Of a DNA stretch of 64,000 nt, positions 1-64,000 are shown one piece after another. Below the pieces are notes generated by a model. It worked only from the letters and a program-made list of their open reading frames with translations. It was not told the origin of the DNA and did no database searches. Source of the DNA: Candidatus Bathyarchaeota archaeon A05DMB-3 (GTDB lineage Archaea > Thermoproteota > Bathyarchaeia > Bathyarchaeales > Bathycorpusculaceae); assembly GCA_019685555.1 (NCBI GenBank), contig JABFQN010000006.1, forward strand, positions 1 to 64,000. The letters run 5' to 3'. How positions within the stretch are numbered: the first letter of the stretch is position 1; each line of letters starts with the position of its first letter. The translations under genes were made by a program, and so were the position numbers.

Positions 1-2343
1 AGTATTGACACGCCTCCGCCTTATCCTTCAGGCGAGTTTCACATGGGAAACCTTTTAAACTGGACCTATTTCGACATTGTTGCCCGCTACAAACGCATGA
101 AAGGCTTTAACGTGTATTTTCCGCAGGGTTGGGACTGTCATGGGCTGGGTATAGAAGTTCAAGTGGAGAAAGAGCATAACCTTAGGAAGCGGGACTTGCC
201 TCCGGACAAGTTTCGCGGTTTGTGCATGCAGCTTGTGGAAAAATACATTGCCATGATGAAGGAGGGCATTATGCGGCTTGGCTGTAGTGTGGACTGGGCA
301 ACTGAATATCGCACTATGGACCCTGACTATTGGAGGCGCACTCAGTTAAGCTTCATAATCCTATACAAGAAGGGTTACATTTATCAGGGAACGCATCCCG
401 TCAACTGGTGTCCGAGATGTGAAACCGCTATTGCAGACGCTGAAGTAGACTATGAGGAGCGGGAGGGCAAACTCCATTACATACGTTTTCCATTAGTGGA
501 CAACAGCGGACATTTGCTTATAGCCACAACCCGACCAGAGTTTATACCAGCATGCGTGGCAGTAGCTGTAAACCCGACAGATGACAGATACCGCCAACAC
601 ATTGGAAAGCGCATAACAGTTCCAGTGGTAAACCGTGTTGTGGAAATAATTCCAGGCGATGCTGTTGAACCGTCTTTTGGCACAGGCGTCGTTATGATAT
701 GCACTTATGGCGACAAAGAAGACGTAAGAACAGTGAAAAGGCACCATCTTCCAGTAATCACAATTCTAACGGAAAACGGGCTGATAAACGAGAACGGCGG
801 AAGATATAAGGGGTTAACGGTTGAAGAAGCCAAAAAAGCCATAGTTGAAGATTTGAAGGCGGAAGGGCTTCTGGAAAAGATTGAACCTATAAGGCAGGAG
901 ATTGGCATCTGCGACAGATGTGAAACCCCCATAGAGATTTTAGAGCGCAAACAGTGGTTTATGAAAACTCGCATCTTAACAGACCGTGTGGAAAAGGAAG
1001 CCAACGAGGTTGTATGGTATCCAGATTACATGAAATATCGCCTAATAGACTGGGCGCATTCGCTGGATTGGGATTGGGTTATAAGCCGCCAAAGGGTTTT
1101 TGCCACGCCTATACCCATATGGTACTGCAAAAACTGCGGCGAAACAATCCTAGCCGAAGAAAGCTGGATTCCCATAGACCCAAAACTGGAAAAACCACGA
1201 ATAGATGCGTGTCCAAAATGCGGATGCCGCGAGTTCACGCCAGAACAAGACGTGCTGGACACTTGGATGGACTCCTCTATCACATGTGCAGTGCACGCTG
1301 GCTGGCCAGACCGTGAAGACTGGCGAAGGCTGTTTCCAGCAGACTTGCATCCTTCAGGCGTAGACATTATACGCACATGGGCATACTACCTCATGGTTAG
1401 ACATTTGGCACTGTTCGACGAGAAACCCTACAAAAGCTGCCTCATAAACGGCATGGTTTTAGGCGCTGACGGCAGAAAAATGAGCAAATCCTTAAGGAAT
1501 TATGTTGCAACTCCAGAAGTTCTCGAAAAGTATGGTGCGGACGCCGCAAGACAGTGGGCAGCAGCAGGCGGAGCCACGGGTTCAGATGTTCCATTCCGAT
1601 GGCCAGACGTGGAGTATGGAAGGCGCTTTTTAACAAAGCTTTGGAACGCCGCCCGCTTCGTGAGCAGCCAACTAAAAGACTATAAGCCAAGCGAAGAATA
1701 CGCGCTTCAGCTTTTGGACAAATGGATTATATGTAAGGCTGAAAGGCTTACACAGCGAGTCACAGAAGCCCTAGAAAAACGCCAATTCAACATAGCTGTC
1801 GAAGAAATGCGCAATTTCGCTTGGCATGTTTTCTGTGACCAATACATTGAAGCCGTGAAAGACCGCCTCTACAAGCCTGAGCTTTACGGAGAAGCCAAAA
1901 GAAAAGCAGCCCAACAAACCCTCTACACGGTTTTGTATCGCATAATCCAGCTTTTTGCGCCAGTGACACCCCACATAACAGAGGAAATCTACCAGCCCGT
2001 GTACGCTGAACACGTAGGCAAGAAAAGCATACATCTAACACCTTGGCCGGAAGCAGACCTCAGCAAAATCGACGAGGAAGCCGAAAGGGAAGGCGACTTG
2101 CTAATCGCCCTCATAACTGAAATCAGAAGGGATAAAGCTGAAAAGCGCAAGCCTCTCAACATGTCCATAAAGCTTGTGAAAATTTACGCTGAAAACAATA
2201 ATTACGCAAAAATCATCGAGGAAAACAGGGAGGACTTGGTTGGCACATGTAAGGTTTTGAGGCTGGAGATTCTGCCAGGAAAAGGCGGGGGCAGACAATT
2301 GTCCCAGTATCCAGAGGTAAGCTTCACAAGCGAATACGAATAA
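1..2343 (+). CDS. valS: valyl-tRNA synthetase, 5' end outside window
   Basis: Class I aminoacyl-tRNA synthetase that charges tRNA-Val. The frame is open from base 1, and the first codons already read through the IDTPPP motif into the HIGH-type signature HMGN (bases 40-51), so the N-terminus lies upstream of the window and the ATG at 43 is not the start. The zinc-binding/editing part has NWCPRCETAIADAEV and VISRQRVFATPIP, both typical of ValRS rather than IleRS. The KMSKS loop is at 1477-1491, followed by the anticodon-binding helical domain. The C-terminus is short and lacks the long coiled-coil arm of bacterial enzymes. It ends 71 bp from the convergent aminotransferase gene. Confidence 0.95.
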   Translation, partial: SIDTPPPYPSGEFHMGNLLNWTYFDIVARYKRMKGFNVYFPQGWDCHGLGIEVQVEKEHNLRKRDLPPDKFRGLCMQLVEKYIAMMKEGIMRLGCSVDWATEYRTMDPDYWRRTQLSFIILYKKGYIYQGTHPVNWCPRCETAIADAEVDYEEREGKLHYIRFPLVDNSGHLLIATTRPEFIPACVAVAVNPTDDRYRQHIGKRITVPVVNRVVEIIPGDAVEPSFGTGVVMICTYGDKEDVRTVKRHHLPVITILTENGLINENGGRYKGLTVEEAKKAIVEDLKAEGLLEKIEPIRQEIGICDRCETPIEILERKQWFMKTRILTDRVEKEANEVVWYPDYMKYRLIDWAHSLDWDWVISRQRVFATPIPIWYCKNCGETILAEESWIPIDPKLEKPRIDACPKCGCREFTPEQDVLDTWMDSSITCAVHAGWPDREDWRRLFPADLHPSGVDIIRTWAYYLMVRHLALFDEKPYKSCLINGMVLGADGRKMSKSLRNYVATPEVLEKYGADAARQWAAAGGATGSDVPFRWPDVEYGRRFLTKLWNAARFVSSQLKDYKPSEEYALQLLDKWIICKAERLTQRVTEALEKRQFNIAVEEMRNFAWHVFCDQYIEAVKDRLYKPELYGEAKRKAAQQTLYTVLYRIIQLFAPVTPHITEEIYQPVYAEHVGKKSIHLTPWPEADLSKIDEEAEREGDLLIALITEIRRDKAEKRKPLNMSIKLVKIYAENNNYAKIIEENREDLVGTCKVLRLEILPGKGGGRQLSQYPEVSFTSEYE

Positions 2344-2414
2344 ACATGCCTATGCCAATTTTATGGCAATTTTCTATCCAAAAATTGATACCCCTCTATA
2401 TTTTTCCAGCAGAC

Positions 2415-3542
2415 TCATCGGCTTTTATTGATAACGTCTACAAGCGTGTCTATTTCTTTTTCCGTGTTGTAGAAGTGGGGTGAAACCCTTATCCCATGGG
2501 CTCTTGCAGAAACAACAATATCCTTCTCTCTGAGTTCTCTGACGATTTGCTGTGCTTTATCCGTTTTTATGTTCACTATTCCACTGCGGTACGGTTTTTC
2601 TTCTGGTGTTTGCAGTTCAAACCCTAAGGCTTTCGCTGATTCCATTAGGCGGTCTGTTAGCTTAATTACGCGGTTTTCAATGTTTTGTATTCCGAACTCC
2701 AAAAGCATTTTTATGGCTTCCGCTGCGCCTACAAAGCTTACAGTGCTTGGTGTGCCAACCTCAAAGCGGCTTGCATTTTCAGAAAGCCTTAAACTCCAAA
2801 TATCCCAAAAATCGATGGTTTCAAAAACCTCTTGGTTTACGCTTGCCCATCCCACGTAAGGCGGCTCAAACTCTCTGATGAGTTCTTCTTTCACATATAG
2901 GTATGCGGCGCCAGCCGGTCCAAGAAGCCATTTGTAGCATGCTGCTGTCAAAAAGTCCACGTTGTCGCGTTTCACATCTATCGGTATAACGCCAGCCGAT
3001 TGAATGGCGTCCACAATTAGGATTGCGCCGTGTTCATGGGCGATTTCGCTTAAAGCCTTTAAATCATTACGGAAGCCGTTAACATATTCAACATGGCTCA
3101 CGGCAACCGCCACAGTCTTGTCATCAACCGCCTTTTCCACATCTTCCAACAAAATTTTCCCATCGACATTTTTAACATATTGAACTTTAACGCCTAGGCT
3201 TTTCCGTAGCCAAGGATAAACCACAGAGGGATACTCCAAATCCGTTGTGACAACCTTTGAGCCCGGCGGATAATGCAGCACGTTTGCAGCAATGTTTAAA
3301 CCCACAGAAGTGTTTTCTACAAGGGCTATTTCTTCAGGTTTTGCGCCAATAAGCTTAGCAAATAGGGATTTTCCAAGGTCAGTTAACTCTAAAGCTGAAG
3401 CCCCAAAATTTGAAAAGTCTTCAATATACTTGCGCATGGCGTCAGCAACTGGCTTCGGAAGCGGAGACTGGGCAGCATGATTTAGGAAAACCTTGTTCTT
3501 GACTATTGGAAACAATTCGCGAATCCTTTCTAAGCTTTCCAT
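2415..3542 (-). CDS. class V aminotransferase (cysteine desulfurase-like)
   Basis: PLP-dependent fold-type I enzyme of the class V aminotransferase/SufS-like group, 375 residues, a normal length. The PLP-binding Lys is K204 in ACYKWLLGPAG, with the cofactor Asp in IVDAIQSAG about 25 residues before. The active-site Cys loop of true SufS proteins is not obvious, so the substrate could be cysteine, kynurenine or isopenicillin-like compounds; only the family is certain. It is a single gene facing valS, and its upstream region is shared with the divergent YbjQ gene. Confidence 0.85.
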   Translation of the reverse strand: MESLERIRELFPIVKNKVFLNHAAQSPLPKPVADAMRKYIEDFSNFGASALELTDLGKSLFAKLIGAKPEEIALVENTSVGLNIAANVLHYPPGSKVVTTDLEYPSVVYPWLRKSLGVKVQYVKNVDGKILLEDVEKAVDDKTVAVAVSHVEYVNGFRNDLKALSEIAHEHGAILIVDAIQSAGVIPIDVKRDNVDFLTAACYKWLLGPAGAAYLYVKEELIREFEPPYVGWASVNQEVFETIDFWDIWSLRLSENASRFEVGTPSTVSFVGAAEAIKMLLEFGIQNIENRVIKLTDRLMESAKALGFELQTPEEKPYRSGIVNIKTDKAQQIVRELREKDIVVSARAHGIRVSPHFYNTEKEIDTLVDVINKSR

Positions 3543-3635
3543 CCAAAACCCTTCATTGAGCCTTAAATGGCGGAATAAGCACTTAAGGTTTAAAGTTGCA
3601 ATGTGTAAAATATAGTTGCCACACCTGGTTAAAAT

Positions 3636-3767
3636 TTGAGAAACCTAAGAGTTAACTTACGTTTCGAAGAACATTTCAAATATTTTTTAGTAGCGATTTT
3701 GGTTGCCATAATTGCCGCCGCGTTTTTCAAAATGCATAAAACAGACGCTTTAAGCTTAACAACTTAA
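3636..3767 (+). CDS. possible 43-residue single-span membrane peptide
   Basis: A TTG-started reading frame lies in the 274-bp gap between two genes. It has a charged N-terminus (RNLRVNLRFEEHFK), one hydrophobic stretch (YFLVAILVAIIAAAFF) and a short polar tail, the shape of a small membrane protein. There is no clear Shine-Dalgarno sequence and no homologue I recognise, so it may be chance. The gap otherwise holds AT-rich promoter sequence for the flanking genes. Confidence 0.25.
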   Translation: MRNLRVNLRFEEHFKYFLVAILVAIIAAAFFKMHKTDALSLTT

Positions 3768-3816
3768 ATTAACAACTTTAACCTATATCATTCTTCAAGG
3801 AGGTATTTGGTTTTAA

Positions 3817-4161
3817 ATGAGCGAAGTAATTGTTGTTACAACGCCGGGAATTCCGGGATACGAAATCGTGAAGGTTTTAGGTCCAGTGCATGGGCTGACT
3901 GTGCGAACAAGAGGAGTTGGCGGTAAAATAGTCGCCAGCATTGAGGGAATTTTTGGAGGAGAGGTAACCGCCTACACTTATGAATGTGAAAAAGCCAGAA
4001 AGGAATCCTTGGATAGGCTTGTGGAAAACGCAAAGAAAATGGGCGCCAACGCCGTTGTAGGCGCGGACTTCGAAACAAGCGACATCCTTCAAGGAACAGC
4101 AACGGTTTTCGCAGCCTATGGAACAGCGGTTATAGCAAAACCTGCAGAGAAGAAAGAGTAG
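3817..4161 (+). CDS. YbjQ/UPF0145 family protein
   Basis: Small (114 residues) cytosolic protein of the YbjQ family, sometimes called a heavy-metal-binding domain; members are homo-oligomers of unknown role. Family features visible are the N-terminal VVTTPGIPGYEIVKVLG strand pair, the conserved long helix, and the central GANAVVGADFETSDI motif. A strong Shine-Dalgarno AAGGAGGT sits at 3797-3804 and a TATA-like CCTATATC just before it, so it is probably transcribed alone. It ends seven bases from the converging deacetylase-like gene. Confidence 0.9.
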   Translation: MSEVIVVTTPGIPGYEIVKVLGPVHGLTVRTRGVGGKIVASIEGIFGGEVTAYTYECEKARKESLDRLVENAKKMGANAVVGADFETSDILQGTATVFAAYGTAVIAKPAEKKE

Positions 4162-4168
4162 GGCTTCG

Positions 4169-5242
4169 CTATCTAAAGCACTTCCACCTTTTCTTTAACA
4201 AACCCTTCAGTTCGTCGATTACGCCTTCCACCTTTTTCCTACAAAAAGGCGGCTCAATGGGTGCAGCGTAAGGCTCTTTTGCGTTAATCTCTTCCAAGCC
4301 AACTGCTCCAGCGGCTAGGGCATACCAGCAAAGCGGCAAAATTTTTGGGTTATAGCCGCTTCCCACCAACATGATGAGCTTTCCATCACACAATTTTTTT
4401 GCAGTTTCTCTGATTAGGTTTGATAGGGCGAAGAAGCCTTTGGCTGTTAGGCTTAGGTCTCCCAGCATATCTGCAAAATGAGGGTCACTTCCGCCATTGG
4501 CGATTATAATTTCTGGCTGGAACTCTTCAGCTAAAGGCACGAAAATCTCCCTTAAAGCGTAAAGATATGTGCTGTCGCCGGTTCCGGGTGGTAAAGGCAC
4601 ATTAACATTGAAGCCTTCTCCATAGCCTTCGCCGATTTCCCAAGTGAATCCCTTGCCCGGATAAAGCGTTCTGGGGTCTTGATGCAATGAAATGAAAAGG
4701 ACGCTGGAGTCGCGATAGTAAATGTCGCTTGTGCCGTTCCCGAAATGCACGTCATAATCCAATATCAAAAACCTTTTCACGTTTCTTTCATGTCTCAAAT
4801 GCTCTACTAAAACGGCTATATCGTTGAAGAGGCAGAAGCCACCGCCGTAATCCCTTCCAGCATGGTGGAAACCGCCTCCCAGCGAAATTGCCCTCTTCGC
4901 CCTTTCGTCATAGACAGCCTTACCACATTCTATTGCACCGCCAACTATAAGCAACGCAGCTTCCAGAATCTGCGGAGAAACAGGAGTTTCAATGTCGTAT
5001 GGTCTACCTTCAGATGCTAAACGAAAAATTAAGTCCACATAGCTCTCGTCGTGAACCATTAACAAGTCCTCTTTCGACGCTGGTTTAGGCTCTATTACCT
5101 TTAATTGGGGAAGGCTGAGCAGTCCCTGTTCCCTGAAAAAGTTTATGGCGTTTAAAAAGCGGTCTCCTCTATAAGGGTGTCCCTCCCCTAAATCATACTG
5201 CCTAAACTTTTCATGGAAGGTCATAACAACATTTTCCTGCAA
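4169..5242 (-). CDS. histone deacetylase/AcuC-family zinc hydrolase
   Basis: Arginase-deacetylase fold enzyme expected to remove acyl groups from lysine or small amines. The 357 residues contain the charge-relay pair H126-H127 in GGGFHHAG, the zinc ligands D164 and H166 in LDYDVHFGNG, and the third ligand Asp in GGSDPHFADMLG. I chose the TTG start at 5242 because it supplies the first beta strand (VVMTF) before the conserved HEKF-Y-D-GHP region; an ATG 18 bases downstream would cut it. Whether the target is a protein (for example an Alba-type chromatin protein), acetoin-related or a polyamine cannot be told. Confidence 0.9.
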   Translation of the reverse strand: MQENVVMTFHEKFRQYDLGEGHPYRGDRFLNAINFFREQGLLSLPQLKVIEPKPASKEDLLMVHDESYVDLIFRLASEGRPYDIETPVSPQILEAALLIVGGAIECGKAVYDERAKRAISLGGGFHHAGRDYGGGFCLFNDIAVLVEHLRHERNVKRFLILDYDVHFGNGTSDIYYRDSSVLFISLHQDPRTLYPGKGFTWEIGEGYGEGFNVNVPLPPGTGDSTYLYALREIFVPLAEEFQPEIIIANGGSDPHFADMLGDLSLTAKGFFALSNLIRETAKKLCDGKLIMLVGSGYNPKILPLCWYALAAGAVGLEEINAKEPYAAPIEPPFCRKKVEGVIDELKGLLKKRWKCFR

Positions 5243-5342
5243 ACGTCTATAGCCCCCCTTTAACTGTGTTGGCGTGCAAAGAATATAAAACTCTTTAATT
5301 ATGCCTTAGCTTCAAAAGAGAAAAAGGAGAAATTGGAGATTC

Positions 5343-5960
5343 TCAGTTTTCCGGGTTTTCTCCCTCAGCTTTTGTTTCAAGAAGCTGTGTTTCCGGCGGG
5401 TTTTCGGTTAAAGCTTGCGGTTCTGCCTCTGTTTGCGGTTCAACAGTTTCGACTTCAAGTTTGCTAACATCGGTGCTTTCAATGTTTTCGGCTTCAACTG
5501 TTGGCTGTGGCGTTGCGCTTTCCTCGGTTTTTGGAGCACTTGTAAGTTTGTCCATAGCCTCTTTAATGGCGTTCAGCTCTTGCCTTGCGGTCTCAAGCCC
5601 CGTAGATAGTAGGGATATTTCCCGCTGGTAGGTTTCCTCTTCAACTTCGCCACTGACGTGTTGTATTTCAAAGTTTGCCAAAAGCCGCTCCAGTATCCTG
5701 ATCTGCTCCTCAACCTCCTTCATCTTAGCAGCCATTTTATCCACTAAAGCCTTCTTTTGCGCCTCGATTTCCGCTAAGGCCTCATCCATCTCTTTGTCAA
5801 AAAGGTCAAAAGTGGACTGCGATATTTTGCCGCTGTTAAACAAGCTGTTCAAAGCTTGCTTCTTTTTAAGCACAGCCCAGTGTTCTTCACTTAATCTTTC
5901 AAAAGAGCGCTTCCACGAAATCAATTTCTCTAACACCGCAATTTTAGAGGCAAACAGCAA
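5343..5960 (-). CDS. coiled-coil protein with acidic tail, possibly CdvA-like
   Basis: A 205-residue protein. Residues about 5-140 are almost entirely helical, with heptad-like spacing and a short break near 'HVSGEVEEETYQREIS'. Residues about 145-205 form a Pro/Glu/Thr-rich, very acidic and probably disordered tail. No enzyme motif is present. The layout (coiled coil, short hairpin, flexible tail) resembles CdvA-like or ESCRT-associated coiled-coil proteins of archaea, but the PRC-barrel of crenarchaeal CdvA and a clear ESCRT-binding motif are missing, so this is only a suggestion. The gene stands alone next to a repeat-rich intergenic region. Confidence 0.7.
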   Translation of the reverse strand: MLFASKIAVLEKLISWKRSFERLSEEHWAVLKKKQALNSLFNSGKISQSTFDLFDKEMDEALAEIEAQKKALVDKMAAKMKEVEEQIRILERLLANFEIQHVSGEVEEETYQREISLLSTGLETARQELNAIKEAMDKLTSAPKTEESATPQPTVEAENIESTDVSKLEVETVEPQTEAEPQALTENPPETQLLETKAEGENPEN

Positions 5961-6109
5961 AAATAACGTTTGTTAACATGTAGATATATTGCTGAGTGTT
6001 AAAAAGGGCTTCTTTCGCTTGTTGGATGAAAACTTTCGTTTAAAACCCAAGTCTAGCAAACTGTAAAGGTTGTCAAAATCTTGAAAGATTTTACCGACTG
6101 GTTTGTAAA

Positions 6110-6214
6110 GGTTGTTAGCTTTCTGGATGAAAAGTTTAAACATGTTTATTCGATTTCAACTTCTAATTCAGAAAGCTAACAACCGGAATAGTTTTCGTGC
6201 AGAAAGCTAACAAC
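6110..6214. repeat. 16-bp inverted repeat with a third copy of one arm
   Basis: GGTTGTTAGCTTTCTG (6110-6125) is perfectly inverted as CAGAAAGCTAACAACC (6169-6184), with 43 bases between. Fifteen bases of the right arm occur again at 6200-6214. Just upstream, TGTAAAGGTTGT occurs at 6062-6073 and again at 6104-6115, and a GGATGAAAA-type word occurs near 6023 and 6124. The 335-bp gap 5961-6295 holds only these repeats and the upstream region of the tRNA gene; I see no coding frame. A regulatory hairpin, a protein-binding array or a remnant are all possible. Confidence 0.85.
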
Positions 6215-6295
6215 TTCATAACAGGACTCCTCAAAGTCCAATCGAAATGCTAAAAAGCATCCTCCAAACCTTTTCTAACCGAAAGCATCAACGAA

Positions 6296-6405
6296 GGGCC
6301 CGTAGCTCAGTAAGGATAGAGCACCGGGCTTTTAAGCCGCTTAAAAGCCATAAAAAGCGCAGAGAAACCCGGGGGTCACGGGTTCAATTCCCGTCGGGCC
6401 CGCCA
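6296..6405 (+). tRNA. tRNA-Lys (anticodon TTT) with 32-nt intron
   Basis: A complete cloverleaf can be drawn: acceptor GGGCCCG/CGGGCCC, D stem GCTC/GAGC, anticodon stem CCGGG/CCCGG, T stem ACGGG/CCCGT with loop TTCAATT, discriminator G6402 and an encoded CCA at 6403-6405. The anticodon TTT is 6331-6333. The anticodon loop only closes if about 6335-6366 is removed, an intron at the canonical archaeal position 37/38; the exact splice point is uncertain by a base or so because of repeated A residues. A bulge-helix-bulge would be recognised by the archaeal splicing endonuclease. Confidence 0.95.
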
Positions 6406-6493
6406 GTATTCTATCGAGAACCCCGCGGGTTTTGTAAAGCCTTATATTAGGGCGTAGTTTTGACAATATGTGATTTGGGTATGGTTGCTGGTT

Positions 6494-7240
6494 ATGGGTG
6501 AATTTGCCATAGTCATAGAAAGGGTTGTTAAACGTTTTGAGGACGTTATCGCTGTTAATGATGTAAGCCTTAAAGTTGTTCGGGGTGAACTTTTTGGTTT
6601 GCTTGGTCCTAATGGTGCTGGCAAAACTACGACGGTGAATATTCTCTGTGGGCTTTTGAAGCCTACAAGTGGTTTCGTCTCTGTGGGCGGTTATGGCGTG
6701 CAAAGGGAAAATGCAAAGGTTAAAAGGCTTATAGGGGTCTGTCCTCAGGAAAACGCTGTTTACCCGTATCTGACGGGTGCGGAGAATGTAGAGCTTTTCG
6801 GAAACCTATACTCCCTCGACAAGGACACATTTAAAAGTAGACGTGACATGCTTCTTGAAAGGTTGGGTTTAACCCAAGACGCCCGTAGAAAGGTTGAAAA
6901 ATATAGCGGAGGAATGAAAAGGCGGCTAAGCATCGTTTTGGCTTTAATTCATAATCCGCAAATCATATTCCTAGATGAGCCCACAATAGGCATGGACCCC
7001 CAGTCCCGCCGCGCCGTCTGGGATTTCATGGAAGAGCTGAAAAAAGAGGGTAAAACAGTTTTTATGACAACTCATTACATGGAGGAGGCGGAAGCCCTCT
7101 GCGACCATGTCGGCATAATAGACTATGGAAAACTCATCGCTCTTGACACGCCGAAAAATTTGATTTCGAAAAACGGCGTCGACAACCTAGAAGAAGTTTT
7201 CATTAAATTAACTGGGCGGAGGATAAGGGAGGAAATCTGA
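6494..7240 (+). CDS. ABC-2 exporter ATP-binding protein (DrrA-like)
   Basis: ATP-hydrolysing subunit of an export ABC transporter. Walker A is GPNGAGKTT (residues 38-46), the signature is YSGGMKRRLS, Walker B is IIFLDEPTIGMD, and the H-loop is MTTHYMEEA, all intact. It belongs to the daunorubicin/multidrug-resistance type with a short C-terminal tail after the H-loop. I chose ATG 6494 over the GTG at 6470 because the conserved first strand (FAIVIERVVKRF) begins directly after it. Its stop overlaps the start of the permease gene by one base, so the two form an operon. Substrate unknown. Confidence 0.93.
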   Translation: MGEFAIVIERVVKRFEDVIAVNDVSLKVVRGELFGLLGPNGAGKTTTVNILCGLLKPTSGFVSVGGYGVQRENAKVKRLIGVCPQENAVYPYLTGAENVELFGNLYSLDKDTFKSRRDMLLERLGLTQDARRKVEKYSGGMKRRLSIVLALIHNPQIIFLDEPTIGMDPQSRRAVWDFMEELKKEGKTVFMTTHYMEEAEALCDHVGIIDYGKLIALDTPKNLISKNGVDNLEEVFIKLTGRRIREEI

Positions 7241-8391
7241 TGAATTTTCAAAGGATTAACGCTTTAACAAAGAAGGAGTTAAAGAAAACTTTTCGAGAAC
7301 CCGCCGTCCTCTTCATGATTTTCTTATTCCCCATAGTCTTCGTCTTAACTTTTGGCGCTTCCTTCGGCGGTTTAGGCGGCTCCCAACCAGTCTATAACAT
7401 AGGCGTGGTCAACTTGGACTCGGCGGGTTGTTCGGGCGCGGCGCAAACACTTATTGAAGCGTTATCAAACACTACGCTTTTGCACGTGCATGTGTACGCC
7501 GACAACCAGACAGCCCAAAACGACCTGTCCCAAGGAAAAGTTCAAGCCGTCATAACTATTCCAGCCGTTTTCAGCCAAAGCCTTGCCTCTTATTATGCGG
7601 CGCCAAACAACCCCGGCGGCTGGGTGAACGCCACTGTTTTGCTCTATTTGGATAAGGGTTCCGTGGTTGCCACGCAGGCTATACCGCCCATAATCCAAAA
7701 CGTTTTAGCCGCATTTTTAAACCAGCAGGTGGCTCCGAGCCCTGTTAATGTGCAAATCGCCTCTCTAATAGAGACTAGGCAGCTTTCAGCCTTCGAGTTT
7801 ATGGCGCCCGGCATGTTCACCTTCGCTTCAATCTTCCTCATAATGATGGTTGCCCAGTCCTTTACTCAAGACCGCGAAAACGGCATGCTTAAAAGGATTA
7901 GAACAACGCCCATAACTCCAACAGAGTTTATGGCAAGCCAAATCCTGTCCTATATGCTTATAGCCCTAATCCAAGCGGTGCTTGTCTTTGCTGCAACCTA
8001 TTTGATGGGTTTCAAACCAGCGATCAGCGTTTCCACCTACATTCTCGCCTTCATCCTAGTGTTGATTTTCTCGCTGTCTAACGTGGGCTTCGGCCTCATC
8101 ACGGCAACAGTTTCAAAAACATCAAACACAGCGACAGGAATATCCTTCCTCTTTGTGCTGCCCCAACTGTTTCTCGGAACCTTCGTCGGCGCCTCCCTCT
8201 CGTCTACTATGCAGACAGTGAGCCGATTCGTGCCAAGCTACTATGTCACAGACGCTTTAACATCACTTTTCCTTAGAGGCGCCTCCATCACAAGTCCAAC
8301 CATAATTTTAGACTCGGCAATAGTGGCGCTGTCATGTGTTGCCATTCTGGCTGCAGGCATAGTTCTCTATGCAAAATACTTCAAAATTTAG
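7240..8391 (+). CDS. ABC-2 type permease
   Basis: Membrane partner of the preceding ATPase, 383 residues. One membrane segment lies near the N-terminus (residues about 22-45), then an extracytoplasmic domain of about 130 residues, then five hydrophobic segments from about residue 185 to the end. The pattern matches ABC2_membrane_3/DrrB-like permeases, including the EFMAPGMFTFASIFLIMM and ENGMLKRIRTTPITP motifs. Start codon and upstream stop overlap (TGATG). Likely exports a lipid, drug or small peptide; no neighbouring gene reveals which. Confidence 0.92.
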   Translation: MNFQRINALTKKELKKTFREPAVLFMIFLFPIVFVLTFGASFGGLGGSQPVYNIGVVNLDSAGCSGAAQTLIEALSNTTLLHVHVYADNQTAQNDLSQGKVQAVITIPAVFSQSLASYYAAPNNPGGWVNATVLLYLDKGSVVATQAIPPIIQNVLAAFLNQQVAPSPVNVQIASLIETRQLSAFEFMAPGMFTFASIFLIMMVAQSFTQDRENGMLKRIRTTPITPTEFMASQILSYMLIALIQAVLVFAATYLMGFKPAISVSTYILAFILVLIFSLSNVGFGLITATVSKTSNTATGISFLFVLPQLFLGTFVGASLSSTMQTVSRFVPSYYVTDALTSLFLRGASITSPTIILDSAIVALSCVAILAAGIVLYAKYFKI

Positions 8392-8457
8392 AGAGGAAAG
8401 GAGGTATAGAAAATAAGCCGTGCCGCAGTTTTATTTTCTACGCTATTTTACGCTAAA

Positions 8458-8549
8458 TAGAGGGGGTAGACTGCTATTGACTTTTTCATCAGCCAAAAGC
8501 TAGAGAGAGGCTAGTGTTTTTGTTAGACTCAACCAGCAACAAAAATGAC
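8458..8549 (+). repeat. dispersed intergenic repeat, copy A
   Basis: Starts with TAGAGGGGGTAG and continues through TATTGACTTTTTC, CCAAAAGCTAGAG and GGCTAGTGTTTTTG to CAACAAAAATGAC. It lines up along its whole length with the reverse complement of 57251-57339 and in part with 18911-18953. A purine-rich stretch similar to the one at 28277-28303 lies just before it, directly behind the permease stop. The 239-bp gap holds nothing else recognisable beyond the upstream sequence of the next gene. Confidence 0.6.
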
Positions 8550-8633
8550 CAGCTTTTCAGACAAGCGTATTCTAAATGCTAAAACCTAATAGGTTTAAAC
8601 ATGCTTACATTATTTTGAAGTGAAGCCTAAGTG

Positions 8634-11045
8634 ATGCGTAGAAGAAGACTGGTCTTTCCCTTCACAGCCATAGTAGGCTTAGACAAGCTTAAGCTGGCGA
8701 TTTTAATAAATGCCATAAACCCAAAAATTGGCGGGGTTCTTATAAGGGGTCCTAAAGGCTCGGGTAAAAGCACTGTTGTGCGGGCTTTGGCTGACATCCT
8801 TCCAAAAATAAATGTTGTTAAGGATTGCCCCTTCAACTGCAACCCCTACGACCCCTCAAACATGTGTCCCAAATGCAGCGAAAAACACAGCCAGGGCGAA
8901 AACTTGCCCGTGGAAGAAAGAGACATGGTTGTTGTGGATTTGCCGCTGGGCTCCACAGAGGACAGGGTGGTTGGCAGTTTAGACGTGGAAAAAGCCATAA
9001 AATATGGTATAGAAGCCCTAGAGCCGGGCATACTTGCGGAAGCGAACCAGAACATTCTATACGTGGACGAGGTGAATCTCCTTCCAGACCACATAGCCGA
9101 CGACTTGCTGGATGCTGCGGCAACGGGATGGAACATTGTAGAGCGAGAAGGCATATCTGTAAGCCATCCTTCTCGCTTCATTTTCATCGGCACCATGAAC
9201 CCTGAAGAAGGCGAGTTGAGACCTCAGTTGCTTGACAGATTTCCATTATCTGTTAATGTTGAAAAGATAACATCGGTAAATGATAGAATGGAAATAGTTA
9301 AGAGGAACATGGAGTTTGAAGCTGACCCGGAAAAATTTTATGAAAAATACAAGCAGTTGCAAGAAGAACTCCGCAACCGTATAGTTCAAGCAAGAAAGGT
9401 TTTAGAGAAAGTTGCCATATCGGACGCTCTTCTAGAGGGAATATGTAAAGCATGTTTGGAACTGAAAGTTGACGGTCTCCGTCCAGACATAGTCATAGCA
9501 AAAGCAGCAGCGGCGCTGGCGGCTTTTGAGAACAGGACTGAAGTAACCCTAAACGATGTTCTAGTAGCAGCTGAACTTGCCTTAAGCCATAGAACAAGGG
9601 AGGGCGGCTTCCTAGAACCAGCAACCCCTCAAGAAATCAGAGAAAGCTTCACGGCGTCCGTGAAAAAAGTTTTTGAAATCGAGAAAATAAGTGGAACGGC
9701 TGAGAAAGGGGCTGAGAAAAGAAAGTTTCTGAAGGGTAAAGCCGTCTTCTGGGTTAAGAAGGACGCGTCTGAAGAAGAGGAAAAACGGGCAACGAAAGAA
9801 AGCCTCGTTAACAAGGCTCGAGCAAAATGGTTTGAATTCCTTTTCCGCCTGAATAGGCTTCTTGGCGGCGTATTTTTCGGAATTGGAAAAAAGCTTAAGA
9901 AAGGTCCAAAAAAGGCGCCTGTAACCGAAGGGTTTCAAGTGGGTTCAGAAAAACTTAAAGGAGAAATCAGTGAGGAAAGGGTTGTTGAAAAGAGAAAGGG
10001 CGAGCTAAAGGGAATCCCAACCGTAAGCAACGCTGCCGAGCCTCCTAAAGTTTCTGAAGGGCGTCCAATAATTTCAAGTGTAGCAAAAATTGTTTCGCCT
10101 TCCAATTTTTCTCTTAAAATGGGGGAGATTAAGGCTAGAGGAAGATACGCTTATGCTGGCAAACGCGCCCAAGCAGTGACGACAATTCACAGAGGCAAAC
10201 CTTATGGCTGGAAATTTCCAAAGGGAAAACCAGTTGACATTCACTTGCCTGCGTCAATTCGCGAATCAGCGAGAAAACAGAAAAAAAGAGAGAAACCCGC
10301 AGACATAGCCTTAAAACTGTGTTTAGAGGATATCCGTGAAAAGTTGAGGTTGTATAAGGCTCCTGCAACAATGGTTTTCGTTGTAGATTTAAGCGGTTCA
10401 ATGCTTCTAAACATGGACGCTGTCAAAAAAGCCCTTTTGGGACTTCATGGCGACGCTTATAGGTTTAGAGATCGTGTTGGAATAGTTGCCCTAAAAGACA
10501 CGGGGGCGGTGGTTGTTCAGCACCCCATAACAAACCTTATGGTTGTTGCGAAAAAACTAATAGATTTAAGGGTAAGCGGTTACACACCCCTCGCTACTGG
10601 AATGCTTAAGGCTTTGGAAGTGCTGAAAGAGGCGAAAAGGAGAGACCCGTCAACTGTTCCCGTCATTGTAATAATAACCGACGGAAGTGCGAATGTTCCC
10701 CTCAAAAGAAGCCTTGAAACTGGCGAGGTTAGACAGATAGAAGAAGCCCGCATAATTGTTAGAGAATATGAAGACCTAGCCGTAAGAGATGTAACCTCTG
10801 TTTCAAAATTAATTAGGCGGGAAGGAATTCCCACCATAGTTGTAAACACAAACCCCCACTTTTATGGGCGTGAAACCTACGGTTTTGCAGTAACGAAAAT
10901 GATTGCCTCAATCACCAAGGGAAGCCACCATGCAATCGGAAGATTAACAACCCAAAAAGAAATGGTTAAAGACATGATGGAAATGATAAGAGAAGACCAG
11001 AAGAGAATAACCTACGAAAGGACGCCATCTAAACTGGCGGCTTAA
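8634..11045 (+). CDS. fused AAA+ chelatase-type ATPase and vWA protein (ChlI-ChlD like)
   Basis: An approximately 800-residue fusion of the two motor subunits of a magnesium/cobalt-chelatase-type complex. Residues about 8-340 are a BchI/ChlI AAA+ module: Walker [11 protein letters not shown], the Cys-containing insertion [17 protein letters not shown], Walker [12 protein letters not shown], sensor motif [19 protein letters not shown] basic, Lys-rich linker follows. The C-terminal vWA domain has a MIDAS metal site ([10 protein letters not shown], then TPLATGM). These proteins are usually annotated as putative cobaltochelatase or Mg-chelatase, but no CobN/BchH catalytic subunit or tetrapyrrole gene is nearby. 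ATG 8634 is directly preceded by an in-frame GTG. The 3' end overlaps the opposing gene by 17 bases. Confidence 0.92.
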
Positions 11046-12012
11046 CCTTCTTTTTCATGTTTAGGCTTTCTCGCATCCACTTTTCAAACTCCTTTGAAGG
11101 CGGTTTTTTAACAAAAAGCCTCTTTCTCATAGCTTCTAAGAAAGCGTTTTCCTCACCTAAAAACTCTGCGGCAGTCAAAACCTTATGTCCAACCTTTTCA
11201 GCTATTTCAAAAACTTTGGCTACTTTTTCCCGCCAGTTTTCATCCCTTAAAATGTGATGTTCCAGAATAGTGCATGGCGCGGTTTCAACAACTTTTTCAA
11301 AGTTGCGCATGCCCAACTGTAACTGTTCTTCACTTACTCTAAACACAGCTAAATACGATGGCGGTCCACCAACCATAACCAGTTGAGGTTTTTCGTTAAC
11401 TATAATCTCAAGGGTTTTAGCTGAAATTGGACCTTGCACGTCTGGAGCAAATAGGAACCTCTCATTTTCAACCTCAATGGTTGCCATTAAAACCCATCCT
11501 AAGGCTGAGTTTTCAAGACCATGTGGCACGGGTTTTGAAAACTTTATCTGTGTTTTTCCAAAAATGAAGGTTTTGCCGTCTGCAACTTCAAGCCTTTCAG
11601 CGTATTTTCCTCTAGTTTTCTGAAAGACCCATCCTCTTCTCCTTTGGCTGAAGTTAATCCATTCTTTAGGGTTCTTCATCAAGACGATTTTCCCTTGGTA
11701 AATTTGTCTGGCTGTTTCATCCGCCCTTGTCCAGTTGCAAAGCCAATCTTCATAGGAAGGCGTGTGATGGTCAAAATGGTAATGGCTCAAAGTCACCACT
11801 TCAGCTTTCTCTGCAGCCTCAGCTATCCTTTTCCTAGACTCAATTATGGCTTTGTACTCCAGCGGATGGGGAGGCAAACCATAACGGTTAGGGCAAAGCG
11901 AAACCCCAGCATCTAATAAAACCCTAACATCCGGAGTTTCCACATAAGTGCACATTGAACGAACGCCCAAACTTTCAGCGGCAAGCGGCACAATCTTTAA
12001 ATGTTTAAACAT
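11029..12012 (-). CDS. UPF0282 metallo-beta-lactamase-fold hydrolase
   Basis: A 327-residue protein of the archaeal UPF0282 family, which has the metallo-beta-lactamase fold but no assigned reaction. The metal-binding signature is [10 protein letters not shown], preceded by [20 protein letters not shown], which is typical of the family; a later His/Asp pair (FAPDVQGP and LEHHILRD) completes the likely di-metal site. It is transcribed toward the chelatase-like gene with a 17-base convergent overlap. The ATG at 12012 is the natural start, as the family begins with a short strand and [11 protein letters not shown]. Confidence 0.9.
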
Positions 12013-12079
12013 GGCGGCTCAACGCTTTAGAGCTAACCAGCTATAAACTTTTATCCAAGTCTGACATTTATTTTTGCAT

Positions 12080-12149
12080 GGCGGGCGATGACGACTCTGG
12101 CCCCGCTGAAATTCGCCAATGATTGGGATCTTGAGTGCGAGAGCCTGCC
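12080..12149 (+). other. possible structured RNA or 5' leader
   Basis: GGCGGGC (12080-12086) can pair with GCCTGCC (12143-12149), six Watson-Crick pairs and one G-T. Outside this, TTGCATG (12074-12080) and CATGCAA (12162-12168) are also inverted. A TATA-like AACTTTTAT lies about 30 bases upstream. Inside there is CGATGA after the 5' arm and CTGA at 12106-12109, which recalls C and D' boxes, but the other boxes are poor. It may simply be the leader of the gene at 12202. Confidence 0.25.
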
Positions 12150-12201
12150 TTTAAATTCTTTCATGCAAAGTTTAGCTTTGAATATCCCGCGAAAGTTTTA
12201 A

Positions 12202-14547
12202 ATGGTTCCCATGAATCTTCCTATGTCATTCACAAAATACTATGGAATAGTTTCCGAAGCATGTATGGAGTTAAAATTGATGTTGTTATCTAAATCGGCG
12301 ATAACAAAGCTGAAAACGATTCTTGTAATTGACTTGATGATTGTCGGCTTGGCAGCTGGCGGATATTATTACCTTCAAACTTTTCTACAAACGGCTGTTG
12401 TGCCTCCCTCGCATGGACCGAAACCTGCTGAATTTACATTGGGAAATTTGACTATTCAGCCTTCTGAAGCAGAGGTGAACCAGCCGATAACCATAAAGGT
12501 TAATGTGACTAATGTGGGCGAAGAATTGGGCACTTACACTTTGAACCTTACAATCAACGGTGTGGTGGAGGAAACTAGGATAATTCAACTTTTAGGCGGA
12601 AACTCCACCGTTGAAGAGTTCATAGTTATAAAGGATGCTGTTGGAACGTATTCTGTTAGAATAGGTGACTTAACTGGAACTTTCAACATTGTTGCGCCTC
12701 CTCCGGCTCCGCAGCCTAGACCCGCCGAGTTCGCTGTATACGGCTTGACAATTAACCCTTATGAAGGCTGGGTTAATGATACAATTCGGATTTCCTTTTT
12801 TGTGCGTAATGTCGGAGGCGAAAGTGGCTCCGTTTCACTCGATTTAACGATTAGAAATTCTACATCCCTTTTGTATCTGCAAACTATTACGGTTGAGCTT
12901 TCTGCTGGAAGTGCGACAACGGAAAGTGTTACTTTTAAACCGAACAGCACGGGAACTTACTATGTAGCTGTAGAGCGCGTGGATGGAACATATCAAAGTT
13001 TGACTGGAACATTCCAAATAGTCCCTACGGGCATGCACACGCTCACCATAAGTGCAAGCGCCATTAACCTCGAATTCAAACTGGACGGGGAAACCAAGAA
13101 AGTGCCCTTTTCCGAACTATTAAATGTAGGCGAACATCTCATTGAAATGCCCACTACAAGTCCAGATGGCAAAGCGGTTTTCCTACGTTGGGAAGATGGC
13201 TCTACAAACCCCGCAAGAAGGATAAACCTCCAAAGCCGTACGTCGCTGTTTGCATATTACAGCGGCGGCTCTTCATGTCCTTCATTGTTTGTTTGGAATG
13301 GAACAAGCCTTGTTTATGTTGCGGAAATTTCCAACCATGGGTGGCTGGGTTATATGAATTACATAACCAACGACCCAGAATGGCCTATCGTTTATTGGAG
13401 GAACAACCCTTGGGATTATCTGAAGCTGGATAAAAATCAACTGCAACTGGTTAACGGCACATATTACGAGATGGTTCTCTCCCAAAGGTGGAATGAAATC
13501 TTCTACTTGGACGCGGCATACTTGGTTGTTGTTGACCATCCATCGGATGTGGATGTTTATTCGACGGGAGTTGAGCAGTACCTAGACCCCGAGTACATGG
13601 GCAAAATTTACACAGTAAGCAAAAATCCTTTGGCGCCTGTTTCGGCTTTTAATGAGAAAGGCGAAGATGTCTTATCCCAAATCCTTTACATGGATGGAGT
13701 TTTCACGCCGGGTTCTAATGGGCTGTTAAGTCCTTCATGGGACAACATTTCATGGAACAGGCTGACTGTGGATCTTGGCAATTTGTCTGGCGCTGAGCAA
13801 ATTAAGCTTATAGTCACTGGAAAGGTTGATTGGGGTTCTCCGGAAGATTACACAGCGTGGATTGAAAAGTTCTTCGCCGCCGAGGTTCCTAACGGCACAC
13901 AAGTCACACCTCCACCGTATATGGAGGTTATGGACGAGAACGGAAACTGGGTTATGGTTCCATGGGAGAGGCAGTTCCCGCTGCCGACGGATGTGAATCC
14001 GAGAACATGGGTTGTTGACTTAACTGGGCTTTTCCCCGCGGACACCGGCAAGTATGTGATTAGGATAAGCAACTTTTGGAATGTAACCTTCGACTATATT
14101 GGAGTTGATGTGTCTCCGCAAGAAAACGTGATAATACAGAGCATTTACCCCTACGCTACGCTTTACCAAGAATTTAATAGTCCATCAGCTTCTTCTGGAA
14201 ACTTCACAAGATACGGAGATGTAACCCCACTGCTGTTGAGCTATGATGACGAATTTGTTATTGGAAGACAAGGCGACGCTGTCCGCCTCATATTTCCAGT
14301 GGATAACCTCGCGCCTCCAGCCGACGGCATGGAGAGAGACTTCTTCTTTTTCGTGGCTTGCTGGTTTAAGGATGAAACTGGAAATTGGGGTTACGGTTTC
14401 GATTTCACAGTAGACCCATTACCTTTCCAAAACATGAGCGGCTTCCCATACCCACTGGATAAAGAAGGTTATCCCTACGAACTGCATTGGGACTATATTA
14501 CAACCTATAACACCAGAGTAGTAAAACCCCAAGACAATGAAACCTAA
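12202..14547 (+). CDS. membrane-anchored extracellular protein with CARDB-like repeats
   Basis: A 781-residue surface protein. An N-terminal hydrophobic segment (LKTILVIDLMIVGLAAGGYYYL) acts as anchor or signal. It is followed by two CARDB/Ig-like domains of about 95 residues, each beginning PAEF...L-I-P/N and containing V-NVTNVG or V-RNVGGESG, and then a PEGA-like strand region and a large C-terminal domain rich in Trp, Tyr and Asn. Numerous N-x-S/T sites fit archaeal glycosylation. The start could be ATG 12202 or, more plausibly given a TATA-like sequence just before 12202, ATG 12265. The next gene begins 20 bases on, so it is probably the first gene of the redox operon, perhaps an extracellular partner of the NapH-like protein. 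Confidence 0.85.
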   Translation: MVPMNLPMSFTKYYGIVSEACMELKLMLLSKSAITKLKTILVIDLMIVGLAAGGYYYLQTFLQTAVVPPSHGPKPAEFTLGNLTIQPSEAEVNQPITIKVNVTNVGEELGTYTLNLTINGVVEETRIIQLLGGNSTVEEFIVIKDAVGTYSVRIGDLTGTFNIVAPPPAPQPRPAEFAVYGLTINPYEGWVNDTIRISFFVRNVGGESGSVSLDLTIRNSTSLLYLQTITVELSAGSATTESVTFKPNSTGTYYVAVERVDGTYQSLTGTFQIVPTGMHTLTISASAINLEFKLDGETKKVPFSELLNVGEHLIEMPTTSPDGKAVFLRWEDGSTNPARRINLQSRTSLFAYYSGGSSCPSLFVWNGTSLVYVAEISNHGWLGYMNYITNDPEWPIVYWRNNPWDYLKLDKNQLQLVNGTYYEMVLSQRWNEIFYLDAAYLVVVDHPSDVDVYSTGVEQYLDPEYMGKIYTVSKNPLAPVSAFNEKGEDVLSQILYMDGVFTPGSNGLLSPSWDNISWNRLTVDLGNLSGAEQIKLIVTGKVDWGSPEDYTAWIEKFFAAEVPNGTQVTPPPYMEVMDENGNWVMVPWERQFPLPTDVNPRTWVVDLTGLFPADTGKYVIRISNFWNVTFDYIGVDVSPQENVIIQSIYPYATLYQEFNSPSASSGNFTRYGDVTPLLLSYDDEFVIGRQGDAVRLIFPVDNLAPPADGMERDFFFFVACWFKDETGNWGYGFDFTVDPLPFQNMSGFPYPLDKEGYPYELHWDYITTYNTRVVKPQDNET

Positions 14548-14567
14548 AAGAAAGGCGATTAACAAAA

Positions 14568-15533
14568 ATGTTATTGGAAATTATAAGCGAACTTCTCAAG
14601 TTAACCATTTTTGCAGGATTAGCCTTAGCTGGAATACTCGCCATACTAATATGGAAAAAGAACCTAACAACAAAAGTCACCTATTTGAGAACTTTCGTAC
14701 AAGTTGTAGCCATGATAGCCTTTTTCTACATATTCTCCTACACAACGTGGCTGCTCCTAATACTTGTTGTAATTTTTGCCATATCCATAGTTTTGGGAAG
14801 ATTTTTCTGCGGGTGGCTCTGCCCCTTCGGTTTATATTTGGATTTGGTGGCTGTAATCCGTAAAACCCTTAATACTCGCTACTGGAGCCTTCCTGAAAAA
14901 CTTAACAGAAGCTTGCATATTCTTCGGTATTTGCTTTTGGTCTTCTTTATTGTTTTGCCTTTTATGCTGGGGCCGATAGAGGCTTGGCAATGGTCTTTAG
15001 CTAAGTTTTTAATGGGACCGTTTAAGCCGATTTCCGTGCTTTTGGGACCTGTAGAACCGCTGATTATACCGTGGGAAAGCCCTCTAAAACTTTATGGTTT
15101 AAGCTTCAGCTATCCCTACGCTTCTATCATAACCTTCTATTCTGGCGAAAATTTCGCTCTCATCAACACCTTCATTTTTATGGCACTAACCTTAGCCAGC
15201 TCTTTTGTGGTTAGGCGGTTCTGGTGTCGCTTTTGTCCAACGGGCGCGTCTTTGGCTATCGTAAACAGGTTTAGAGTGTTCAAGTGGATTCCCTTTCTTC
15301 GCTTAAGCAAAGTGGAGGAGAAATGCACTAAATGTGGGATTTGTAAAAGAGTCTGTCCCGTGCAAGTCACTGATGTTTATGAGCAGAAAGGCGGAGACAT
15401 CACCACTTCGATGTGCATGCTCTGCCTACGCTGTGTTGAAATGTGCCCCTACGAAGACTGTTTAAAACTGAGCATGGCGGGTAAAACCCTTTTTAAGTCA
15501 CGAAACTGGTTAGAACCATCAAAAATCACATGA
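14568..15533 (+). CDS. NapH/MauN-like membrane iron-sulphur protein
   Basis: A 321-residue integral membrane ferredoxin. About five to six membrane helices are visible (residues roughly 8-28, 45-66, 67-86, 125-145, 200-222). Two CxxxCP motifs, CGWLCPFG and CRFCPTGA, sit at helix ends as in NapH, NosR and RnfB-related proteins. The C-terminus carries two ferredoxin-type clusters: CTKCGICKRVCP and CMLCLRCVEMCP. Such proteins pass electrons between a quinone or periplasmic partner and cytosolic or extracytosolic carriers. It is followed after nine bases by the HgdB-type reductase gene, which implies a shared electron route. Confidence 0.9.
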   Translation: MLLEIISELLKLTIFAGLALAGILAILIWKKNLTTKVTYLRTFVQVVAMIAFFYIFSYTTWLLLILVVIFAISIVLGRFFCGWLCPFGLYLDLVAVIRKTLNTRYWSLPEKLNRSLHILRYLLLVFFIVLPFMLGPIEAWQWSLAKFLMGPFKPISVLLGPVEPLIIPWESPLKLYGLSFSYPYASIITFYSGENFALINTFIFMALTLASSFVVRRFWCRFCPTGASLAIVNRFRVFKWIPFLRLSKVEEKCTKCGICKRVCPVQVTDVYEQKGGDITTSMCMLCLRCVEMCPYEDCLKLSMAGKTLFKSRNWLEPSKIT

Positions 15534-15542
15534 GGCCCACCA

Positions 15543-16871
15543 ATGAACGAAACAAGCGAAAAAAAGTACAGCCTTGAAATCTTCCCAAAAGAAATAGAAG
15601 AGCTTAAAAACACCATTAAAACCGCCTCGACAAAAATCATGGAAGAATACATCGAAAGAATGCGAAAAACGTGGCCTGACAGGCCAGAAGAAATGCAGTA
15701 TTTTGATGAAATCGCCAAGTTCTGGGGGACTCGTGAAAAGGAAATCGTTGAGGCGAGGGAAGAAGGCAAGAAGGTTATAGGCTATACTTGCATGTTTGCG
15801 CCTATCGAGCTGATTTTAGCCGCGGGTGCCATTCCAGTGCGCGTGAGTTCTGGATTGTATGATCCTGTAAAGCTTGGAAACAGAGTAGTTCCCGTGGAGG
15901 TTTGTCCAGTTGTAAGGTCTACCATAGGCGTAAAAATGGTTGGCTTGTCGCCTTATCTTGAGTTAAGCGATGCATTGATAACTTCGCTTACATGCGATGG
16001 AATGACTAAGCTAAGCGAAATTTTAAGCGACTACAAGCCTGTTTGGACTCTTTGTCCTCCCCGTTTGAAGGATTCTGAGCAATCCATTTCTTTCTGGAAA
16101 GAAGAGTTAAAAGCTGTTAAGGAGAAAATTGAGAAGTTAACTGGGACAAAGATAACCAGCAGCAAGTTAAAGTCTGCTATAGAACGATTGCATAGGGCAA
16201 CACGTGCTTTCCGTAGGCTTCAAGACTTGCGAAAAGGAAATCCCGTGATAATGGGTAGAGACGCTATGCTGGTTAACCAGACACTCATGTGGGATGACGT
16301 GGAAAGGTGGACACAGAAAACCGAAAAGTTATGCGATGAACTTGAAAGAAGAGCGCAGGGAAAAGTTTGGGCATGTCCGCTTAAAACGCCAAGGGTTATG
16401 ATTGCTGGTACACCTATAATTTGGCCTGACAACTGGAAACTTCCAAATCTTGTTGAAGAGGCTAATCCTCAAGGGGTTATTGTTGCCGACGAGCTTTGTT
16501 CAGGAGACCGTTTCCTATATGATCCCGTAGGCGTGGATGAGTGGACTATGGAGGATATGTTCAACGCTGTGGCTGATAGGTATCTGCTTCCTTCCACTTG
16601 TCCATGCTTCACTTCTGAAGATGGAAACGAGGATAGGGTTAACTGGATAAAAGCCAGAGTTGAAGAGCGTCGAGTGGACGGCGTCGTCTACCATGTTTAT
16701 CGAGGATGCATGTTATACGCCATGGAATACATGCGGATAAAAAAGGTTCTAGATAAAATAAACGTGCCAGTTTATTACCTCGACACAGATTATACAAGGG
16801 AAGATGTTGGACAGATAAAAACAAGAGTTGAAGCCTTCTTGGAAATGTTAAAATCAAGGGTTGAATTTTGA
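15543..16871 (+). CDS. 2-hydroxyacyl-CoA dehydratase/benzoyl-CoA reductase-type subunit (HgdB-like)
   Basis: A 442-residue iron-sulphur protein of the HgdB/BcrB/FldB family, the component that receives very low-potential electrons from an ATP-driven activator. Cysteines occur at 83 (YTCMFAP), 121 (VEVCPVV), 151 (SLTCDGM), 171, 264, 278, 319 (DELCSGDRF), 353 and 355 (STCPC), and 389 (YRGCMLYAMEY). Only one such subunit is encoded here, whereas dehydratases and benzoyl-CoA reductases use two different ones. A homodimer resembling double-cubane cluster proteins is therefore possible. Substrate unknown; no acyl-CoA transferase or ligase is adjacent. It runs straight into the activator genes. Confidence 0.9.
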   Translation: MNETSEKKYSLEIFPKEIEELKNTIKTASTKIMEEYIERMRKTWPDRPEEMQYFDEIAKFWGTREKEIVEAREEGKKVIGYTCMFAPIELILAAGAIPVRVSSGLYDPVKLGNRVVPVEVCPVVRSTIGVKMVGLSPYLELSDALITSLTCDGMTKLSEILSDYKPVWTLCPPRLKDSEQSISFWKEELKAVKEKIEKLTGTKITSSKLKSAIERLHRATRAFRRLQDLRKGNPVIMGRDAMLVNQTLMWDDVERWTQKTEKLCDELERRAQGKVWACPLKTPRVMIAGTPIIWPDNWKLPNLVEEANPQGVIVADELCSGDRFLYDPVGVDEWTMEDMFNAVADRYLLPSTCPCFTSEDGNEDRVNWIKARVEERRVDGVVYHVYRGCMLYAMEYMRIKKVLDKINVPVYYLDTDYTREDVGQIKTRVEAFLEMLKSRVEF

Positions 16872-16887
16872 AAAGGGGAGGATTAAA

Positions 16888-17673
16888 ATGATTGTCGCTG
16901 GTTTGGACATGGGTGTACAAAACGTCAAAGTAGCCATAATAAAAGACGGTGAGCCCATATCATATGGGTTGGTTCCTTCGGGGTTTGAACCTGAAAAAGC
17001 GGCGGAACAAGCCTTTAAACAAGCTTTAGAGAAGGCTGAAATAGCTTTTAGTGACATTGAGCATGTGGCAGTCACTGGTGTTGGAGTGGAGTTGGCTCCA
17101 CGTGTTGACAGCAAACTCAGCATCATATCCGCCGATGCTAAAGCAGCAGTTTACCTTTACCCTTCCGTGCGAACCGTTATAGATGTGGGAGCTGAAGAGT
17201 CAAGGGTGATAAACTGCAGCGAAAAGGGGACAGTTTTAGATTTTACCTTAAACGAGAGGTGCGCGGCTGGAGCTGGAGCTTTCCTTGAAGCCATGGCACG
17301 AGCTCTCGAAATGAAAATTGAGGACATGGGGATGCTTTCCCTTAAAGCCGCGGGAACAGTTTCGATAAGTGCTACATGCGTAATTTTCGGCGAATCAGAC
17401 GTTGTAAGCCTAATCCACAAGCAGGAACCTAAACATGAAATTGCCAGAGCCATATATGATGCCCTAGCTGAAAGAATAACATCTATGGTTCACAGAGTAG
17501 GGTTAAAACCCGACGTTGTATTAGTGGGCGGTGTAGCCAAAGACGTGGGGTTTGCCGCCGCCCTAAAAAGGAAGCTGGAAACAGAAATTATAATCCCCAA
17601 AAATCCCGAGTTTGCTGGAGCCCTCGGCGCCGCCCTTTACGCCTTAGAAAATGCTGGAGGAAAACTGAAATGA
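16888..17673 (+). CDS. BadF/BcrA/HgdC-type activator ATPase, divergent copy
   Basis: ATP-hydrolysing [4Fe-4S] activator of the ASKHA fold, 261 residues. Cluster cysteines are C125 (NERCAAGAGAF) and C164 (SATCVIFGES), equivalent to those shared by the two subunits of HgdC. Several otherwise conserved nucleotide-site motifs differ from the family norm: TGVGV for TGYGR, ISADAKAA for ITCHAKGA and DVGAEE for DIGGQD. GGGGAGG upstream supports ATG 16888 over the TTG at 16861. The stop overlaps the next activator start by four bases, so the two probably form a heterodimer as in BcrA/BcrD. Confidence 0.92.
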   Translation: MIVAGLDMGVQNVKVAIIKDGEPISYGLVPSGFEPEKAAEQAFKQALEKAEIAFSDIEHVAVTGVGVELAPRVDSKLSIISADAKAAVYLYPSVRTVIDVGAEESRVINCSEKGTVLDFTLNERCAAGAGAFLEAMARALEMKIEDMGMLSLKAAGTVSISATCVIFGESDVVSLIHKQEPKHEIARAIYDALAERITSMVHRVGLKPDVVLVGGVAKDVGFAAALKRKLETEIIIPKNPEFAGALGAALYALENAGGKLK

Positions 17674-18566
17674 GCGGAGACAACGTTGAGTATTGGAGAT
17701 GGCGAGAATACCGCTTAACCGTGCCCAACAAGAAATGGGAAAATGCTGAAATCATAACCTTAGGTGTAGACGTCGGTTCTGTAAGCTCAAAAGCGGCGGT
17801 AATGGTGGATGGTGAAATATACTCTCTAAGCGTTATGCGAACTGGCTCCAGCAGTCCAGACAGCGCTAAAAAAGTTGTGGAATGGGCGCTGGAAGGAACT
17901 GGAATTAAACTAAGCGACATCCACTACATTGTTGGCACTGGATATGGAAGGGTTAATGTTCCCATGGCTAAAAGCACCATCACAGAGATTGCTTGCCACG
18001 CAAAAGGCGCCAACTACATTTGGGGACCCACTGTGAGGACGATACTGGATGTAGGCGGTCAAGACATAAAAGTCGTTAAATGCGATGAAAAGGGCAAGGT
18101 GCTATCCTTCCTCATGAACGACAAATGCGCAGCAGGCACAGGCAGAGGAATGGAAGTTTTAGCAGACTTGTTGAAAATACCCATAGAAGAAATGGGGGCA
18201 GCCTCACTGAAGGTTGAAGAAGAGCCTGACCCCGTAAGCTGCACATGCGTAGCCTTTGCAAGAACCGAAGCAATGGGATTACTGCGCAGAGGCTGGTCAA
18301 AAGAGAAGGTTTTAGCTGCTTACATGCAAGCCATGGTCCTCAGAATGTGCAATCTGCTTGAAAGGGTAGGATGCGAAAAAGACCTTGCAATCACTGGAGG
18401 GCAATCAAAAAACATTGGAATAGTATCCAGAGTGGAAAAAATAATGGGTGTTAAGCCCCTTCCCATGCCCAACTGGGAAGAAGACGGACGAGATCCCATG
18501 GCTGCAGGAGCCATAGGTGCAGCCCTTTTCGCCAAAGCCTTATACGAAAAAGCACAGAAAACCTAG
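17670..18566 (+). CDS. BadF/BcrA/HgdC-type activator ATPase, canonical copy
   Basis: Second activator ATPase, 298 residues, with an N-terminal extension of about 28 residues before the first ATPase strand (ITLGVDVGSVSSKAAV). It has the full family set: GTGYGR, EIACHAKGA, ILDVGGQD, NDKCAAGTGRG with cluster Cys 153, and SCTCVAFARTE with Cys 191/193. It would bind ATP, dock on the HgdB-like protein and inject one electron per hydrolysis. The start ATG overlaps the TGA of the previous gene, which argues for translational coupling and a fixed stoichiometry. Confidence 0.93.
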   Translation: MSGDNVEYWRWREYRLTVPNKKWENAEIITLGVDVGSVSSKAAVMVDGEIYSLSVMRTGSSSPDSAKKVVEWALEGTGIKLSDIHYIVGTGYGRVNVPMAKSTITEIACHAKGANYIWGPTVRTILDVGGQDIKVVKCDEKGKVLSFLMNDKCAAGTGRGMEVLADLLKIPIEEMGAASLKVEEEPDPVSCTCVAFARTEAMGLLRRGWSKEKVLAAYMQAMVLRMCNLLERVGCEKDLAITGGQSKNIGIVSRVEKIMGVKPLPMPNWEEDGRDPMAAGAIGAALFAKALYEKAQKT

Positions 18567-18584
18567 CCTTGGAGTTGATGCGCA

Positions 18585-18893
18585 ATAATCACTTATTACG
18601 GCTACATTAATGGCTCCGGCGAATACTATATAGCTGTTGATTCTGAAAAGTGCAATGGCTGCGGCGAATGCGTTAAGCGTTGTCCCCAGAAAGCTCTAGA
18701 AATAGCAACCCTTATGGTAGATGTTGAAGAGCAGCATGTAGCCGCTGTGAAAGAAGAACACCGTAAAAAAATCAAATATACTTGTGCACCATGCAAACCT
18801 GATGAAAAACCGCCGCCATGCATTTCATCATGCAAACCTAAAGCACTCATGTGCATTTGGAAAAGCAGAAGCTCCAAGTCTGGAAAGGCATAG
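18585..18893 (+). CDS. 4Fe-4S ferredoxin with non-canonical start
   Basis: A clear ferredoxin-like reading frame of about 103 codons that has no ATG, GTG or TTG near its beginning. Cluster motifs: CNGCGECVKRCP, then CAPCKP...CISSCKP with KPKALMC. The first conserved residues are TYYGYINGSGEYYIAVD. Upstream, GGAGTTGAT (18571-18579) matches the Shine-Dalgarno consensus GGAGGTGAT with one mismatch and ends five bases before ATA 18585, making ATA the likely start; the frame is closed by TGA at 18576-18578. A one-base insertion after ATG 18578 is the alternative. It lies 18 bases behind the activator gene and is the probable electron donor for it. Confidence 0.8.
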   Translation: MITYYGYINGSGEYYIAVDSEKCNGCGECVKRCPQKALEIATLMVDVEEQHVAAVKEEHRKKIKYTCAPCKPDEKPPPCISSCKPKALMCIWKSRSSKSGKA

Positions 18894-18910
18894 TTGCCAA
18901 CACACAAAAC

Positions 18911-18953
18911 TAGAGGATAGGCTCTCCTATTGGCTTTTCCCAACAACAAAAAT
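18911..18953 (+). repeat. dispersed intergenic repeat, copy C (partial)
   Basis: TAGAGGATAGGCTCTCC followed by TATTGGCTTTTCC and CAACAACAAAAA matches the first half of copies A (8458) and B (57251, reverse strand). It lies in the 83-bp convergent gap between the ferredoxin and KH-protein genes. Confidence 0.5.
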
Positions 18954-18976
18954 ATGTTGAAAACCTAGATACTGTT

Positions 18977-19552
18977 TTAATCCTCCGGTTTCTCCCAGAT
19001 TTCTAACATGCCCTTTTTAAGCTCTCTGCGTTTTCTATGGAGGAACCTGTAGACTGTGGCGTGTTGGCTTCCTTGAATCAGCATTTGGATGGCTTCCCGC
19101 GCGACTTGAGCGTGTTCGATTTTCCCTATAATGCCCACTGTGTGACCGTAAACAGCTATATTTGTGTCCGTCAACTCCTCTATTATTCTCCTCGTTTTGC
19201 CCTCCATCCCAATTATCCGTCCCTTAACCCGCCTTATGTCTGATTCAGACCTTCCGAAAATAGTCCGCAAATCTATAATGTCTAAAACAGTTTCTTCATC
19301 ATGAATTAGCCTAAAAGCGTGCTCTGGAGAAAACCCCCTTCCAATGGCGGTTGCAACTTCTTTAGCCCTCAAAAGAACTGAAGGGTCTTCAGCCTTTTCA
19401 GACAGCATTATTGTGACGCCGCCACCGTCACTTTCCACATCAAGTGTAACTGAAAGCATTTTTTCAATAGCCCTTTTAGTTTCGCCGCCCTGCCCAATTA
19501 AAACGCCAACCCGCTCTTTCGGGATCCTCACAAAAGTGCTAGGCTGAGCCAT
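18977..19552 (-). CDS. Dim2/Pno1-type KH-domain protein
   Basis: Archaeal homologue of the small-subunit assembly factor Dim2/Pno1, binding near the 3' end of 16S rRNA. Two KH domains are visible: one with VRIPKERVGVLIGQGGETKR, a second with GRIIGMEGKTRRIIEELTD, then the conserved tail HATVYRFLHRKRRELKK. I chose ATG 19552 because upstream residues only translate the end of the RIO1 gene and the family starts with a short Pro-rich segment before VRIP. It overlaps the RIO1 3' end by 14 bases; aIF1A-RIO1-KH is a familiar archaeal gene order. Confidence 0.92.
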   Translation of the reverse strand: MAQPSTFVRIPKERVGVLIGQGGETKRAIEKMLSVTLDVESDGGGVTIMLSEKAEDPSVLLRAKEVATAIGRGFSPEHAFRLIHDEETVLDIIDLRTIFGRSESDIRRVKGRIIGMEGKTRRIIEELTDTNIAVYGHTVGIIGKIEHAQVAREAIQMLIQGSQHATVYRFLHRKRRELKKGMLEIWEKPED

Positions 19553-20351
19553 GACCAGTAACCCTCCTATAAACCTCTTCAACGGCCAAAACTTCAATGC
19601 CTAAACGGCTGAAAAACTTGTTTATGTTTGCGATATCCCTGTTTAAAAGGAAATTTGCCATGGGATGGGAAAGCGGAACAGCCTGCGACATGTCAAAAAT
19701 CACGGGGCGCCCTTTCCAAATCATAATATTATACTCGCTTAAGTCTCCATGGACAAGCTCCGCCTTCTTATAAAGCCTTTCAAGATATGTGAGCAGAGTT
19801 TCGTAAATTCTCTCTGGGTTTCGCGGAGGCTGCTCCTTCATTGATGGAGCGCTCACTCCATTTTTTCCGATAAACTCCATGATGAGCACGTTGTTTTTGA
19901 CGGCTATTGGCTTCGGCACCCTAACTTTCGCCGCCACTGCTTGTTCAAGATTCCTAAATTCTTTTTGAGCCCACGCAAAAATTAATGAACGGGTGTCGCG
20001 TTTCACATTTCTAAACCTCGGATCGCCTTCAATGTATTTCAGCATCCCCTTCCGAAATTCAGCTGAAACAGTTAAGTAAATTTTTACGGCTAGTTCTTTG
20101 CCTTCTTTATCTTTACCCCAGTATACCCGCGCCTCTTTTCCAGCTTTAACAACACCGTAGATTCTGTCTATTGCGCCTCTGTTCATAAAATCATATATGA
20201 CCATAAGGGTTGAACGGTCGAAAACTTCCTCTAAAACCTCATATTCCTCGCTTCTTTTCTCCTTCATCAACTGTTCAATTTCGTAGCTTTTTTCCTCTCT
20301 GTGAAGCTTTTTCTCAACATGCCTACGAAAAGCCAAAGCGGTGATCCTCAC
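19539..20351 (-). CDS. rio1: RIO1-type serine kinase
   Basis: Atypical protein kinase/ATPase needed for late small-subunit ribosome maturation. Family features: GKEARVYWG in the P-loop region, the ATP-anchoring Lys in LAVKIYLT, catalytic loop LVHGDLSEYNIM, and metal-binding VIFDMSQAV. The GTG at 20351, two codons past the aIF1A stop, is the probable start; a start at 20417 would only add out-of-frame translation of the aIF1A end. Length from GTG is 270 residues, normal for RIO1. Confidence 0.93.
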   Translation of the reverse strand: MRITALAFRRHVEKKLHREEKSYEIEQLMKEKRSEEYEVLEEVFDRSTLMVIYDFMNRGAIDRIYGVVKAGKEARVYWGKDKEGKELAVKIYLTVSAEFRKGMLKYIEGDPRFRNVKRDTRSLIFAWAQKEFRNLEQAVAAKVRVPKPIAVKNNVLIMEFIGKNGVSAPSMKEQPPRNPERIYETLLTYLERLYKKAELVHGDLSEYNIMIWKGRPVIFDMSQAVPLSHPMANFLLNRDIANINKFFSRLGIEVLAVEEVYRRVTGHGSA

Positions 20352-20356
20352 AGTTC

Positions 20357-20662
20357 TTAGATTGTTAGGTAGCCCTTTTTGCGGAGCAACTCCGCCTGTG
20401 CGTGGGTGTAACGCCAAATAACGTCTCCACGCTTATCAGATTGAAAATCCCAAGGTGAGACGAGAACAACGTCTCCTTCGCGGATCCAAACCCGCCTCTT
20501 CATTTTACCCCTTATACGGCATAAGCGTTCATTTCCATCTTGACATTTCACCAAAACACGGTCAAAACCAAGAAGTTTTACGGCTACTCCTAAAACATCG
20601 TTTGGTGTTGGAAGCACCATTTCGCTTAATTCTTCTTCGCTTATTACTTTCTTCTTACCCAA
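20357..20662 (-). CDS. eif1A: translation initiation factor aIF1A
   Basis: A 101-residue S1/OB-fold factor that binds the A site of the small ribosomal subunit during initiation. The OB core CQDGNERLCRIRGKMKRRVWI...GDVVLVSPWDFQSDKRGDVIWRYT is typical. It is first in an apparent operon with RIO1 and the KH protein, with a five-base gap to RIO1. The C-terminus is short, as in other archaea. Confidence 0.96.
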   Translation of the reverse strand: MGKKKVISEEELSEMVLPTPNDVLGVAVKLLGFDRVLVKCQDGNERLCRIRGKMKRRVWIREGDVVLVSPWDFQSDKRGDVIWRYTHAQAELLRKKGYLTI

Positions 20663-20740
20663 CTAAGCACCTCAAACCTTTCCTCTTAAAAGGATGCTTA
20701 TCTCCCTTAAAAGCATGTTTATAATTCAACCGCCAAACAT

Positions 20741-21748
20741 CTATAACAGTCTTGCCATGTACACTGCCTCTTTAAACGGTTTCCGAGCAGTCATTGAAAC
20801 CCCAACGGTGCATTCAAGCCAGCATCCCTTGCAAGAGGCAACCTTAACCCATCCGCCTTGACTGCTGTCAACTTTACCCAACAAAATTTCCTCACCCGAA
20901 TTCTCTAAAAGGTTTCCAAGCGCAATGTCTCCGCGGGCGGCGCAAGCCAAAAGATTTCCAGCTGGGTCAATTGCAACATAAAGCCTCCCAGCATCACAGA
21001 TTTTCGGCGTTTTACCATTAAAGAAAAGCCTAAACCCTTGAATAAACTCTGTGGGCACAGCTAAAAAGCCCGGGGCTTCCCGTTTAAGGTTAAGTAAATA
21101 TTCCTGCAAAGCTAGCACTTTCTCTGTTGGCGGCTTGTTTTCCGGAGGCGGCGGGTAGGGATGGACGGGTTGAACCTGCACAAAATCAACTATGGAGCGG
21201 ATTTCCTCAACGAATTTAGGTAGGATTTCAATGTTCCACGGAGAGACAACGCTGTTCACCCCAACCTTCACGCCGTGACTTTTCAACATTTTCACGGCTT
21301 CAACAGCTTTTTGAAATGTTCCAGCCACACCCCTTATCTTGTCATGGTATTCCCGTGGGCCGTCAAGGGAAACAACCACTATGTCAAAGGCATCCGCGAT
21401 TTTTGGAGCATCCTCCTTTTTTAGCAATGTTCCATTTGTGTTCATGCTTACTAGACAGTTGTGGAATGAGGCTCTCTTGGCAAGGGTTGCCAAGTCTCTG
21501 CGGAGTAGGGGTTCTCCTCCGCTGAAATCGAAAAAGGACACGCCTAAGCTGCAAACGTTGTCTATAACCGATAAAGCCTTATCCGTTGGTAGCTCAAGCT
21601 TTTCCATTTTCCACCAGCCACAATAGGCACATCGCATGTTACAGCGACTCGTCACATTATAAGACGCGAAAAGAGGCGAAGACTTACCAGTTTTGAAGGC
21701 TACGAAATTTTTGAAAACCTTGAAAGCAAGTTTATCCGCCCTCATCAA
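20741..21748 (-). CDS. radical SAM protein with SPASM-like C-terminus
   Basis: A 335-residue radical SAM enzyme. The SAM cluster motif is CNMRCAYC near residue 33, followed by the GGEP motif (DFSGGEPLLRRD). The C-terminal third has CDAGRLYVAIDPAGNLLACAA and CKGCWLEC, suggesting an auxiliary iron-sulphur cluster as in SPASM/twitch enzymes that modify peptides or heme. No precursor peptide gene is evident in the 78-bp and 73-bp flanking gaps. Heme-biosynthesis-type (AhbD-like) or peptide-maturation roles are both possible. Confidence 0.88.
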   Translation of the reverse strand: MMRADKLAFKVFKNFVAFKTGKSSPLFASYNVTSRCNMRCAYCGWWKMEKLELPTDKALSVIDNVCSLGVSFFDFSGGEPLLRRDLATLAKRASFHNCLVSMNTNGTLLKKEDAPKIADAFDIVVVSLDGPREYHDKIRGVAGTFQKAVEAVKMLKSHGVKVGVNSVVSPWNIEILPKFVEEIRSIVDFVQVQPVHPYPPPPENKPPTEKVLALQEYLLNLKREAPGFLAVPTEFIQGFRLFFNGKTPKICDAGRLYVAIDPAGNLLACAARGDIALGNLLENSGEEILLGKVDSSQGGWVKVASCKGCWLECTVGVSMTARKPFKEAVYMARLL

Positions 21749-21821
21749 AATCCTTCAGCAATTTCAATATTTCATGTTATAAGGCTATACTTGCTTAGTT
21801 CATTTTAAAATTTATCCGTCT

Positions 21822-22118
21822 TTAAAGCTTCACTATTTGGGCGTGGGGAATGCCTTCTATGTTTAATATGGCTTCTGGATGGACATAGCCTCTTTCAACA
21901 GCTTTCTGCACAACGTTTTTACCCACCATATTCACGATGGTGGAGTTTTCTATCATGGCTATGGCTTCTTCAAGCTCCACTTCAGCGCCTTTGTAGAATT
22001 CCTCTGTAACTTGGAAAACGATTTTTCCTTCACGGAGGGTTTTTCCTAAAACTTCCGCGTCGCATATGGACAATAAAACGTTGTTGCCGATTTTTCTGAG
22101 CTTCATGTAACACTTCAA
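21822..22118 (-). CDS. DUF424 family protein
   Basis: A 98-residue archaeal protein of family DUF424. Visible are the first strand KLRKIGNNVLLSICDAEVLGKTLREG and the conserved VNMVGKNVV-A-E-G-VHPEAIL region. Its function is unproven, but the neighbouring aIF2-beta gene, 13 bases upstream on the same strand, suggests a role linked to translation. The start is ATG 22118, or ATG 22106, which fits the family N-terminus slightly better. Confidence 0.88.
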   Translation of the reverse strand: MKCYMKLRKIGNNVLLSICDAEVLGKTLREGKIVFQVTEEFYKGAEVELEEAIAMIENSTIVNMVGKNVVQKAVERGYVHPEAILNIEGIPHAQIVKL

Positions 22119-22131
22119 TTTTCAGACGCTC

Positions 22132-22557
22132 TCATAAGTGCCTAACCGAAGATTTTGCGCCACAAGCGGCGCAAACCAAGAAGGATAGGCGTTTTTCCTT
22201 CACAATTTTTGTGTCTGGACGCTTGCACACCGGACAAGTGACAAAGGTTTCCATATACCTCTGCAATAGTCTTTCAAGGGTTTCTCTTGGAAATTTGCCT
22301 TGAAAAATCACCCTTGATTCCTGCATAATTGCGGCTGTTGCCAACTCTCCGGTCAAAAACTTCAAAATGTGTTGGGGGTCGCGGTTTAAAACTTCAGCAA
22401 TCTCCCTAAAATTGTGGATTATTGTGCGCATTCCAACCACCGAATAGTGAAGCCTCGGAATTTCCAATCGCTCCCGTTTCGAAGCGATTTCAGGCAGTTG
22501 GGAACGCGCCCTTTTAAGCAACTCCTCATAGCCGTATTTCATTGATTTGTGCTCCAA
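22132..22557 (-). CDS. translation initiation factor aIF2, beta subunit
   Basis: A 141-residue subunit of the heterotrimeric factor that brings initiator tRNA to the ribosome. It shows the helical N-terminus, the central alpha-beta core (NFREIAEVLNRDPQHILKFLTGELAT) and a C-terminal zinc ribbon CPVCKRPDTK...CAACGAKS. Length and domain order are standard. It is the upstream gene of a two-gene unit with DUF424. Confidence 0.96.
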   Translation of the reverse strand: MEHKSMKYGYEELLKRARSQLPEIASKRERLEIPRLHYSVVGMRTIIHNFREIAEVLNRDPQHILKFLTGELATAAIMQESRVIFQGKFPRETLERLLQRYMETFVTCPVCKRPDTKIVKEKRLSFLVCAACGAKSSVRHL

Positions 22558-22667
22558 AGAAACATGACTGAATCATGGTATTTAAAACTTAATGTAAACG
22601 TGATGTTATCCTCAAACTTTTAAGTTAGCAGCCCCCTTGTATAGGCATCTTAAAGGAGATTTAATAA

Positions 22668-23129
22668 GTGATTAACAAAAACTTGGTCGGTAAATGCGGC
22701 TTGTATTGCGGTGCCTGTGGAATTTATAGGGCTTACAAGGATGATGGTGAACTTTTAGATAACCTTGCAAAAGGTTTTAAATGTCCACCAGAAAAGGTTC
22801 GCTGCGAGGGATGCATGGCTTTAACTCCAGAAAGTTGGGGCTACAACTGCAAAATTGTTCAGTGTTTAAGGATCAAAGGCTTAGATTTCTGTTATCAGTG
22901 CGACGAATACGAAAAGGAACTGTGCAAAAAGTTTGAGAAACTAGCGAAATCCTACTTGGAAGACGCTGGAGTCGATTTGAGGATGAATCTTGAAAGGATT
23001 AAGAAAGGCGAAGTTGAAGAGTGGCTCCTAGAAAGTCAAGAAAAATATAAATGTCCTTCCTGTGGGAAACCCTTGCCAGTTTACGGCACAAAGGGGAAAT
23101 GTCACCATTGCGGAGCAAAACTTGCTTGA
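22668..23129 (+). CDS. DUF3795 cysteine-rich protein with zinc ribbon
   Basis: A 153-residue protein starting at GTG. The first 90 residues match DUF3795: CGLYCGACGIYRA, CEGCMAL, CKIVQCLRIKGLDFCYQCDEYE, a set of cysteines likely to hold metal. A C-terminal CPSCGKPLP...CHHCGAKL zinc ribbon is added. The role is unknown. AAAGGAGAT at about 22651-22659 is a good ribosome site for GTG 22668. Confidence 0.85.
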   Translation: MINKNLVGKCGLYCGACGIYRAYKDDGELLDNLAKGFKCPPEKVRCEGCMALTPESWGYNCKIVQCLRIKGLDFCYQCDEYEKELCKKFEKLAKSYLEDAGVDLRMNLERIKKGEVEEWLLESQEKYKCPSCGKPLPVYGTKGKCHHCGAKLA

Positions 23130-23200
23130 ATTTTTGTTGCCTAAAAGTTATAATGTGAAAAAGCGGAAAATGTAAATGGTTTCGCTGAGAGGTTTTAAGT

Positions 23201-23968
23201 TTGGGCGAAGATGAGCCAGTTTTTACACCAACCGATTTCGTTAGGTACGTGGCCAAGCTTAGAAATATCCCGGTGGAGGCCATTAAGGTTCCAGAACGCC
23301 TTGTTTTCACTTATCAAACAAGGACATATGAGCATGCTAAAAACCTTATCAACGGGAAGCCCGTGGACTGGTGGATTTACGGCGAACGCCAACCACTTTA
23401 CATTGGACTGTTCAACAATGTTGATGTTGGTTTAGGCTGTTTCTGGATTGGAGCGCCAGCAGTCGCAATGACATTGGAGGAAGCTATTGCATGCGGTGCA
23501 AGAAAAATTGTGGAGGTTGGGGTATCCGGCGGGCTGCAGTCTTTCCTCAAGCCCGGAGACACGATTGTCGTAACAGAAGCTATTCGAGACGAGGGCACGT
23601 CATATCACTATTTTCCTCCAGAAGTTTGGGTCGAATCCTCCGAAAGGTTGAGGAAAATTTTCATCGAACAACTTCAAAGGTTCGGCATCGGGCATCACGT
23701 GGGTGCTGTGTGGTCCACGGACGGCGTTTATAGAGAGACTTTGGGAAAATTCCGCAGGTTTAGGGACGCCGGGGTTTTGGCGGTTAACATGGAGACTTCC
23801 GCCGTCTTTGCCGTTGCAAAATATCGAAAGGTTGAAGCTGCATCTGTCCAAGTAATTTCAGACATCTTGTCGGAAAGCGGCTGGCTTCAAGCCTTTGGAC
23901 AACAAGTGGTAAGGGAAAGCGCAAAGAAATCCGTTGAAATTGCTTTGGAGGCCATATCAAGAAGCTAA
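23201..23968 (+). CDS. uridine/purine nucleoside phosphorylase family protein
   Basis: A 255-residue phosphorylase of the PNP/UDP family, which splits nucleosides with phosphate. Signs: GCFWIGAPAVAMTLEEAIACGARKIVEVGVSGGLQ, then VVTEAIRDEGTSYHYFPP and the ribose-binding VNMETSAVFAVAKYR. The start is TTG 23201 with a GAGAGG-type site upstream. The Glu in NMETS is kept, so it is probably active. Purine versus uridine preference cannot be decided from these motifs. Confidence 0.9.
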   Translation: MGEDEPVFTPTDFVRYVAKLRNIPVEAIKVPERLVFTYQTRTYEHAKNLINGKPVDWWIYGERQPLYIGLFNNVDVGLGCFWIGAPAVAMTLEEAIACGARKIVEVGVSGGLQSFLKPGDTIVVTEAIRDEGTSYHYFPPEVWVESSERLRKIFIEQLQRFGIGHHVGAVWSTDGVYRETLGKFRRFRDAGVLAVNMETSAVFAVAKYRKVEAASVQVISDILSESGWLQAFGQQVVRESAKKSVEIALEAISRS

Positions 23969-24034
23969 AAACGTGGCTGGATGCTGGAAAGCTTAAAGAG
24001 GCAACAGCCCTTTTAGGTTTAATTCTCCATCAAG

Positions 24035-25441
24035 GTGAAGGCTTTGAACAAGCGCTGCCATCCATACATTCCAAATTCTCATCCGGAAATCAAGAGGGAA
24101 ATGATGAGTGAAATAGGCGTGAAAAGCATAGAAGAGCTTTACGCCGACATTCCAGAAAAATACTTTTTGAAAAGAAGTTTAAACCTTCCAAACGCCTTAT
24201 CAGAGTTTGAGGTTAAAAAACACATTGAAGCTTTACTGTCGAAAAACAAAACATGCGCGGACATGCCCATTTTTCTGGGCGCTGGATGTTGGCCCCATTA
24301 TGTGCCAGCGGTTGTGAAGGAGATTGTGCAACGCAGCGAATTTCTCACTTCTTACACGCCATATCAAGCTGAAATTTCGCAGGGCATGCTTCAAGCCCTT
24401 TTCGAATATCAGAGCATGATTTGCGAGTTAACCGCCATGGAGGTTGCCAACTGTTCCATGTATGATTGGGCTTCAGCCTTGGGTGAGGCAGTCCGCATGG
24501 CTTCACGAGTTACAAAGCGCAATGAAGTGCTTATTCCGAAAATAATTCATCCGGAGAGAAAGGCAACATTACAGGTTTATGCTGAACCAGCAGAAATAAA
24601 TGTTAAAGAAGTAGCCTACAACCGTGAAACTGGACAATTAAGCCTAAAAGATTTGGAAGGCAAAATTTCAGAGAAAACAGCAGCAGTCTACATTGAAAAC
24701 CCGTCATATCTAGGCTTTATCGAAACTCAAGCTGAAGAAATAGGAGAAATAGCACATGCCCACGGCGCTCTTTTCATTGTTGGCGTTGACCCAACATCTC
24801 TTGGAATCCTAAAACCTCCAGGAGAATACGGTGCAGACATTGTTATCGGAGAGGCTCAACCCCTTGGAAATCCCATGAATTTCGGCGGCCCTCTTCTTGG
24901 AATTTTTGCATGCCGTGATGACCAAAACATGGTTAGGCAGATGCCTGGGCGCATAATAGGCTTAACAACAACAGTTGACGGAGGTAAACAAGGCTTTTGC
25001 ATGGCTTTACAAACCCGTGAGCAGCACATTAGACGGGAAAAGGCAACGTCCAACATATGCTCTAATGAAGCTTTATGTGCAGTAGCCTCAACCGTTTACA
25101 TGGCTTTGCTTGGTTCCAAAGGCTTGCGAGAGCTTGGAGAAACAATCATGTATAAGGCAAACTACGCCATGCATTTGCTTTCGAAAATCGACGGTGTAAA
25201 GGCGCCTGTTTTCAAGTCCCCCCACTTTAAAGAGTTTACAGTAAACTTTGACGGAGCAGGCTTGAAGGTCGTGAACATCCACGAAGCGCTTCTCCAAAGA
25301 GGTATTCATGGAGGCAAAGATGTTTCAAAAGAGTTTCCGGAGCTTGGAGAAACAGCCCTTTACTGTGTAACGGAAATCCACTCAAAAAGGGAAATTGAAC
25401 TTTTGGCAAAAACGTTGGAGGAAATCGTTGCCGAGAGATGA
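24035..25441 (+). CDS. gcvPA: glycine dehydrogenase (decarboxylating) subunit 1
   Basis: N-terminal half of the split P-protein of the glycine cleavage system, 468 residues. It begins with HPYIPNS and has FLGAGCWPHYVPAVV, the TPYQAEISQG-LQ motif, MYDWASALGEA, and GGPLLG-FA. It lacks the PLP lysine, which is in subunit 2. The GTG at 24035 is followed by a TTG three codons later that could also serve. It overlaps gcvPB by four bases (ATGA), so a fixed 1:1 complex is expected. No H- or T-protein gene is in the window. Confidence 0.96.
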   Translation: MKALNKRCHPYIPNSHPEIKREMMSEIGVKSIEELYADIPEKYFLKRSLNLPNALSEFEVKKHIEALLSKNKTCADMPIFLGAGCWPHYVPAVVKEIVQRSEFLTSYTPYQAEISQGMLQALFEYQSMICELTAMEVANCSMYDWASALGEAVRMASRVTKRNEVLIPKIIHPERKATLQVYAEPAEINVKEVAYNRETGQLSLKDLEGKISEKTAAVYIENPSYLGFIETQAEEIGEIAHAHGALFIVGVDPTSLGILKPPGEYGADIVIGEAQPLGNPMNFGGPLLGIFACRDDQNMVRQMPGRIIGLTTTVDGGKQGFCMALQTREQHIRREKATSNICSNEALCAVASTVYMALLGSKGLRELGETIMYKANYAMHLLSKIDGVKAPVFKSPHFKEFTVNFDGAGLKVVNIHEALLQRGIHGGKDVSKEFPELGETALYCVTEIHSKREIELLAKTLEEIVAER

Positions 25442-26979
25442 AAAACATGTATAGACAAGCACAATGGAGTGAGCCAGTCATATTCAGCCTTGGAAAAGCT
25501 GGACGAGTAGGCCACATTTTACCAAGCGTTGAGGAAGATGTTAAGAAGGCTGTAGGCGACTTGTATGGGTTAATACCTGAGAAAATGCGGCGGGAAAACC
25601 CTTTAAGGCTTCCAGAGCTTTCAGAGCCGGAAGTTGTGCGTCATTTTATGCGGCTTTCTGAAATGAACTATGGTGTTGATTCTGGAATTTACCCTCTTGG
25701 AAGCTGCACCATGAAGTATAACCCAAAAATCAACGAAGCGTTAGCGAACATGCCTACAATAGGTTTGGTTCATCCATACCAAGATGAACGCACAGTGCAA
25801 GGCATCCTAGAAATCCTTTACAAACTTGAGCGTTGGCTGGCTGAAATAACTGGAACCGCAGAAGTTTGCCTGCAACCAGCAGCTGGTGCCCACGGAGAAT
25901 TTCTTGGAGCATGTCTAATAAGGGCATACCACAAACATAAAGGTGAACTAGGCAAAAGGCAAGATATTCTCATACCAGATTCTGCCCACGGAACCAACCC
26001 TGCAAGCGCAGCCATGGCCGGATTCAACGTGGTCGTTATTCCCTCAAATGATAATGGCTGTGTGAATGTGGAGGCACTTAGGGCTGCTGTTTCAGATAAG
26101 ACCGCTGGCTTAATGCTAACGAATCCGAACACCCTTGGAATATTCGAACAAAACATTGAGGAAATAGCCAAAATAGTCCATAACGCTGGAGGGCTTCTAT
26201 ACTATGACGGAGCAAACCTAAACCCCATACTTTGCAAGGTTAGACCCGGCGACATGGGCTTCGACATAGTTCACATAAACATCCACAAAACCTTTGGAAC
26301 TCCGCATGGCGGTGGAGGACCAGGCGCTGGACCTATTGGCGTCAGCGAAGAACTCGCTAAGTTTCTGCCAGTTCCCCGCATAGTTTTCGATGGAAAAAGT
26401 TACCGCCTAGATTATGATAGACCCCACACTATTGGAAAAATTCGCGGTTTTTACGGGAACGTGGCGGTTTTAGTGAAGGCTTACGCTTATATTTTGAGCT
26501 TGGGTTTTGATGGACTTAAAGAGGTGGCGGAAGTTTCTGTTTTAAACGCCAACTATGTTCTGCACAAGCTTAAAGCCCTTGATGGTTTGACTCTTCCATA
26601 CAACAGTGAAAAGCCGAAAAAACACGAATGTGTTTTTAGCGTTAAGCCGTTGAAAAATAAGACTGGCGTATCAGCCTTAAACATTGCTAAGAGGCTTCTT
26701 GACTACGGTGTTCATGCACCGACGATTTATTTTCCTTTAATTGTTGAGGAAGCCCTGATGATTGAGCCTACAGAGACCTTTGAAAAGGAAGAGCTAGACC
26801 GTTTCGTTGAGGCGATACGTGAAATCTGCCGAGAAGCCCAAACCAACCCAGAAAAAGTCTTGAAAGCTCCCTATAATACGGCTATTTCAAGGCTGGATGA
26901 AGCGAAGGCATCGCATCCAAAAACTATGGCTTTAAGCTGGCGAATGTACCAAAAGAAGCAAGCCGCAGCAAACCCATAA
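25438..26979 (+). CDS. gcvPB: glycine dehydrogenase (decarboxylating) subunit 2
   Basis: Catalytic half of the split P-protein, 513 residues. The PLP Lys is in HINIHKTFGTPHGGGGPGAG, preceded by YYDGANLNPI. Other marks are YPLGSCTMKYNPK and QPAAGAHGE. It decarboxylates glycine and passes aminomethyl to the lipoyl H-protein. ATG 25438 lies inside the last codon of gcvPA. A DUF59/MIP18 gene follows after 43 bases. Confidence 0.96.
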   Translation: MKNMYRQAQWSEPVIFSLGKAGRVGHILPSVEEDVKKAVGDLYGLIPEKMRRENPLRLPELSEPEVVRHFMRLSEMNYGVDSGIYPLGSCTMKYNPKINEALANMPTIGLVHPYQDERTVQGILEILYKLERWLAEITGTAEVCLQPAAGAHGEFLGACLIRAYHKHKGELGKRQDILIPDSAHGTNPASAAMAGFNVVVIPSNDNGCVNVEALRAAVSDKTAGLMLTNPNTLGIFEQNIEEIAKIVHNAGGLLYYDGANLNPILCKVRPGDMGFDIVHINIHKTFGTPHGGGGPGAGPIGVSEELAKFLPVPRIVFDGKSYRLDYDRPHTIGKIRGFYGNVAVLVKAYAYILSLGFDGLKEVAEVSVLNANYVLHKLKALDGLTLPYNSEKPKKHECVFSVKPLKNKTGVSALNIAKRLLDYGVHAPTIYFPLIVEEALMIEPTETFEKEELDRFVEAIREICREAQTNPEKVLKAPYNTAISRLDEAKASHPKTMALSWRMYQKKQAAANP

Positions 26980-27022
26980 CCTTTTATACTGTGCATTTGC
27001 CTTAATTCCTAGAAAAAGCTGG

Positions 27023-27322
27023 ATGTGCTTAAGCTTGAATGAGTTAGAAAGTAAAGTGTTTGAAGCCGTCGGCAAGGTTGTCGATCCGGAAACTGGGCTT
27101 ACCTTTGCAGAGATGCACATGATTAAAAGTGTCAAAGAAGAGGAGCCTGGAATAGTCAAGGTTGAGTTTATCCCTTCAAGCCCCTTCTGTCCTATAGCCT
27201 TCAAACTAGCCATGGACATTAAACGGGAAGCCTTAAAGGTTGCTGGCGTCAAAAAGGCTTTGGTTTATTGCCGCGGGCACATGATGGAGCAGCAAATTAA
27301 CGAAGCAACAAACAAGGAATAG
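27023..27322 (+). CDS. MIP18/DUF59 family protein (SufT-like)
   Basis: A 99-residue protein of the MIP18 (FeS-assembly P) family. It has VVDPETGLTFAEMHMIKSV, FIPSSPFCPIAFKLAMDIK with the conserved Cys, and a C-terminal GVKKALVYCRGH. Family members help deliver iron-sulphur clusters. Position directly behind gcvPAB and ahead of the DUF2099 gene suggests common transcription. ATG 27023 or TTG 27035 could be the start. Confidence 0.88.
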   Translation: MCLSLNELESKVFEAVGKVVDPETGLTFAEMHMIKSVKEEEPGIVKVEFIPSSPFCPIAFKLAMDIKREALKVAGVKKALVYCRGHMMEQQINEATNKE

Positions 27323-27363
27323 AAATCAATTTAGCAACTTCACCTTTTCCATCACGCGAGCGT

Positions 27364-28272
27364 TTGAAAGTTATGAGTGTCAAGGGCGAACATGAAATAT
27401 ACTGTTGCGGTGCACGTGTGCGGATTTCAGAGGAAGGAATTGAAGTTTTAAGCGAACCATTGATTGAGTATTGTCCCCTTCACGAAGCCCTTTACGGCAC
27501 TAAAAAAATTGATGTTGAAAGCGTGCGGAAAAGCGTTGAAATGAAGATTGCAAGGTTTGGTTTTTGTTGCGGAAACCGTGTTTTCAACTCTGAGCCAGTT
27601 GTGGCTTATGGGGCTTCAGAAATGATGCGTGTCTGGCTTGAGAAGAAGCTTATTGACTGCGCTGTTGTTGTCTGTGAAGGAGCCGGAACAGTCATAGCTT
27701 TTAAAGGCGGTCTTGTGCAAGCCATTGGTGCCCGCTTAACAGGGATAATAAAGACTTCGCCTATTCCAGAAATTATCGAGCAAATCAGAAGAGAAGGCGG
27801 GATAGTTTTGGACGAGAAAATCGCGGTTATCGACCAAGTTTCTGGCGTTAAAAAGGCTTTGAGTTTAGGGTTTAGGCGTGTTGCCGTAAGCGTTGCTGGA
27901 TTTCAGTCGAAAACTATAAGCGAAATCAGAAGCCTCGAAGCAAGCGAAAAGGCGGATATCCTCATTTTTTCCGTCTGCAACACTTGCGTCGGCGAAGGAG
28001 ACGTGAAGCACATAGCCAAGGCTGACGTTGTCTGTGTAAGCGCTTCGAAAATACTTCGAAAGGAAATAGGCAAAAGAGCACGCTTACAATTGGGCGTTAC
28101 CATCCCAGTATACGCCCTAACCGAAAAAGGAAAACGCCTCACCCTAGCCTATTTGGCAGAATTCCAAGACAAAATTGTAGCCTTCAGAACAAGCAAACTT
28201 CCCTACCAAGCAGAAGATAAAGGTCCAAAACTCAAGTCAGAAAAGCGACAAACACTATGCAGTCTAAGGTGA
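27364..28272 (+). CDS. DUF2099 protein, methanogenesis marker 8 family
   Basis: A 302-residue protein that I recognise as the DUF2099 family, known as methanogenesis marker protein 8 in methanogens. Conserved stretches: PLIEYCPLHEALYG, KIARFGFCCGNRV, VVCEGAGTVI...LVQAIGARLTGI, TSPIPEII. Several Cys (CC twice, CNTCVGEGD) could bind a cluster or metal. The biochemical role is unknown. No methanogenesis gene is present in this window. The start is TTG 27364 or ATG 27373. Confidence 0.85.
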   Translation: MKVMSVKGEHEIYCCGARVRISEEGIEVLSEPLIEYCPLHEALYGTKKIDVESVRKSVEMKIARFGFCCGNRVFNSEPVVAYGASEMMRVWLEKKLIDCAVVVCEGAGTVIAFKGGLVQAIGARLTGIIKTSPIPEIIEQIRREGGIVLDEKIAVIDQVSGVKKALSLGFRRVAVSVAGFQSKTISEIRSLEASEKADILIFSVCNTCVGEGDVKHIAKADVVCVSASKILRKEIGKRARLQLGVTIPVYALTEKGKRLTLAYLAEFQDKIVAFRTSKLPYQAEDKGPKLKSEKRQTLCSLR

Positions 28273-28276
28273 AAGA

Positions 28277-28303
28277 CTAGGGGGAGGGGTAGGGAAAATA
28301 AAG
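28277..28303 (+). repeat. purine-rich repeat, copy D
   Basis: CTAGGGGGAGGGGTAGGGAAAATAAAG lies four bases behind the stop of the DUF2099 gene. It matches the outer part of the 57-kb copy (reverse complement of 57222-57253) and resembles the stretch after the permease stop at 8391. The rest of the 120-bp gap is AT-rich upstream sequence. Confidence 0.45.
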
Positions 28304-28392
28304 CTTGAAAACAGTGTAAGTTGTTTAACCAAAAGCCTTAAGTGAAGAGGCAACATAACTTCTAGCAAATGGCATAAGGTGTTGATTTAGGT

Positions 28393-28863
28393 TTGGCAGT
28401 TGAAGGCTTTTCTGGAGGTAGAAAACCCGTAGATGTGAAAGTAGGCGAATTAACGCCTGCCTCAAGAGCAGTAAACGTTAAGGCAAAAGTGGTTTCAAAA
28501 AGCGAAGTTAGAAGCATTGCTTCTGGAAGGGACGGTGCACCCCACACTGTCTGCGACGCCTTAATCGGCGACGAAACAGGATGCATATACCTAACCCTTT
28601 GGGACGACAACATAGCCAAAGTTAAGGAAGGCGAAACCATAAACATAGGAAACGGTTACGTAAGCCTCTTTAGAGGAAGCATGCGCCTAAACGTTGGAAG
28701 ATACGGAACACTGGAAGTTGCAAAAGAAGCATTAGAAGGTGAAGTGAACACGGAGAACAATCTCTCCTCAAAGGTTTATGAACAGCAAAGGCGTCCGTTT
28801 AGGGGAAGAAGAGACTTCGGCGGACGAGAAAGAAGAGGCGGTTTCAGACAAAGAAGATATTAG
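28393..28863 (+). CDS. single-stranded DNA-binding OB-fold protein
   Basis: A 156-residue SSB of the crenarchaeal/thaumarchaeal single-OB type. The OB fold covers residues about 12-120 (VGELTPASRAVNVKAKVVSK, CDALIGDETGCIYLTLWDDNI, INIGNGYVSLFRGSMRLNVG). The tail is Arg/Gly/Phe-rich (RPFRGRRDFGGRERRGG), as in RGG-type nucleic-acid-binding tails. TTG 28393 is the best start. It may coat ssDNA in replication and repair, or bind RNA. Confidence 0.9.
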   Translation: MAVEGFSGGRKPVDVKVGELTPASRAVNVKAKVVSKSEVRSIASGRDGAPHTVCDALIGDETGCIYLTLWDDNIAKVKEGETINIGNGYVSLFRGSMRLNVGRYGTLEVAKEALEGEVNTENNLSSKVYEQQRRPFRGRRDFGGRERRGGFRQRRY

Positions 28864-28910
28864 ACAACCTCCCAGTCTTTGCATACATTTTCGTATTCCT
28901 CTTTGTTAGT

Positions 28911-29690
28911 TTACCTTTTTCTCAGCAATGTTATTGGTCTATTGAATCTCTCGGCTTCTTCCAAAGGCTGCTCTAAATCGAAATTGTTAAACCAGCCTAG
29001 AAATTCAAATTTCCCATTTCTGTTAACAAGTTGAAGAAACTCTTGCGGAAAAATCAGTTTACCCACCTTTTCAGTTTTCAAAACCTTTGTCCTCTTTCCC
29101 TCAATAACTTCAAGAGTTATTTTCTCCATTATTTTTTGCTCTATAAAATTTAGGGGAGCAGTCTCCCAAGCCACATTTATCACTAGCCCATCCTTTATCA
29201 CAGTCCAACTTTCACCACCAAGCTTTGTCCAGTCAAATTGGATGCCGCTATCTAAAAGGTATAAACCGCCTTGGCTTAGGCATGTTGCAACCGAATCTAA
29301 ATGAGAAAGGAAATCACTGTTTGTTTCAACTTCCAGAGAGCCCAGCATACAGAAGGCAAAGTCAAAATTTTCCTTAACCCTAAATCTTCGCATATCCGCA
29401 TGTATAACCCCTATTGTTATGCCGGCTTTCCTTGCTTTTTCCAGAGAATAATCAAGCATGGGTTTGCTAATGTCTAATCCTGTGAAGGCATAGCCGCGTT
29501 TAACCAGTTCTAGCATATATGGGCTGGGACCGCATCCAATGTCAAGAACCTTTTTAACCTTAACTTTGGAATATTTTCTGATGCATTCTTCGAAGAAGTC
29601 GACTTCTTTGGCTATGTCCCTAAACCCAAATGCAACATCATAATAATAGGGATTCTCATAAACGTCTAAACAGCCTTCGCGTCTTCTCAT
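28911..29690 (-). CDS. class I SAM-dependent methyltransferase
   Basis: A 259-residue methyltransferase. Motif I is VLDIGCGPSPYMLEL, motif post-I FTGLDISKPML, and motif IV region NFDFAFCMLGSLE. An antiparallel-strand insertion follows, as in small-molecule methyltransferases. The substrate is not predictable. It is monocistronic with its 3' end toward the SSB gene. Confidence 0.87.
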   Translation of the reverse strand: MRRREGCLDVYENPYYYDVAFGFRDIAKEVDFFEECIRKYSKVKVKKVLDIGCGPSPYMLELVKRGYAFTGLDISKPMLDYSLEKARKAGITIGVIHADMRRFRVKENFDFAFCMLGSLEVETNSDFLSHLDSVATCLSQGGLYLLDSGIQFDWTKLGGESWTVIKDGLVINVAWETAPLNFIEQKIMEKITLEVIEGKRTKVLKTEKVGKLIFPQEFLQLVNRNGKFEFLGWFNNFDLEQPLEEAERFNRPITLLRKR

Positions 29691-29752
29691 GGCATCTCAG
29701 CACATTACTTTTATTGAATAATTTAGATTAAAGCCTTTAACCGTTTTCTTGA

Positions 29753-30058
29753 CTACGCTTTTGCGTCATTCAAATAATCCGAAAAGCCGAAGCCTTTCTT
29801 TTCCTTGTACTCTATTCCAAGCTTTTTGTATAAGCTTTTAATGACGGCTTTTTCAATCACTTCCGCGCCTGAGCCGAAAATTTCCCTTAAACATTGGATA
29901 AAAATTTCAGGATTGCTTGGAATATCCTCTTTTTTAAGGGCGTAATAGTGTTGAAGGCGGAAAAATACTACTTCCCTTCCACTTTCTCCAAGCATAAGCA
30001 AGCCTTCATCAACAGCCTCGATTAAAGCTTTCTTGAAAGCGTTCCTTTTCTGGCTCAT
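29753..30058 (-). CDS. small helical protein, NitrOD5/DUF3227-like
   Basis: A 101-residue, mainly helical protein. The central part (ALIEAVDEGLLMLGESGREVVFFRLQHYYALKKEDIPSNPE...IFGSGAEVIEKAVIKSLYKKLGI) resembles the archaeal NitrOD5 (DUF3227) output-type domain found alone or behind sensor modules. I am moderately sure of the family. It follows the membrane protein gene at 30069 after 10 bases on the same strand, which suggests a sensor-plus-output pair. Confidence 0.75.
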   Translation of the reverse strand: MSQKRNAFKKALIEAVDEGLLMLGESGREVVFFRLQHYYALKKEDIPSNPEIFIQCLREIFGSGAEVIEKAVIKSLYKKLGIEYKEKKGFGFSDYLNDAKA

Positions 30059-30068
30059 GGCGTTTACC

Positions 30069-30824
30069 TCAAAACTCCTTTGTGTGGATGTAGAAAGCCA
30101 TTAAGAAGAATAGGTATGAGAAATCGAAGAGGAGATCCAGCATATGCCCACTATAGTATGTGCCTTGCGCGGTTGTGTAGCTGAAAAGGATGTCTGCGCA
30201 CACATCCATCACTATAGCTGCGTTAATTAGAAGCCATGATTTCCCAAGTTTTCCCTTCCAGAAGATTATCAAACCTAAAAGCGCCACGGAGAGAAGCGAA
30301 AGGTCGAGAATGGGATAGGCAAAATCCATAGCTATCGCAACCAAATCTTCTTCAGCTCCTAAAATCGGAGCTAGCAACGTGGCGGCTACCACAACGGTTA
30401 ACGTAACCGTAACCGCCATGACTGTGGCTACGTTTTTCCTTGTTAACGCGCGACCGAACAGCTTGACATACAAGTGTAACGCGATGAAAAAAGGGATGTA
30501 TCCAGCTATCCAAAAGATATCTGCAGCAGAAGGATAAGGCAGTTCAACGCCTAAAATCAGCGTGTAACCCGCCCATACAGCTTCTCCTATAAACCATAGA
30601 AACAATCCACATGTGAAATAAAGCCAAACAATGGGAAATCGCCCTTTAGCCTTACGCCAATATCTTTCCAGAGAAACACCAGAAACTATGACAGTTGCGC
30701 CGGCGATTATAGGCGGAAAGGCGTTAGAGAAATAAGTGATAAAATCGGGATAGTAGCCTTGAAACGCATATAGCAGTATCAAACCGACCATTATTGAAAG
30801 GCTTATTTTGTAGATTTTAAGCAC
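30069..30824 (-). CDS. eight-helix membrane protein, sensor-like
   Basis: Integral membrane protein of about 251 residues with eight or so hydrophobic segments. It includes GEAVWAGYTLILGVELPYPSAADIFWIAGYIPFF, a pattern seen in N-terminal membrane domains of some archaeal and bacterial signalling proteins, but there is no kinase or PAS domain attached. GTG 30824, behind CGGAGGGTG, is favoured over the 5' extended frame to 30944, whose first 40 residues look non-coding. Together with the small downstream protein it may sense a membrane signal. Confidence 0.78.
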   Translation of the reverse strand: MLKIYKISLSIMVGLILLYAFQGYYPDFITYFSNAFPPIIAGATVIVSGVSLERYWRKAKGRFPIVWLYFTCGLFLWFIGEAVWAGYTLILGVELPYPSAADIFWIAGYIPFFIALHLYVKLFGRALTRKNVATVMAVTVTLTVVVAATLLAPILGAEEDLVAIAMDFAYPILDLSLLSVALLGLIIFWKGKLGKSWLLINAAIVMDVCADILFSYTTAQGTYYSGHMLDLLFDFSYLFFLMAFYIHTKEF

Positions 30825-31114
30825 CCCATCACACCCTCCGTGGATTTGCTTTAGGGAATTTTGTTCGCAAACTCGCCAAACACGCGTAATATTTCTCTCG
30901 CTTATACTGAACTGCTCTGTTTCACATTTAGTTCCGACGTACAAGTGCCCTTAATATGGCTTATGAAAAGCGAATATGGATTATTAAAATTTGCTATTTA
31001 GAATTCGAATTTAAAGCCAAACCCGTCGTTTCAAAGGTTTTTCTTAAATTTCACCGCAACCCTTAAAACTCTAATATGCGAAACAAAAACATCTCATAAA
31101 ATGGAGAGATTATA

Positions 31115-32497
31115 ATGTGTCAAGCGGAAAAAGAGGAGAGAAAGCCCACTGTTGAAGAACTGCTTGCAAAGGCGAAAAAGCCAGCGCAACTAGCCCCGTC
31201 AATGCACAAGTTTTACGAGGGCAAAGTTCAAGTTATGCCAAAATGCGCCATAACAAGTCCAGCCGACTTTGCAATATGGTACACGCCTGGCGTTGCTGCT
31301 CCATGCCGAGAAATCCACGCAGACCCCGAAAAATCCTTTGAATTGACAAACCGATGGAACTATGTGGCTGTAGTTTCAGACGGCACACGGGTTTTAGGCT
31401 TGGGAGACATAGGCCCAGAAGCAGCCATGCCAGTTATGGAAGGAAAAGCCTTGCTTTTCAAATATCTCGGAGGCGTTGACGCTTTCCCCATATGCTTGAA
31501 AACCAAAGACCCTGAAGAAATCGTCAGAGCCTGCGAACTCATAGAACCCTCCTTCGGCGGAATAAACCTAGAAGATATTGAAAAGCCTAAATGTTTTTAT
31601 GTCCTGGAAAAAGCTCGTGAGCGCCTTCAAATTCCAGTTTGGCACGACGACCAGCAAGGAACCGCCACAGTAATATTGGCGGGCTTGATAAACGCCTTCA
31701 AAATAGTTGGCAAAAAACCCCAAGAAAGCATGATAACGCTTGTGGGTGCTGGGGCAGCCAACATCCGAACAGCCTACGTTCTAATAAGATGGGGAATGAA
31801 GCCGGGAAACATTTTAATGGTAGACACAAAGGGCATACTCCACGCTGGAAGAGAGGACCTTTCAAAGGAAGAGGACCCTTGGAAATATGAGCTAGCCCAA
31901 ATAACAAACGCTGAAGGCAGAACAGGCGACATAGCAGAAGCCTTTAAAGGCGTAGACGCTGTGGTAGCCGCATCCAAACCTGGACCAGGCACAATAAAGA
32001 AGGAGTGGGTGGCTTCAATGGCGGATGACTCAATAATATTTGCATGTGCAAACCCCATACCTGAAATATGGCCTTGGGAAGCCAAAGAGGCTGGAGCCCG
32101 CATAATAGCCACTGGAAGAAGCGACTTCCCAAACCAAGTTAACAACAGTTTAGGTTTTCCAGCAATATTCCGAGGAGTTTTAGATGTCAAAGCAAAAACA
32201 GTTACAGATGACATGTGCATAGCAGCAGCCCAAGAACTAGCCAAATTTGCAGAGGAAAGAGGAATCCATGATGAAGATATCCTACCTCGAATGGAAGAGT
32301 GGGAGGTTTACCCCCGAGAAGCGGTGGCCTGCGCCTTGAAATCCATAGAGCAAGGAGTTGCTAGAGTCAAACCCAGCAGGCAAGAACTTTACGAAAGAGC
32401 CGTTGCAATTATAAAGAACGCCAGAGAAAGCCTAAACGCCTTAATGAAGGAAGGACTGATAAGAAAACCGCCGCCAGAAGAGGAATTGCTCAAGTAA
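31115..32497 (+). CDS. malic enzyme (malate dehydrogenase, decarboxylating)
   Basis: A 460-residue NAD(P)-dependent malic enzyme that converts malate to pyruvate and CO2. Motifs: YTPGVAAPCREI with the catalytic Tyr, VLGLGDIGPEAAMPVMEGK with the catalytic Lys, FGGINLEDIE metal site, and the dinucleotide-binding LVGAGAANIRTAYVL. GGAGA at 31103-31107 precedes ATG 31115. The N-terminal 'KRKPTVEELLAKAKKPA' helix is longer than in the shortest bacterial forms. The 290-bp region upstream (30825-31114) has two TATA-like AT runs (near 31043 and 31063) but no gene. Confidence 0.94.
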   Translation: MCQAEKEERKPTVEELLAKAKKPAQLAPSMHKFYEGKVQVMPKCAITSPADFAIWYTPGVAAPCREIHADPEKSFELTNRWNYVAVVSDGTRVLGLGDIGPEAAMPVMEGKALLFKYLGGVDAFPICLKTKDPEEIVRACELIEPSFGGINLEDIEKPKCFYVLEKARERLQIPVWHDDQQGTATVILAGLINAFKIVGKKPQESMITLVGAGAANIRTAYVLIRWGMKPGNILMVDTKGILHAGREDLSKEEDPWKYELAQITNAEGRTGDIAEAFKGVDAVVAASKPGPGTIKKEWVASMADDSIIFACANPIPEIWPWEAKEAGARIIATGRSDFPNQVNNSLGFPAIFRGVLDVKAKTVTDDMCIAAAQELAKFAEERGIHDEDILPRMEEWEVYPREAVACALKSIEQGVARVKPSRQELYERAVAIIKNARESLNALMKEGLIRKPPPEEELLK

Positions 32498-32572
32498 TCA
32501 GCCAAAACACGTAATTCCATCTTTCTTTTGAAAATTAGCAGAAAATTATTTAAGCTATTTCGTAAAAATTAG

Positions 32573-33049
32573 GTGGCTAGGGAGAAAGAAGAAATGCGGT
32601 CAGATTATGCCCTATACACAGTAGCCATAATATTCTTCATAATAACCGGAATAGTGTTCGCCATACAGATGGATGAAACATACAAATCTCTTGGAATAAT
32701 CACAACCGCTGTCCTCGGAATTTTCTTCATCGGGCTCGGTTACACTCAAAGACCAAAGGTAGAAACAAAAACCATAACTACAACCATTGAAGCGCCTCCG
32801 CCAACACCGCCAACCACTCAATTAGTTCAGGAAGAGATTCCTAAAGAAACCGCTCCAATTAGACGAGAGTTGACGGAAGTTAAAGGAATAGGTGCAAAAA
32901 GAGCGGAACAGCTTAAGGCGCTTAGCATCGTGAGCGTTGAAGACTTGGCTAAAGCTTCTGCTAAGGACTTAGCCTCCAAACTTAAAGTTTCCCCAAAAAT
33001 TGCTGAAAGATGGATTGAAAACGCAAAAAAGCTCATTGAAAAGTCTTAG
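32573..33049 (+). CDS. membrane-tethered helix-hairpin-helix protein
   Basis: A 158-residue protein with two N-terminal membrane helices (residues about 12-31 and 39-58), a Thr/Pro-rich linker (about 60-95) and a C-terminal tandem helix-hairpin-helix domain (LTEVKGIGAKRAEQLKAL, LASKLKVSPKIAERWIENAKKL). HhH modules usually bind DNA or proteins; here the domain would sit on the membrane. GTG 32573 follows an AT-rich promoter. No close functional relative is known to me. Confidence 0.85.
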   Translation: MAREKEEMRSDYALYTVAIIFFIITGIVFAIQMDETYKSLGIITTAVLGIFFIGLGYTQRPKVETKTITTTIEAPPPTPPTTQLVQEEIPKETAPIRRELTEVKGIGAKRAEQLKALSIVSVEDLAKASAKDLASKLKVSPKIAERWIENAKKLIEKS

Positions 33050-33073
33050 ATGAAGCCTCTATCTGTAACCCAT

Positions 33074-33337
33074 TTACAAGTTGAGGATTCTTATTATATT
33101 CCTTCGCTCCAACCGTTTTACCGCGTCTAAAAACTCGTTTTTCTTCTTGCCAGTTAACCTAAAATTCTGTAGCATTTCGTTTAAAGGCATTTCAGATTTT
33201 CCAAACCCAACGGTCTTTTTATGAAGATGGTTAATTATTAAGCGTTCAAGTTTCCCGCATCTCCATGTAGTGTTTCGAATTAGAACAATTATGGCTCTTC
33301 TAAATTTTCCCTTTTCGCCCTTCTTCTTCAACCTCAT
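33074..33337 (-). CDS. small basic protein, possible winged helix
   Basis: An 87-residue, strongly basic protein. The part NEMLQNFRLTGKKKNEFLDAVKRLERRNIIRIL has the pattern of a recognition helix followed by a wing. I do not recognise a family. It fills the gap between the HhH gene and the divergent PPC gene, and overlaps no other real gene, which supports it. Confidence 0.55.
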   Translation of the reverse strand: MRLKKKGEKGKFRRAIIVLIRNTTWRCGKLERLIINHLHKKTVGFGKSEMPLNEMLQNFRLTGKKKNEFLDAVKRLERRNIIRILNL

Positions 33338-33453
33338 TCACAATTGTAATTTGCGCTAAGATGTTTTTAGAGTTTACGTTTAAAGGGGTTTTCGGAAGCC
33401 TAAAATACCATAAGAGTTTAGTTTTAACTCTCCAATAATTGAAGTGAGACATT

Positions 33454-33879
33454 ATGGTGGAAGGGAAAATTGGAAAAATAATTTTTTCGCGCATAAAGAC
33501 AGATGAAGACTTGGCTGAAGCCATTAAAGAAAGAGTTGAAAAAAGCCGTGTTAAGGCTGGTGTAATAATTGCCATTGGCAGTCTAAAAAGGGCAACATTA
33601 GGATATTACAGAGAAGGCGAATACAAATATATACGGCTAGATGGGCCGTTGGAAATAGCATCTTGTATGGGAAACATTGCTGTTGATGAAAACGGCAATG
33701 TAGTGGTGCATGCACATATTGTTGTTACAAACGAAAAGGGCGAGGCTTTCGGTGGTCACTTGATGAAAGAATCTCCCGTAGGAGCAACAGCGGAACTCAT
33801 AATAATCGAAGGCGATGGAATAAATCTAAAAAGGGTTTTAGACGAGAAGACAAAGCTGAGGCTTCTAGATTTAGGCTAA
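33454..33879 (+). CDS. PPC/DUF296 domain protein
   Basis: A 141-residue protein of the PPC (plant and prokaryote conserved, DUF296) family, which forms trimers and is also part of plant AT-hook proteins. Signs: GVIIAIGSLKRATLGYY, CMGNIAVDENGNVVVHAHIVV, EAFGGHLMKES-VGATAELII. The His pair and acidic residues of the proposed metal site are present. No AT-hook is attached. It overlaps the convergent acetyltransferase by nine bases. Confidence 0.88.
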   Translation: MVEGKIGKIIFSRIKTDEDLAEAIKERVEKSRVKAGVIIAIGSLKRATLGYYREGEYKYIRLDGPLEIASCMGNIAVDENGNVVVHAHIVVTNEKGEAFGGHLMKESPVGATAELIIIEGDGINLKRVLDEKTKLRLLDLG

Positions 33880-34332
33880 AAATTTTTCAAGAAGTATTCC
33901 GTGGGCATCTCCATAATAATATTCAAGTTTTGCGACTTTTTTGTATCCAAGTTTTTGATAAAGGCTCAACGCCGCAATGTTGTCTTCTCTTACCTCGAGG
34001 CGGCATATTCTTGCTTGTTTACCCTTGAAGATTTTTTCGATTTCATGCAAAAGTTGTATTCCAACTCCTTTTCGGCGACGGCTTAAAGAGACATCTATTG
34101 TTAACACGTGCCCAACCAGCATTTTGTCTTTCATTGTTAACATGCCAATAATAAACCCAACAATTTCGTCGTTTTCCCTTGCTATTAAGCTTATAGAATT
34201 GGGGCTTGTGAGCAGTTGAGCAATTTGTTGTTTCGTGAAGGCTTCCCTTTTGAAACATTCCATCTCAATTTCGTAAAGCCTATCTAAATGTCTGATTGAA
34301 GCATCTTCTATTGTTAATGCCATCGTCTTCAT
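33871..34332 (-). CDS. GNAT acetyltransferase, RimI/Ard1-like
   Basis: A 153-residue N-acetyltransferase. The acetyl-CoA-binding motif is SLSRRRKGVGIQLLHEIE, followed by RLEVREDNIAALSLYQKLGYKKV, which is typical of RimI and archaeal Ard1 protein N-terminal acetyltransferases. ATG 34323 (MALTIEDASIRHL) is a slightly better start than 34332. The likely substrate is ribosomal or other protein N-termini. Confidence 0.88.
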   Translation of the reverse strand: MKTMALTIEDASIRHLDRLYEIEMECFKREAFTKQQIAQLLTSPNSISLIARENDEIVGFIIGMLTMKDKMLVGHVLTIDVSLSRRRKGVGIQLLHEIEKIFKGKQARICRLEVREDNIAALSLYQKLGYKKVAKLEYYYGDAHGILLEKFLA

Positions 34333-34356
34333 CTTTAATCTTTATAGGTGAAAGAT

Positions 34357-35445
34357 TTAGGCTTTTTCCGTTAAACCCTTGTTCAACGACGCCTTCACTG
34401 CCTTAATTTCAATCCATTGTTGTATTGCGAATCCTACGAAGAATCTCAGCCACACCGTTAAGATTCTGGTTAGGATTGTAACTGTTGCGCTCACGCCTAT
34501 TGGAATGCCCAGCACTACGTAGAGGGTTGTCATAGTTATCTCCGGCAGCCCAACCTCAAAAGGAATACCTATCGGAATTGACTTTACAGCTGAAACTATG
34601 GCTTGAGTTACAAAGATTATGCTCCATAGACGAAAGTGCGACTGGGGATATGGAAACTTAATGGCTAGGAAAACTATGTAAGAGATAACCAGATAAGAAA
34701 GCCAAGAAAGACTGGATACAAACGCTGAAAAAGCTACTATTTTTGGGGCGCGTCCAAACTCTTTCATGGAAGTATGAAACATTTCAGCAACTTTAACAAC
34801 CTCATTTCTAATCTTTGTTAGTTTCCACCTTCCTCTGCTGATGCGCTCAACAATTCCTAACACATAGTCGATTATCCTTAAAGTCCACTTTTCTCTGACA
34901 CACAGCATGAGAATCAAAACCAGAAAAAACAGGGTTGCGCCTATGAGGAATAGGCTTAAGTTGAAAACCAAACTGTTAACGCTGACTTCTGTTAGAAGCA
35001 TAGCTAGACCAACAATAACGGTTGCAACGCCAATGCTCATGCTTATTAGCCTGTGAGCCACTAGAGAGGCAATAACCTTGCCGCTTACACCGTTGCCATG
35101 CTCCCTTGTTATCAAGTATACTCTCGAGATTTCCCCGCTTATGGATTCCGCTGGGATTATTATGTCAATAAAAGTTCCATACCAAACATACAAATAGGCT
35201 TTTAGAACCGAAAGCTTCACAGAGAGAAATGTTAAGAGACAACGCCACGCCATCGCGTAGAGAAAAACGTCAACAAAAACCAGTAATGCAGCCAAAAAAT
35301 AGAGGAGGGCATCTGCACTTTGAATTGTAACGATGATTTCCGGTATGTCCACTTGAAAGAGGTAAAGGTATACGAGGAATGCGGCTATGCCTATTAGAGG
35401 CATAATCACCGTTTTCCATGTGACTTTAGGTTTAGCGGAAACCAT
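34357..35445 (-). CDS. flippase-like membrane protein (UPF0104/LPG synthase TM family)
   Basis: A 362-residue polytopic protein with about eight hydrophobic segments. Typical family points are YVWYGTFIDIIIPAESISGEISRVYLI early on and VKSIPIGIPFEVGLPEITMTTLYVVLGIP near the end. The family is related to the transmembrane part of lysylphosphatidylglycerol synthase and is proposed to move lipids or lipid-linked sugars across the membrane. There is no soluble synthase domain. It lies 25 bases downstream of the acetyltransferase start side on the same strand. Confidence 0.87.
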   Translation of the reverse strand: MVSAKPKVTWKTVIMPLIGIAAFLVYLYLFQVDIPEIIVTIQSADALLYFLAALLVFVDVFLYAMAWRCLLTFLSVKLSVLKAYLYVWYGTFIDIIIPAESISGEISRVYLITREHGNGVSGKVIASLVAHRLISMSIGVATVIVGLAMLLTEVSVNSLVFNLSLFLIGATLFFLVLILMLCVREKWTLRIIDYVLGIVERISRGRWKLTKIRNEVVKVAEMFHTSMKEFGRAPKIVAFSAFVSSLSWLSYLVISYIVFLAIKFPYPQSHFRLWSIIFVTQAIVSAVKSIPIGIPFEVGLPEITMTTLYVVLGIPIGVSATVTILTRILTVWLRFFVGFAIQQWIEIKAVKASLNKGLTEKA

Positions 35446-35574
35446 GCGGGCTTACATCTCACAATACCGCACAAGATTCTTTTGCTGAATTATATATTTT
35501 ACCCAAATCCAACTAAGACATTTGCAATAATTCAAAATAGCTGTATTAACAATCTTATATGTGTTGGTGACTGT

Positions 35575-36483
35575 ATGGAGTTAAAAGGTGTTCACTTTCT
35601 CCTAACATATAGATGCGATATAGAATGTGACCACTGCTTTGTTTGGGGCAGTCCTAATGCTAAAGGCGTTTTCACTTTCAAACAGATATGCGAAATTTTG
35701 GCTGAAGCGAAGAAGCTTAAGTCTGTGGATTATATTTCCATTGAGGGCGGTGAACCCTTCCTCTACTATCCAATCATGATCAAAGCCATAATGGAAAGCT
35801 TAAAGCTGGGATTTCGTGTGGAGGTTCTTTCAAACTGTTATTGGGCTACCTGCCGCGAAGATGCTGTGGAATGGCTTCTTCCACTGGCTGAAGTTGGAAA
35901 AGTGGAGCTAACCGTAAGTAGCGACCCCCACCATGGAGAAAACTGGGTAACCGCAGAAGTGAAAAACGCCGTTGAAGCTGCAAAATCGCTTGGCCTAAAA
36001 GTTGGAATAATTGCTATCAAGCATCCGGAAGCAAACACAGCTTGCCCAGACCAGATTGAAGGAGTGAAGGTGGATTTAGGGGAGCTTATGTACCGTGGTA
36101 GGGCATGCCTAAAACTGGCAGATAAGGCTGAAAAGAAATCATGGCGTCAATTTACCAAATGCCCCTACGAGGATTTCACTAAGCAAGAGAGGGTGCACAT
36201 CGACCCCTTAGGATATGTGCATGTTTGCCAAGGAATATCCATAGGCAACGCGTGGCAAAAACCCTTCGCGAAGATAATCGAAGAATACAACCCATACGCC
36301 AATCCCATCCTTGAACCCTTAATCCGCGGTGGTCCAGTGGCGCTTATTGAAAAGTTTAATCTACCCCACAGCGAAGTTTACGCGGATGCATGCCACCTAT
36401 GCTATGAAGCACGCTGTATGCTTCGCAATAAAGATCCAGAAATTCTCACGCCAGACCAAATGTATGGGAAACTTGAAGAATAG
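35575..36483 (+). CDS. radical SAM protein
   Basis: Approximately 302-residue radical SAM enzyme. The cluster motif CDIECDHC lies at residues about 14-21, the GGEP motif in ISIEGGEPFLYY. The C-terminal part has additional cysteines (CPYEDF, VHVCQGIS, CHLCYEARC) that could hold an auxiliary cluster. ATG 35575 starts right before the first strand (GVHFLLTYRC); the frame to 35482 adds an unlikely leader. Product unknown. Downstream is the HD-domain gene. Confidence 0.86.
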   Translation: MELKGVHFLLTYRCDIECDHCFVWGSPNAKGVFTFKQICEILAEAKKLKSVDYISIEGGEPFLYYPIMIKAIMESLKLGFRVEVLSNCYWATCREDAVEWLLPLAEVGKVELTVSSDPHHGENWVTAEVKNAVEAAKSLGLKVGIIAIKHPEANTACPDQIEGVKVDLGELMYRGRACLKLADKAEKKSWRQFTKCPYEDFTKQERVHIDPLGYVHVCQGISIGNAWQKPFAKIIEEYNPYANPILEPLIRGGPVALIEKFNLPHSEVYADACHLCYEARCMLRNKDPEILTPDQMYGKLEE

Positions 36484-36540
36484 ACTTCAAAGAACTTTAA
36501 ATGGTTTAAAAGCTATATGAAAAGGCGTAAAGTGATGTAA

Positions 36541-37095
36541 ATGTTAACACGGGAAGAGGCGTTTAGCCTTGTTAAGAAACACGTTGCAAAGAGGAATATA
36601 CTCTATCACATGCTTGCTGTAGAAGCCATAATGCGAAGCTTGGCGAGACATTTCGGAGAAGACGAGGAAAAATGGGGTTTAATAGGTTTAATTCACGACA
36701 TAGACTACGAGAAAACCGAAGCCACACCAGAAAAGCACAGCCTAATTGCAGCGGAAATCCTTAAGGAGATGTTGCCAGAAGAGCTCTTAAAGGCAATAAA
36801 AGCCCACAACTTCAAACATACGGGCATAAAACCCGAAAACAGAATGGAAAAGGCGTTAATAGCCAGCGACGCTATCTCGGGCTTATTGGTGGCGTGTGCC
36901 CTCGTCATGCCATCCAAAAAATTGGCAGAAGTAAAAGTGGAAACAGTTGCCAAAAAATTTAAAGATAAAGACTTTGCAAGAGGCGCTGACAGAGAAAGAA
37001 TACTCGTCTGCGAGGAAATCGGAATCCCGAGAGAAGAATTTTTCGAAATATCCTTGAAAGGGTTAAAGGAAATAGCTTACGAAATAGGCTTATGA
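36541..37095 (+). CDS. HD-domain phosphohydrolase
   Basis: A 184-residue HD-superfamily protein. Metal-binding residues appear in HMLAVEAIMRSLARHFGE, GLIHDIDYEKTEATPEKHS, KAHNFKHTG and IASDAISGLL. Proteins of this group hydrolyse nucleotides or act on phosphate esters; the substrate is unknown. It starts 57 bases after the radical SAM gene in the same direction and converges with pyrG with a 3-base gap. Confidence 0.88.
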   Translation: MLTREEAFSLVKKHVAKRNILYHMLAVEAIMRSLARHFGEDEEKWGLIGLIHDIDYEKTEATPEKHSLIAAEILKEMLPEELLKAIKAHNFKHTGIKPENRMEKALIASDAISGLLVACALVMPSKKLAEVKVETVAKKFKDKDFARGADRERILVCEEIGIPREEFFEISLKGLKEIAYEIGL

Positions 37096-37098
37096 TGT

Positions 37099-38724
37099 TT
37101 AGAGCTCTGGTTTAGCTTTCCCAAGCTTCCTATCTAGGCATGCCTTAACAAACCCATAGTATTCTGGGTCAGGTCTTCCGGGGCGACTTTTAAATTCTCC
37201 ATGAAACTGGGAAGCGAAGAAGAAAAAGTGGTTCGGCAGCTCCAGAATCTCCATTCTCCTACCATCTGGGCTTCTTCCAGAAAACACTAAACCTTCTTTC
37301 TCAAGTTTTTCAGCATAATCCATGTTAACCTCAAATCTGTGGCGGTGGCGTTCATAAATTTCTTCACTTTTATAGAGTTTATGCGCTATCGTGTTGGGTT
37401 TTACGATTATTTTGTGGGCGCCCAAACGCATCGTAGCCCCCTTATATTTTACGCTTCGCTGTTCTGGCATGAGGTCAATTACTGGATGCGGCGAATTTGG
37501 GGCAATCTCTGTGCTGTTTGCGCCTTCCAAATCACAGACGTTGCGGGCGAATTCCACAACAGCTAACTGGAAACCATAGCAGATGCCAAGAAATGGGATG
37601 TTGTTTTCCCTTGCAAACTTTACTGCCATGATTTTTCCCTCGGTTCCTCTTGGACCGAAGCCGTATGGAACGAAAATTCCATCGAAGTCTTTGAGCATTT
37701 GAAGCTTGCTTGGGTTTTTCTCGAAGGTTTCTGCTTCAATAAAGTGTATGTTAACCTTGGTTCTACAGGCTGCTCCACCATGACGTAGCGCCTCGTTCAT
37801 GCTCACGTAGCTATCCACTAATCCAGCATATTTTCCAACCAACGCTATGCGGATTTCATGTTGGGGGTTTAATATGGCGTCCACAAACTTTCTCCAACCC
37901 TCAAAGTTTGGTTTGCTTTCGGGAAGCCCAAGCCTTTTGCAGATGAAGTTGCCCATTCCTTGCTCATCTAAAATAAGCGGAACCTGATAGATTGACTCAA
38001 CATTGTAGGAACAGAAAACAGCATTTTCTGGTATGGTGCCGAACAAGGCTATTTTTCTCAAAGTTTCAGAGTCTATCTTTTCAGAGCATCTTGCAACAAT
38101 AATGTCTGGCTGGATACCGATGCGTCTTAACTCATTGACGCTGTGCTGTAAAGGCTTAGTCTTCATCTCCTTTGTAACGTCTAAAATCGGAACTAGGGCT
38201 ACATGCACATACAATGTGTTATCGTAACCTTCTTCTAAACGCATTTGGCGAATAGCCTCTAAAAAGGGTAGGCCTTCGATGTCGCCTACGGTTCCGCCAA
38301 CCTCTGTTAGAACAACATCAGTTTTCGAGTTTGCCGCCACACCACGTATACGACTCTTAATTTCGTTTGTGATGTGAGGAACAATCTGCACACATCTTCC
38401 AAGGAAGTCTCCACGGCGTTCCTTTTCGATAACTGCCTTATAAACAATGCCCGTCGTAATGTTATTTTCCTTTTTCAAGTTTAAATCGAGAAAACGCTCA
38501 TACCACCCCAAGTCTAGGTCTGTTTCACCACCATCGTCTGTCACGTAGACTTCTCCATGCATGTAGGGGTTCATGGTTCCAGCGTCAACATTCACGTAAG
38601 GGTCAATTTTTATGGCAGTGACCTTAAAGCCCCTTGCCTGAAGCATTTTCCCAACAGAGGATGTTACAATGCCCTTGCCCACGGAGCTTAAAACGCCGCC
38701 TGTAACAAAAACGTATTTAACCAT
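37099..38724 (-). CDS. pyrG: CTP synthase
   Basis: Makes CTP from UTP, ATP and glutamine. The N-terminal amidoligase domain begins [19 protein letters not shown] with the P-loop and has [20 protein letters not shown]. The C-terminal class I glutamine amidotransferase has the catalytic Cys in [17 protein letters not shown] (usual form GICLGMQ) and the His-x-Glu in [15 protein letters not shown] 38724 is the family start; the upstream 14 residues of the longer frame are not conserved. Length 541, standard. Confidence 0.97.
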
Positions 38725-38844
38725 ACTGCCTTCTGCCTCTTTTAATAACAAAACCATAGACGTCAATCAGCATTTAAACTTATTCTAGATAATGGCGCAA
38801 AAACGCTTCGATGCGTAAATTATTAATAAAACAAGTTGGAAATT

Positions 38845-39777
38845 ATGGCTAAAGATGGCTTAGCCATGGATGAGTTTGAATCTTTCCTAGTCGAGAATGG
38901 AAATAAAAAGATCTACGTGATATCTCCCGGAGGCAACTGCGGGGATACCCTCATCCATATGGGCTTAGTAAAGAAGTTGAAAGGTGTTAACGCAGATTAC
39001 ATTTATATGAACTTGGAGGAGGTTTACAAAAAGCGGATAAGTGTAGGCGTCAAATACCTTTTAAACATAGCTTCCTTCAAAGCCGGGTTAGACCTCCATT
39101 TTAGGCTTTTTAGGATTCCCAGAGAAGTCGAGCTGATCCTATTCGAAGGCGGCGGTTATATGAATGACCTATACTATGGGCTTGTCCTCCTCAAAGAGAT
39201 ATTAGAAGATTCAAAAAAGACATCGGTTGCAGTGGCTCCCAACAGCTTCTGGTTCCGCAAGACAGATTTTAAAGCTCTTCTCGCAAGTGAAAGACCAGTG
39301 ACGCTTTTCTGTCGAGAAAAGTACAGCTATGCCCTTCTCTCTGAGATACCCCTTCCAGAAAATGTTGAAGTTCACCTTTCTAAAGACACTTCGCTGTATT
39401 TAACGCGGGAAGACCTAGATGGGCTTATTTTATCTAAGGCTAGAAAGAACAACCTTGTATGCTTTAGAAGCGACAGAGAATCCATGATCCCCAAAAAAGC
39501 CAAGCAACAAATAATCAAGAAGGTTAAAGAGAACTCTAGCAACCTACTTGTTGCAGACATTTCTAAATGGGGATCTTTAAAGGCTTATGTGTCAGCAGTA
39601 GCCAACTCCAGCAAAATATACACAGACCGACTGCATGTGGCTATAGTTGCCCACATACTTAGAAAGGAGTTTACACTTTTCGACAATTGTTATCACAAAA
39701 ATAGAGGGGTTTACGAGTATTCATTAAAAGCGGACCCGAAAGCAAGATTCGAAGATCTATGCTTTCTGCGAAATTAA
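38845..39777 (+). CDS. polysaccharide pyruvyl transferase family protein
   Basis: An approximately 310-residue protein of the PF04230-type pyruvyl transferase/GumL-like superfamily. Signs: VISPGGNCGDTLIHMGLVKKLK, LILFEGGGYMNDLY, CFRSDRESM and the late IYTDRLHVAIVAHILRKEFTLFDN motif, with conserved Asp-Arg-Leu-His. It would add pyruvate ketals to surface sugars. The radical SAM gene behind it (39855) may be unrelated. Confidence 0.82.
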   Translation: MAKDGLAMDEFESFLVENGNKKIYVISPGGNCGDTLIHMGLVKKLKGVNADYIYMNLEEVYKKRISVGVKYLLNIASFKAGLDLHFRLFRIPREVELILFEGGGYMNDLYYGLVLLKEILEDSKKTSVAVAPNSFWFRKTDFKALLASERPVTLFCREKYSYALLSEIPLPENVEVHLSKDTSLYLTREDLDGLILSKARKNNLVCFRSDRESMIPKKAKQQIIKKVKENSSNLLVADISKWGSLKAYVSAVANSSKIYTDRLHVAIVAHILRKEFTLFDNCYHKNRGVYEYSLKADPKARFEDLCFLRN

Positions 39778-39854
39778 TCCATAACATATTTTCCCAGGAT
39801 ATCCAGTTACAACCTATAGGAGCATTTGCCCTTTTAAGGGAGAGAGAGCCTAAA

Positions 39855-40484
39855 ATGACTGCCAAGAAAGGCTCAAGCATTGTTTATTGGCTTGGAAAAA
39901 ATCTTTATCTAAATATAACCAACAAATGCCCTAATAACTGCTACTTTTGCCTAAGGAATTTCAAGAATGGAGTGGGCGGCTTCAACCTTAAACTGCAAAG
40001 AGAACCAGCCTTCAAGGAAGTTTTAAAAGAGCTTCAAAAGGTTATAAACAAGAAAAATTGGAATGAAATTGTTTTCTGCGGTTTTGGAGAACCGTTGGCA
40101 AGGCTAGACTGTGTAGTGGAAATTACCAGATGGGTGAGGAAATATTACGGAAAAAATGTAACGATGAGGGTGGACACAAACGGTCAAGGTTTTCTACTTA
40201 ACAAAGACCGCGATGTTATATGGGAACTGAAAAAGGCGGGTGTTGACAAGATAAGCGTGAGTTTAAACGCCCATGATGCGGAAACTTATAACCAAGTTTG
40301 CAGACCAGCTTTTGAAAATGCATTTGAAAACGTTCTGAAGTTTGTCAAAAAGGCTAAAGAGGTTTTAGACGTTGAAGTGACCGTTGTGCGAATTCCGGAA
40401 GTTAACATTCAAAGATTAGAGGAAATTGCAAAAGAAATGGGCGTTAAGTTCAGAGTTAGGGAATACATACAACCCTTCTGGTAG
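39855..40484 (+). CDS. radical SAM protein, TatD-associated type
   Basis: A 210-residue radical SAM protein with cluster motif CPNNCYFCLRNFKNGVGG and GFGEPLARLD in place of GGEP. The sequence pattern ITNKCPNNCYFCLR is characteristic of the small radical SAM family often encoded beside TatD nuclease genes, but no tatD gene is here. ATG 39855 is behind a GGGAGAGAG site; the open frame to 39759 overlaps the previous gene and is not used. Function unknown. Confidence 0.85.
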   Translation: MTAKKGSSIVYWLGKNLYLNITNKCPNNCYFCLRNFKNGVGGFNLKLQREPAFKEVLKELQKVINKKNWNEIVFCGFGEPLARLDCVVEITRWVRKYYGKNVTMRVDTNGQGFLLNKDRDVIWELKKAGVDKISVSLNAHDAETYNQVCRPAFENAFENVLKFVKKAKEVLDVEVTVVRIPEVNIQRLEEIAKEMGVKFRVREYIQPFW

Positions 40485-40485
40485 G

Positions 40486-40893
40486 TTAACGCCTCTGGCT
40501 CTCAGCTTGATTTATGATGGAGTTTAACTGTTCCATTTTAAGTGGTAAACCGTGGAGAAATTTTCCACGAAGCTTTAGACTTTTTAGGAACGTTTCCCTT
40601 ATAGCTAAGGGTTCGTCAAATTTTACAACGTATTTAAATTCTAGGGCTTTCCGCCATCCCCACGTTTCGCATTCCTTTCGTTCTTCTTCAGAAAGCTCCT
40701 CTTTCCCATAGACATTTTCTATAACTCCATAGCCGATAAACGCGTCGCCAACCTCCGTTTTGGTTAGGAATAGCACCATTTGTCCGGTTTGCCATTTTCT
40801 TGGCGAACTCGTATAATACATGGCTGAGTTGAAAACCTTTTCAACCCAATCTTTTCTCGCTATTCTTAGGATGCATCCTTCAGCTTTAACCAT
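40486..40893 (-). CDS. EVE/PUA-like domain protein
   Basis: A 135-residue protein. The first part (CILRIARKDWVEKVFNSAMYYTSSPRKWQTGQMVLFLTK...AFIGYGVIENVY) has the strand and Trp pattern of EVE/PUA-like folds that bind modified nucleotides or RNA. Assignment is by resemblance only. It converges on the radical SAM gene with a one-base gap and lies 29 bases upstream of the promoter side of the dehydrogenase end. Confidence 0.7.
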   Translation of the reverse strand: MVKAEGCILRIARKDWVEKVFNSAMYYTSSPRKWQTGQMVLFLTKTEVGDAFIGYGVIENVYGKEELSEEERKECETWGWRKALEFKYVVKFDEPLAIRETFLKSLKLRGKFLHGLPLKMEQLNSIINQAESQRR

Positions 40894-40922
40894 GAAAACT
40901 CTTCGCCGTCTATATTGGTATT

Positions 40923-41957
40923 TTATGGATTTATAGCTATTTTAATTTCTTTCTTCGAAGTTGAAAGTATTTCAAAAGCCTCATTAATCCTTTCAAGGGA
41001 CATCCTTCTTGTTATTAGAGGGCTCACATCGATTGTTTTGGAGGCTATTAGGTTTAGGGCTTTCCTAAAATGCAGTGGTGTGGCGTGGAAAGCGCCCAAC
41101 AAGGTGACTTCGCCGTAATGTAGCATTTCAGTGTTAAGCCTTATCTCGGTTCCAGGAGGACATCCACCAAACTCTAGCACCTTTCCGCCTTTCCGCACAA
41201 GTTTTAGGGCTTGCTCCCATGTTGCTGGCAAACCTATGGCTTCAATGACAACGTCCGCGCCATATCCGCCAGTTAACCGCCTAACCCTTTCCTCAACCCT
41301 CTCTTTCCCAGCATTGACAGTTTCATCTGCGCCGAGTTTTCTTGCAAAATCCAGTCTTTCCTCCACTAAGTCTATCAGTATGACTTTTTCGGCGCCCATT
41401 TTCTTAACAGTTAAAAGGTGTAGCAGCCCTATGGGTCCAGCGCCAATTACAGCTACAGAGTCGCCAAGCCTAACTTTGACCTCTTCAACTCCGTGGAGCA
41501 CACATGCCAACGGTTCAGCCACAGCAGCCTCTTCATAAGAAACATGCTGGGGGATTTCTTGCATGTTCACTGCCACCATGCGGGCTGGAACTTTGATGTA
41601 TTCGGCGTAACCGCCCCAAAGCCAAATCATGTTTTCGCACAAATTGTATTTGCCTTTTTGGCACATGGTACATCGCAGACAAGGCGCACTGTTGCCAGCG
41701 CGAACCCGCATACCCTTCTTAGGCCATTCTAAGCCTTCGCCAACTTCGACAACGTCGCCCGCCCACTCATGTCCAAAAACCGTTGGAAGCTTTATGACTC
41801 GTTCAACGTAGCCTCTTTGGAAAATTTTAAGGTCTGTGCCACACGTGGTGGCAGCCCTAACCCTCACCAGAACCTCGCCAGCTTCAACCCTTGGGGTTTC
41901 GACATCTTCAATTCGCAGGTCTTTTACGCCGTAAAGCATAGCAGCCTTCATTTTCAC
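40923..41957 (-). CDS. zinc-dependent medium-chain alcohol dehydrogenase (second of pair)
   Basis: A 344-residue MDR enzyme. Catalytic zinc ligands are in AATTCGTDLKIF and FGHEWAGDVVEVG; the structural zinc site CLRCTMCQKGKYNLC has four cysteines; NAD(P) binding is VAVIGAGPIGLLHLL. It overlaps the upstream paralogue by four bases, so the two are co-translated. Members act on sorbitol, threonine or similar polyols; the substrate here is open. About 35% resemblance by eye to its neighbour suggests an old duplication or two steps in one pathway. Confidence 0.9.
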   Translation of the reverse strand: MKMKAAMLYGVKDLRIEDVETPRVEAGEVLVRVRAATTCGTDLKIFQRGYVERVIKLPTVFGHEWAGDVVEVGEGLEWPKKGMRVRAGNSAPCLRCTMCQKGKYNLCENMIWLWGGYAEYIKVPARMVAVNMQEIPQHVSYEEAAVAEPLACVLHGVEEVKVRLGDSVAVIGAGPIGLLHLLTVKKMGAEKVILIDLVEERLDFARKLGADETVNAGKERVEERVRRLTGGYGADVVIEAIGLPATWEQALKLVRKGGKVLEFGGCPPGTEIRLNTEMLHYGEVTLLGAFHATPLHFRKALNLIASKTIDVSPLITRRMSLERINEAFEILSTSKKEIKIAINP

Positions 41958-42991
41958 GCCCTGCCTAGTACCACGACTTTTAGGCTTTCCTTATTTTCCA
42001 TGGCGGTTTTAAAGGCTTTGGCCGTCTCCTCCAAGGGGAAGCGGTGGGTTATCAAATCCTTAACCCTTATCTTTCCTGATTTTATTAGTTCTAAGGCTTC
42101 TTTTGTCTCGACATGTGAAGTTGAGTAGGATGGGATTATCTGCAGTTCATTGAAGAAAAGCTGTTTTGGGCTTATTTCCAAAAGTTCTCCAGGGCTGGTT
42201 GGTGCAAAAACACAGAGTTTCCCACCCTTACGACATACGCTTAATGCAGTCTTGTAGGCTTCTAAGCTTGGAGCTGTGACAACAGCTAAATCTACGCCTC
42301 TTCCATCTGTTTCAGCCATGACCACTTCGGTTAAATTCGCTCTGTTCGGGTTTACAACAACATCTGCGCCGAACTTTTCAGCATATTTTAAGCGGAAGTC
42401 AATTAAGTCGCTTACAATGGTTTTTTCAGCGCCGAAAATTTTTGACAAGGCTGTATGAATTATGCCAGTTGCTCCAACGCCAATCACCGCTACAATGTCG
42501 CCTTTACGAACTCCGCATTTTTTTATAGCCCTTAAACAGCACCCTATAGGTTCTATCAAAGTTGCCTCTTCAAAGGATACGCCTCTCGGAATTTTGAGCG
42601 TGTCCAACTTGAGGTTTGGAGCTGGAACCTTGAAGTATTCTGCAAACCCGCCTGGAAAAATGTTAGTCTCGTGGAATTGTCGGCAGAGGGTGAAATCTCC
42701 ACGTAGACAGTAGTGACATTTTAGGCACGGTACATGATGGTGAACAAAAACCCTATCACCAACGTCGAAACCCTTCACATCCCTGCCTTTTTCAACAATA
42801 ACACCGGAAGGCTCATGTCCAAGAACCAGCGGCGCGCGAGTTTTCAGATACCACTCCATTAAATCTGAACCGCATATACCGCAAGCCTTCATCTCAACTA
42901 AAACTTCGTCTCGGCTTATCTTTGGAATTGGCACATCCTCTATTCTTACGTCGTTTTGGCTATAATACATTGCAGCTTTCATTTGGCTCAA
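41954..42991 (-). CDS. zinc-dependent medium-chain alcohol dehydrogenase (first of pair)
   Basis: A 345-residue MDR enzyme with catalytic zinc motif KACGICGSDLMEWY and LGHEPSGVIVEKG, structural zinc site CLKCHYCLRGDFTLC and cofactor motif VAVIGVGATGIIHTAL. The acidic residue after the second strand (VSDLIDFRLK) favours NAD over NADP. It heads a two-gene unit with the next dehydrogenase; no kinase or transporter is nearby to show the sugar or alcohol used. Confidence 0.9.
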   Translation of the reverse strand: MSQMKAAMYYSQNDVRIEDVPIPKISRDEVLVEMKACGICGSDLMEWYLKTRAPLVLGHEPSGVIVEKGRDVKGFDVGDRVFVHHHVPCLKCHYCLRGDFTLCRQFHETNIFPGGFAEYFKVPAPNLKLDTLKIPRGVSFEEATLIEPIGCCLRAIKKCGVRKGDIVAVIGVGATGIIHTALSKIFGAEKTIVSDLIDFRLKYAEKFGADVVVNPNRANLTEVVMAETDGRGVDLAVVTAPSLEAYKTALSVCRKGGKLCVFAPTSPGELLEISPKQLFFNELQIIPSYSTSHVETKEALELIKSGKIRVKDLITHRFPLEETAKAFKTAMENKESLKVVVLGRA

Positions 42992-43123
42992 AAGGTTTCT
43001 CTATCGCAAAACACTTAAGACTTTCCAAAATCAAAACAAGTCGCATTATCCACTAAACTGGCTTTACATTTCGCGGCAAGTCTTATATTCAACTTGGATA
43101 ACCTTAAAGCTAAGGAGATTGAA

Positions 43124-43387
43124 ATGAGGGGACAAGGCGCCATAATATTTCTAATAGTCTTCTTTGCTGTTTTGATGGCTTCCCTAGCCATGCCCGAGAT
43201 TCCTCCGGGACAAACACTTTATGGACTTTTGGGAATTCCAGAAACGGATTACTTGATTCTTGGAGTATCCGCCACAGTGCTTATGATGGCTGTATTCAAT
43301 GGAGTGGTTTACGGCGTCATTGTGTGGCTTTTATTCACATTCGGAACAGCCTTTATGAAGCGTAAATCACCTGCTTCCCCTTCTTAG
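43124..43387 (+). CDS. small membrane protein, two to three helices
   Basis: An 87-residue hydrophobic protein: one helix at residues about 5-23, a loop with PEIPPGQTLYGLLGIPETDY, and two close segments at about 45-80, ending with basic residues. ATG 43124 has AAGGAG eight bases upstream and fits better than TTG 43094. No known family. It converges on the E2 gene with a three-base gap. Confidence 0.75.
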   Translation: MRGQGAIIFLIVFFAVLMASLAMPEIPPGQTLYGLLGIPETDYLILGVSATVLMMAVFNGVVYGVIVWLLFTFGTAFMKRKSPASPS

Positions 43388-43390
43388 GCT

Positions 43391-44503
43391 TCAAAAGAAA
43401 TTGGGGGACTCTAAATAATGCTTTATCTTTTGCAGGAATTTTGCAGCTGGGGCTCCGTCGACAATTCTATGGTCATAGGATAGGCTTAAAGTCGTGAAAG
43501 GCTTAATTTCAAGCTTTTCACCAACAGCGACTGGTTTTTCAACAATTTTCCCAACCCCGAGGATGGCGGCTTCAGGTGGATTTATAATAGGCGTAAAAAA
43601 CTCCACGTCGAACATTCCTAAATTCGAAACTGTAAAGGTTCCGCCGCTTAACTCCTCCTTTTTCAGCCTTCCATCTCTGGCTTTTTCTGTTAAATCCTTA
43701 AGAACAGCATCTATCTCCTTCAACGACTTCTTATCCGCATTGTGGATTACTGGCACCACCAAGCCATGTTCCGTGGCGACTGCCACACCAACGTTTACGT
43801 CTTCGAAAACCTTGATTTTATCACCTTCAAGGGTCGAGTTTATGATGGAGTTTTCAGTCAAAGCCCTTGCAACAGCGGCAACGATAATGGCGGTGTAAGA
43901 AACTTGAAGTTTCTCGCGGAGTTTAGCTGCTTCTGAAAAATCAACACTTGTCATTACCGTGCTGTGAGGTACTGTTCTAAAACTTGCCGAAACCCTTTCT
44001 GCAGTGGTTTTTCTATAACCGCTTAAAGGGATAATCTCCTTAACCTTTGGCATTATGCCGCGTGATTCTTCGATAAAACGCCTTACATCCTCCTCAACTA
44101 TTCTTCCCTCTGGACCAGTGCGGCGGACAAAGGATAAGTCTATACCGTATTCTCTTGCTAGACGTTTCGCCGCTGGCGAGGCTAAAATTCTACCTTTAAC
44201 CTCTTCTGAAACTTCTTTTGGCGCTTCTGTCAAAACTTTTATCTCCGCTTCTGAAAGCTGCTCATCCGGCGCTGTTATTATGGCTAGGACAGCGTCAACA
44301 AGCGCTTCTTCCCCTTCGCCTACAAGAATTTTCCGCAGTACGCCCGAAGCTGGAGTTTCTAAGTCGTAAGTAGCTTTTTCCGAGATTATTTCGACAATAG
44401 GCTCGCCTTTTTCAACCCTTTCGCCTTCCCGCTTATACCATTTGCCAACACTGCCGCTTCTCATTGTTAGGCTAAGCTTCGGCATGACAACCTTCGTAAC
44501 CAT
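43391..44503 (-). CDS. pdhC: 2-oxoacid dehydrogenase E2 (lipoyl acyltransferase)
   Basis: A 370-residue dihydrolipoamide acyltransferase. The lipoyl domain has its target Lys K43 in ISEKATYDLETPASG. A peripheral-subunit-binding domain (ASPAAKRLAREYGIDLSFVRRTGPEGRI) lies at about 108-145. The C-terminal catalytic domain ends with LSYDHRIVDGAPAAKFL, holding the His and Asp of the active site. The catalytic core is shorter than in bacteria but complete. It belongs with the E1 genes at 45204-47177, from which it is separated by an acetyltransferase gene on the other strand. No E3 is present. Confidence 0.93.
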   Translation of the reverse strand: MVTKVVMPKLSLTMRSGSVGKWYKREGERVEKGEPIVEIISEKATYDLETPASGVLRKILVGEGEEALVDAVLAIITAPDEQLSEAEIKVLTEAPKEVSEEVKGRILASPAAKRLAREYGIDLSFVRRTGPEGRIVEEDVRRFIEESRGIMPKVKEIIPLSGYRKTTAERVSASFRTVPHSTVMTSVDFSEAAKLREKLQVSYTAIIVAAVARALTENSIINSTLEGDKIKVFEDVNVGVAVATEHGLVVPVIHNADKKSLKEIDAVLKDLTEKARDGRLKKEELSGGTFTVSNLGMFDVEFFTPIINPPEAAILGVGKIVEKPVAVGEKLEIKPFTTLSLSYDHRIVDGAPAAKFLQKIKHYLESPNFF

Positions 44504-44677
44504 GTTGATTCCGCCGTTGTCATGTCATTTTTGCCTCTTATTTTATTTTCGCTTAGGAAATAGCAAAGTTCCTTCTAGAGCATGGTCGCTCATGGTTCCA
44601 AAATTGTCAAATTTTACAGATATGTTTATAGGCTGTTCGCTTTGACTAGATTTGAATGTTTAGGAGTGTCTAAAAGG

Positions 44678-45196
44678 ATGGTCGTCATCAGAAAAGCACA
44701 TGACGAAGATATAAAAGCTCTTAGCAGAAAGCTCCTATTACTCTTAAAAGACGAGAGTAGCCAAATCTACATCGATAACGTTGTTAAATTCGGCATTCCC
44801 GACGTGTACGTCGAAAAAGCTTTTGCAGAAGAAACATTACAAAATGCGATTGAAAAAGGAGGAGCGACGTTTTACCTTGCATTTGAAAATAACGACATTA
44901 TAGGATTCGCCCAAATTATGCGACAAAACGCAAGCACCGCAGAATTAGATAGGATTGTAGTCTTTCCACCATATGAAAGGAAGGGGATTGGCACCCAACT
45001 ATTGCAGTTCGCCCTCTTTGATATGGAACAAAAAGGAGTTAGCCACGTGTTTGTGAACACGGGAAAAGAGGAAACCCACGCTAGAAGATTTTACGAGAAA
45101 AACGGTTTCAAGCTGGTAAAAGAAGCTACAATAGACACTCCATGGGGCAAAAAGTTAAACATTGTCACATACCAGCTTCGTCTAGGAAGCATTTAG
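44678..45196 (+). CDS. GNAT family acetyltransferase
   Basis: A 172-residue N-acetyltransferase with the CoA motif VFPPYERKGIGTQLLQFALFDME and VNTGKEETHARRFYEKNGFKL. ATG 44678 (GGAG about 11 bases upstream) begins just before the first strand, VVIRKAHDEDIKAL; the frame extending to 44582 has no conserved residues. It lies between E2 and E1-beta but on the opposite strand, ending eight bases from the E1-beta stop. Confidence 0.87.
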   Translation: MVVIRKAHDEDIKALSRKLLLLLKDESSQIYIDNVVKFGIPDVYVEKAFAEETLQNAIEKGGATFYLAFENNDIIGFAQIMRQNASTAELDRIVVFPPYERKGIGTQLLQFALFDMEQKGVSHVFVNTGKEETHARRFYEKNGFKLVKEATIDTPWGKKLNIVTYQLRLGSI

Positions 45197-45203
45197 ATTT
45201 TCA

Positions 45204-46178
45204 TTAAATTATTTCCTTTATGGCTTTAACTATCGCCTTTTCATTTGGAATCACATATTGCTCTAATGGTGGGCTGAAGGGAATGGGAGTGTCTGGTTCT
45301 GCCACTCGCTTTATCGGTGCATCTAAATAGTCTATGGCTTCCTCTGCGACTATGGCGGCTATTTCAGCTGTTACACCTGCGGTTTTGCAGTCCTCGCTTA
45401 CGGCAACAAGCCTACCCGTCTTCTTAACAGAGTTAATTATAGCTTTTTTGTCAAGGGGCGTAAGGGTTCTTGGGTCAACAACTTCAACACTTACGCCTTC
45501 AGCCTCGAGGATTTCTGCAGCTTTTAAGGCTTTGTGAACCATGCAAAGGGTAGCCACAACCGTAACATCTTCGCCTTCCCTTTTAATGTCCGCCACTCCA
45601 AAAGGAATAATGTAATCCTCTTCCGGAACTTCGCCTTCAACATGGTATAGAAGCTTATGCTCGCAGAAGATTACCGGGTTGTTTCCGCGAATTGCAGCTT
45701 TCAAAAGCCCCTTGGCGTCGTAAGGCGTGGAAGGCACAGCCACATATAATCCTGGAACATGCATGAACCAAGCTTCTAAGCTCTGCGAATGATGCGCGGC
45801 AATGTTCACTCCACCCCCAAAAGGCGTTCTAATCACAAGTGGAACCTTTGCCTGCCCCCCGAACATATACCGCAGTTTCGCTGCTTGATTAGCTATTTGA
45901 TCCATGGCTAGGGCTGTTAAATCTCCAAACATTATTTCTGCCACTGGGCGCATTCCAGTTATTGCCGCGCCCACAGCTACGCCGATTATGGCGTTTTCCG
46001 ATATTGGCGTGTCCCTAACCCGATCATCTCCGAATTCTTCAGCTAAACCATCTGTTACCTTGAAAGCTCCACCCCAGTATCTGCCAATATCCTCGCCTAA
46101 AAGGAAAACCGCGGGGTTTCTTCGCATTTCTTCTCTTAAAGCTTCGCGCAACGCTTCTCTATAGGATATTTTTCTCAT
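45204..46178 (-). CDS. pdhB: 2-oxoacid dehydrogenase E1, beta subunit
   Basis: A 324-residue transketolase-like subunit that binds thiamine diphosphate together with E1-alpha. Signs: LGEDIGRYWGGAFKVTDGL, ISENAIIGVAVGAAITGMRPVAEIMFGD, RTPFGGGVNIAAHHSQSLEAWF, and VDPRTLTPLDKKAI. The sequence is of the pyruvate/acetoin dehydrogenase type rather than branched-chain type, though this cannot be settled by eye. The gap to E1-alpha is 18 bases. Confidence 0.94.
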   Translation of the reverse strand: MRKISYREALREALREEMRRNPAVFLLGEDIGRYWGGAFKVTDGLAEEFGDDRVRDTPISENAIIGVAVGAAITGMRPVAEIMFGDLTALAMDQIANQAAKLRYMFGGQAKVPLVIRTPFGGGVNIAAHHSQSLEAWFMHVPGLYVAVPSTPYDAKGLLKAAIRGNNPVIFCEHKLLYHVEGEVPEEDYIIPFGVADIKREGEDVTVVATLCMVHKALKAAEILEAEGVSVEVVDPRTLTPLDKKAIINSVKKTGRLVAVSEDCKTAGVTAEIAAIVAEEAIDYLDAPIKRVAEPDTPIPFSPPLEQYVIPNEKAIVKAIKEII

Positions 46179-46196
46179 GTTTGGTTTCTCTCCCTT

Positions 46197-47177
46197 TTAG
46201 GCGTAAACATCTTCTAAGGCTTCTTGAGGTGCTGGATATGGGCTTTCCATAGAATATTTAACAGCCTCTTCAATTTCAGTTGAAACCTCTTCCTCAATTC
46301 GCTGAATTTCCACTTCTGTGAGAATAGTAGATTGCAGAAGCCTTTCCCGTAACTGTTTAATTGGGTCTTTGGCAAGCCACGCTTCAACCTCCTCTTTGGG
46401 TCTATATTTGGCTGGGTCTACACGGGAATGCCCCCTATGCCTATAAGTCTTACACTCAATAAGGGTTGGGCCTTCATCTCTTCGCGCCCTTTCAACCGCG
46501 CTTAAGGCAGCTTCATAGACGGCTAAAACGTCGTTTCCGTCAACAACAACTCCTGGAATTCCGTAAGCTGTAGCTCTATCTGCAATGTTTTCGATTTTCA
46601 TCGCTATTGACTGGCGGGTTCCCATGGCGTACAAGTTGTTTTCGCAGACGAAGATTACTGGCAGTTGCCATATAGCCGCCATGTTTATGCCTTCATGGAA
46701 TGTCCCTTGATTTGAGGCGCCGTCGCCGAAGAAACATGCCACAACTTGGCCAGTTTTTCTAAGTTTTATGGATAAGGCTGCACCAGCGGCTATTGGGATT
46801 CCCGCGCCAACGACGGCTGTGGCGCCTAGCATTCCAATGTTAAAGTCTGCAATATGCATGGAGCCGCCTTTACCCTTACAGTAGCCTGTCTTTTTGCCTA
46901 AGATTTCAGCCATTACGCGTTTTATTTCTGCGCCTTTTGCTATGCAGTGACCGTGTCCCCGGTGGGTGCTTGTGATGTAGTCGTCTTTTCTGAGGGCACT
47001 GCAGACGCCGACAGCCACTGCCTCTTGTCCCGTGTAGAGGTGTATTGTTCCGGGTACAAGGTTTTGAGCGTAGAGTTCGAAAACCTTTTCTTCGAAAAGC
47101 CGAATTTTAACCATCATCTTATACATTTCAACAAGTTTATTCTTTGTTAGATTTGCAGTCAACGTCAATTTTTTCAT
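46197..47177 (-). CDS. pdhA: 2-oxoacid dehydrogenase E1, alpha subunit
   Basis: A 326-residue TPP-binding subunit. Motifs: THRGHGHCIAKGAE, KGKGGSMHIADFNIGMLGATAVVGAGIPIAAG, TPP site FFGDGASNQGTFHEGINMAAIWQLPVIFVCENN, and TYRHRGHSRVDPAKYRPKEEV with the phosphorylation-loop-like sequence. AcoA-like (acetoin) or pyruvate specificity are equally likely. First gene of the minus-strand E1 unit; an AAAGGG site is very close to the ATG. Confidence 0.94.
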   Translation of the reverse strand: MKKLTLTANLTKNKLVEMYKMMVKIRLFEEKVFELYAQNLVPGTIHLYTGQEAVAVGVCSALRKDDYITSTHRGHGHCIAKGAEIKRVMAEILGKKTGYCKGKGGSMHIADFNIGMLGATAVVGAGIPIAAGAALSIKLRKTGQVVACFFGDGASNQGTFHEGINMAAIWQLPVIFVCENNLYAMGTRQSIAMKIENIADRATAYGIPGVVVDGNDVLAVYEAALSAVERARRDEGPTLIECKTYRHRGHSRVDPAKYRPKEEVEAWLAKDPIKQLRERLLQSTILTEVEIQRIEEEVSTEIEEAVKYSMESPYPAPQEALEDVYA

Positions 47178-47258
47178 CCCTTTTTCTGTTTTACCTTTCT
47201 TAATGGTTTGGATACTTTTATATTATTCTTTAAATGTGTTGAATGACAAGGAAAGGAC

Positions 47259-48655
47259 ATGAAAACTGGGCGTTTACTCGCTGCAACCGTAACGCTTGTA
47301 ACAATCTCAACATTTCTATTAACAGTTACTTTTTGTGTTTTCCTGAATTCGCAAGCATCCAAGATTCTGGTGTTTTGAAATATGAGGTGAAGAATGTTTT
47401 CGTCGGCGAGCTTAAGCACACAATCCAGATAACGAATCCAACAAATAACAGAATAGCTGGAAAACTTGTTGTTCCTTTAGTTAAAAATGATACTGCCCGT
47501 CATTACGCTATACTTTGCAATATTACGGCAGTAGGAAGCGCGTTTAACGAGCGCTTATTTTTGAATGATAGTTCTGGAAATGTGTACGTTTGCTGGGATG
47601 GCATAATCCTTCAGCCGCGAGGCACGTTTATTGTGGAGTTGGATTATTATGTGCTCGCTTTCAGCGTCAATTATCTGGTTAACTCTAGCCTAGTAGAAGG
47701 ATATGACACAAACTCTGAGCTTTATTTGAAATATACGCAGCCGGAAAAACTCATAGAATCCGACAACAAGAAAATAGTTGAAGTGGCGCGGAACATAACA
47801 AATGGCGAAAGTGACCCGCATAAAATGGCACTGTTGATATATAGTTTCGTTACCAAACATTTGAAATATGAAATTCAAGATGCTGAAATGGGAGCCCTCT
47901 GGGCTTTAGAAAACGGCGTCGGAGATTGCTCAGAGCACTCTTACTTGTTTGTTGCCCTATGTAGAGCTGTTGGAATACCGGCGAGAATTCAAGCCGGTTT
48001 TGCCTTTCACCATGTAGGCGAGGTTATAGAGGATGGACATATGTGGGCTGAATACTACCTTGAAAACTATGGATGGATACCTGTTGATGCGACATGGCAA
48101 CTTTTTGATTCCATAGATTATAGGCATCTAAGCTCGATTCAAAGCATACCAGAAGCCACACCCTACACAAACTACGTCTTTAACAATACTGTAGGAATGC
48201 AGCCTAAAGATAAACAAAATGTGCGATTTAAACCGATTTCACCTACAGAATTCAGCGGCAACCAGTTTGCAGAGAAAATAGTTACAGCTGTCCAAAAAAC
48301 AAGGCAAGTGGAACTTGGAGTCTTTCTCGGAAAAATTTTCGGCACAAATCTAATTTTCTCTTCCGAAACGCAGAGGCTTGTGCAGGAAATTTTAGAAAGC
48401 AAAATTCACATCCAAAACGCCGCAAACTGTTGGGAAGAAAGCCCAAAAATCGCCCAGTCTAACGTTGCTTATGCGCTTGAAAGAGCTGAGAGGGCGTTAA
48501 AAGACGCTTGGATGCTTATAGTTAAAACCTTCGCCTTATACATGGGTATTCCACTAGCTTTGGTCCTTATTTCGCTGATTTTTCTCAGGAACCGTTTCCG
48601 AAAAAAGCTGTTTGAAGATGTCGGCACAAGTAATATAGCAAGCATGTTCATGTAA
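47259..48655 (+). pseudogene. secreted transglutaminase-like protein, frameshifted near 47376
   Basis: The 3' frame (open from 47243) encodes a transglutaminase-like core: the catalytic Cys in ENGVGDCSEHSYLFVALCRAVGIPARIQAGF, the His in EDGHMWAEYYLENYGWIPVDATWQ, and a C-terminal membrane helix (LYMGIPLALVLISLIFL). That frame has no sensible N-terminus. ATG 47259, in the next frame and behind AAGGAAAGG, encodes 39 residues that are a good signal peptide (KTGRLLAATVTLV...) and stop at TGA 47376. One more T in the TTTT run at 47373-47376 would join the two parts as ...KILVFLKYEVKN. A sequencing slip or a true frameshift are both possible. Confidence 0.85.
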
Positions 48656-48674
48656 AATTAAGCGTGTGAGTTAA

Positions 48675-49898
48675 ATGCAAAAATCCTATTCAAGGCTGCT
48701 GGGAATCGTTGGAAAACCCAACACTGGAAAATCCACGTTTTTTAGCGCTGCTACATTGGCTCCAGCTGAAATCGCCAATTACCCTTTCACGACAATTAAG
48801 CCAAACCGCGGAGTGGGCTATGTAAGAACTCCATGTGTCTGCAAGGAATTCGGCGTTAAAGATACACCTGTAAACTCCCTATGCCTCGAAGGAGTAAGGC
48901 TAATCCCAGTGGAGTTCATCGACTGTGCTGGACTTGTGCCGGGGGCATGGCAAGGCAGAGGCTTGGGCAACCAGTTTCTTGACGAGATAAGAAAAGCCGA
49001 TGTGCTCATCCACATAGTTGACGCTTCTGGAGGAACAGACGCTGAAGGAAGAATATGCAAGCCCGGCGAACACGATCCACTGGAAGACGTCAAGTTTTTA
49101 GAACATGAAATAACCATGTGGATGGCAAACATCCTTAAAAGGGATTGGCCTAAAATTGCCAGAACAGCCGAATCCGAGTCAAAAGACCTTCTTTCAATAT
49201 TGGAGGAGAGGCTCAGCGGTTTAGCAGTTAGGAGAGCACACATTTTTGAAGCTGTAAGAAGGGCGGGGTTGAATGCTGACAAGCCTACAGCTTGGAGTGA
49301 GGAAGATTTTTTGATGTTTATTGACACTTTGAGGCAAATTGCAAAACCTATGTTAATAGCTGCAAACAAGATGGACATACCAACGGCTGAAGAAAACTTT
49401 GAAAGGCTTAAGAAGCTAAACTACGTTGTGGTTCCATGCTGCGCCGAAGCTGAACTTGCCTTAAGAAGGGCTACGGAGAAAAAACTTATAGAGTACCGAC
49501 CTGGAGACTGCAGCTTTAAAATAAACAATCGTGAAAAGTTAACGGAAAGCCAGCTCAAAGCGTTGGAAACGATTAGAGAAAAGGTCTTGCTTAAGTTCGG
49601 CTCAACAGGAGTTCAAGAGGCAATAAACATGGCTTACTTTAAACTCTTAAACATGGTTACGGTTTATCCGGTGGAGGATTTGGAGCACTTGTCCGACCAC
49701 AGCGGACGAGTTTTGCCAGACGCCTACATTGTGCCTTATGGAACAACCGCCCGCGAACTCGCCTATTTAATACATACGGAGCTTGGCGAAAGCTTCATTT
49801 ACGCCGTCGAAGCCAGAGAGCGGAAAAGAGTTGGAGAAGACTACGTGCTTAAAGACGGAGATGTCATTTCGATAGTAAGCGCTAAGAAAAGAGCTTAG
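48675..49898 (+). CDS. ychF: OBG-family NTPase, YchF-type
   Basis: A 407-residue P-loop NTPase with G1 GKPNTGKST, G2/G3 region NYPFTTIKPNRGVGYV and EFIDCAGLVPGAWQGRGLGNQFLDEIR, and a C-terminal TGS domain. G4 is AANKMD rather than NKxD followed by a standard G5, which in this family goes with ATP binding. Archaeal members associate with ribosomes. It is followed by the convergent cis-prenyltransferase gene after eight bases. Confidence 0.93.
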   Translation: MQKSYSRLLGIVGKPNTGKSTFFSAATLAPAEIANYPFTTIKPNRGVGYVRTPCVCKEFGVKDTPVNSLCLEGVRLIPVEFIDCAGLVPGAWQGRGLGNQFLDEIRKADVLIHIVDASGGTDAEGRICKPGEHDPLEDVKFLEHEITMWMANILKRDWPKIARTAESESKDLLSILEERLSGLAVRRAHIFEAVRRAGLNADKPTAWSEEDFLMFIDTLRQIAKPMLIAANKMDIPTAEENFERLKKLNYVVVPCCAEAELALRRATEKKLIEYRPGDCSFKINNREKLTESQLKALETIREKVLLKFGSTGVQEAINMAYFKLLNMVTVYPVEDLEHLSDHSGRVLPDAYIVPYGTTARELAYLIHTELGESFIYAVEARERKRVGEDYVLKDGDVISIVSAKKRA

Positions 49899-49906
49899 CA
49901 TAGGCT

Positions 49907-50689
49907 TTATGCGCCGAAGCGCCTCTTTCGCTTCTGGAAAGTGCGCACTGCTCTCAGAAGGTCGATGAGGCGGAAGTCAGGCCAGTAAACATCTAAGAAG
50001 CAAAGTTCGCTGTAGGCCGATTGCCAAAGCAGAAAACCGCTTAGTCTCTCTTCACCGGAAGTTCTAATAATCAAGTCTGGGTCTTGTTTCGGCAGATGCG
50101 ATGTATACAAGTATTTTTCGAAAAGGTTTTCATTGACGTCTTCTGGTTTAAGCTCTTTCTTTTGCACTTTTTCTGCGATTTTCTTTGCTGCGTCAACTAT
50201 TTCTGCTCTCCCTCCATAGGCGAGGGCGATATTCAGAAAGTGTTTGTCATAGTTTTGTGTGGCTTTTTCTGCGTCGTTTATGAGTCTCTGCAAGTTTTCC
50301 GGCAACATTTTTGTTCTGCCGATTACTTTTACGCGTACCTTGTTTTTGTGGATTCGCTCGTCTTTCAAGATTTTACGAAGTTTTTCTTCGGCAATTTCCA
50401 TTATTTCTCCAACTTCTTTTTCAGGGCGGCGGAAATTTTCAGTTGAGAATGCGTAAAGCGTTATAGATTTAACGTTAAGTTTTAAACACCAGTCTAGAAG
50501 TTGTTCAACTTTTTCAGCGCCTTCCTTGTGGCCGAGCCATGGGGCAAGTGCCTTCTCTGAAGCCCACCTTCTGTTTCCATCTAGGATTATTGCTATGTGT
50601 TCGGGTTTTTCGCTGTTTTTAATTTGATACCACAGCCACTTTTCATAGAGTTTGTAGGCGCCAACAGCCGAGAGAATAGTCTTTAGCAT
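49907..50689 (-). CDS. uppS: cis-prenyl diphosphate synthase (UppS family)
   Basis: A 260-residue enzyme that extends farnesyl or geranylgeranyl diphosphate with isopentenyl units in cis, giving the lipid carrier for glycans (dolichol-type in archaea). Motifs: the catalytic Asp in IAIILDGNRRWA, GHKEGAEKV, TLYAFSTENFRRP, ALAYGGRAEI, DLIIRTSGEERLSGFLLWQSAYSEL and the Trp-Pro-Asp near the end. It overlaps the MTA phosphorylase start region by seven bases. Confidence 0.94.
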   Translation of the reverse strand: MLKTILSAVGAYKLYEKWLWYQIKNSEKPEHIAIILDGNRRWASEKALAPWLGHKEGAEKVEQLLDWCLKLNVKSITLYAFSTENFRRPEKEVGEIMEIAEEKLRKILKDERIHKNKVRVKVIGRTKMLPENLQRLINDAEKATQNYDKHFLNIALAYGGRAEIVDAAKKIAEKVQKKELKPEDVNENLFEKYLYTSHLPKQDPDLIIRTSGEERLSGFLLWQSAYSELCFLDVYWPDFRLIDLLRAVRTFQKRKRRFGA

Positions 50690-51477
50690 TGCTTAAGCCT
50701 CGCATCTTTTAGGGCATTTGCACATGGACATTTGCCTCTGCGCTCCACCGCTAAAGCCTTAACAGTCTCAATTAAAATTTGCTCCATTTTAGGCTGTACC
50801 CTTCTTGAAATATCGTAAACCTCTTTTGGCGTTAAGCGTTCCTGCATGCCGGCAGCCATATTTGAAACAAAACAAAGCACTGCATAACACATTGCAAGCT
50901 CCCTTGCGAGCACCACTTCTGGAACACCCGTCATTCCAACAACATCAAAGCCTAACCGCCTAAACATTTCAATTTCAGCCGGAGTTTCAAAACGGGGTCC
51001 TTCAGTGCAAACCAACACTGCACGGTTCCACAAGCGTAAGCCAAGCTTCTCAGCACATCCAATTAGTGTTTCACGTATTTCTGGGCAATAAGGTTGTGAA
51101 ACATCAATATGTATGACTGGAGCTTCATCATAAAAGGTTGCAGGGCGATTCTTTGTAAAATCGACAAAATCATGGGGGATAACAATGTCGCTTGGTTTGA
51201 AGTCCTTGTTTATGGCGCCCACAGCGTTTACAGCTATAATTCTTTCAACCCCAAGCTGATGCAACGCGTAAATGTTTGCCCTATAATTCACTTTGTGTGG
51301 AGGGATGGAATGTTCTGGTCCGTGTCTTGGGAGGAAAACCACATTTTTCTCGCCGATTTTTCCAGTGAATAATGGTGGGGGAATCCCGTAAGGCGTTCCC
51401 ACGTGTAGTTTTTCGGTGTTTGCAAACATTTTTTCAAAGCCTGTTCCGCCGATGATTGCAATCTCAGCCTTCTTCAA
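50683..51477 (-). CDS. mtnP: S-methyl-5'-thioadenosine phosphorylase
   Basis: A 264-residue purine phosphorylase of the MTAP type, which splits methylthioadenosine from polyamine synthesis. Signs: IIGGTGFEKMF, FLPRHGPEHSIPPHKVNYRANIYAL, VNAVGAINKDFKPSDIVIP, MTGVPEVVLARELAMCYAVLCFVSNMAAGM. Some archaeal members act on 5'-methylthioinosine instead; the Asp/Asn changes that decide this were not checked. It overlaps the DUF373 gene end by 14 bases. Confidence 0.93.
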   Translation of the reverse strand: MKKAEIAIIGGTGFEKMFANTEKLHVGTPYGIPPPLFTGKIGEKNVVFLPRHGPEHSIPPHKVNYRANIYALHQLGVERIIAVNAVGAINKDFKPSDIVIPHDFVDFTKNRPATFYDEAPVIHIDVSQPYCPEIRETLIGCAEKLGLRLWNRAVLVCTEGPRFETPAEIEMFRRLGFDVVGMTGVPEVVLARELAMCYAVLCFVSNMAAGMQERLTPKEVYDISRRVQPKMEQILIETVKALAVERRGKCPCANALKDARLKQC

Positions 51478-52639
51478 ACTCTTTCTGCTCTCCTGTCACC
51501 TTAAAGAATCCTTTGGCTGATCTATGAATGACAAGTATGACAAGTAATGAAGCTATGCCTATTAAAATACCGATTACTATTGAAAATATTAGTGCTTCAT
51601 AGCCTACTTTAGGGTTAATTAGAATACTAGACGCCGAGTATAGAATCTGTCTAGTCCATCCGATCAAAACTATTAGGGCGGCATTACGCAAGAGTCTCGA
51701 ATCCCTCTCAAAATACCAACGTATAGCCCTTCCAGTTAACACTGTACACACGCCTACTATTATGAGGTCTTCAGATCCGCTAATAAAAACGCCTACAAAT
51801 TGTGGTAAAATACTAAGCCAGTTTGAAAAGTCCAAGTTTAATTCCATTGCAACATCCCACCCTAGGTAAATGCCTATTGCTATACATAAAAACCCGGCAA
51901 TCGTAGAAAACGTTGAAATCTGCACCGGGAGAGGTGGTGGAGAATATTCCTTTATCCAAGTGTAAAACTTTCTCGCCATCTTGTCTATTCCAAAGCCCTT
52001 CACAAGCATGAAAACTCCTAAGACTATTATAAACGCCATTAAATAATAATGAACTAAGCCGAATATTGCGAGGATTCCTAATATTAGGAAAAGTATTCCA
52101 GGAAGCCCTAATGCTATACGGGAGTAGCGGGGATTTTCCATAAGCATTCTGAAGTATCTTGTGAACAGGGCTGCCGTCTCCTCAATTGATTCGCTGTGTT
52201 TCACCACAATTCTTCTAACGGAGGAGACCGGTACTCTGGATTCCACAAGGGGTAAAACCGCCTCGTCTAAATAGCCGTCAGTAACCAAAATAACTTCGTT
52301 TGCTGGAAAAGAATTTAAAACGTCACTTAGCTCAGCAACTATTTTTCTGTCGGCGCCGACGCCGCCCAACTCTGAGCCGGATATTGTGGCTATTTCAAAA
52401 ATTTCGCCTGTTTTTTCCTCGCTGAGGAGGCGGTCGTAGATACGTACTGCCTCAAACATTGCGTTTGCGTCTGGTTCCTCTGGATCTTTTAAGGCTAGGG
52501 CTACTGCAGCGTTAAGGTTTTCCTTTCGACCAATTAAGGGTGTCTTGATTTCCGTTTTTGTCCCTATGTCGCCATCTCTGTCCACGCATAGAATCAAAAC
52601 TTTTTTCTGTTCCTCTTTTTCTTCGTCCTTCGTTGTCAT
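51464..52639 (-). CDS. DUF373 family membrane protein
   Basis: An archaea-specific protein of 391 residues. The N-terminal soluble part (about 1-150) starts with VLILCVDRDGDIGTKT and has ATISGSELGGVGADRKI; the C-terminal half has about six membrane helices. Function unknown; the N-terminal part resembles a nucleotide-binding fold. ATG 52639 is preferred over the 7-residue longer frame. It is co-directional with the MTA phosphorylase and prenyltransferase genes, with overlaps, suggesting one transcript. Confidence 0.9.
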   Translation of the reverse strand: MTTKDEEKEEQKKVLILCVDRDGDIGTKTEIKTPLIGRKENLNAAVALALKDPEEPDANAMFEAVRIYDRLLSEEKTGEIFEIATISGSELGGVGADRKIVAELSDVLNSFPANEVILVTDGYLDEAVLPLVESRVPVSSVRRIVVKHSESIEETAALFTRYFRMLMENPRYSRIALGLPGILFLILGILAIFGLVHYYLMAFIIVLGVFMLVKGFGIDKMARKFYTWIKEYSPPPLPVQISTFSTIAGFLCIAIGIYLGWDVAMELNLDFSNWLSILPQFVGVFISGSEDLIIVGVCTVLTGRAIRWYFERDSRLLRNAALIVLIGWTRQILYSASSILINPKVGYEALIFSIVIGILIGIASLLVILVIHRSAKGFFKVTGEQKEFEEG

Positions 52640-52684
52640 CTGTTCTCTGTTCCCAATCAATAATTATTCAAGGTTACTTTAATT

Positions 52685-53551
52685 TTATGCTATTCCCTTT
52701 CCCGCTATAGCCTTAAACTCCTCCCATGTCAGTTTTTCGCCTCGCCTCAGTTTTTCTTTTGCTCGTTTTTCAATTTCTTCTAGAAGGCTTTCTTCGCTTT
52801 TCTTCCTTTCCGCTTCCTCTTCCGCTAGAATTTCCCCTTTGAGCTTTCTTATTTCTTCCAAAATCTTTCCCATTTCTTCTTGAAACGGCTTCGTTTTTTC
52901 TCTTATTTGAAGGAAGAGTTGATGGATGTTGTCTGCCTCTGTTTTAAGTTTTTTAGCTTCCTCTATCTTTTTGAGCCTCTCCTCGTGAATTTTTTGACTT
53001 TTCTCTGCTTCCCCCACTATTTTTTCGTGGAGAAGTTTAGCCCTTGCTTCAAGAGCTTTTAATTCAGCTTTCGTTTCAAGTTTTTTCTGGCTTAACTGTT
53101 CTATTTTTCTGTGGATGTTAAGCTGGCTTTCTAACTGTTTAACTTTTTCGACGAGTTGTTTCTCCTCTTGAAGATCTAGTGGTGTTGTCTGAATCCTCCA
53201 TTCGATGCCTTCAATTTCTTTTCGAAGCGTGTTGAAACTTTTAGGTGGCTTCTTTTTCGCCAAAATTTCAATTTCATTTTTTAAATTTTTAAGTTCCATA
53301 ATTTTTTTGGCAATCTCTGTTTTTATTTGGCTTTTTTGCTGTTTCAGTTCCCTAACTCTTGCATTTATTTCGTCTCTGGCTTTTTTTAGCTTTAGAATTT
53401 CAGCCTGCAAGGCTTTGAATTCCATGTTAAGCTTGTTTCTTTTTTCGGCAAGCTCTCTGGCTTCCGCGTCAAGTTTTTCCTTTTGCTCCCTTAAAAACGA
53501 AAGTTTACGGCTTAGCTCCTCGATTTTGTTGATTTTCTCTTGTTTTGACAA
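52685..53551 (-). CDS. long coiled-coil protein (COG1340-like)
   Basis: A 288-residue, highly charged, almost purely helical protein with continuous heptads from residue 5 to about 230. Only the last 30 residues (EKRAKEKLRRGEKLTWEEFKAI) look folded differently. This matches the archaeal coiled-coil family COG1340, whose role is unknown. The 3' end is 46 bases from the DUF373 start and the 5' end touches the Thg1 stop, so it is probably part of the same run. Confidence 0.88.
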   Translation of the reverse strand: MSKQEKINKIEELSRKLSFLREQKEKLDAEARELAEKRNKLNMEFKALQAEILKLKKARDEINARVRELKQQKSQIKTEIAKKIMELKNLKNEIEILAKKKPPKSFNTLRKEIEGIEWRIQTTPLDLQEEKQLVEKVKQLESQLNIHRKIEQLSQKKLETKAELKALEARAKLLHEKIVGEAEKSQKIHEERLKKIEEAKKLKTEADNIHQLFLQIREKTKPFQEEMGKILEEIRKLKGEILAEEEAERKKSEESLLEEIEKRAKEKLRRGEKLTWEEFKAIAGKGIA

Positions 53552-54337
53552 TTAAGCCCGCCTTTTCTCTTTTACCCATTCAAGAATCTGCTGGATTAAT
53601 TTTGCGCCGTTATCTTTGGAGAAGAGGGGTAAATCCCAGTTTTCTTTAATCTTCCAGCGGATGTTTTGTTTTTCTGCGGTTATTTTGCGGTGGGGTTCCT
53701 TGTATATGAGGATTCCCCTCCTCTGCCATGGGGGCGTTTGAATCAAATTTATTCCATGTCTAAAAAGTGTTTCGTGAATCTCACTGGTTTTCATTCCTCT
53801 AAGCATTTTGGCGATTTCTTTAGGCGTTTGTCCCATTTTTCGGAAAAGCCAATAGGCGTAAGCGTTATTGTGGTTTCTCCACGCGTTGGTCTGCCTCCAA
53901 GCCATATACTCCAATATTTCTTCTTCGTTTAACATAATTACTATTCGTGAATCAAAGGCGGCTGTAGCTGTTTTGCCAAAAAGCTTTTGCACGCACAAGG
54001 CGAAGGCTGTGGAAACCATACTGGGTATGACAGAATCTATTTTCTCCACTCTTCCACGAAACGGTGCTGGACTTGTGAATAAAATGTTTAGTTCGTCGCT
54101 AACTACATAGATTAAGGCTGGGCTAAACCCTTTTTCGAAAAGCTCTCTGCCAGCATATACTAGGCATTCTGCAAATTTTTTGTCGAAGGGTTTTTCGGCG
54201 TTAATTGCCTCTGAAAGCTCTTTAAACTTCCATCCATCCAATCTGAGGAAAAATGGGTTTTCCAGCGGAATTGAAGTTTTCGAGAAAATTTCATTTTTAG
54301 TTAAGCTTCTGTAACTATTCAAGGATGATTCGGGCAT
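53552..54337 (-). CDS. thg1: tRNA-His guanylyltransferase/Thg1-like protein
   Basis: A 261-residue reverse (3'-5') polymerase of the Thg1 family. The metal-binding motifs are FFLRLDGWKFKEL with the first Asp and YVVSDELNILF with the second acidic pair. Archaeal members can add G-1 to tRNA-His or repair 5'-truncated tRNAs on a template. The start overlaps the 3' end of the acyl-CoA synthetase gene by 23 bases. A tRNA-His gene in this window already encodes G-1 (see findings). Confidence 0.9.
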   Translation of the reverse strand: MPESSLNSYRSLTKNEIFSKTSIPLENPFFLRLDGWKFKELSEAINAEKPFDKKFAECLVYAGRELFEKGFSPALIYVVSDELNILFTSPAPFRGRVEKIDSVIPSMVSTAFALCVQKLFGKTATAAFDSRIVIMLNEEEILEYMAWRQTNAWRNHNNAYAYWLFRKMGQTPKEIAKMLRGMKTSEIHETLFRHGINLIQTPPWQRRGILIYKEPHRKITAEKQNIRWKIKENWDLPLFSKDNGAKLIQQILEWVKEKRRA

Positions 54338-55010
54338 CTACTGTTTTTGCTCCCTTTGTGTAAACCATTATTGGATTTAAGTCGAGCTCCTTAATTTCCA
54401 TATGCTCAGTGACAAGCCTCGAAGTGTTTAGTAAAATCTTTACTATGGCTTCGGTGTCTGCTGGCGGCATGTTCCTATAACCACTAAGCAGCGGGTAAGC
54501 CTTAATATCTGTTAGCATTTCGCAGGCTTCTGCTTCGGTTATTGGTGCTATTTTGAAGGTGACGTCTTTTAAGACTTCAACGAAGACTCCTCCAAGCCCA
54601 AACATGAGGGCGGGACCAAACTGGGGGTCTTTAATGGCGCCTACTATGACTTCTGTTGAGGGTGGAGCCATTTCCTGCACTATTAGGCCAACTATTTTTG
54701 CGTCTTTCTTATGCTTCTTAACATTCTTCATTATTTGTTTATAGGCTGCTCTAACCTCTTTTCTATCTTTAAGGTTTAGCATTACTCCGCCGACGTCTGA
54801 CTTGTGGATTATGTCTGGCGAGACAATTTTTAAAACAACTGGAAAGCCTATTTCCTCTGCGAATTTGACGGTTTCAGCCTCGTTTTTAGCGAGTTTAAAC
54901 TTTGTGACGGGTATGCCATATTCCATGCAGATTGTTTTCGCCTCGGTTTCAAGCAGATACTTTCTATTTTCTGCGGTTGCGTTTGCGATTATTTTAGGAG
55001 TTTGCTTCAT
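54315..55010 (-). CDS. acdB: ADP-forming acetate-CoA ligase, beta subunit
   Basis: A 231-residue ATP-grasp subunit of the ADP-forming acyl-CoA synthetase that makes ATP from acyl-CoA in archaea. It has ETEAKTICMEYGIPVTKFKLAK, the ATP-binding GFPVVLKIVSPDIIHKSDVGGVMLNL with the conserved Lys and the His-Lys-Ser-Asp loop, VQEMAPPSTEVIVGAIKDPQFGP, GLGGVFVEVLKDV and LDLNPIMVY. The length is that of free-standing beta subunits, so the alpha subunit must be encoded elsewhere. Confidence 0.93.
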   Translation of the reverse strand: MKQTPKIIANATAENRKYLLETEAKTICMEYGIPVTKFKLAKNEAETVKFAEEIGFPVVLKIVSPDIIHKSDVGGVMLNLKDRKEVRAAYKQIMKNVKKHKKDAKIVGLIVQEMAPPSTEVIVGAIKDPQFGPALMFGLGGVFVEVLKDVTFKIAPITEAEACEMLTDIKAYPLLSGYRNMPPADTEAIVKILLNTSRLVTEHMEIKELDLNPIMVYTKGAKTVDARIILE

Positions 55011-55083
55011 GCTCCCCGCCTCTAGAGAAATAATTAGTAGTCTTGTTTAGGTTATTTAAGGGATTTCTCTATAAACAGCGTTT

Positions 55084-56046
55084 TCAGCTTAATTCTTGTA
55101 GGGCTCTCAGCCTCTTAACGATGTTTGGATGAGTTGAGAACATTTCACTGATTCTGTCAAGAGCAGTCAGTTTTTGGGAGAGAATTTCTTGAACCAGTTT
55201 TTGGTCGCTTGAAGCTGCCATCGTTGAAAGCGCTATCGACTCCGCTTCTGCGCGGTCTGGGTCTGCTATGAAAAGGGCTTTGAAGGCGTTTAAGTTCTGC
55301 ACCTCTTTTCTAGCTTTCCTCATGTTTTTGGTTGTGTTCACTATTTTTGCTAGGCTTACTGAAAGTTTTCTCGCGCCGTCTTCTACAATTGTGGCGCTGT
55401 GTCTGTCAGCATAGTACTCTCGGACACGGCTTAAAAATGAAACGCAAACATAGGTTAAGAACATTGAAAAAGCCACTAAACCCATACCAAGCAGTGCTGT
55501 GCCGCTGCCTTCTTCCCTTTGTCTGCCGTACATGGAAGACATCATAATCGAATAGCCTATGTAATAGAACAAGGCTGGAAGAAGTGAAACAAGCATCATC
55601 ACTTGAACATCTCTATGCTTCAAATGTCCAAGCTCGTGGCCTATAACCGCCTCAACCTCGTCGTCGTTCAAGGTTTTTAACAGTCCGCTTGTGACGGCGA
55701 CACGGTTTCCAGCTATTGGCGAGCCATAGGCAAAGGCGTTTGGTATGGGGATATGTGCAAGCATGAGTTTCGGTTTCTTTATCCCGCTTTTTCTGCTGAG
55801 ATTGTCAATCATTTCATGAAGTTTTGGATTTTCGCTTTTCGGGATTTCTTTCACGCGGTAGAGGGCGTCAATTATGTATGGTGATATTAGCCACTGGAGG
55901 AGGTTGAAGGCTATTACAAATATCCCAATGTAGATTAAGCCTAATTGGAAGAGGCTTAGGATTACGGCTAAGATCAACGTTGACAGAGTGAAGATTATCG
56001 CTAGGGATGCAATCATTGAAAGGCGAAGTTTCCATATGCTTGGCAA
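55084..56046 (-). CDS. htpX: HtpX-type membrane zinc protease
   Basis: A 320-residue M48 peptidase. Two N-terminal membrane helices (about 12-33 and 36-56), zinc motif AVIGHELGHLKHRD, a further pair of helices (about 155-200), and the third ligand region SRVREYYADRHSA. It degrades damaged membrane proteins. The upstream region with the divergent MetE-like gene is 112 bp long. Confidence 0.93.
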   Translation of the reverse strand: MPSIWKLRLSMIASLAIIFTLSTLILAVILSLFQLGLIYIGIFVIAFNLLQWLISPYIIDALYRVKEIPKSENPKLHEMIDNLSRKSGIKKPKLMLAHIPIPNAFAYGSPIAGNRVAVTSGLLKTLNDDEVEAVIGHELGHLKHRDVQVMMLVSLLPALFYYIGYSIMMSSMYGRQREEGSGTALLGMGLVAFSMFLTYVCVSFLSRVREYYADRHSATIVEDGARKLSVSLAKIVNTTKNMRKARKEVQNLNAFKALFIADPDRAEAESIALSTMAASSDQKLVQEILSQKLTALDRISEMFSTHPNIVKRLRALQELS

Positions 56047-56158
56047 TTATTTCACCAATTAGTGTTCACGAAACAGAACCTGCTTATATTTGTTGCTCTC
56101 ACCCTTAGCTGATGCTGAAGGGGTAATTTTATTATCGTTTATCTGCATAGTCTTTTTC

Positions 56159-57190
56159 ATGCAAACCTTTGTAGACGATGTGGGAAGCTTTCCCCTTCCG
56201 CAGCATGTTGAGCGGAAGTCCTTTGAAGAGGCGTATAGGCTGGCTAGAGCATGGGCGGTTGAAGGCAGAGACTTTGCCGAAAACGAATTTCTCTATAAAA
56301 ACTTCTATGAGGTTGTGGTTGCCTCTTTTCGGATGAAGTTGGCAGCTGGCTTGGATGTTGCCAACTACCCACAGCACTATGACATATGCAGACAGTTCAC
56401 GGAAACAATTCATAAGGCAATGGAAAAGGGCACGTATGTTGTGGATGAGAAAGACGCGATCATACCAGAGGTTTACGTGATTAGCAGAGAGGCGAAAAGG
56501 CTCTGCAAAGAGTTTGGCGTAGAGAAAATTGCGCTCCGAACTTGTGTCACTGGACCGTTGGAACTTTACCTTAAAGAAATTGGAACAACTCCTTACCAAG
56601 ATGTTTTTTTAATGTTTGCGGAAACAGTGCGGAAATTCGCAAAAAACTCGCTTCTAAACTCTAAACGTGTCAAAACCGAAGTTGTCTCCCTAGACGAGCC
56701 AAGCTTCGGTTTTCGTGAGGTGTCTGCTGACAAGGACACAATTATGAAGGTTTTGGAAAAAGCCTTCGATTTTAACGGTGCGGTGAGGCAGATTCATTTG
56801 CACTCTCCATCCAGAATTGCAGAGATTTTAGAAGTCAAAAACATCGACGTTGTTTCAATCGAGTACGCGGCTTCTCCCAAAAACTTGGAATGCGTTTCAA
56901 AAGGCTCGTTGGAAAAGGCAGACAAAAAAATTCGCGTGGGCATTTCCAGAACAGACATAGACACTATTATGGCAGAGCTTCACGAAAAAGGCATAGCGAA
57001 ACCACAAGTTTGGGAGATGGTCGAGGATGAGCACACTATAAAACGGAGATTTGAAAAGGCTAAAGAACGGTTTGGAGAAAAAATGACCTTTACTGGTCCA
57101 GACTGTGGTTTAGGCGGATGGCCAACCCAAGAAGCAGCTCAACTTTTATTAAAAAGAACAGTGAACGCCGTGAAAAAGATTAACGGTTAA
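56159..57190 (+). CDS. core MetE-type methyltransferase
   Basis: A 343-residue protein equal to the C-terminal catalytic half of cobalamin-independent methionine synthase, as in archaeal core-MetE proteins. The expected zinc ligands are His, Cys, Glu, Cys; here the first pair reads QIHLHSP (His and a second His in the Cys place), then SIEYAASP with Glu, and TGPDCGLGGWPTQEA with the final Cys. The methyl donor is probably a corrinoid protein or a pterin. ATG 56159 (MQTFVDDVGSFPL) is the family start; the frame to 56090 adds a leader that looks non-coding. Confidence 0.88.
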   Translation: MQTFVDDVGSFPLPQHVERKSFEEAYRLARAWAVEGRDFAENEFLYKNFYEVVVASFRMKLAAGLDVANYPQHYDICRQFTETIHKAMEKGTYVVDEKDAIIPEVYVISREAKRLCKEFGVEKIALRTCVTGPLELYLKEIGTTPYQDVFLMFAETVRKFAKNSLLNSKRVKTEVVSLDEPSFGFREVSADKDTIMKVLEKAFDFNGAVRQIHLHSPSRIAEILEVKNIDVVSIEYAASPKNLECVSKGSLEKADKKIRVGISRTDIDTIMAELHEKGIAKPQVWEMVEDEHTIKRRFEKAKERFGEKMTFTGPDCGLGGWPTQEAAQLLLKRTVNAVKKING

Positions 57191-57221
57191 CACCACTTTA
57201 TGGAAAATAAACCGCTTTTCC

Positions 57222-57339
57222 ACTTTATTTTCTCTACCCTCCTCTCTCTAGCCATTTTTGCGCTTGCCAGCAAGCCACAAACACTAGTCCCCTCTAGTTT
57301 TTGGTTTGTGGAAAAGCCAATACGGGCCTACCCCCTCTA
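57222..57339 (-). repeat. dispersed intergenic repeat, copy B
   Basis: Read on the minus strand, TAGAGGGGGTAG (57339-57328) continues through TATTGGCTTTTCC, CCAAAAACTAGAG, CTAGTGTTTGTGG to CAAAAATGGC, matching copy A at 8458-8549 for about 90 bases. In the block TATTG...CTAGAG I count 25 of 31 identical. A purine-rich tail (57222-57253) matches copy D. The 371-bp gap 57191-57561 contains this repeat and the reading frame listed next. Confidence 0.6.
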
Positions 57340-57346
57340 TTTTTTG

Positions 57347-57505
57347 CTACTCGAGCATGGATCCAAGTTCCTCACGCACCAAAACATTAAGCTTAATCAA
57401 CTTCTCCCATAGCAACAGCCACCCTTGGAAGCCTAGCCTCCAAACTCTTCCAATACTTCGCACTTTTGCTCTTGAATCTGCTTCCCAAATTTCCGCAAAC
57501 CACAT
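57347..57505 (-). CDS. possible 52-residue protein or gene remnant
   Basis: From ATG 57505 a frame encodes 52 residues rich in Trp, Arg and Glu (for example EIWEADSRAKVRS and GFQGWLLLWEKL). The frame stays open further upstream into the tRNA-His gene, without another start codon. The composition looks like a true protein fragment. It ends just beside repeat copy B. I do not recognise the family; it might be a remnant of a longer gene. Confidence 0.35.
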   Translation of the reverse strand: MWFAEIWEADSRAKVRSIGRVWRLGFQGWLLLWEKLIKLNVLVREELGSMLE

Positions 57506-57561
57506 AGCATACTCAAAAACAGACAGCTTAACTCTCTGCCGGGTTAGAACACTGTAGAAGG

Positions 57562-57653
57562 GGCCGAGGCCGGGATTTGAACCCGGGCGCCAGGCTTTCC
57601 GCCGGCTTTCTTGTCCACAGGCCTGTAGGCTTCCAGGCTACCTCACCTCGGCC
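57562..57653 (-). tRNA. tRNA-His (anticodon GTG) with 18-nt intron
   Basis: On the minus strand the acceptor stem is GCCGAGG/CCTCGGC (57652-57646 with 57569-57563), with an extra encoded G at position -1 (57653) facing C73 (57562), the hallmark of tRNA-His. The anticodon stem is CAGGC/GCCTG, the anticodon GTG is 57618-57616, and the T stem is CCGGG/CCCGG with loop TTCAAAT. The loop closes if about 57597-57614 (18 nt) is removed, an intron at the canonical 37/38 position. CC, then T, follow the discriminator, so CCA is not encoded. The D arm is somewhat irregular. Confidence 0.93.
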
Positions 57654-57778
57654 ACTCTGTGGTTTGGTTTATTTTTATTGAACTTCTTGTTCATTTACGT
57701 TTTCCTTTTGCTGGATTCGTGCACCCTTCATGATGTTTATGTTGGTTTTAGGATGTATCTGGATTTGGAATATGAATT

Positions 57779-57904
57779 ATGAGAGTTCGAGAGGTATTTA
57801 TTATTTGGTTGATGCCTTTGGATAGGCGGCAGCTTTACAGAATGCTGAGGAAGATGGGGTATTCTGATAGGGCTGTTAGGGCTATTCTTAAATGGTACGA
57901 GTAA
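57779..57904 (+). CDS. possible 41-residue basic peptide
   Basis: ATG 57779 to TAA 57904 encodes a small basic peptide with a helical second half (LDRRQLYRMLRKMGYSDRAV) that looks like a helix-turn-helix. There is no clear ribosome site and no known family. It converges on the PadR gene at 57919. The rest of the 265-bp gap 57654-57918 is AT-rich without other signals. Confidence 0.25.
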   Translation: MRVREVFIIWLMPLDRRQLYRMLRKMGYSDRAVRAILKWYE

Positions 57905-57918
57905 GGATTGGATAAGCT

Positions 57919-58254
57919 TCAAGTGGTTTTCTTCTCGCCTATTATTTCTATGAAAAATTCTTTTACTGGTTTGGCGAATATTTCCCGAACTTTTCGAAGG
58001 AGTTCTTCTCCCCTTTTTGTTAAGGAATAGTGCCTAACTTTTCTTCGACCTTTAACCATCCATTGGCTGCTTGCGAATCCTTCCATTTCAAGCTGGTGGA
58101 GGAAGGGGTAAACTATGCTGGGCTTCAGTCTTCTCCCTGTAAGCCTTTTGAATTCAATTATTAGCTCGTATCCATGTCTCGGCTTGCGGGAGAGAAGCCA
58201 AATTATGATTGGCTTTTCGAGGCCGCGTAGGAGCATGTCGCCGATTTTAACCAT
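57919..58254 (-). CDS. PadR-family transcription regulator
   Basis: A 111-residue winged-helix regulator. It has the PadR pattern IIWLLSRKPRHGYELIIEFKRLTGRRLKPSIVYPFLHQLEMEGF followed by the wing RRKVRHYSLTKRGEELL. Short C-terminus, so dimerisation is through one helix. It is divergent from a second PadR gene 122 bp away and may share control elements with it. Confidence 0.92.
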   Translation of the reverse strand: MVKIGDMLLRGLEKPIIIWLLSRKPRHGYELIIEFKRLTGRRLKPSIVYPFLHQLEMEGFASSQWMVKGRRKVRHYSLTKRGEELLRKVREIFAKPVKEFFIEIIGEKKTT

Positions 58255-58281
58255 AGGCTTTCAGAAAAATATTTTAGATTA

Positions 58282-58291
58282 TGATATATCA
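58282..58291. promoter_or_regulatory. palindrome TGATATATCA, PadR promoter region
   Basis: A perfect 10-bp palindrome 28-37 bases upstream of the minus-strand PadR start, at the place where an archaeal TATA box is expected. It could be both TATA element and operator. Confidence 0.4.
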
Positions 58292-58341
58292 ATTTTCCGT
58301 TAGGCAACAGCGCTTATATTCAAGTTATATTATTAAAGCTA

Positions 58342-58354
58342 GCGTTTAAAACGC
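58342..58354. promoter_or_regulatory. operator-like inverted repeat GCGTTTAAAACGC
   Basis: Six-base arms GCGTTT and AAACGC around one A, 23 bases before the plus-strand PadR ATG and just behind a TATA-like TATATTATTAAAG. The position, at or near the transcription start, suits autoregulation by a dimeric PadR protein. Confidence 0.45.
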
Positions 58355-58376
58355 ATGAAAGGTGAAATGGTTATCG

Positions 58377-58709
58377 ATGGCTGAGTTGGAAAAAAACCTT
58401 TTAAAAACCGCCATTAGGGGTTTTAGCAGAGTTTTGATTCTTTGGCTTTTAAACCAGAAGCCCATGAGTGGATATAGCATCTCAAAAGAGTTGAAAAGGT
58501 TGACTGGGTGGAGTTTTCATTCTGGAGTGGTTTACCCGCTTCTATATGAACTGGAAGAGAATAAGCTTATACGTGGAAAGTGGATTAAGAGGGGGAGACG
58601 CCGCATCAAATACTACTCAACCACAAAAAACAGCGTGGAACTTTTAAACCGTGTCAGAGGGCTTCTTGAAATGCCTGTTAAGGAAATTTTAAAAGACCTA
58701 ATATATTAA
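58377..58709 (+). CDS. PadR-family transcription regulator
   Basis: A 110-residue winged-helix regulator, a paralogue of the divergent one: VLILWLLNQKPMSGYSISKELKRLTGWSFHSGVVYPLLYELEENKLI and RRRIKYYSTTKNSVELLNRV. ATG 58377 follows AAGGTG; GTG 58362 is an alternative start. The two proteins could form a heterodimer or a bistable switch. The pyruvate oxidoreductase operon lies 96 bp downstream. Confidence 0.92.
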   Translation: MAELEKNLLKTAIRGFSRVLILWLLNQKPMSGYSISKELKRLTGWSFHSGVVYPLLYELEENKLIRGKWIKRGRRRIKYYSTTKNSVELLNRVRGLLEMPVKEILKDLIY

Positions 58710-58805
58710 GCCTAAATCTGCCTCACATGCGTGTTTTGAGGTTTTTGTTTAGAAAAATGTATATTATAGTGTTACCATTTTCAGAAGTCTATGGAGAGTT
58801 AAATC

Positions 58806-59366
58806 TTGAAAAAAGTCCTTGAAATTAGATGGCATGGAAGAGGCGGCCAAGGCGCATGGACAGCCAGCGAGCTGCTGGCAAAAGCCGCAGTCTATGAAGG
58901 GAAATCCATCCAGTCTTTTCCAGAGTTCGGCCCCGAAAGAATGGGGGCACCGGTTGCGGCCTTCACCAGAATAAGCAATGAGCCAATTAAAATGCACTGT
59001 GCAGTTTATAATCCGGATGTGGTTGTTGTTTTAGATGCGACATTGCTTAAGTCTGTGCCCGTAACTGAAGGGTTAAACGAAAATGGAAAACTTATAATCA
59101 ACTCGAGGGAAAATTCCTCTGAAATTAAACAGATGCTTAGAACGGACATGTTTGAAATTTGGACGGTTCCAGCCACAGAAATAGCTATAAAAATTTTAGG
59201 CTTGCCTATAACAAGCACTGCCATGCTTGGTGCAGTGGCGCGCGCAACCAGCGTTGTTAGTCTAGAAAGCATAAAGAAAACAGTTAAGGAGCGTTTCAGA
59301 AGCGATGTAGCGGAGAAAAACTTTGCAGTTATAGAGGAAGCCTATAAGGAGGCGCGTTCAGAATGA
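58806..59366 (+). CDS. porG: pyruvate:ferredoxin oxidoreductase, gamma subunit
   Basis: A 186-residue gamma subunit: IRWHGRGGQGAWTASELLAKAA and FPEFGPERMGAPVAAFTRIS are typical. Start TTG 58806 with GGAG about 10 bases upstream. It overlaps porD by four bases. A TATA-like ATGTATATTATAG near 58756 could drive the porGDAB operon. Confidence 0.94.
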   Translation: MKKVLEIRWHGRGGQGAWTASELLAKAAVYEGKSIQSFPEFGPERMGAPVAAFTRISNEPIKMHCAVYNPDVVVVLDATLLKSVPVTEGLNENGKLIINSRENSSEIKQMLRTDMFEIWTVPATEIAIKILGLPITSTAMLGAVARATSVVSLESIKKTVKERFRSDVAEKNFAVIEEAYKEARSE

Positions 59367-59641
59367 CATCTCAAGAAAAGGGTTGGAAAGAAATTTCTAT
59401 AGCCGCTGTATGCTGGAAACCCAGCACAGAATTCTTAACAGGAGACTGGAAAACCTACAAGCCAGTGAGAGATTTGGAAAAATGCACTCGTTGCTTGTTA
59501 TGTGTTATTTTCTGTCCAGACGGGGCGATACACTGGAAATCCGACAAGGGCGACATAGAGTTTGACTACAGCTTTTGCAAGGGCTGCGGGATATGCGCCA
59601 ACGAGTGCCCCGTAAAGGCAATAGAAATGAAACTTGAATAG
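59363..59641 (+). CDS. porD: pyruvate:ferredoxin oxidoreductase, delta (ferredoxin) subunit
   Basis: A 92-residue two-cluster ferredoxin subunit with CTRCLLCVIFCP and CKGCGICANECP motifs, each for a [4Fe-4S] cluster. It takes electrons from PorB to ferredoxin. The N-terminal KPSTEFLTGDWKTYKPVRD segment is usual for this subunit. Twelve bases separate it from porA. Confidence 0.95.
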   Translation: MTSQEKGWKEISIAAVCWKPSTEFLTGDWKTYKPVRDLEKCTRCLLCVIFCPDGAIHWKSDKGDIEFDYSFCKGCGICANECPVKAIEMKLE

Positions 59642-59653
59642 GAGGCGAATTAA

Positions 59654-60886
59654 ATGAAAAGCCTTGTTGAACAGAAGGTTTTGGCTTTAAACGGCGACGA
59701 AGCCGTTGCTTATGCAGCCAAACAGGCGGATGTTGATGTTGTAGCCGCTTATCCCATAACACCCCAAACAATAATTGTTGAAAGGTTCAGCGAGTATGTA
59801 GCTAACGGCGAAGTTGAAACAGCATTCATCTGCACAGAATCCGAACACAGCGCCTTAACAGCATGTCTAGCCGCATCCCTTACTGGCGCGAGAACCTTTA
59901 CAGCTTCAGCTTCAGCAGGCTTAGCCTTAATGCATGAAATGCTTTTTGTCACCTCTGGATGCCGCGCCCCAGTGGTTATGGCTATTGCAAACCGCGCCCT
60001 GTCAGCGCCTATAAACATTCACGGCGACCAATCCGACACAATGGCGCAGAGGGACAGTGGCTGGATACAAATTTACGCGGAAAACGCGCAGGAAGTTTAC
60101 GATTCCGTTATACAGGCGTTTCGAATAGCTGAACATCCAGATGTTCTACTACCCGTCATGGTTTGCCTAGATGGCTTTCAGTTAAGCCACTCCGTTGAAA
60201 ACGTAAATGTATTTCCAGACGAAATAGTCAAAAAATTTGTTGAGGTTCGCCGATTTCCAAAAGTGCTAACCCACGAAGGAAAACTGGCATTGCTTAAGCT
60301 TGACCCCGAAAACCCCATGACAATGGGGCCTCTGGCTTTTCCAAACTATTATTTCGAATTCAAGCGTCAACAGGAAGAAGCCATGAAAAACGCGCTTGAA
60401 GTTATACGGCAAGTGCATGATGAATATGCGCGGATAAGTGGCAGAAACTATGGAGATGGGCTTCTCGATTACTACTACCTTGAAGATGCTGAAATAGCCG
60501 CAGTTTGCCTCGGCTCAACCGCTGGAACCGTTAAAACCGTTGTTGACGAGTTAAGAGCTGAAGGCGTTAAGGCTGGATTGTTGCGTATTAGAACTCTCCG
60601 ACCTTTGCCATTTGAGGGAATCCAAAAGGCGCTGGAAAATGTGAAGGCAATAGCTGTCATGGACAGAAGCATGAGTTTCGGAGGATATGGAGGAGCAGTT
60701 TTCCACGAAGTTCGCCATGCCCTATACGATTATGACAAACACCCCTTCACAGTTAACTATATTTACGGGTTGGGCGGAAGAGACACAAGTCCCATGCAAA
60801 TACGTGAAATCTACCGAGACCTTCAAGAAATCCTTGAGAAAAACCGTGTTGAAACCCCAATACGATATGTTGGGTTAAGGGAATAG
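59654..60886 (+). CDS. porA: pyruvate:ferredoxin oxidoreductase, alpha subunit
   Basis: A 410-residue alpha subunit. Early motif ALNGDEAVAYAAKQADVDVVAAYPITPQT, then TESEHSALTACLAASLTGARTFTASASAGLALMHEML, NIHGDQSDTMAQRDSGWIQIY and the C-terminal MDRSMSFGGYGGAVF. AGGAGG precedes the ATG. It pairs with PorB to bind pyruvate and thiamine diphosphate. Confidence 0.96.
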   Translation: MKSLVEQKVLALNGDEAVAYAAKQADVDVVAAYPITPQTIIVERFSEYVANGEVETAFICTESEHSALTACLAASLTGARTFTASASAGLALMHEMLFVTSGCRAPVVMAIANRALSAPINIHGDQSDTMAQRDSGWIQIYAENAQEVYDSVIQAFRIAEHPDVLLPVMVCLDGFQLSHSVENVNVFPDEIVKKFVEVRRFPKVLTHEGKLALLKLDPENPMTMGPLAFPNYYFEFKRQQEEAMKNALEVIRQVHDEYARISGRNYGDGLLDYYYLEDAEIAAVCLGSTAGTVKTVVDELRAEGVKAGLLRIRTLRPLPFEGIQKALENVKAIAVMDRSMSFGGYGGAVFHEVRHALYDYDKHPFTVNYIYGLGGRDTSPMQIREIYRDLQEILEKNRVETPIRYVGLRE

Positions 60887-60898
60887 GAGGAACGCATA

Positions 60899-61864
60899 AT
60901 GCAAATTGAAGAATGGAAGTTTACGGCAAAGGACATAGCTGAAAAAACAGACCTCTTCATGTCTGGGCACAGAGCCTGCGCAGGCTGCGCTCCAGCAACT
61001 GTCATGAGGCTTATATTGAAAGCTGTTAGAGGACCCACCATTGTGACGATGGCGACCGGCTGCATGGAAGTAGTTTCAACAATTTACCCTTACACTTCTT
61101 GGGCTTTACCATGGCTTCACACAGCCTTTGAAAACGCAGCTGCAAACGCTTCAGGAATAGAGGCAGCCATAAAAATAATGCGGAAAAAGGGAAGAATAAA
61201 GGATGAGCATGTGGATGTCATAGCCATTGCTGGAGACGGAGGCACATATGATATAGGCATACAAGCGCTTTCAGGAGCCGTTGAAAGAGGCCACGACTTC
61301 CTATTCGTGTTATACGACAATGAGGCGTACATGAATACTGGCATCCAAAGAAGCGGAGGCACACCTCTAGGCGCGTCTACAACCACATCGCCAGCTGGCG
61401 AAGTCATACCGGGCAAACTTGAAGCTAAAAAGCCCATAGCCGACATAATAGTGGCTCATGAAATCCCCTACGTGGCAACAGCCTCGCCATATTATTGGCG
61501 GAACTTAATAACAAAAGTGCGCAAAGGTTTAGAAGTGGAAGGACCAGCATTCCTGCATGTTTTTGCGCCTTGCCCCCGCGGTTGGAGAAGCGACCCGGCA
61601 AAATCCATAGAGCTCTCCCGCCTAGCAGTGGAAACATGCGTCTTCCCACTGTGGGAGTGCATAAGCGGCGAATACAAGCTTTCATCGCCCAGCAAAGTCA
61701 TAGCCATGGCGCCCCAAAAGAAAAAGCCCGTAAAAGAATATTTGGCGGTGCAAGGACGTTTTAGGCACTTGTTCACGCCGAAATACGAGAAACTGCTAGA
61801 CGAAATACAGCGGATAACAGACCAGAAATGGCAAAAACTCCTCAAAAAATGCGGAATAGCCTAG
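60899..61864 (+). CDS. porB: pyruvate:ferredoxin oxidoreductase, beta subunit
   Basis: A 321-residue TPP-binding subunit with cluster cysteines in HRACAGCAPATVMRLILKAV and METC-type GCMEVVSTIYPYTSW, the TPP site AIAGDGGTYDIGIQALSGAVERGHDFLFVLYDNEAYMNTGIQRSGGTP, and a C-terminal CP motif (VFAPCPRGWR). GGAGG lies before ATG 60899. Pyruvate specificity is inferred from the four-subunit type and the gene order; 2-ketoisovalerate cannot be excluded. Confidence 0.95.
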   Translation: MQIEEWKFTAKDIAEKTDLFMSGHRACAGCAPATVMRLILKAVRGPTIVTMATGCMEVVSTIYPYTSWALPWLHTAFENAAANASGIEAAIKIMRKKGRIKDEHVDVIAIAGDGGTYDIGIQALSGAVERGHDFLFVLYDNEAYMNTGIQRSGGTPLGASTTTSPAGEVIPGKLEAKKPIADIIVAHEIPYVATASPYYWRNLITKVRKGLEVEGPAFLHVFAPCPRGWRSDPAKSIELSRLAVETCVFPLWECISGEYKLSSPSKVIAMAPQKKKPVKEYLAVQGRFRHLFTPKYEKLLDEIQRITDQKWQKLLKKCGIA

Positions 61865-61900
61865 CTTTCTGCAACCATTACATTTCTCTTTTTATAAGCC

Positions 61901-62227
61901 TTAAACTGCTATCATTATGGTTGCTGGGTCTTTATCAGAAGCCATAACAGTGTAGTCGCTTTCTTCAAGTCTATAAAAATTGTATATTTTAGTGGGAATT
62001 AGGATGATGTGCTTATTTTTCTCCTCAACAACTTTAACCTCTGTTTTTGTAATGGCCTTTTCCTCCAAGGTTTTGTTTGGTTTAGCCGTCAAGACCATGT
62101 GCTCTGTGTCTACAGCGTAGAGAATCATGGTCTCAGGTAGCTTTACGCCTTGTGTTAGTTTTCCGTCTATCTCTATCCTGTATTCAATAAGTTTTTGCAT
62201 CACCATCACTAAAGGCGTCTTGCTCAT
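61901..62227 (-). CDS. small beta-rich protein beside HerA-like ATPase
   Basis: A 108-residue protein with many alternating strands (KLIEYRIEIDGKLTQGVKLPETMILYAVDTEHMVL, VVEEKNKHIILIPTKIYNFYRL) and no known motif. The start of this gene is 22 bases from the stop of the HerA-like ATPase gene on the same strand, so it may be its downstream partner. Confidence 0.7.
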   Translation of the reverse strand: MSKTPLVMVMQKLIEYRIEIDGKLTQGVKLPETMILYAVDTEHMVLTAKPNKTLEEKAITKTEVKVVEEKNKHIILIPTKIYNFYRLEESDYTVMASDKDPATIMIAV

Positions 62228-62249
62228 TCCATATCTAGGTATGAGAGTG

Positions 62250-64000
62250 TCACGTCGAGCTTTTTAGGAATTTTTCTATTTCTTTTTCTGCGTTGTCTGC
62301 TTTTATGAATATGGGCACGTTTTCTATGCCTGTGGCTATGTAACTGGACAGTAGCCATTCGCCAGGCGCGAACTCTAGGGTTTTTTCCAGTATGCCTTTA
62401 TCTATCATGAAGGTGTCGCTTATTAATGCGCGGTCGTATGGTCGTGGCAGTGTTCCCACGAAGTATGTGTGGAGCTGTTGTAGGGCGTTAGTGTTTAGGT
62501 AGGCGATTCGCTGTGTGGCTATGCACACGCCTAAACCGTATTTGCGTCCTTGTCTAAGCAGAGTTTCGACTTGTTTGCTGCATTTCTTTTCTATGCCGGC
62601 AGCGCCTGAAAGTTCTGGGATGAATTCTTGGGCTTCGTCGAAGACCAGCAAGATGTAGGGTTTCACTTGGAACATGCGTTTTCTGCGGATGAGTAAGTCA
62701 TGTGTCAAGGTTATGACTAGTTCTTTTATTGTAAGCGGGTCGGATATGGAAATGCAGACAAGCCTTGTTTCGCCTTCTAGTAGCTCCCTTATTTTTTCCG
62801 CTGTTAGTCCACCAGTTTCTTTTTTCTCTTCTTCACGTCTTCTTTTTATCTGGTCGATTATGGTGTTTCTTGTTGTTGCCCAAGCGTATAAGCCGCTTTT
62901 CTCGTGAACCTTGAACTCTTCTATGGTTTCTATGCAGATTCCGTCAATGTGTTTAATGAATTCCTCGTTTACTTCTTGGTTTTCGCTTAAACCGTGAACC
63001 TCCATATAATCCAATATGGCGTCATGGATTTTGTCTATGGCGTTTAAGTAGTGAGGCTTGTCTGTGCTGCCTTTTCTCTGTTCGTTCAACTCTTCTAGGA
63101 ACTGGGCGTATGTTGGAATCTTTTGTTTGGGCCTTGTGTAAAATGCCACTTTGTCCTGCTCCATTATCTGCCTTAAACCAGCTTTAATTCTCTCGTCCAC
63201 TCCGTATTCTCTAGGCTTGACAGCGGTGTTGAAAAACTGTTCTATGGAGTCGATTCTATGTTCGAGGATGATTTTTGAAGGGATTTTTCCATCTGCAAGC
63301 AAGTCCAGCAGTAGAAATATGTATTCGCAGCTAATGTCGAAAACCACGACTTTCACATCGTTTGTGTGGAGCAGAATCCGCCTAAGAATATTTGACATTA
63401 AATTGCTTTTTCCGCCGCCGGTGAAAGCGAAAACCCCAAAATGGTAACGCACCAGCTTTTCAAAATCCACGTATATGGGAATCACTGTATTGGCGGTTTG
63501 AAACATTTTGACAACTCCAAGTCTCGGGTCAAGCCTCGCATCATCAACCGTTTTAGAAGGGTCTATGCCAATTTTTTCAGCTATTTTCTGGTTATACATG
63601 CGGTTTATCATTTCACTGTTGAGGATATAGACTGGGCTTCCCACAACTGGGTAGGAGAAACCCTTAACAAACTTGAAATCGCAGTTTTCGCCAATAACCA
63701 AGTCGTAGTTTATAGGAATGGCGTCTATCTGAATCATCATGGTTGAACGGTCATCTGTCTGCCAATCCGCCTCAGACTGCTCAATAATTTCAAACTGCAT
63801 TGGGTAATAGCCGTGATCTGACAAGCCCCTTAAGCCAAAGTGTTCAGGCCAGACTCGGCTTATCTCCATAAGTGTGTAACGTTCTTCGCTCAGAAGCGCT
63901 TGTTTAAAGTTTTTGACGGCTAAAAGCATGCCTTCCTCCAATAGTCCCATCAAATCTTTTTGGTATTCCACTTTTATTCGGCAGCTGTAGCGGGCGCTTG
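62250..64000 (-). CDS. HerA-like hexameric ATPase, 5' end outside window
   Basis: A DUF87/HerA-FtsK-type DNA-translocating ATPase. Walker A is FAFTGGGKSNLMSNILRRI, Walker B is YILLVFDEAQEFIPELSGAAGIEKKCS, and the arginine-finger region is LLRQGRKYGLGVCIATQRIAYLN. Although a GTG lies at 63971, the frame stays open to the window edge (ARYSCRIK before it), so the N-terminus probably continues beyond 64000. It differs from the NurA-linked HerA in lacking a visible nurA neighbour here. Confidence 0.9.
   Translation of the reverse strand, partial: SARYSCRIKVEYQKDLMGLLEEGMLLAVKNFKQALLSEERYTLMEISRVWPEHFGLRGLSDHGYYPMQFEIIEQSEADWQTDDRSTMMIQIDAIPINYDLVIGENCDFKFVKGFSYPVVGSPVYILNSEMINRMYNQKIAEKIGIDPSKTVDDARLDPRLGVVKMFQTANTVIPIYVDFEKLVRYHFGVFAFTGGGKSNLMSNILRRILLHTNDVKVVVFDISCEYIFLLLDLLADGKIPSKIILEHRIDSIEQFFNTAVKPREYGVDERIKAGLRQIMEQDKVAFYTRPKQKIPTYAQFLEELNEQRKGSTDKPHYLNAIDKIHDAILDYMEVHGLSENQEVNEEFIKHIDGICIETIEEFKVHEKSGLYAWATTRNTIIDQIKRRREEEKKETGGLTAEKIRELLEGETRLVCISISDPLTIKELVITLTHDLLIRRKRMFQVKPYILLVFDEAQEFIPELSGAAGIEKKCSKQVETLLRQGRKYGLGVCIATQRIAYLNTNALQQLHTYFVGTLPRPYDRALISDTFMIDKGILEKTLEFAPGEWLLSSYIATGIENVPIFIKADNAEKEIEKFLKSST

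Follow-up and report, generated by a model that had tools for sequence, protein, structure and literature searches.

The window, by which we mean the whole stretch of 64,000 nucleotides analysed, carries a conserved operon on its + strand, in which genes for a secreted CARDB protein, a NapH-type polyferredoxin, a predicted double-cubane cluster protein (DCCP), two different activases (ACT1 and ACT2) and a 2x[4Fe-4S] ferredoxin follow one another in this order. The DCCP gene (15543–16871, +) starts with ATG and encodes a protein of 442 amino acids that matched the Pfam HGD-D family with 321.7 bits (cut-off 28.4). The ten cysteines and the S-T-C-P-C pair claimed in the first-pass annotation were all found in this open reading frame (Cys83, 121, 151, 171, 264, 278, 319, 353, 355 and 389; the pair is Cys353/355).

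A whole-genome profile search of the source genome (1.46 Mb on 28 contigs; completeness 96%) yielded this gene as the sole PF06050 (HGD-D) match, together with two BcrAD_BadFG activases above the cut-off, both directly downstream of it. Orthologues with 63–83% identity were present in 60 of the 162 genomes of the order, the source genome included; thus, the gene is far from a chance finding. Exactly one HGD-D gene was found in 44 of these 60 genomes, and a second HGD-D subunit is therefore excluded in those 44. The earlier description of a single HgdB-type subunit was borne out by these genome-wide counts, which rule out a second subunit gene elsewhere in the source genome. Among the remaining 16 genomes, 12 carry two HGD-D genes, the second being a paralogue of 36–40% identity, and four (G016, G049, G050 and G090) carry two to four. 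A class-wide search of 256 genomes returned one further relative (G204, 52% identity), and a sample of 398 genomes of the phylum added no further one outside the order. The comparisons below refer to 42 named loci, of which we assign 38 to Bathyarchaeia and one each to Hecatellales, Dehalococcoidia, Fibrobacteres (L117) and Bacteroidetes. The DCCP gene set is widespread in Bathyarchaeia. In one complete-chromosome MAG (L121, 8980–10260), similarity to DCCP stops at residue 378, so that the final ligand region has either been lost or shifted out of frame; this may reflect a sequencing error or decay.

A sequence search against solved structures placed DCCP (7yyl/6eno) first with an E-value of about 1e-81, followed by BzdN (3e-23) and HadC (1e-18). 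The best curated model was NCBIfam NF040772 (double-cubane-cluster-containing anaerobic reductase), which the window protein matched with a score of 339.1, just under the cut-off of 350; HadC, BzdN and BcrC models gave 109, 83.9 and 69.5, respectively. Of six relatives tested, five passed NF040772, namely the Bathyarchaeum tardum orthologue and the proteins of loci L114, L118, L123 and L049 (362.6, 399.9, 383.9, 354.6 and 407.4; the B. tardum orthologue scored 362.6 and the Dehalococcoidia relative 399.9), and the Fibrobacteres relative stayed under the cut-off with 338.4.

The [8Fe-9S] cluster of BzdN is described as coordinated by Cys36, 73, 100, 263, 293 and 327 (PMC11971306). In the alignment, these columns correspond to Cys83, 121, 151, 319, 353 and 389 of the window protein, its predicted ligands, and to Cys76, 114, 144, 309, 341 and 374 of the solved DCCP. 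The window protein and the solved DCCP have cysteine in all six columns, whereas HadC has it in four and MbdN in three. When the window protein was aligned with proteins from 21 of the 42 named loci (22 proteins, identity down to 38%), the invariant cysteines were exactly these six positions.

In a phylogeny of 36 rows, BzdN, HadC, MbdN and the L062 protein were split from all other rows by a branch with support of 98/92, and the window protein grouped on the side of the solved DCCP (6eno). Clustering with HgdB/BcrC-type proteins was not observed in this tree. The nearest rows to the solved DCCP were selenium-linked paralogues (91/83); the clade of the window protein comprises archaeal and bacterial relatives (100/99; 98/92 when L049 is included). 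Several rows are long branches, which leaves the positions of YjiM, L061 and L123 uncertain. An AF2 model of the window protein (pLDDT 88, pTM 0.90) matched DCCP best among solved structures (Z 50, 408 residues, rmsd 1.7–1.8), with Z values of 42.9 for BzdN, 41.5 for HadC and 36 for MbdN. Further matches to metal-binding proteins and NifEN (Z 5–7) were taken as common architecture. Sequence, tree, ligand positions and predicted fold together argue strongly for a double-cubane cluster protein, and the tentative first-pass suggestion of an archaeal member of this group, made with a call for phylogenetic placement and a cysteine comparison with the solved structure, gained support from both analyses.

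The same annotation had expected a dedicated reductase. An activase partner is indeed encoded; a single DCCP-R-like gene is not, and two different activases, one of them BzdQ-like, stand in its place. ACT1 (16888–17673, +) scored 206.7 bits with TIGR00241; its reading frame is open from TTG 16861, and the orthologues suggest ATG 16888 as start. The BzdQ-like ACT2 (17670–18566, +) scored 370.5 bits with TIGR03192 (bzdQ, cut-off 380.2), and its gene overlaps that of ACT1 by 4 bases. The two differ at the position of the phosphate-2 motif of the ASKHA fold: ACT1 has GAEE in 33, GAED in five and GAEN in one of 39 rows, and in ACT2 every one of the 39 rows has GGQD. GGQD is also found in seven single activases, and MbdP has GGQT. 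Both cluster cysteines are kept in ACT1 and ACT2 in every row with letters there (ACT1 Cys134 and Cys173 in 39/39 rows). Of the two subunits, one would probably be the main ATPase and the other a degenerate partner. The nearest solved structure was MbdQ for ACT2 and the activator of 2-hydroxyisocaproyl-CoA dehydratase for ACT1; DCCP-R ranked fourth for both.

ACT1 and ACT2 are separate open reading frames in 37 of the 42 loci each, and in the Fibrobacteres locus they are fused into one protein of 572 amino acids. A single activase was found in L123 and L049, and none beside DCCP in L118 and L121, though downstream sequence is present in both. HgdC-type activases are homodimers, and the retention of two cluster cysteines in both proteins would likewise allow ACT1 and ACT2 to act as independent homodimers with different jobs. 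We regard this arrangement as unlikely, given the fusion, the 4-base gene overlap and the systematic GAE/GGQD asymmetry, and because the source genome has no second HGD-D protein for one of the activases to serve. A heterodimer of ACT1 and ACT2 is the reading followed below.

The relationship of ACT1 to a dehydratase activator, together with the shared HGD-D fold and the presence of activases, could be taken to indicate a one-gene 2-hydroxyacyl-CoA dehydratase in which the activase starts a radical dehydration. This is hardly credible for the window protein: HadC is without two of the six ligand cysteines, an alpha-type subunit is missing from the source genome, and DCCP shares one fixed operon with the activases and the ferredoxin, as expected for stoichiometric electron delivery. 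Membership of the dehydratases was rejected because the alpha plus beta HGD-D pair is missing.

Assignment to benzoyl-CoA reductase (BCR) was judged very unlikely as well. Two activase genes occur as in BCR, ACT2 reached 370.5 with the bzdQ model, and an [8Fe-9S] cluster is also described for BzdN (PMC11971306); moreover, Bathyarchaeia genomes have been described with bcrABCD (PMC8329499) and B. tardum with BcrACD. However, a catalytic subunit of the BcrB/BzdO type is missing, with one HGD-D gene each in the source and B. tardum genomes, and the BzdN and BcrC models scored 84 and 69 versus 339 for the double-cubane model. A real two-subunit layout is present elsewhere in the same order, in L062 of another family (5227–9450), where adjacent genes encode a BzdN-like and a BzdO/HadB-like HGD-D protein with two activases. 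Class I BCR membership was thus rejected on the missing BcrB/BzdO-type subunit, although two activases were found. The L062 locus itself, which is a candidate for a true BCR or a dehydratase, also has a neighbouring gene that we labelled aldehyde:ferredoxin oxidoreductase-like by reading.

These results bear on claims that Bathyarchaeia degrade aromatics via benzoyl-CoA reductase. In the report on the cultured B. tardum (PMC10477458), three adjacent genes are assigned to BcrACD, BcrB was not detected, and benzoate is stated to inhibit growth. The genomes that we match to B. tardum (G583 through L106, and G012–G014) each contain one HGD-D gene, the DCCP orthologue. The reported BcrACD genes are therefore probably the DCCP gene set, since the only HGD-D protein of the organism is DCCP. 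The MAG ILS200 (matched here to L082/G120), which is reported to encode a benzoyl-CoA reductase complex, likewise has DCCP as its one HGD-D protein. Claims of this kind do not all fall by this finding: in other genomes of the order, HGD-D genes stand side by side as pairs.

The operon ends with the dedicated 2x[4Fe-4S] ferredoxin (18585–18893, +), which is present in 37 of the 42 loci and has eight cysteines in 19/19 rows. No ATG, GTG or TTG was found in frame in the region 18579–18893, and we propose ATA as start, preceded by the Shine–Dalgarno (SD)-like GGAGTTGATG. As in the window, 16 of the 37 ferredoxin loci have none of these three codons in the interval from the preceding in-frame stop to the start of the conserved N-terminal part; the same condition was met with in ACT1 (1/39), ACT2 (1/40), DsbD_2 (1/22) and DCCP (0/42). 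At the start column, 22 of the 37 rows show ATA, ATC, ATT, GTT or GTA, although in some of them a canonical codon lies a short way upstream, at a distance of a few codons. SD-like motifs precede 19 of these 22 rows versus 3 of the 15 rows with a canonical codon, a pattern that suggests initiation at near-cognate codons with strong ribosome binding sites making up for the weak start.

Three further proteins may connect the system to the membrane. The gene at 12202–14547 (+) codes for a beta-rich, putatively secreted and membrane-anchored protein with an N-terminal hydrophobic helix, CARDB domains (Pfam, 50 bits) and an invariant Cys359. Orthologues were found at 20 of the 42 loci; eight of the 22 loci without one are contigs with less than 4 kb upstream. 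A fold search with its AF2 model (pLDDT 75) was uninformative, as all matches were to multi-domain beta-rich proteins at a TM of about 0.1. The product of 14568–15533 (+) has several hydrophobic segments, two CxxxCP/CxxCP motifs and two [4Fe-4S] motifs (Pfam Fer4_5 twice and Fer4). Twelve cysteines are conserved in it: ten occur in all 39 rows, and the other two in all 37 rows with letters there. Its NapH score of 71.3 bits lies below the NCBIfam equivalog cut-off of 234; by this measure it is a NapH-like polyferredoxin only and not the NapH quinol dehydrogenase subunit. It adjoins DCCP in 37 of the 42 loci and is missing beside DCCP in the other five despite room.

A DsbD_2 membrane protein is encoded near DCCP in 30 of the 42 loci, and five of the 12 misses are contig ends. 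A genome-wide profile search found no DsbD_2 in the source genome; DsbD_2 is therefore not essential, and it was dismissed as an obligatory part. Three cysteines are retained in the DsbD_2 relatives, two of them close to the N-terminus and the third within a C-P-P-L motif, presumably a thiol-redox set as in CcdA/DsbD.

Several other neighbours were recorded. An AAA plus VWA magnesium-chelatase-like protein is encoded upstream of the operon in the window (8631–11045) and also near the operon in L035. Ammonium transporter genes, of which one was run against a model, lie directly upstream of DsbD_2-DCCP in L115 (two genes, 3412–6192) and L089 (one gene, 6861–8117), both species being without NapH beside DCCP; with two species (L115/L039 and L089/L070), this link was too sparse to use. 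The Fibrobacteres locus (7033–13462) contains a phosphatase/sulfatase-like gene (labelled by reading), NapH, DCCP, the fused ACT1-ACT2 and a HoxU/NuoG-like Fe-S protein. A nitrous-oxide link from neighbours resembling NosL, NosF and NosY in Bacteroidetes (L123) was discarded as weak: NosL and NosY are labels by sequence reading, model support was limited to NapG/NapH and an ABC ATPase of generic type, and the nos_propeller matches lie elsewhere in that genome.

The gene set, its conservation, the six ligand cysteines, the lack of a second HGD-D gene and the activase asymmetry, all taken at the level of sequence, form the basis of a scheme that we consider probable as a whole, namely an archaeal, membrane-tied DCCP homodimer fed from ferredoxin through ACT1/ACT2. 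Cluster type, subunit architecture and electron path are what we infer within it. DCCP would be a homodimer with one predicted [8Fe-9S] cluster per monomer on the six cysteines. The ferredoxin encoded at the operon end would hand electrons to a [4Fe-4S] cluster that the different subunits ACT1 and ACT2 hold jointly, and ATP binding and hydrolysis would push them onto the double cubane, where a small substrate would be reduced by two electrons; this route from ferredoxin over a heterodimeric activase to the double cubane appears to be the most economical one. The NapH-like polyferredoxin, the secreted protein and, in most relatives, DsbD_2 could tie the enzyme to the membrane and feed or drain electrons. 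Quinol input through the NapH-like protein is doubtful because the B. tardum study (PMC10477458) reports neither quinones nor c-type cytochromes to be present in this organism. Counting against the whole scheme are the scores of the window and Fibrobacteres proteins below the NF040772 cut-off, the two loci without an adjoining activase, the five without NapH beside DCCP and the source genome without DsbD_2.

More speculatively, and with low confidence, the asymmetric activase, composed of a working ATPase and a pseudo-ATPase, may serve one double cubane at a time within a membrane-tied module in which cytosolic ferredoxin connects over NapH/DsbD_2 to an extracytoplasmic redox partner. Bathyarchaeia such as B. 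tardum seem to miss a low-potential terminal reductase, and a module of this kind could fill that place. Growth of B. tardum is reported to be stimulated by nitrate and DMSO, for which its authors identified no clear reductase (PMC10477458). According to PMC11971306, it is not known what double-cubane proteins do in nature; with an operon that is conserved, has named partners and occurs also in the cultivated B. tardum, this role becomes testable.

Among known systems, the DCCP/DCCP-R of Carboxydothermus hydrogenoformans (PDB 6eno, 7yyl) shares the six ligand cysteines, one HGD-D protein per system and an activase partner, and is the best sequence and fold match. In the 7yyl complex, however, there is one kind of activase chain, whereas the Bathyarchaeia system has two different activase genes, neither product being closest to DCCP-R, and its operon adds the ferredoxin and the membrane proteins. 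The Bzd-type class I BCR (BzdNOPQ; PDB 8s02) resembles it in the BzdN [8Fe-9S] cluster on equivalent cysteines, the two different activases and the BzdQ-like nature of ACT2, but a BzdO-like catalytic subunit is missing from the source genome and the window protein falls into the DCCP branch. A second DCCP-type paralogue of the same archaea (36–40% identity; L052–L060 and L073; 16 loci in 15 genomes), linked to selenium, shows all six cysteines in L052, L053 and L056, the three rows that were mapped. It differs in its AIRS/SelD-like and DsrE-like neighbours in L053, and none of the ten loci looked at had more than one recognisable activase close by; the L053 neighbours fit the selenium neighbourhood described for 2-hydroxyglutaryl-CoA dehydratase genes (PMC5322559). 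In the literature searched, with most subscription journals outside its coverage, no DCCP with the operon arrangement described here was found. Because of its two different activase genes, fused in Fibrobacteres, we file the system as a DCCP/DCCP-R variant that has membrane partners and an activase split in the manner of BCR; the fold is not new, and what is new is the arrangement and its reach.
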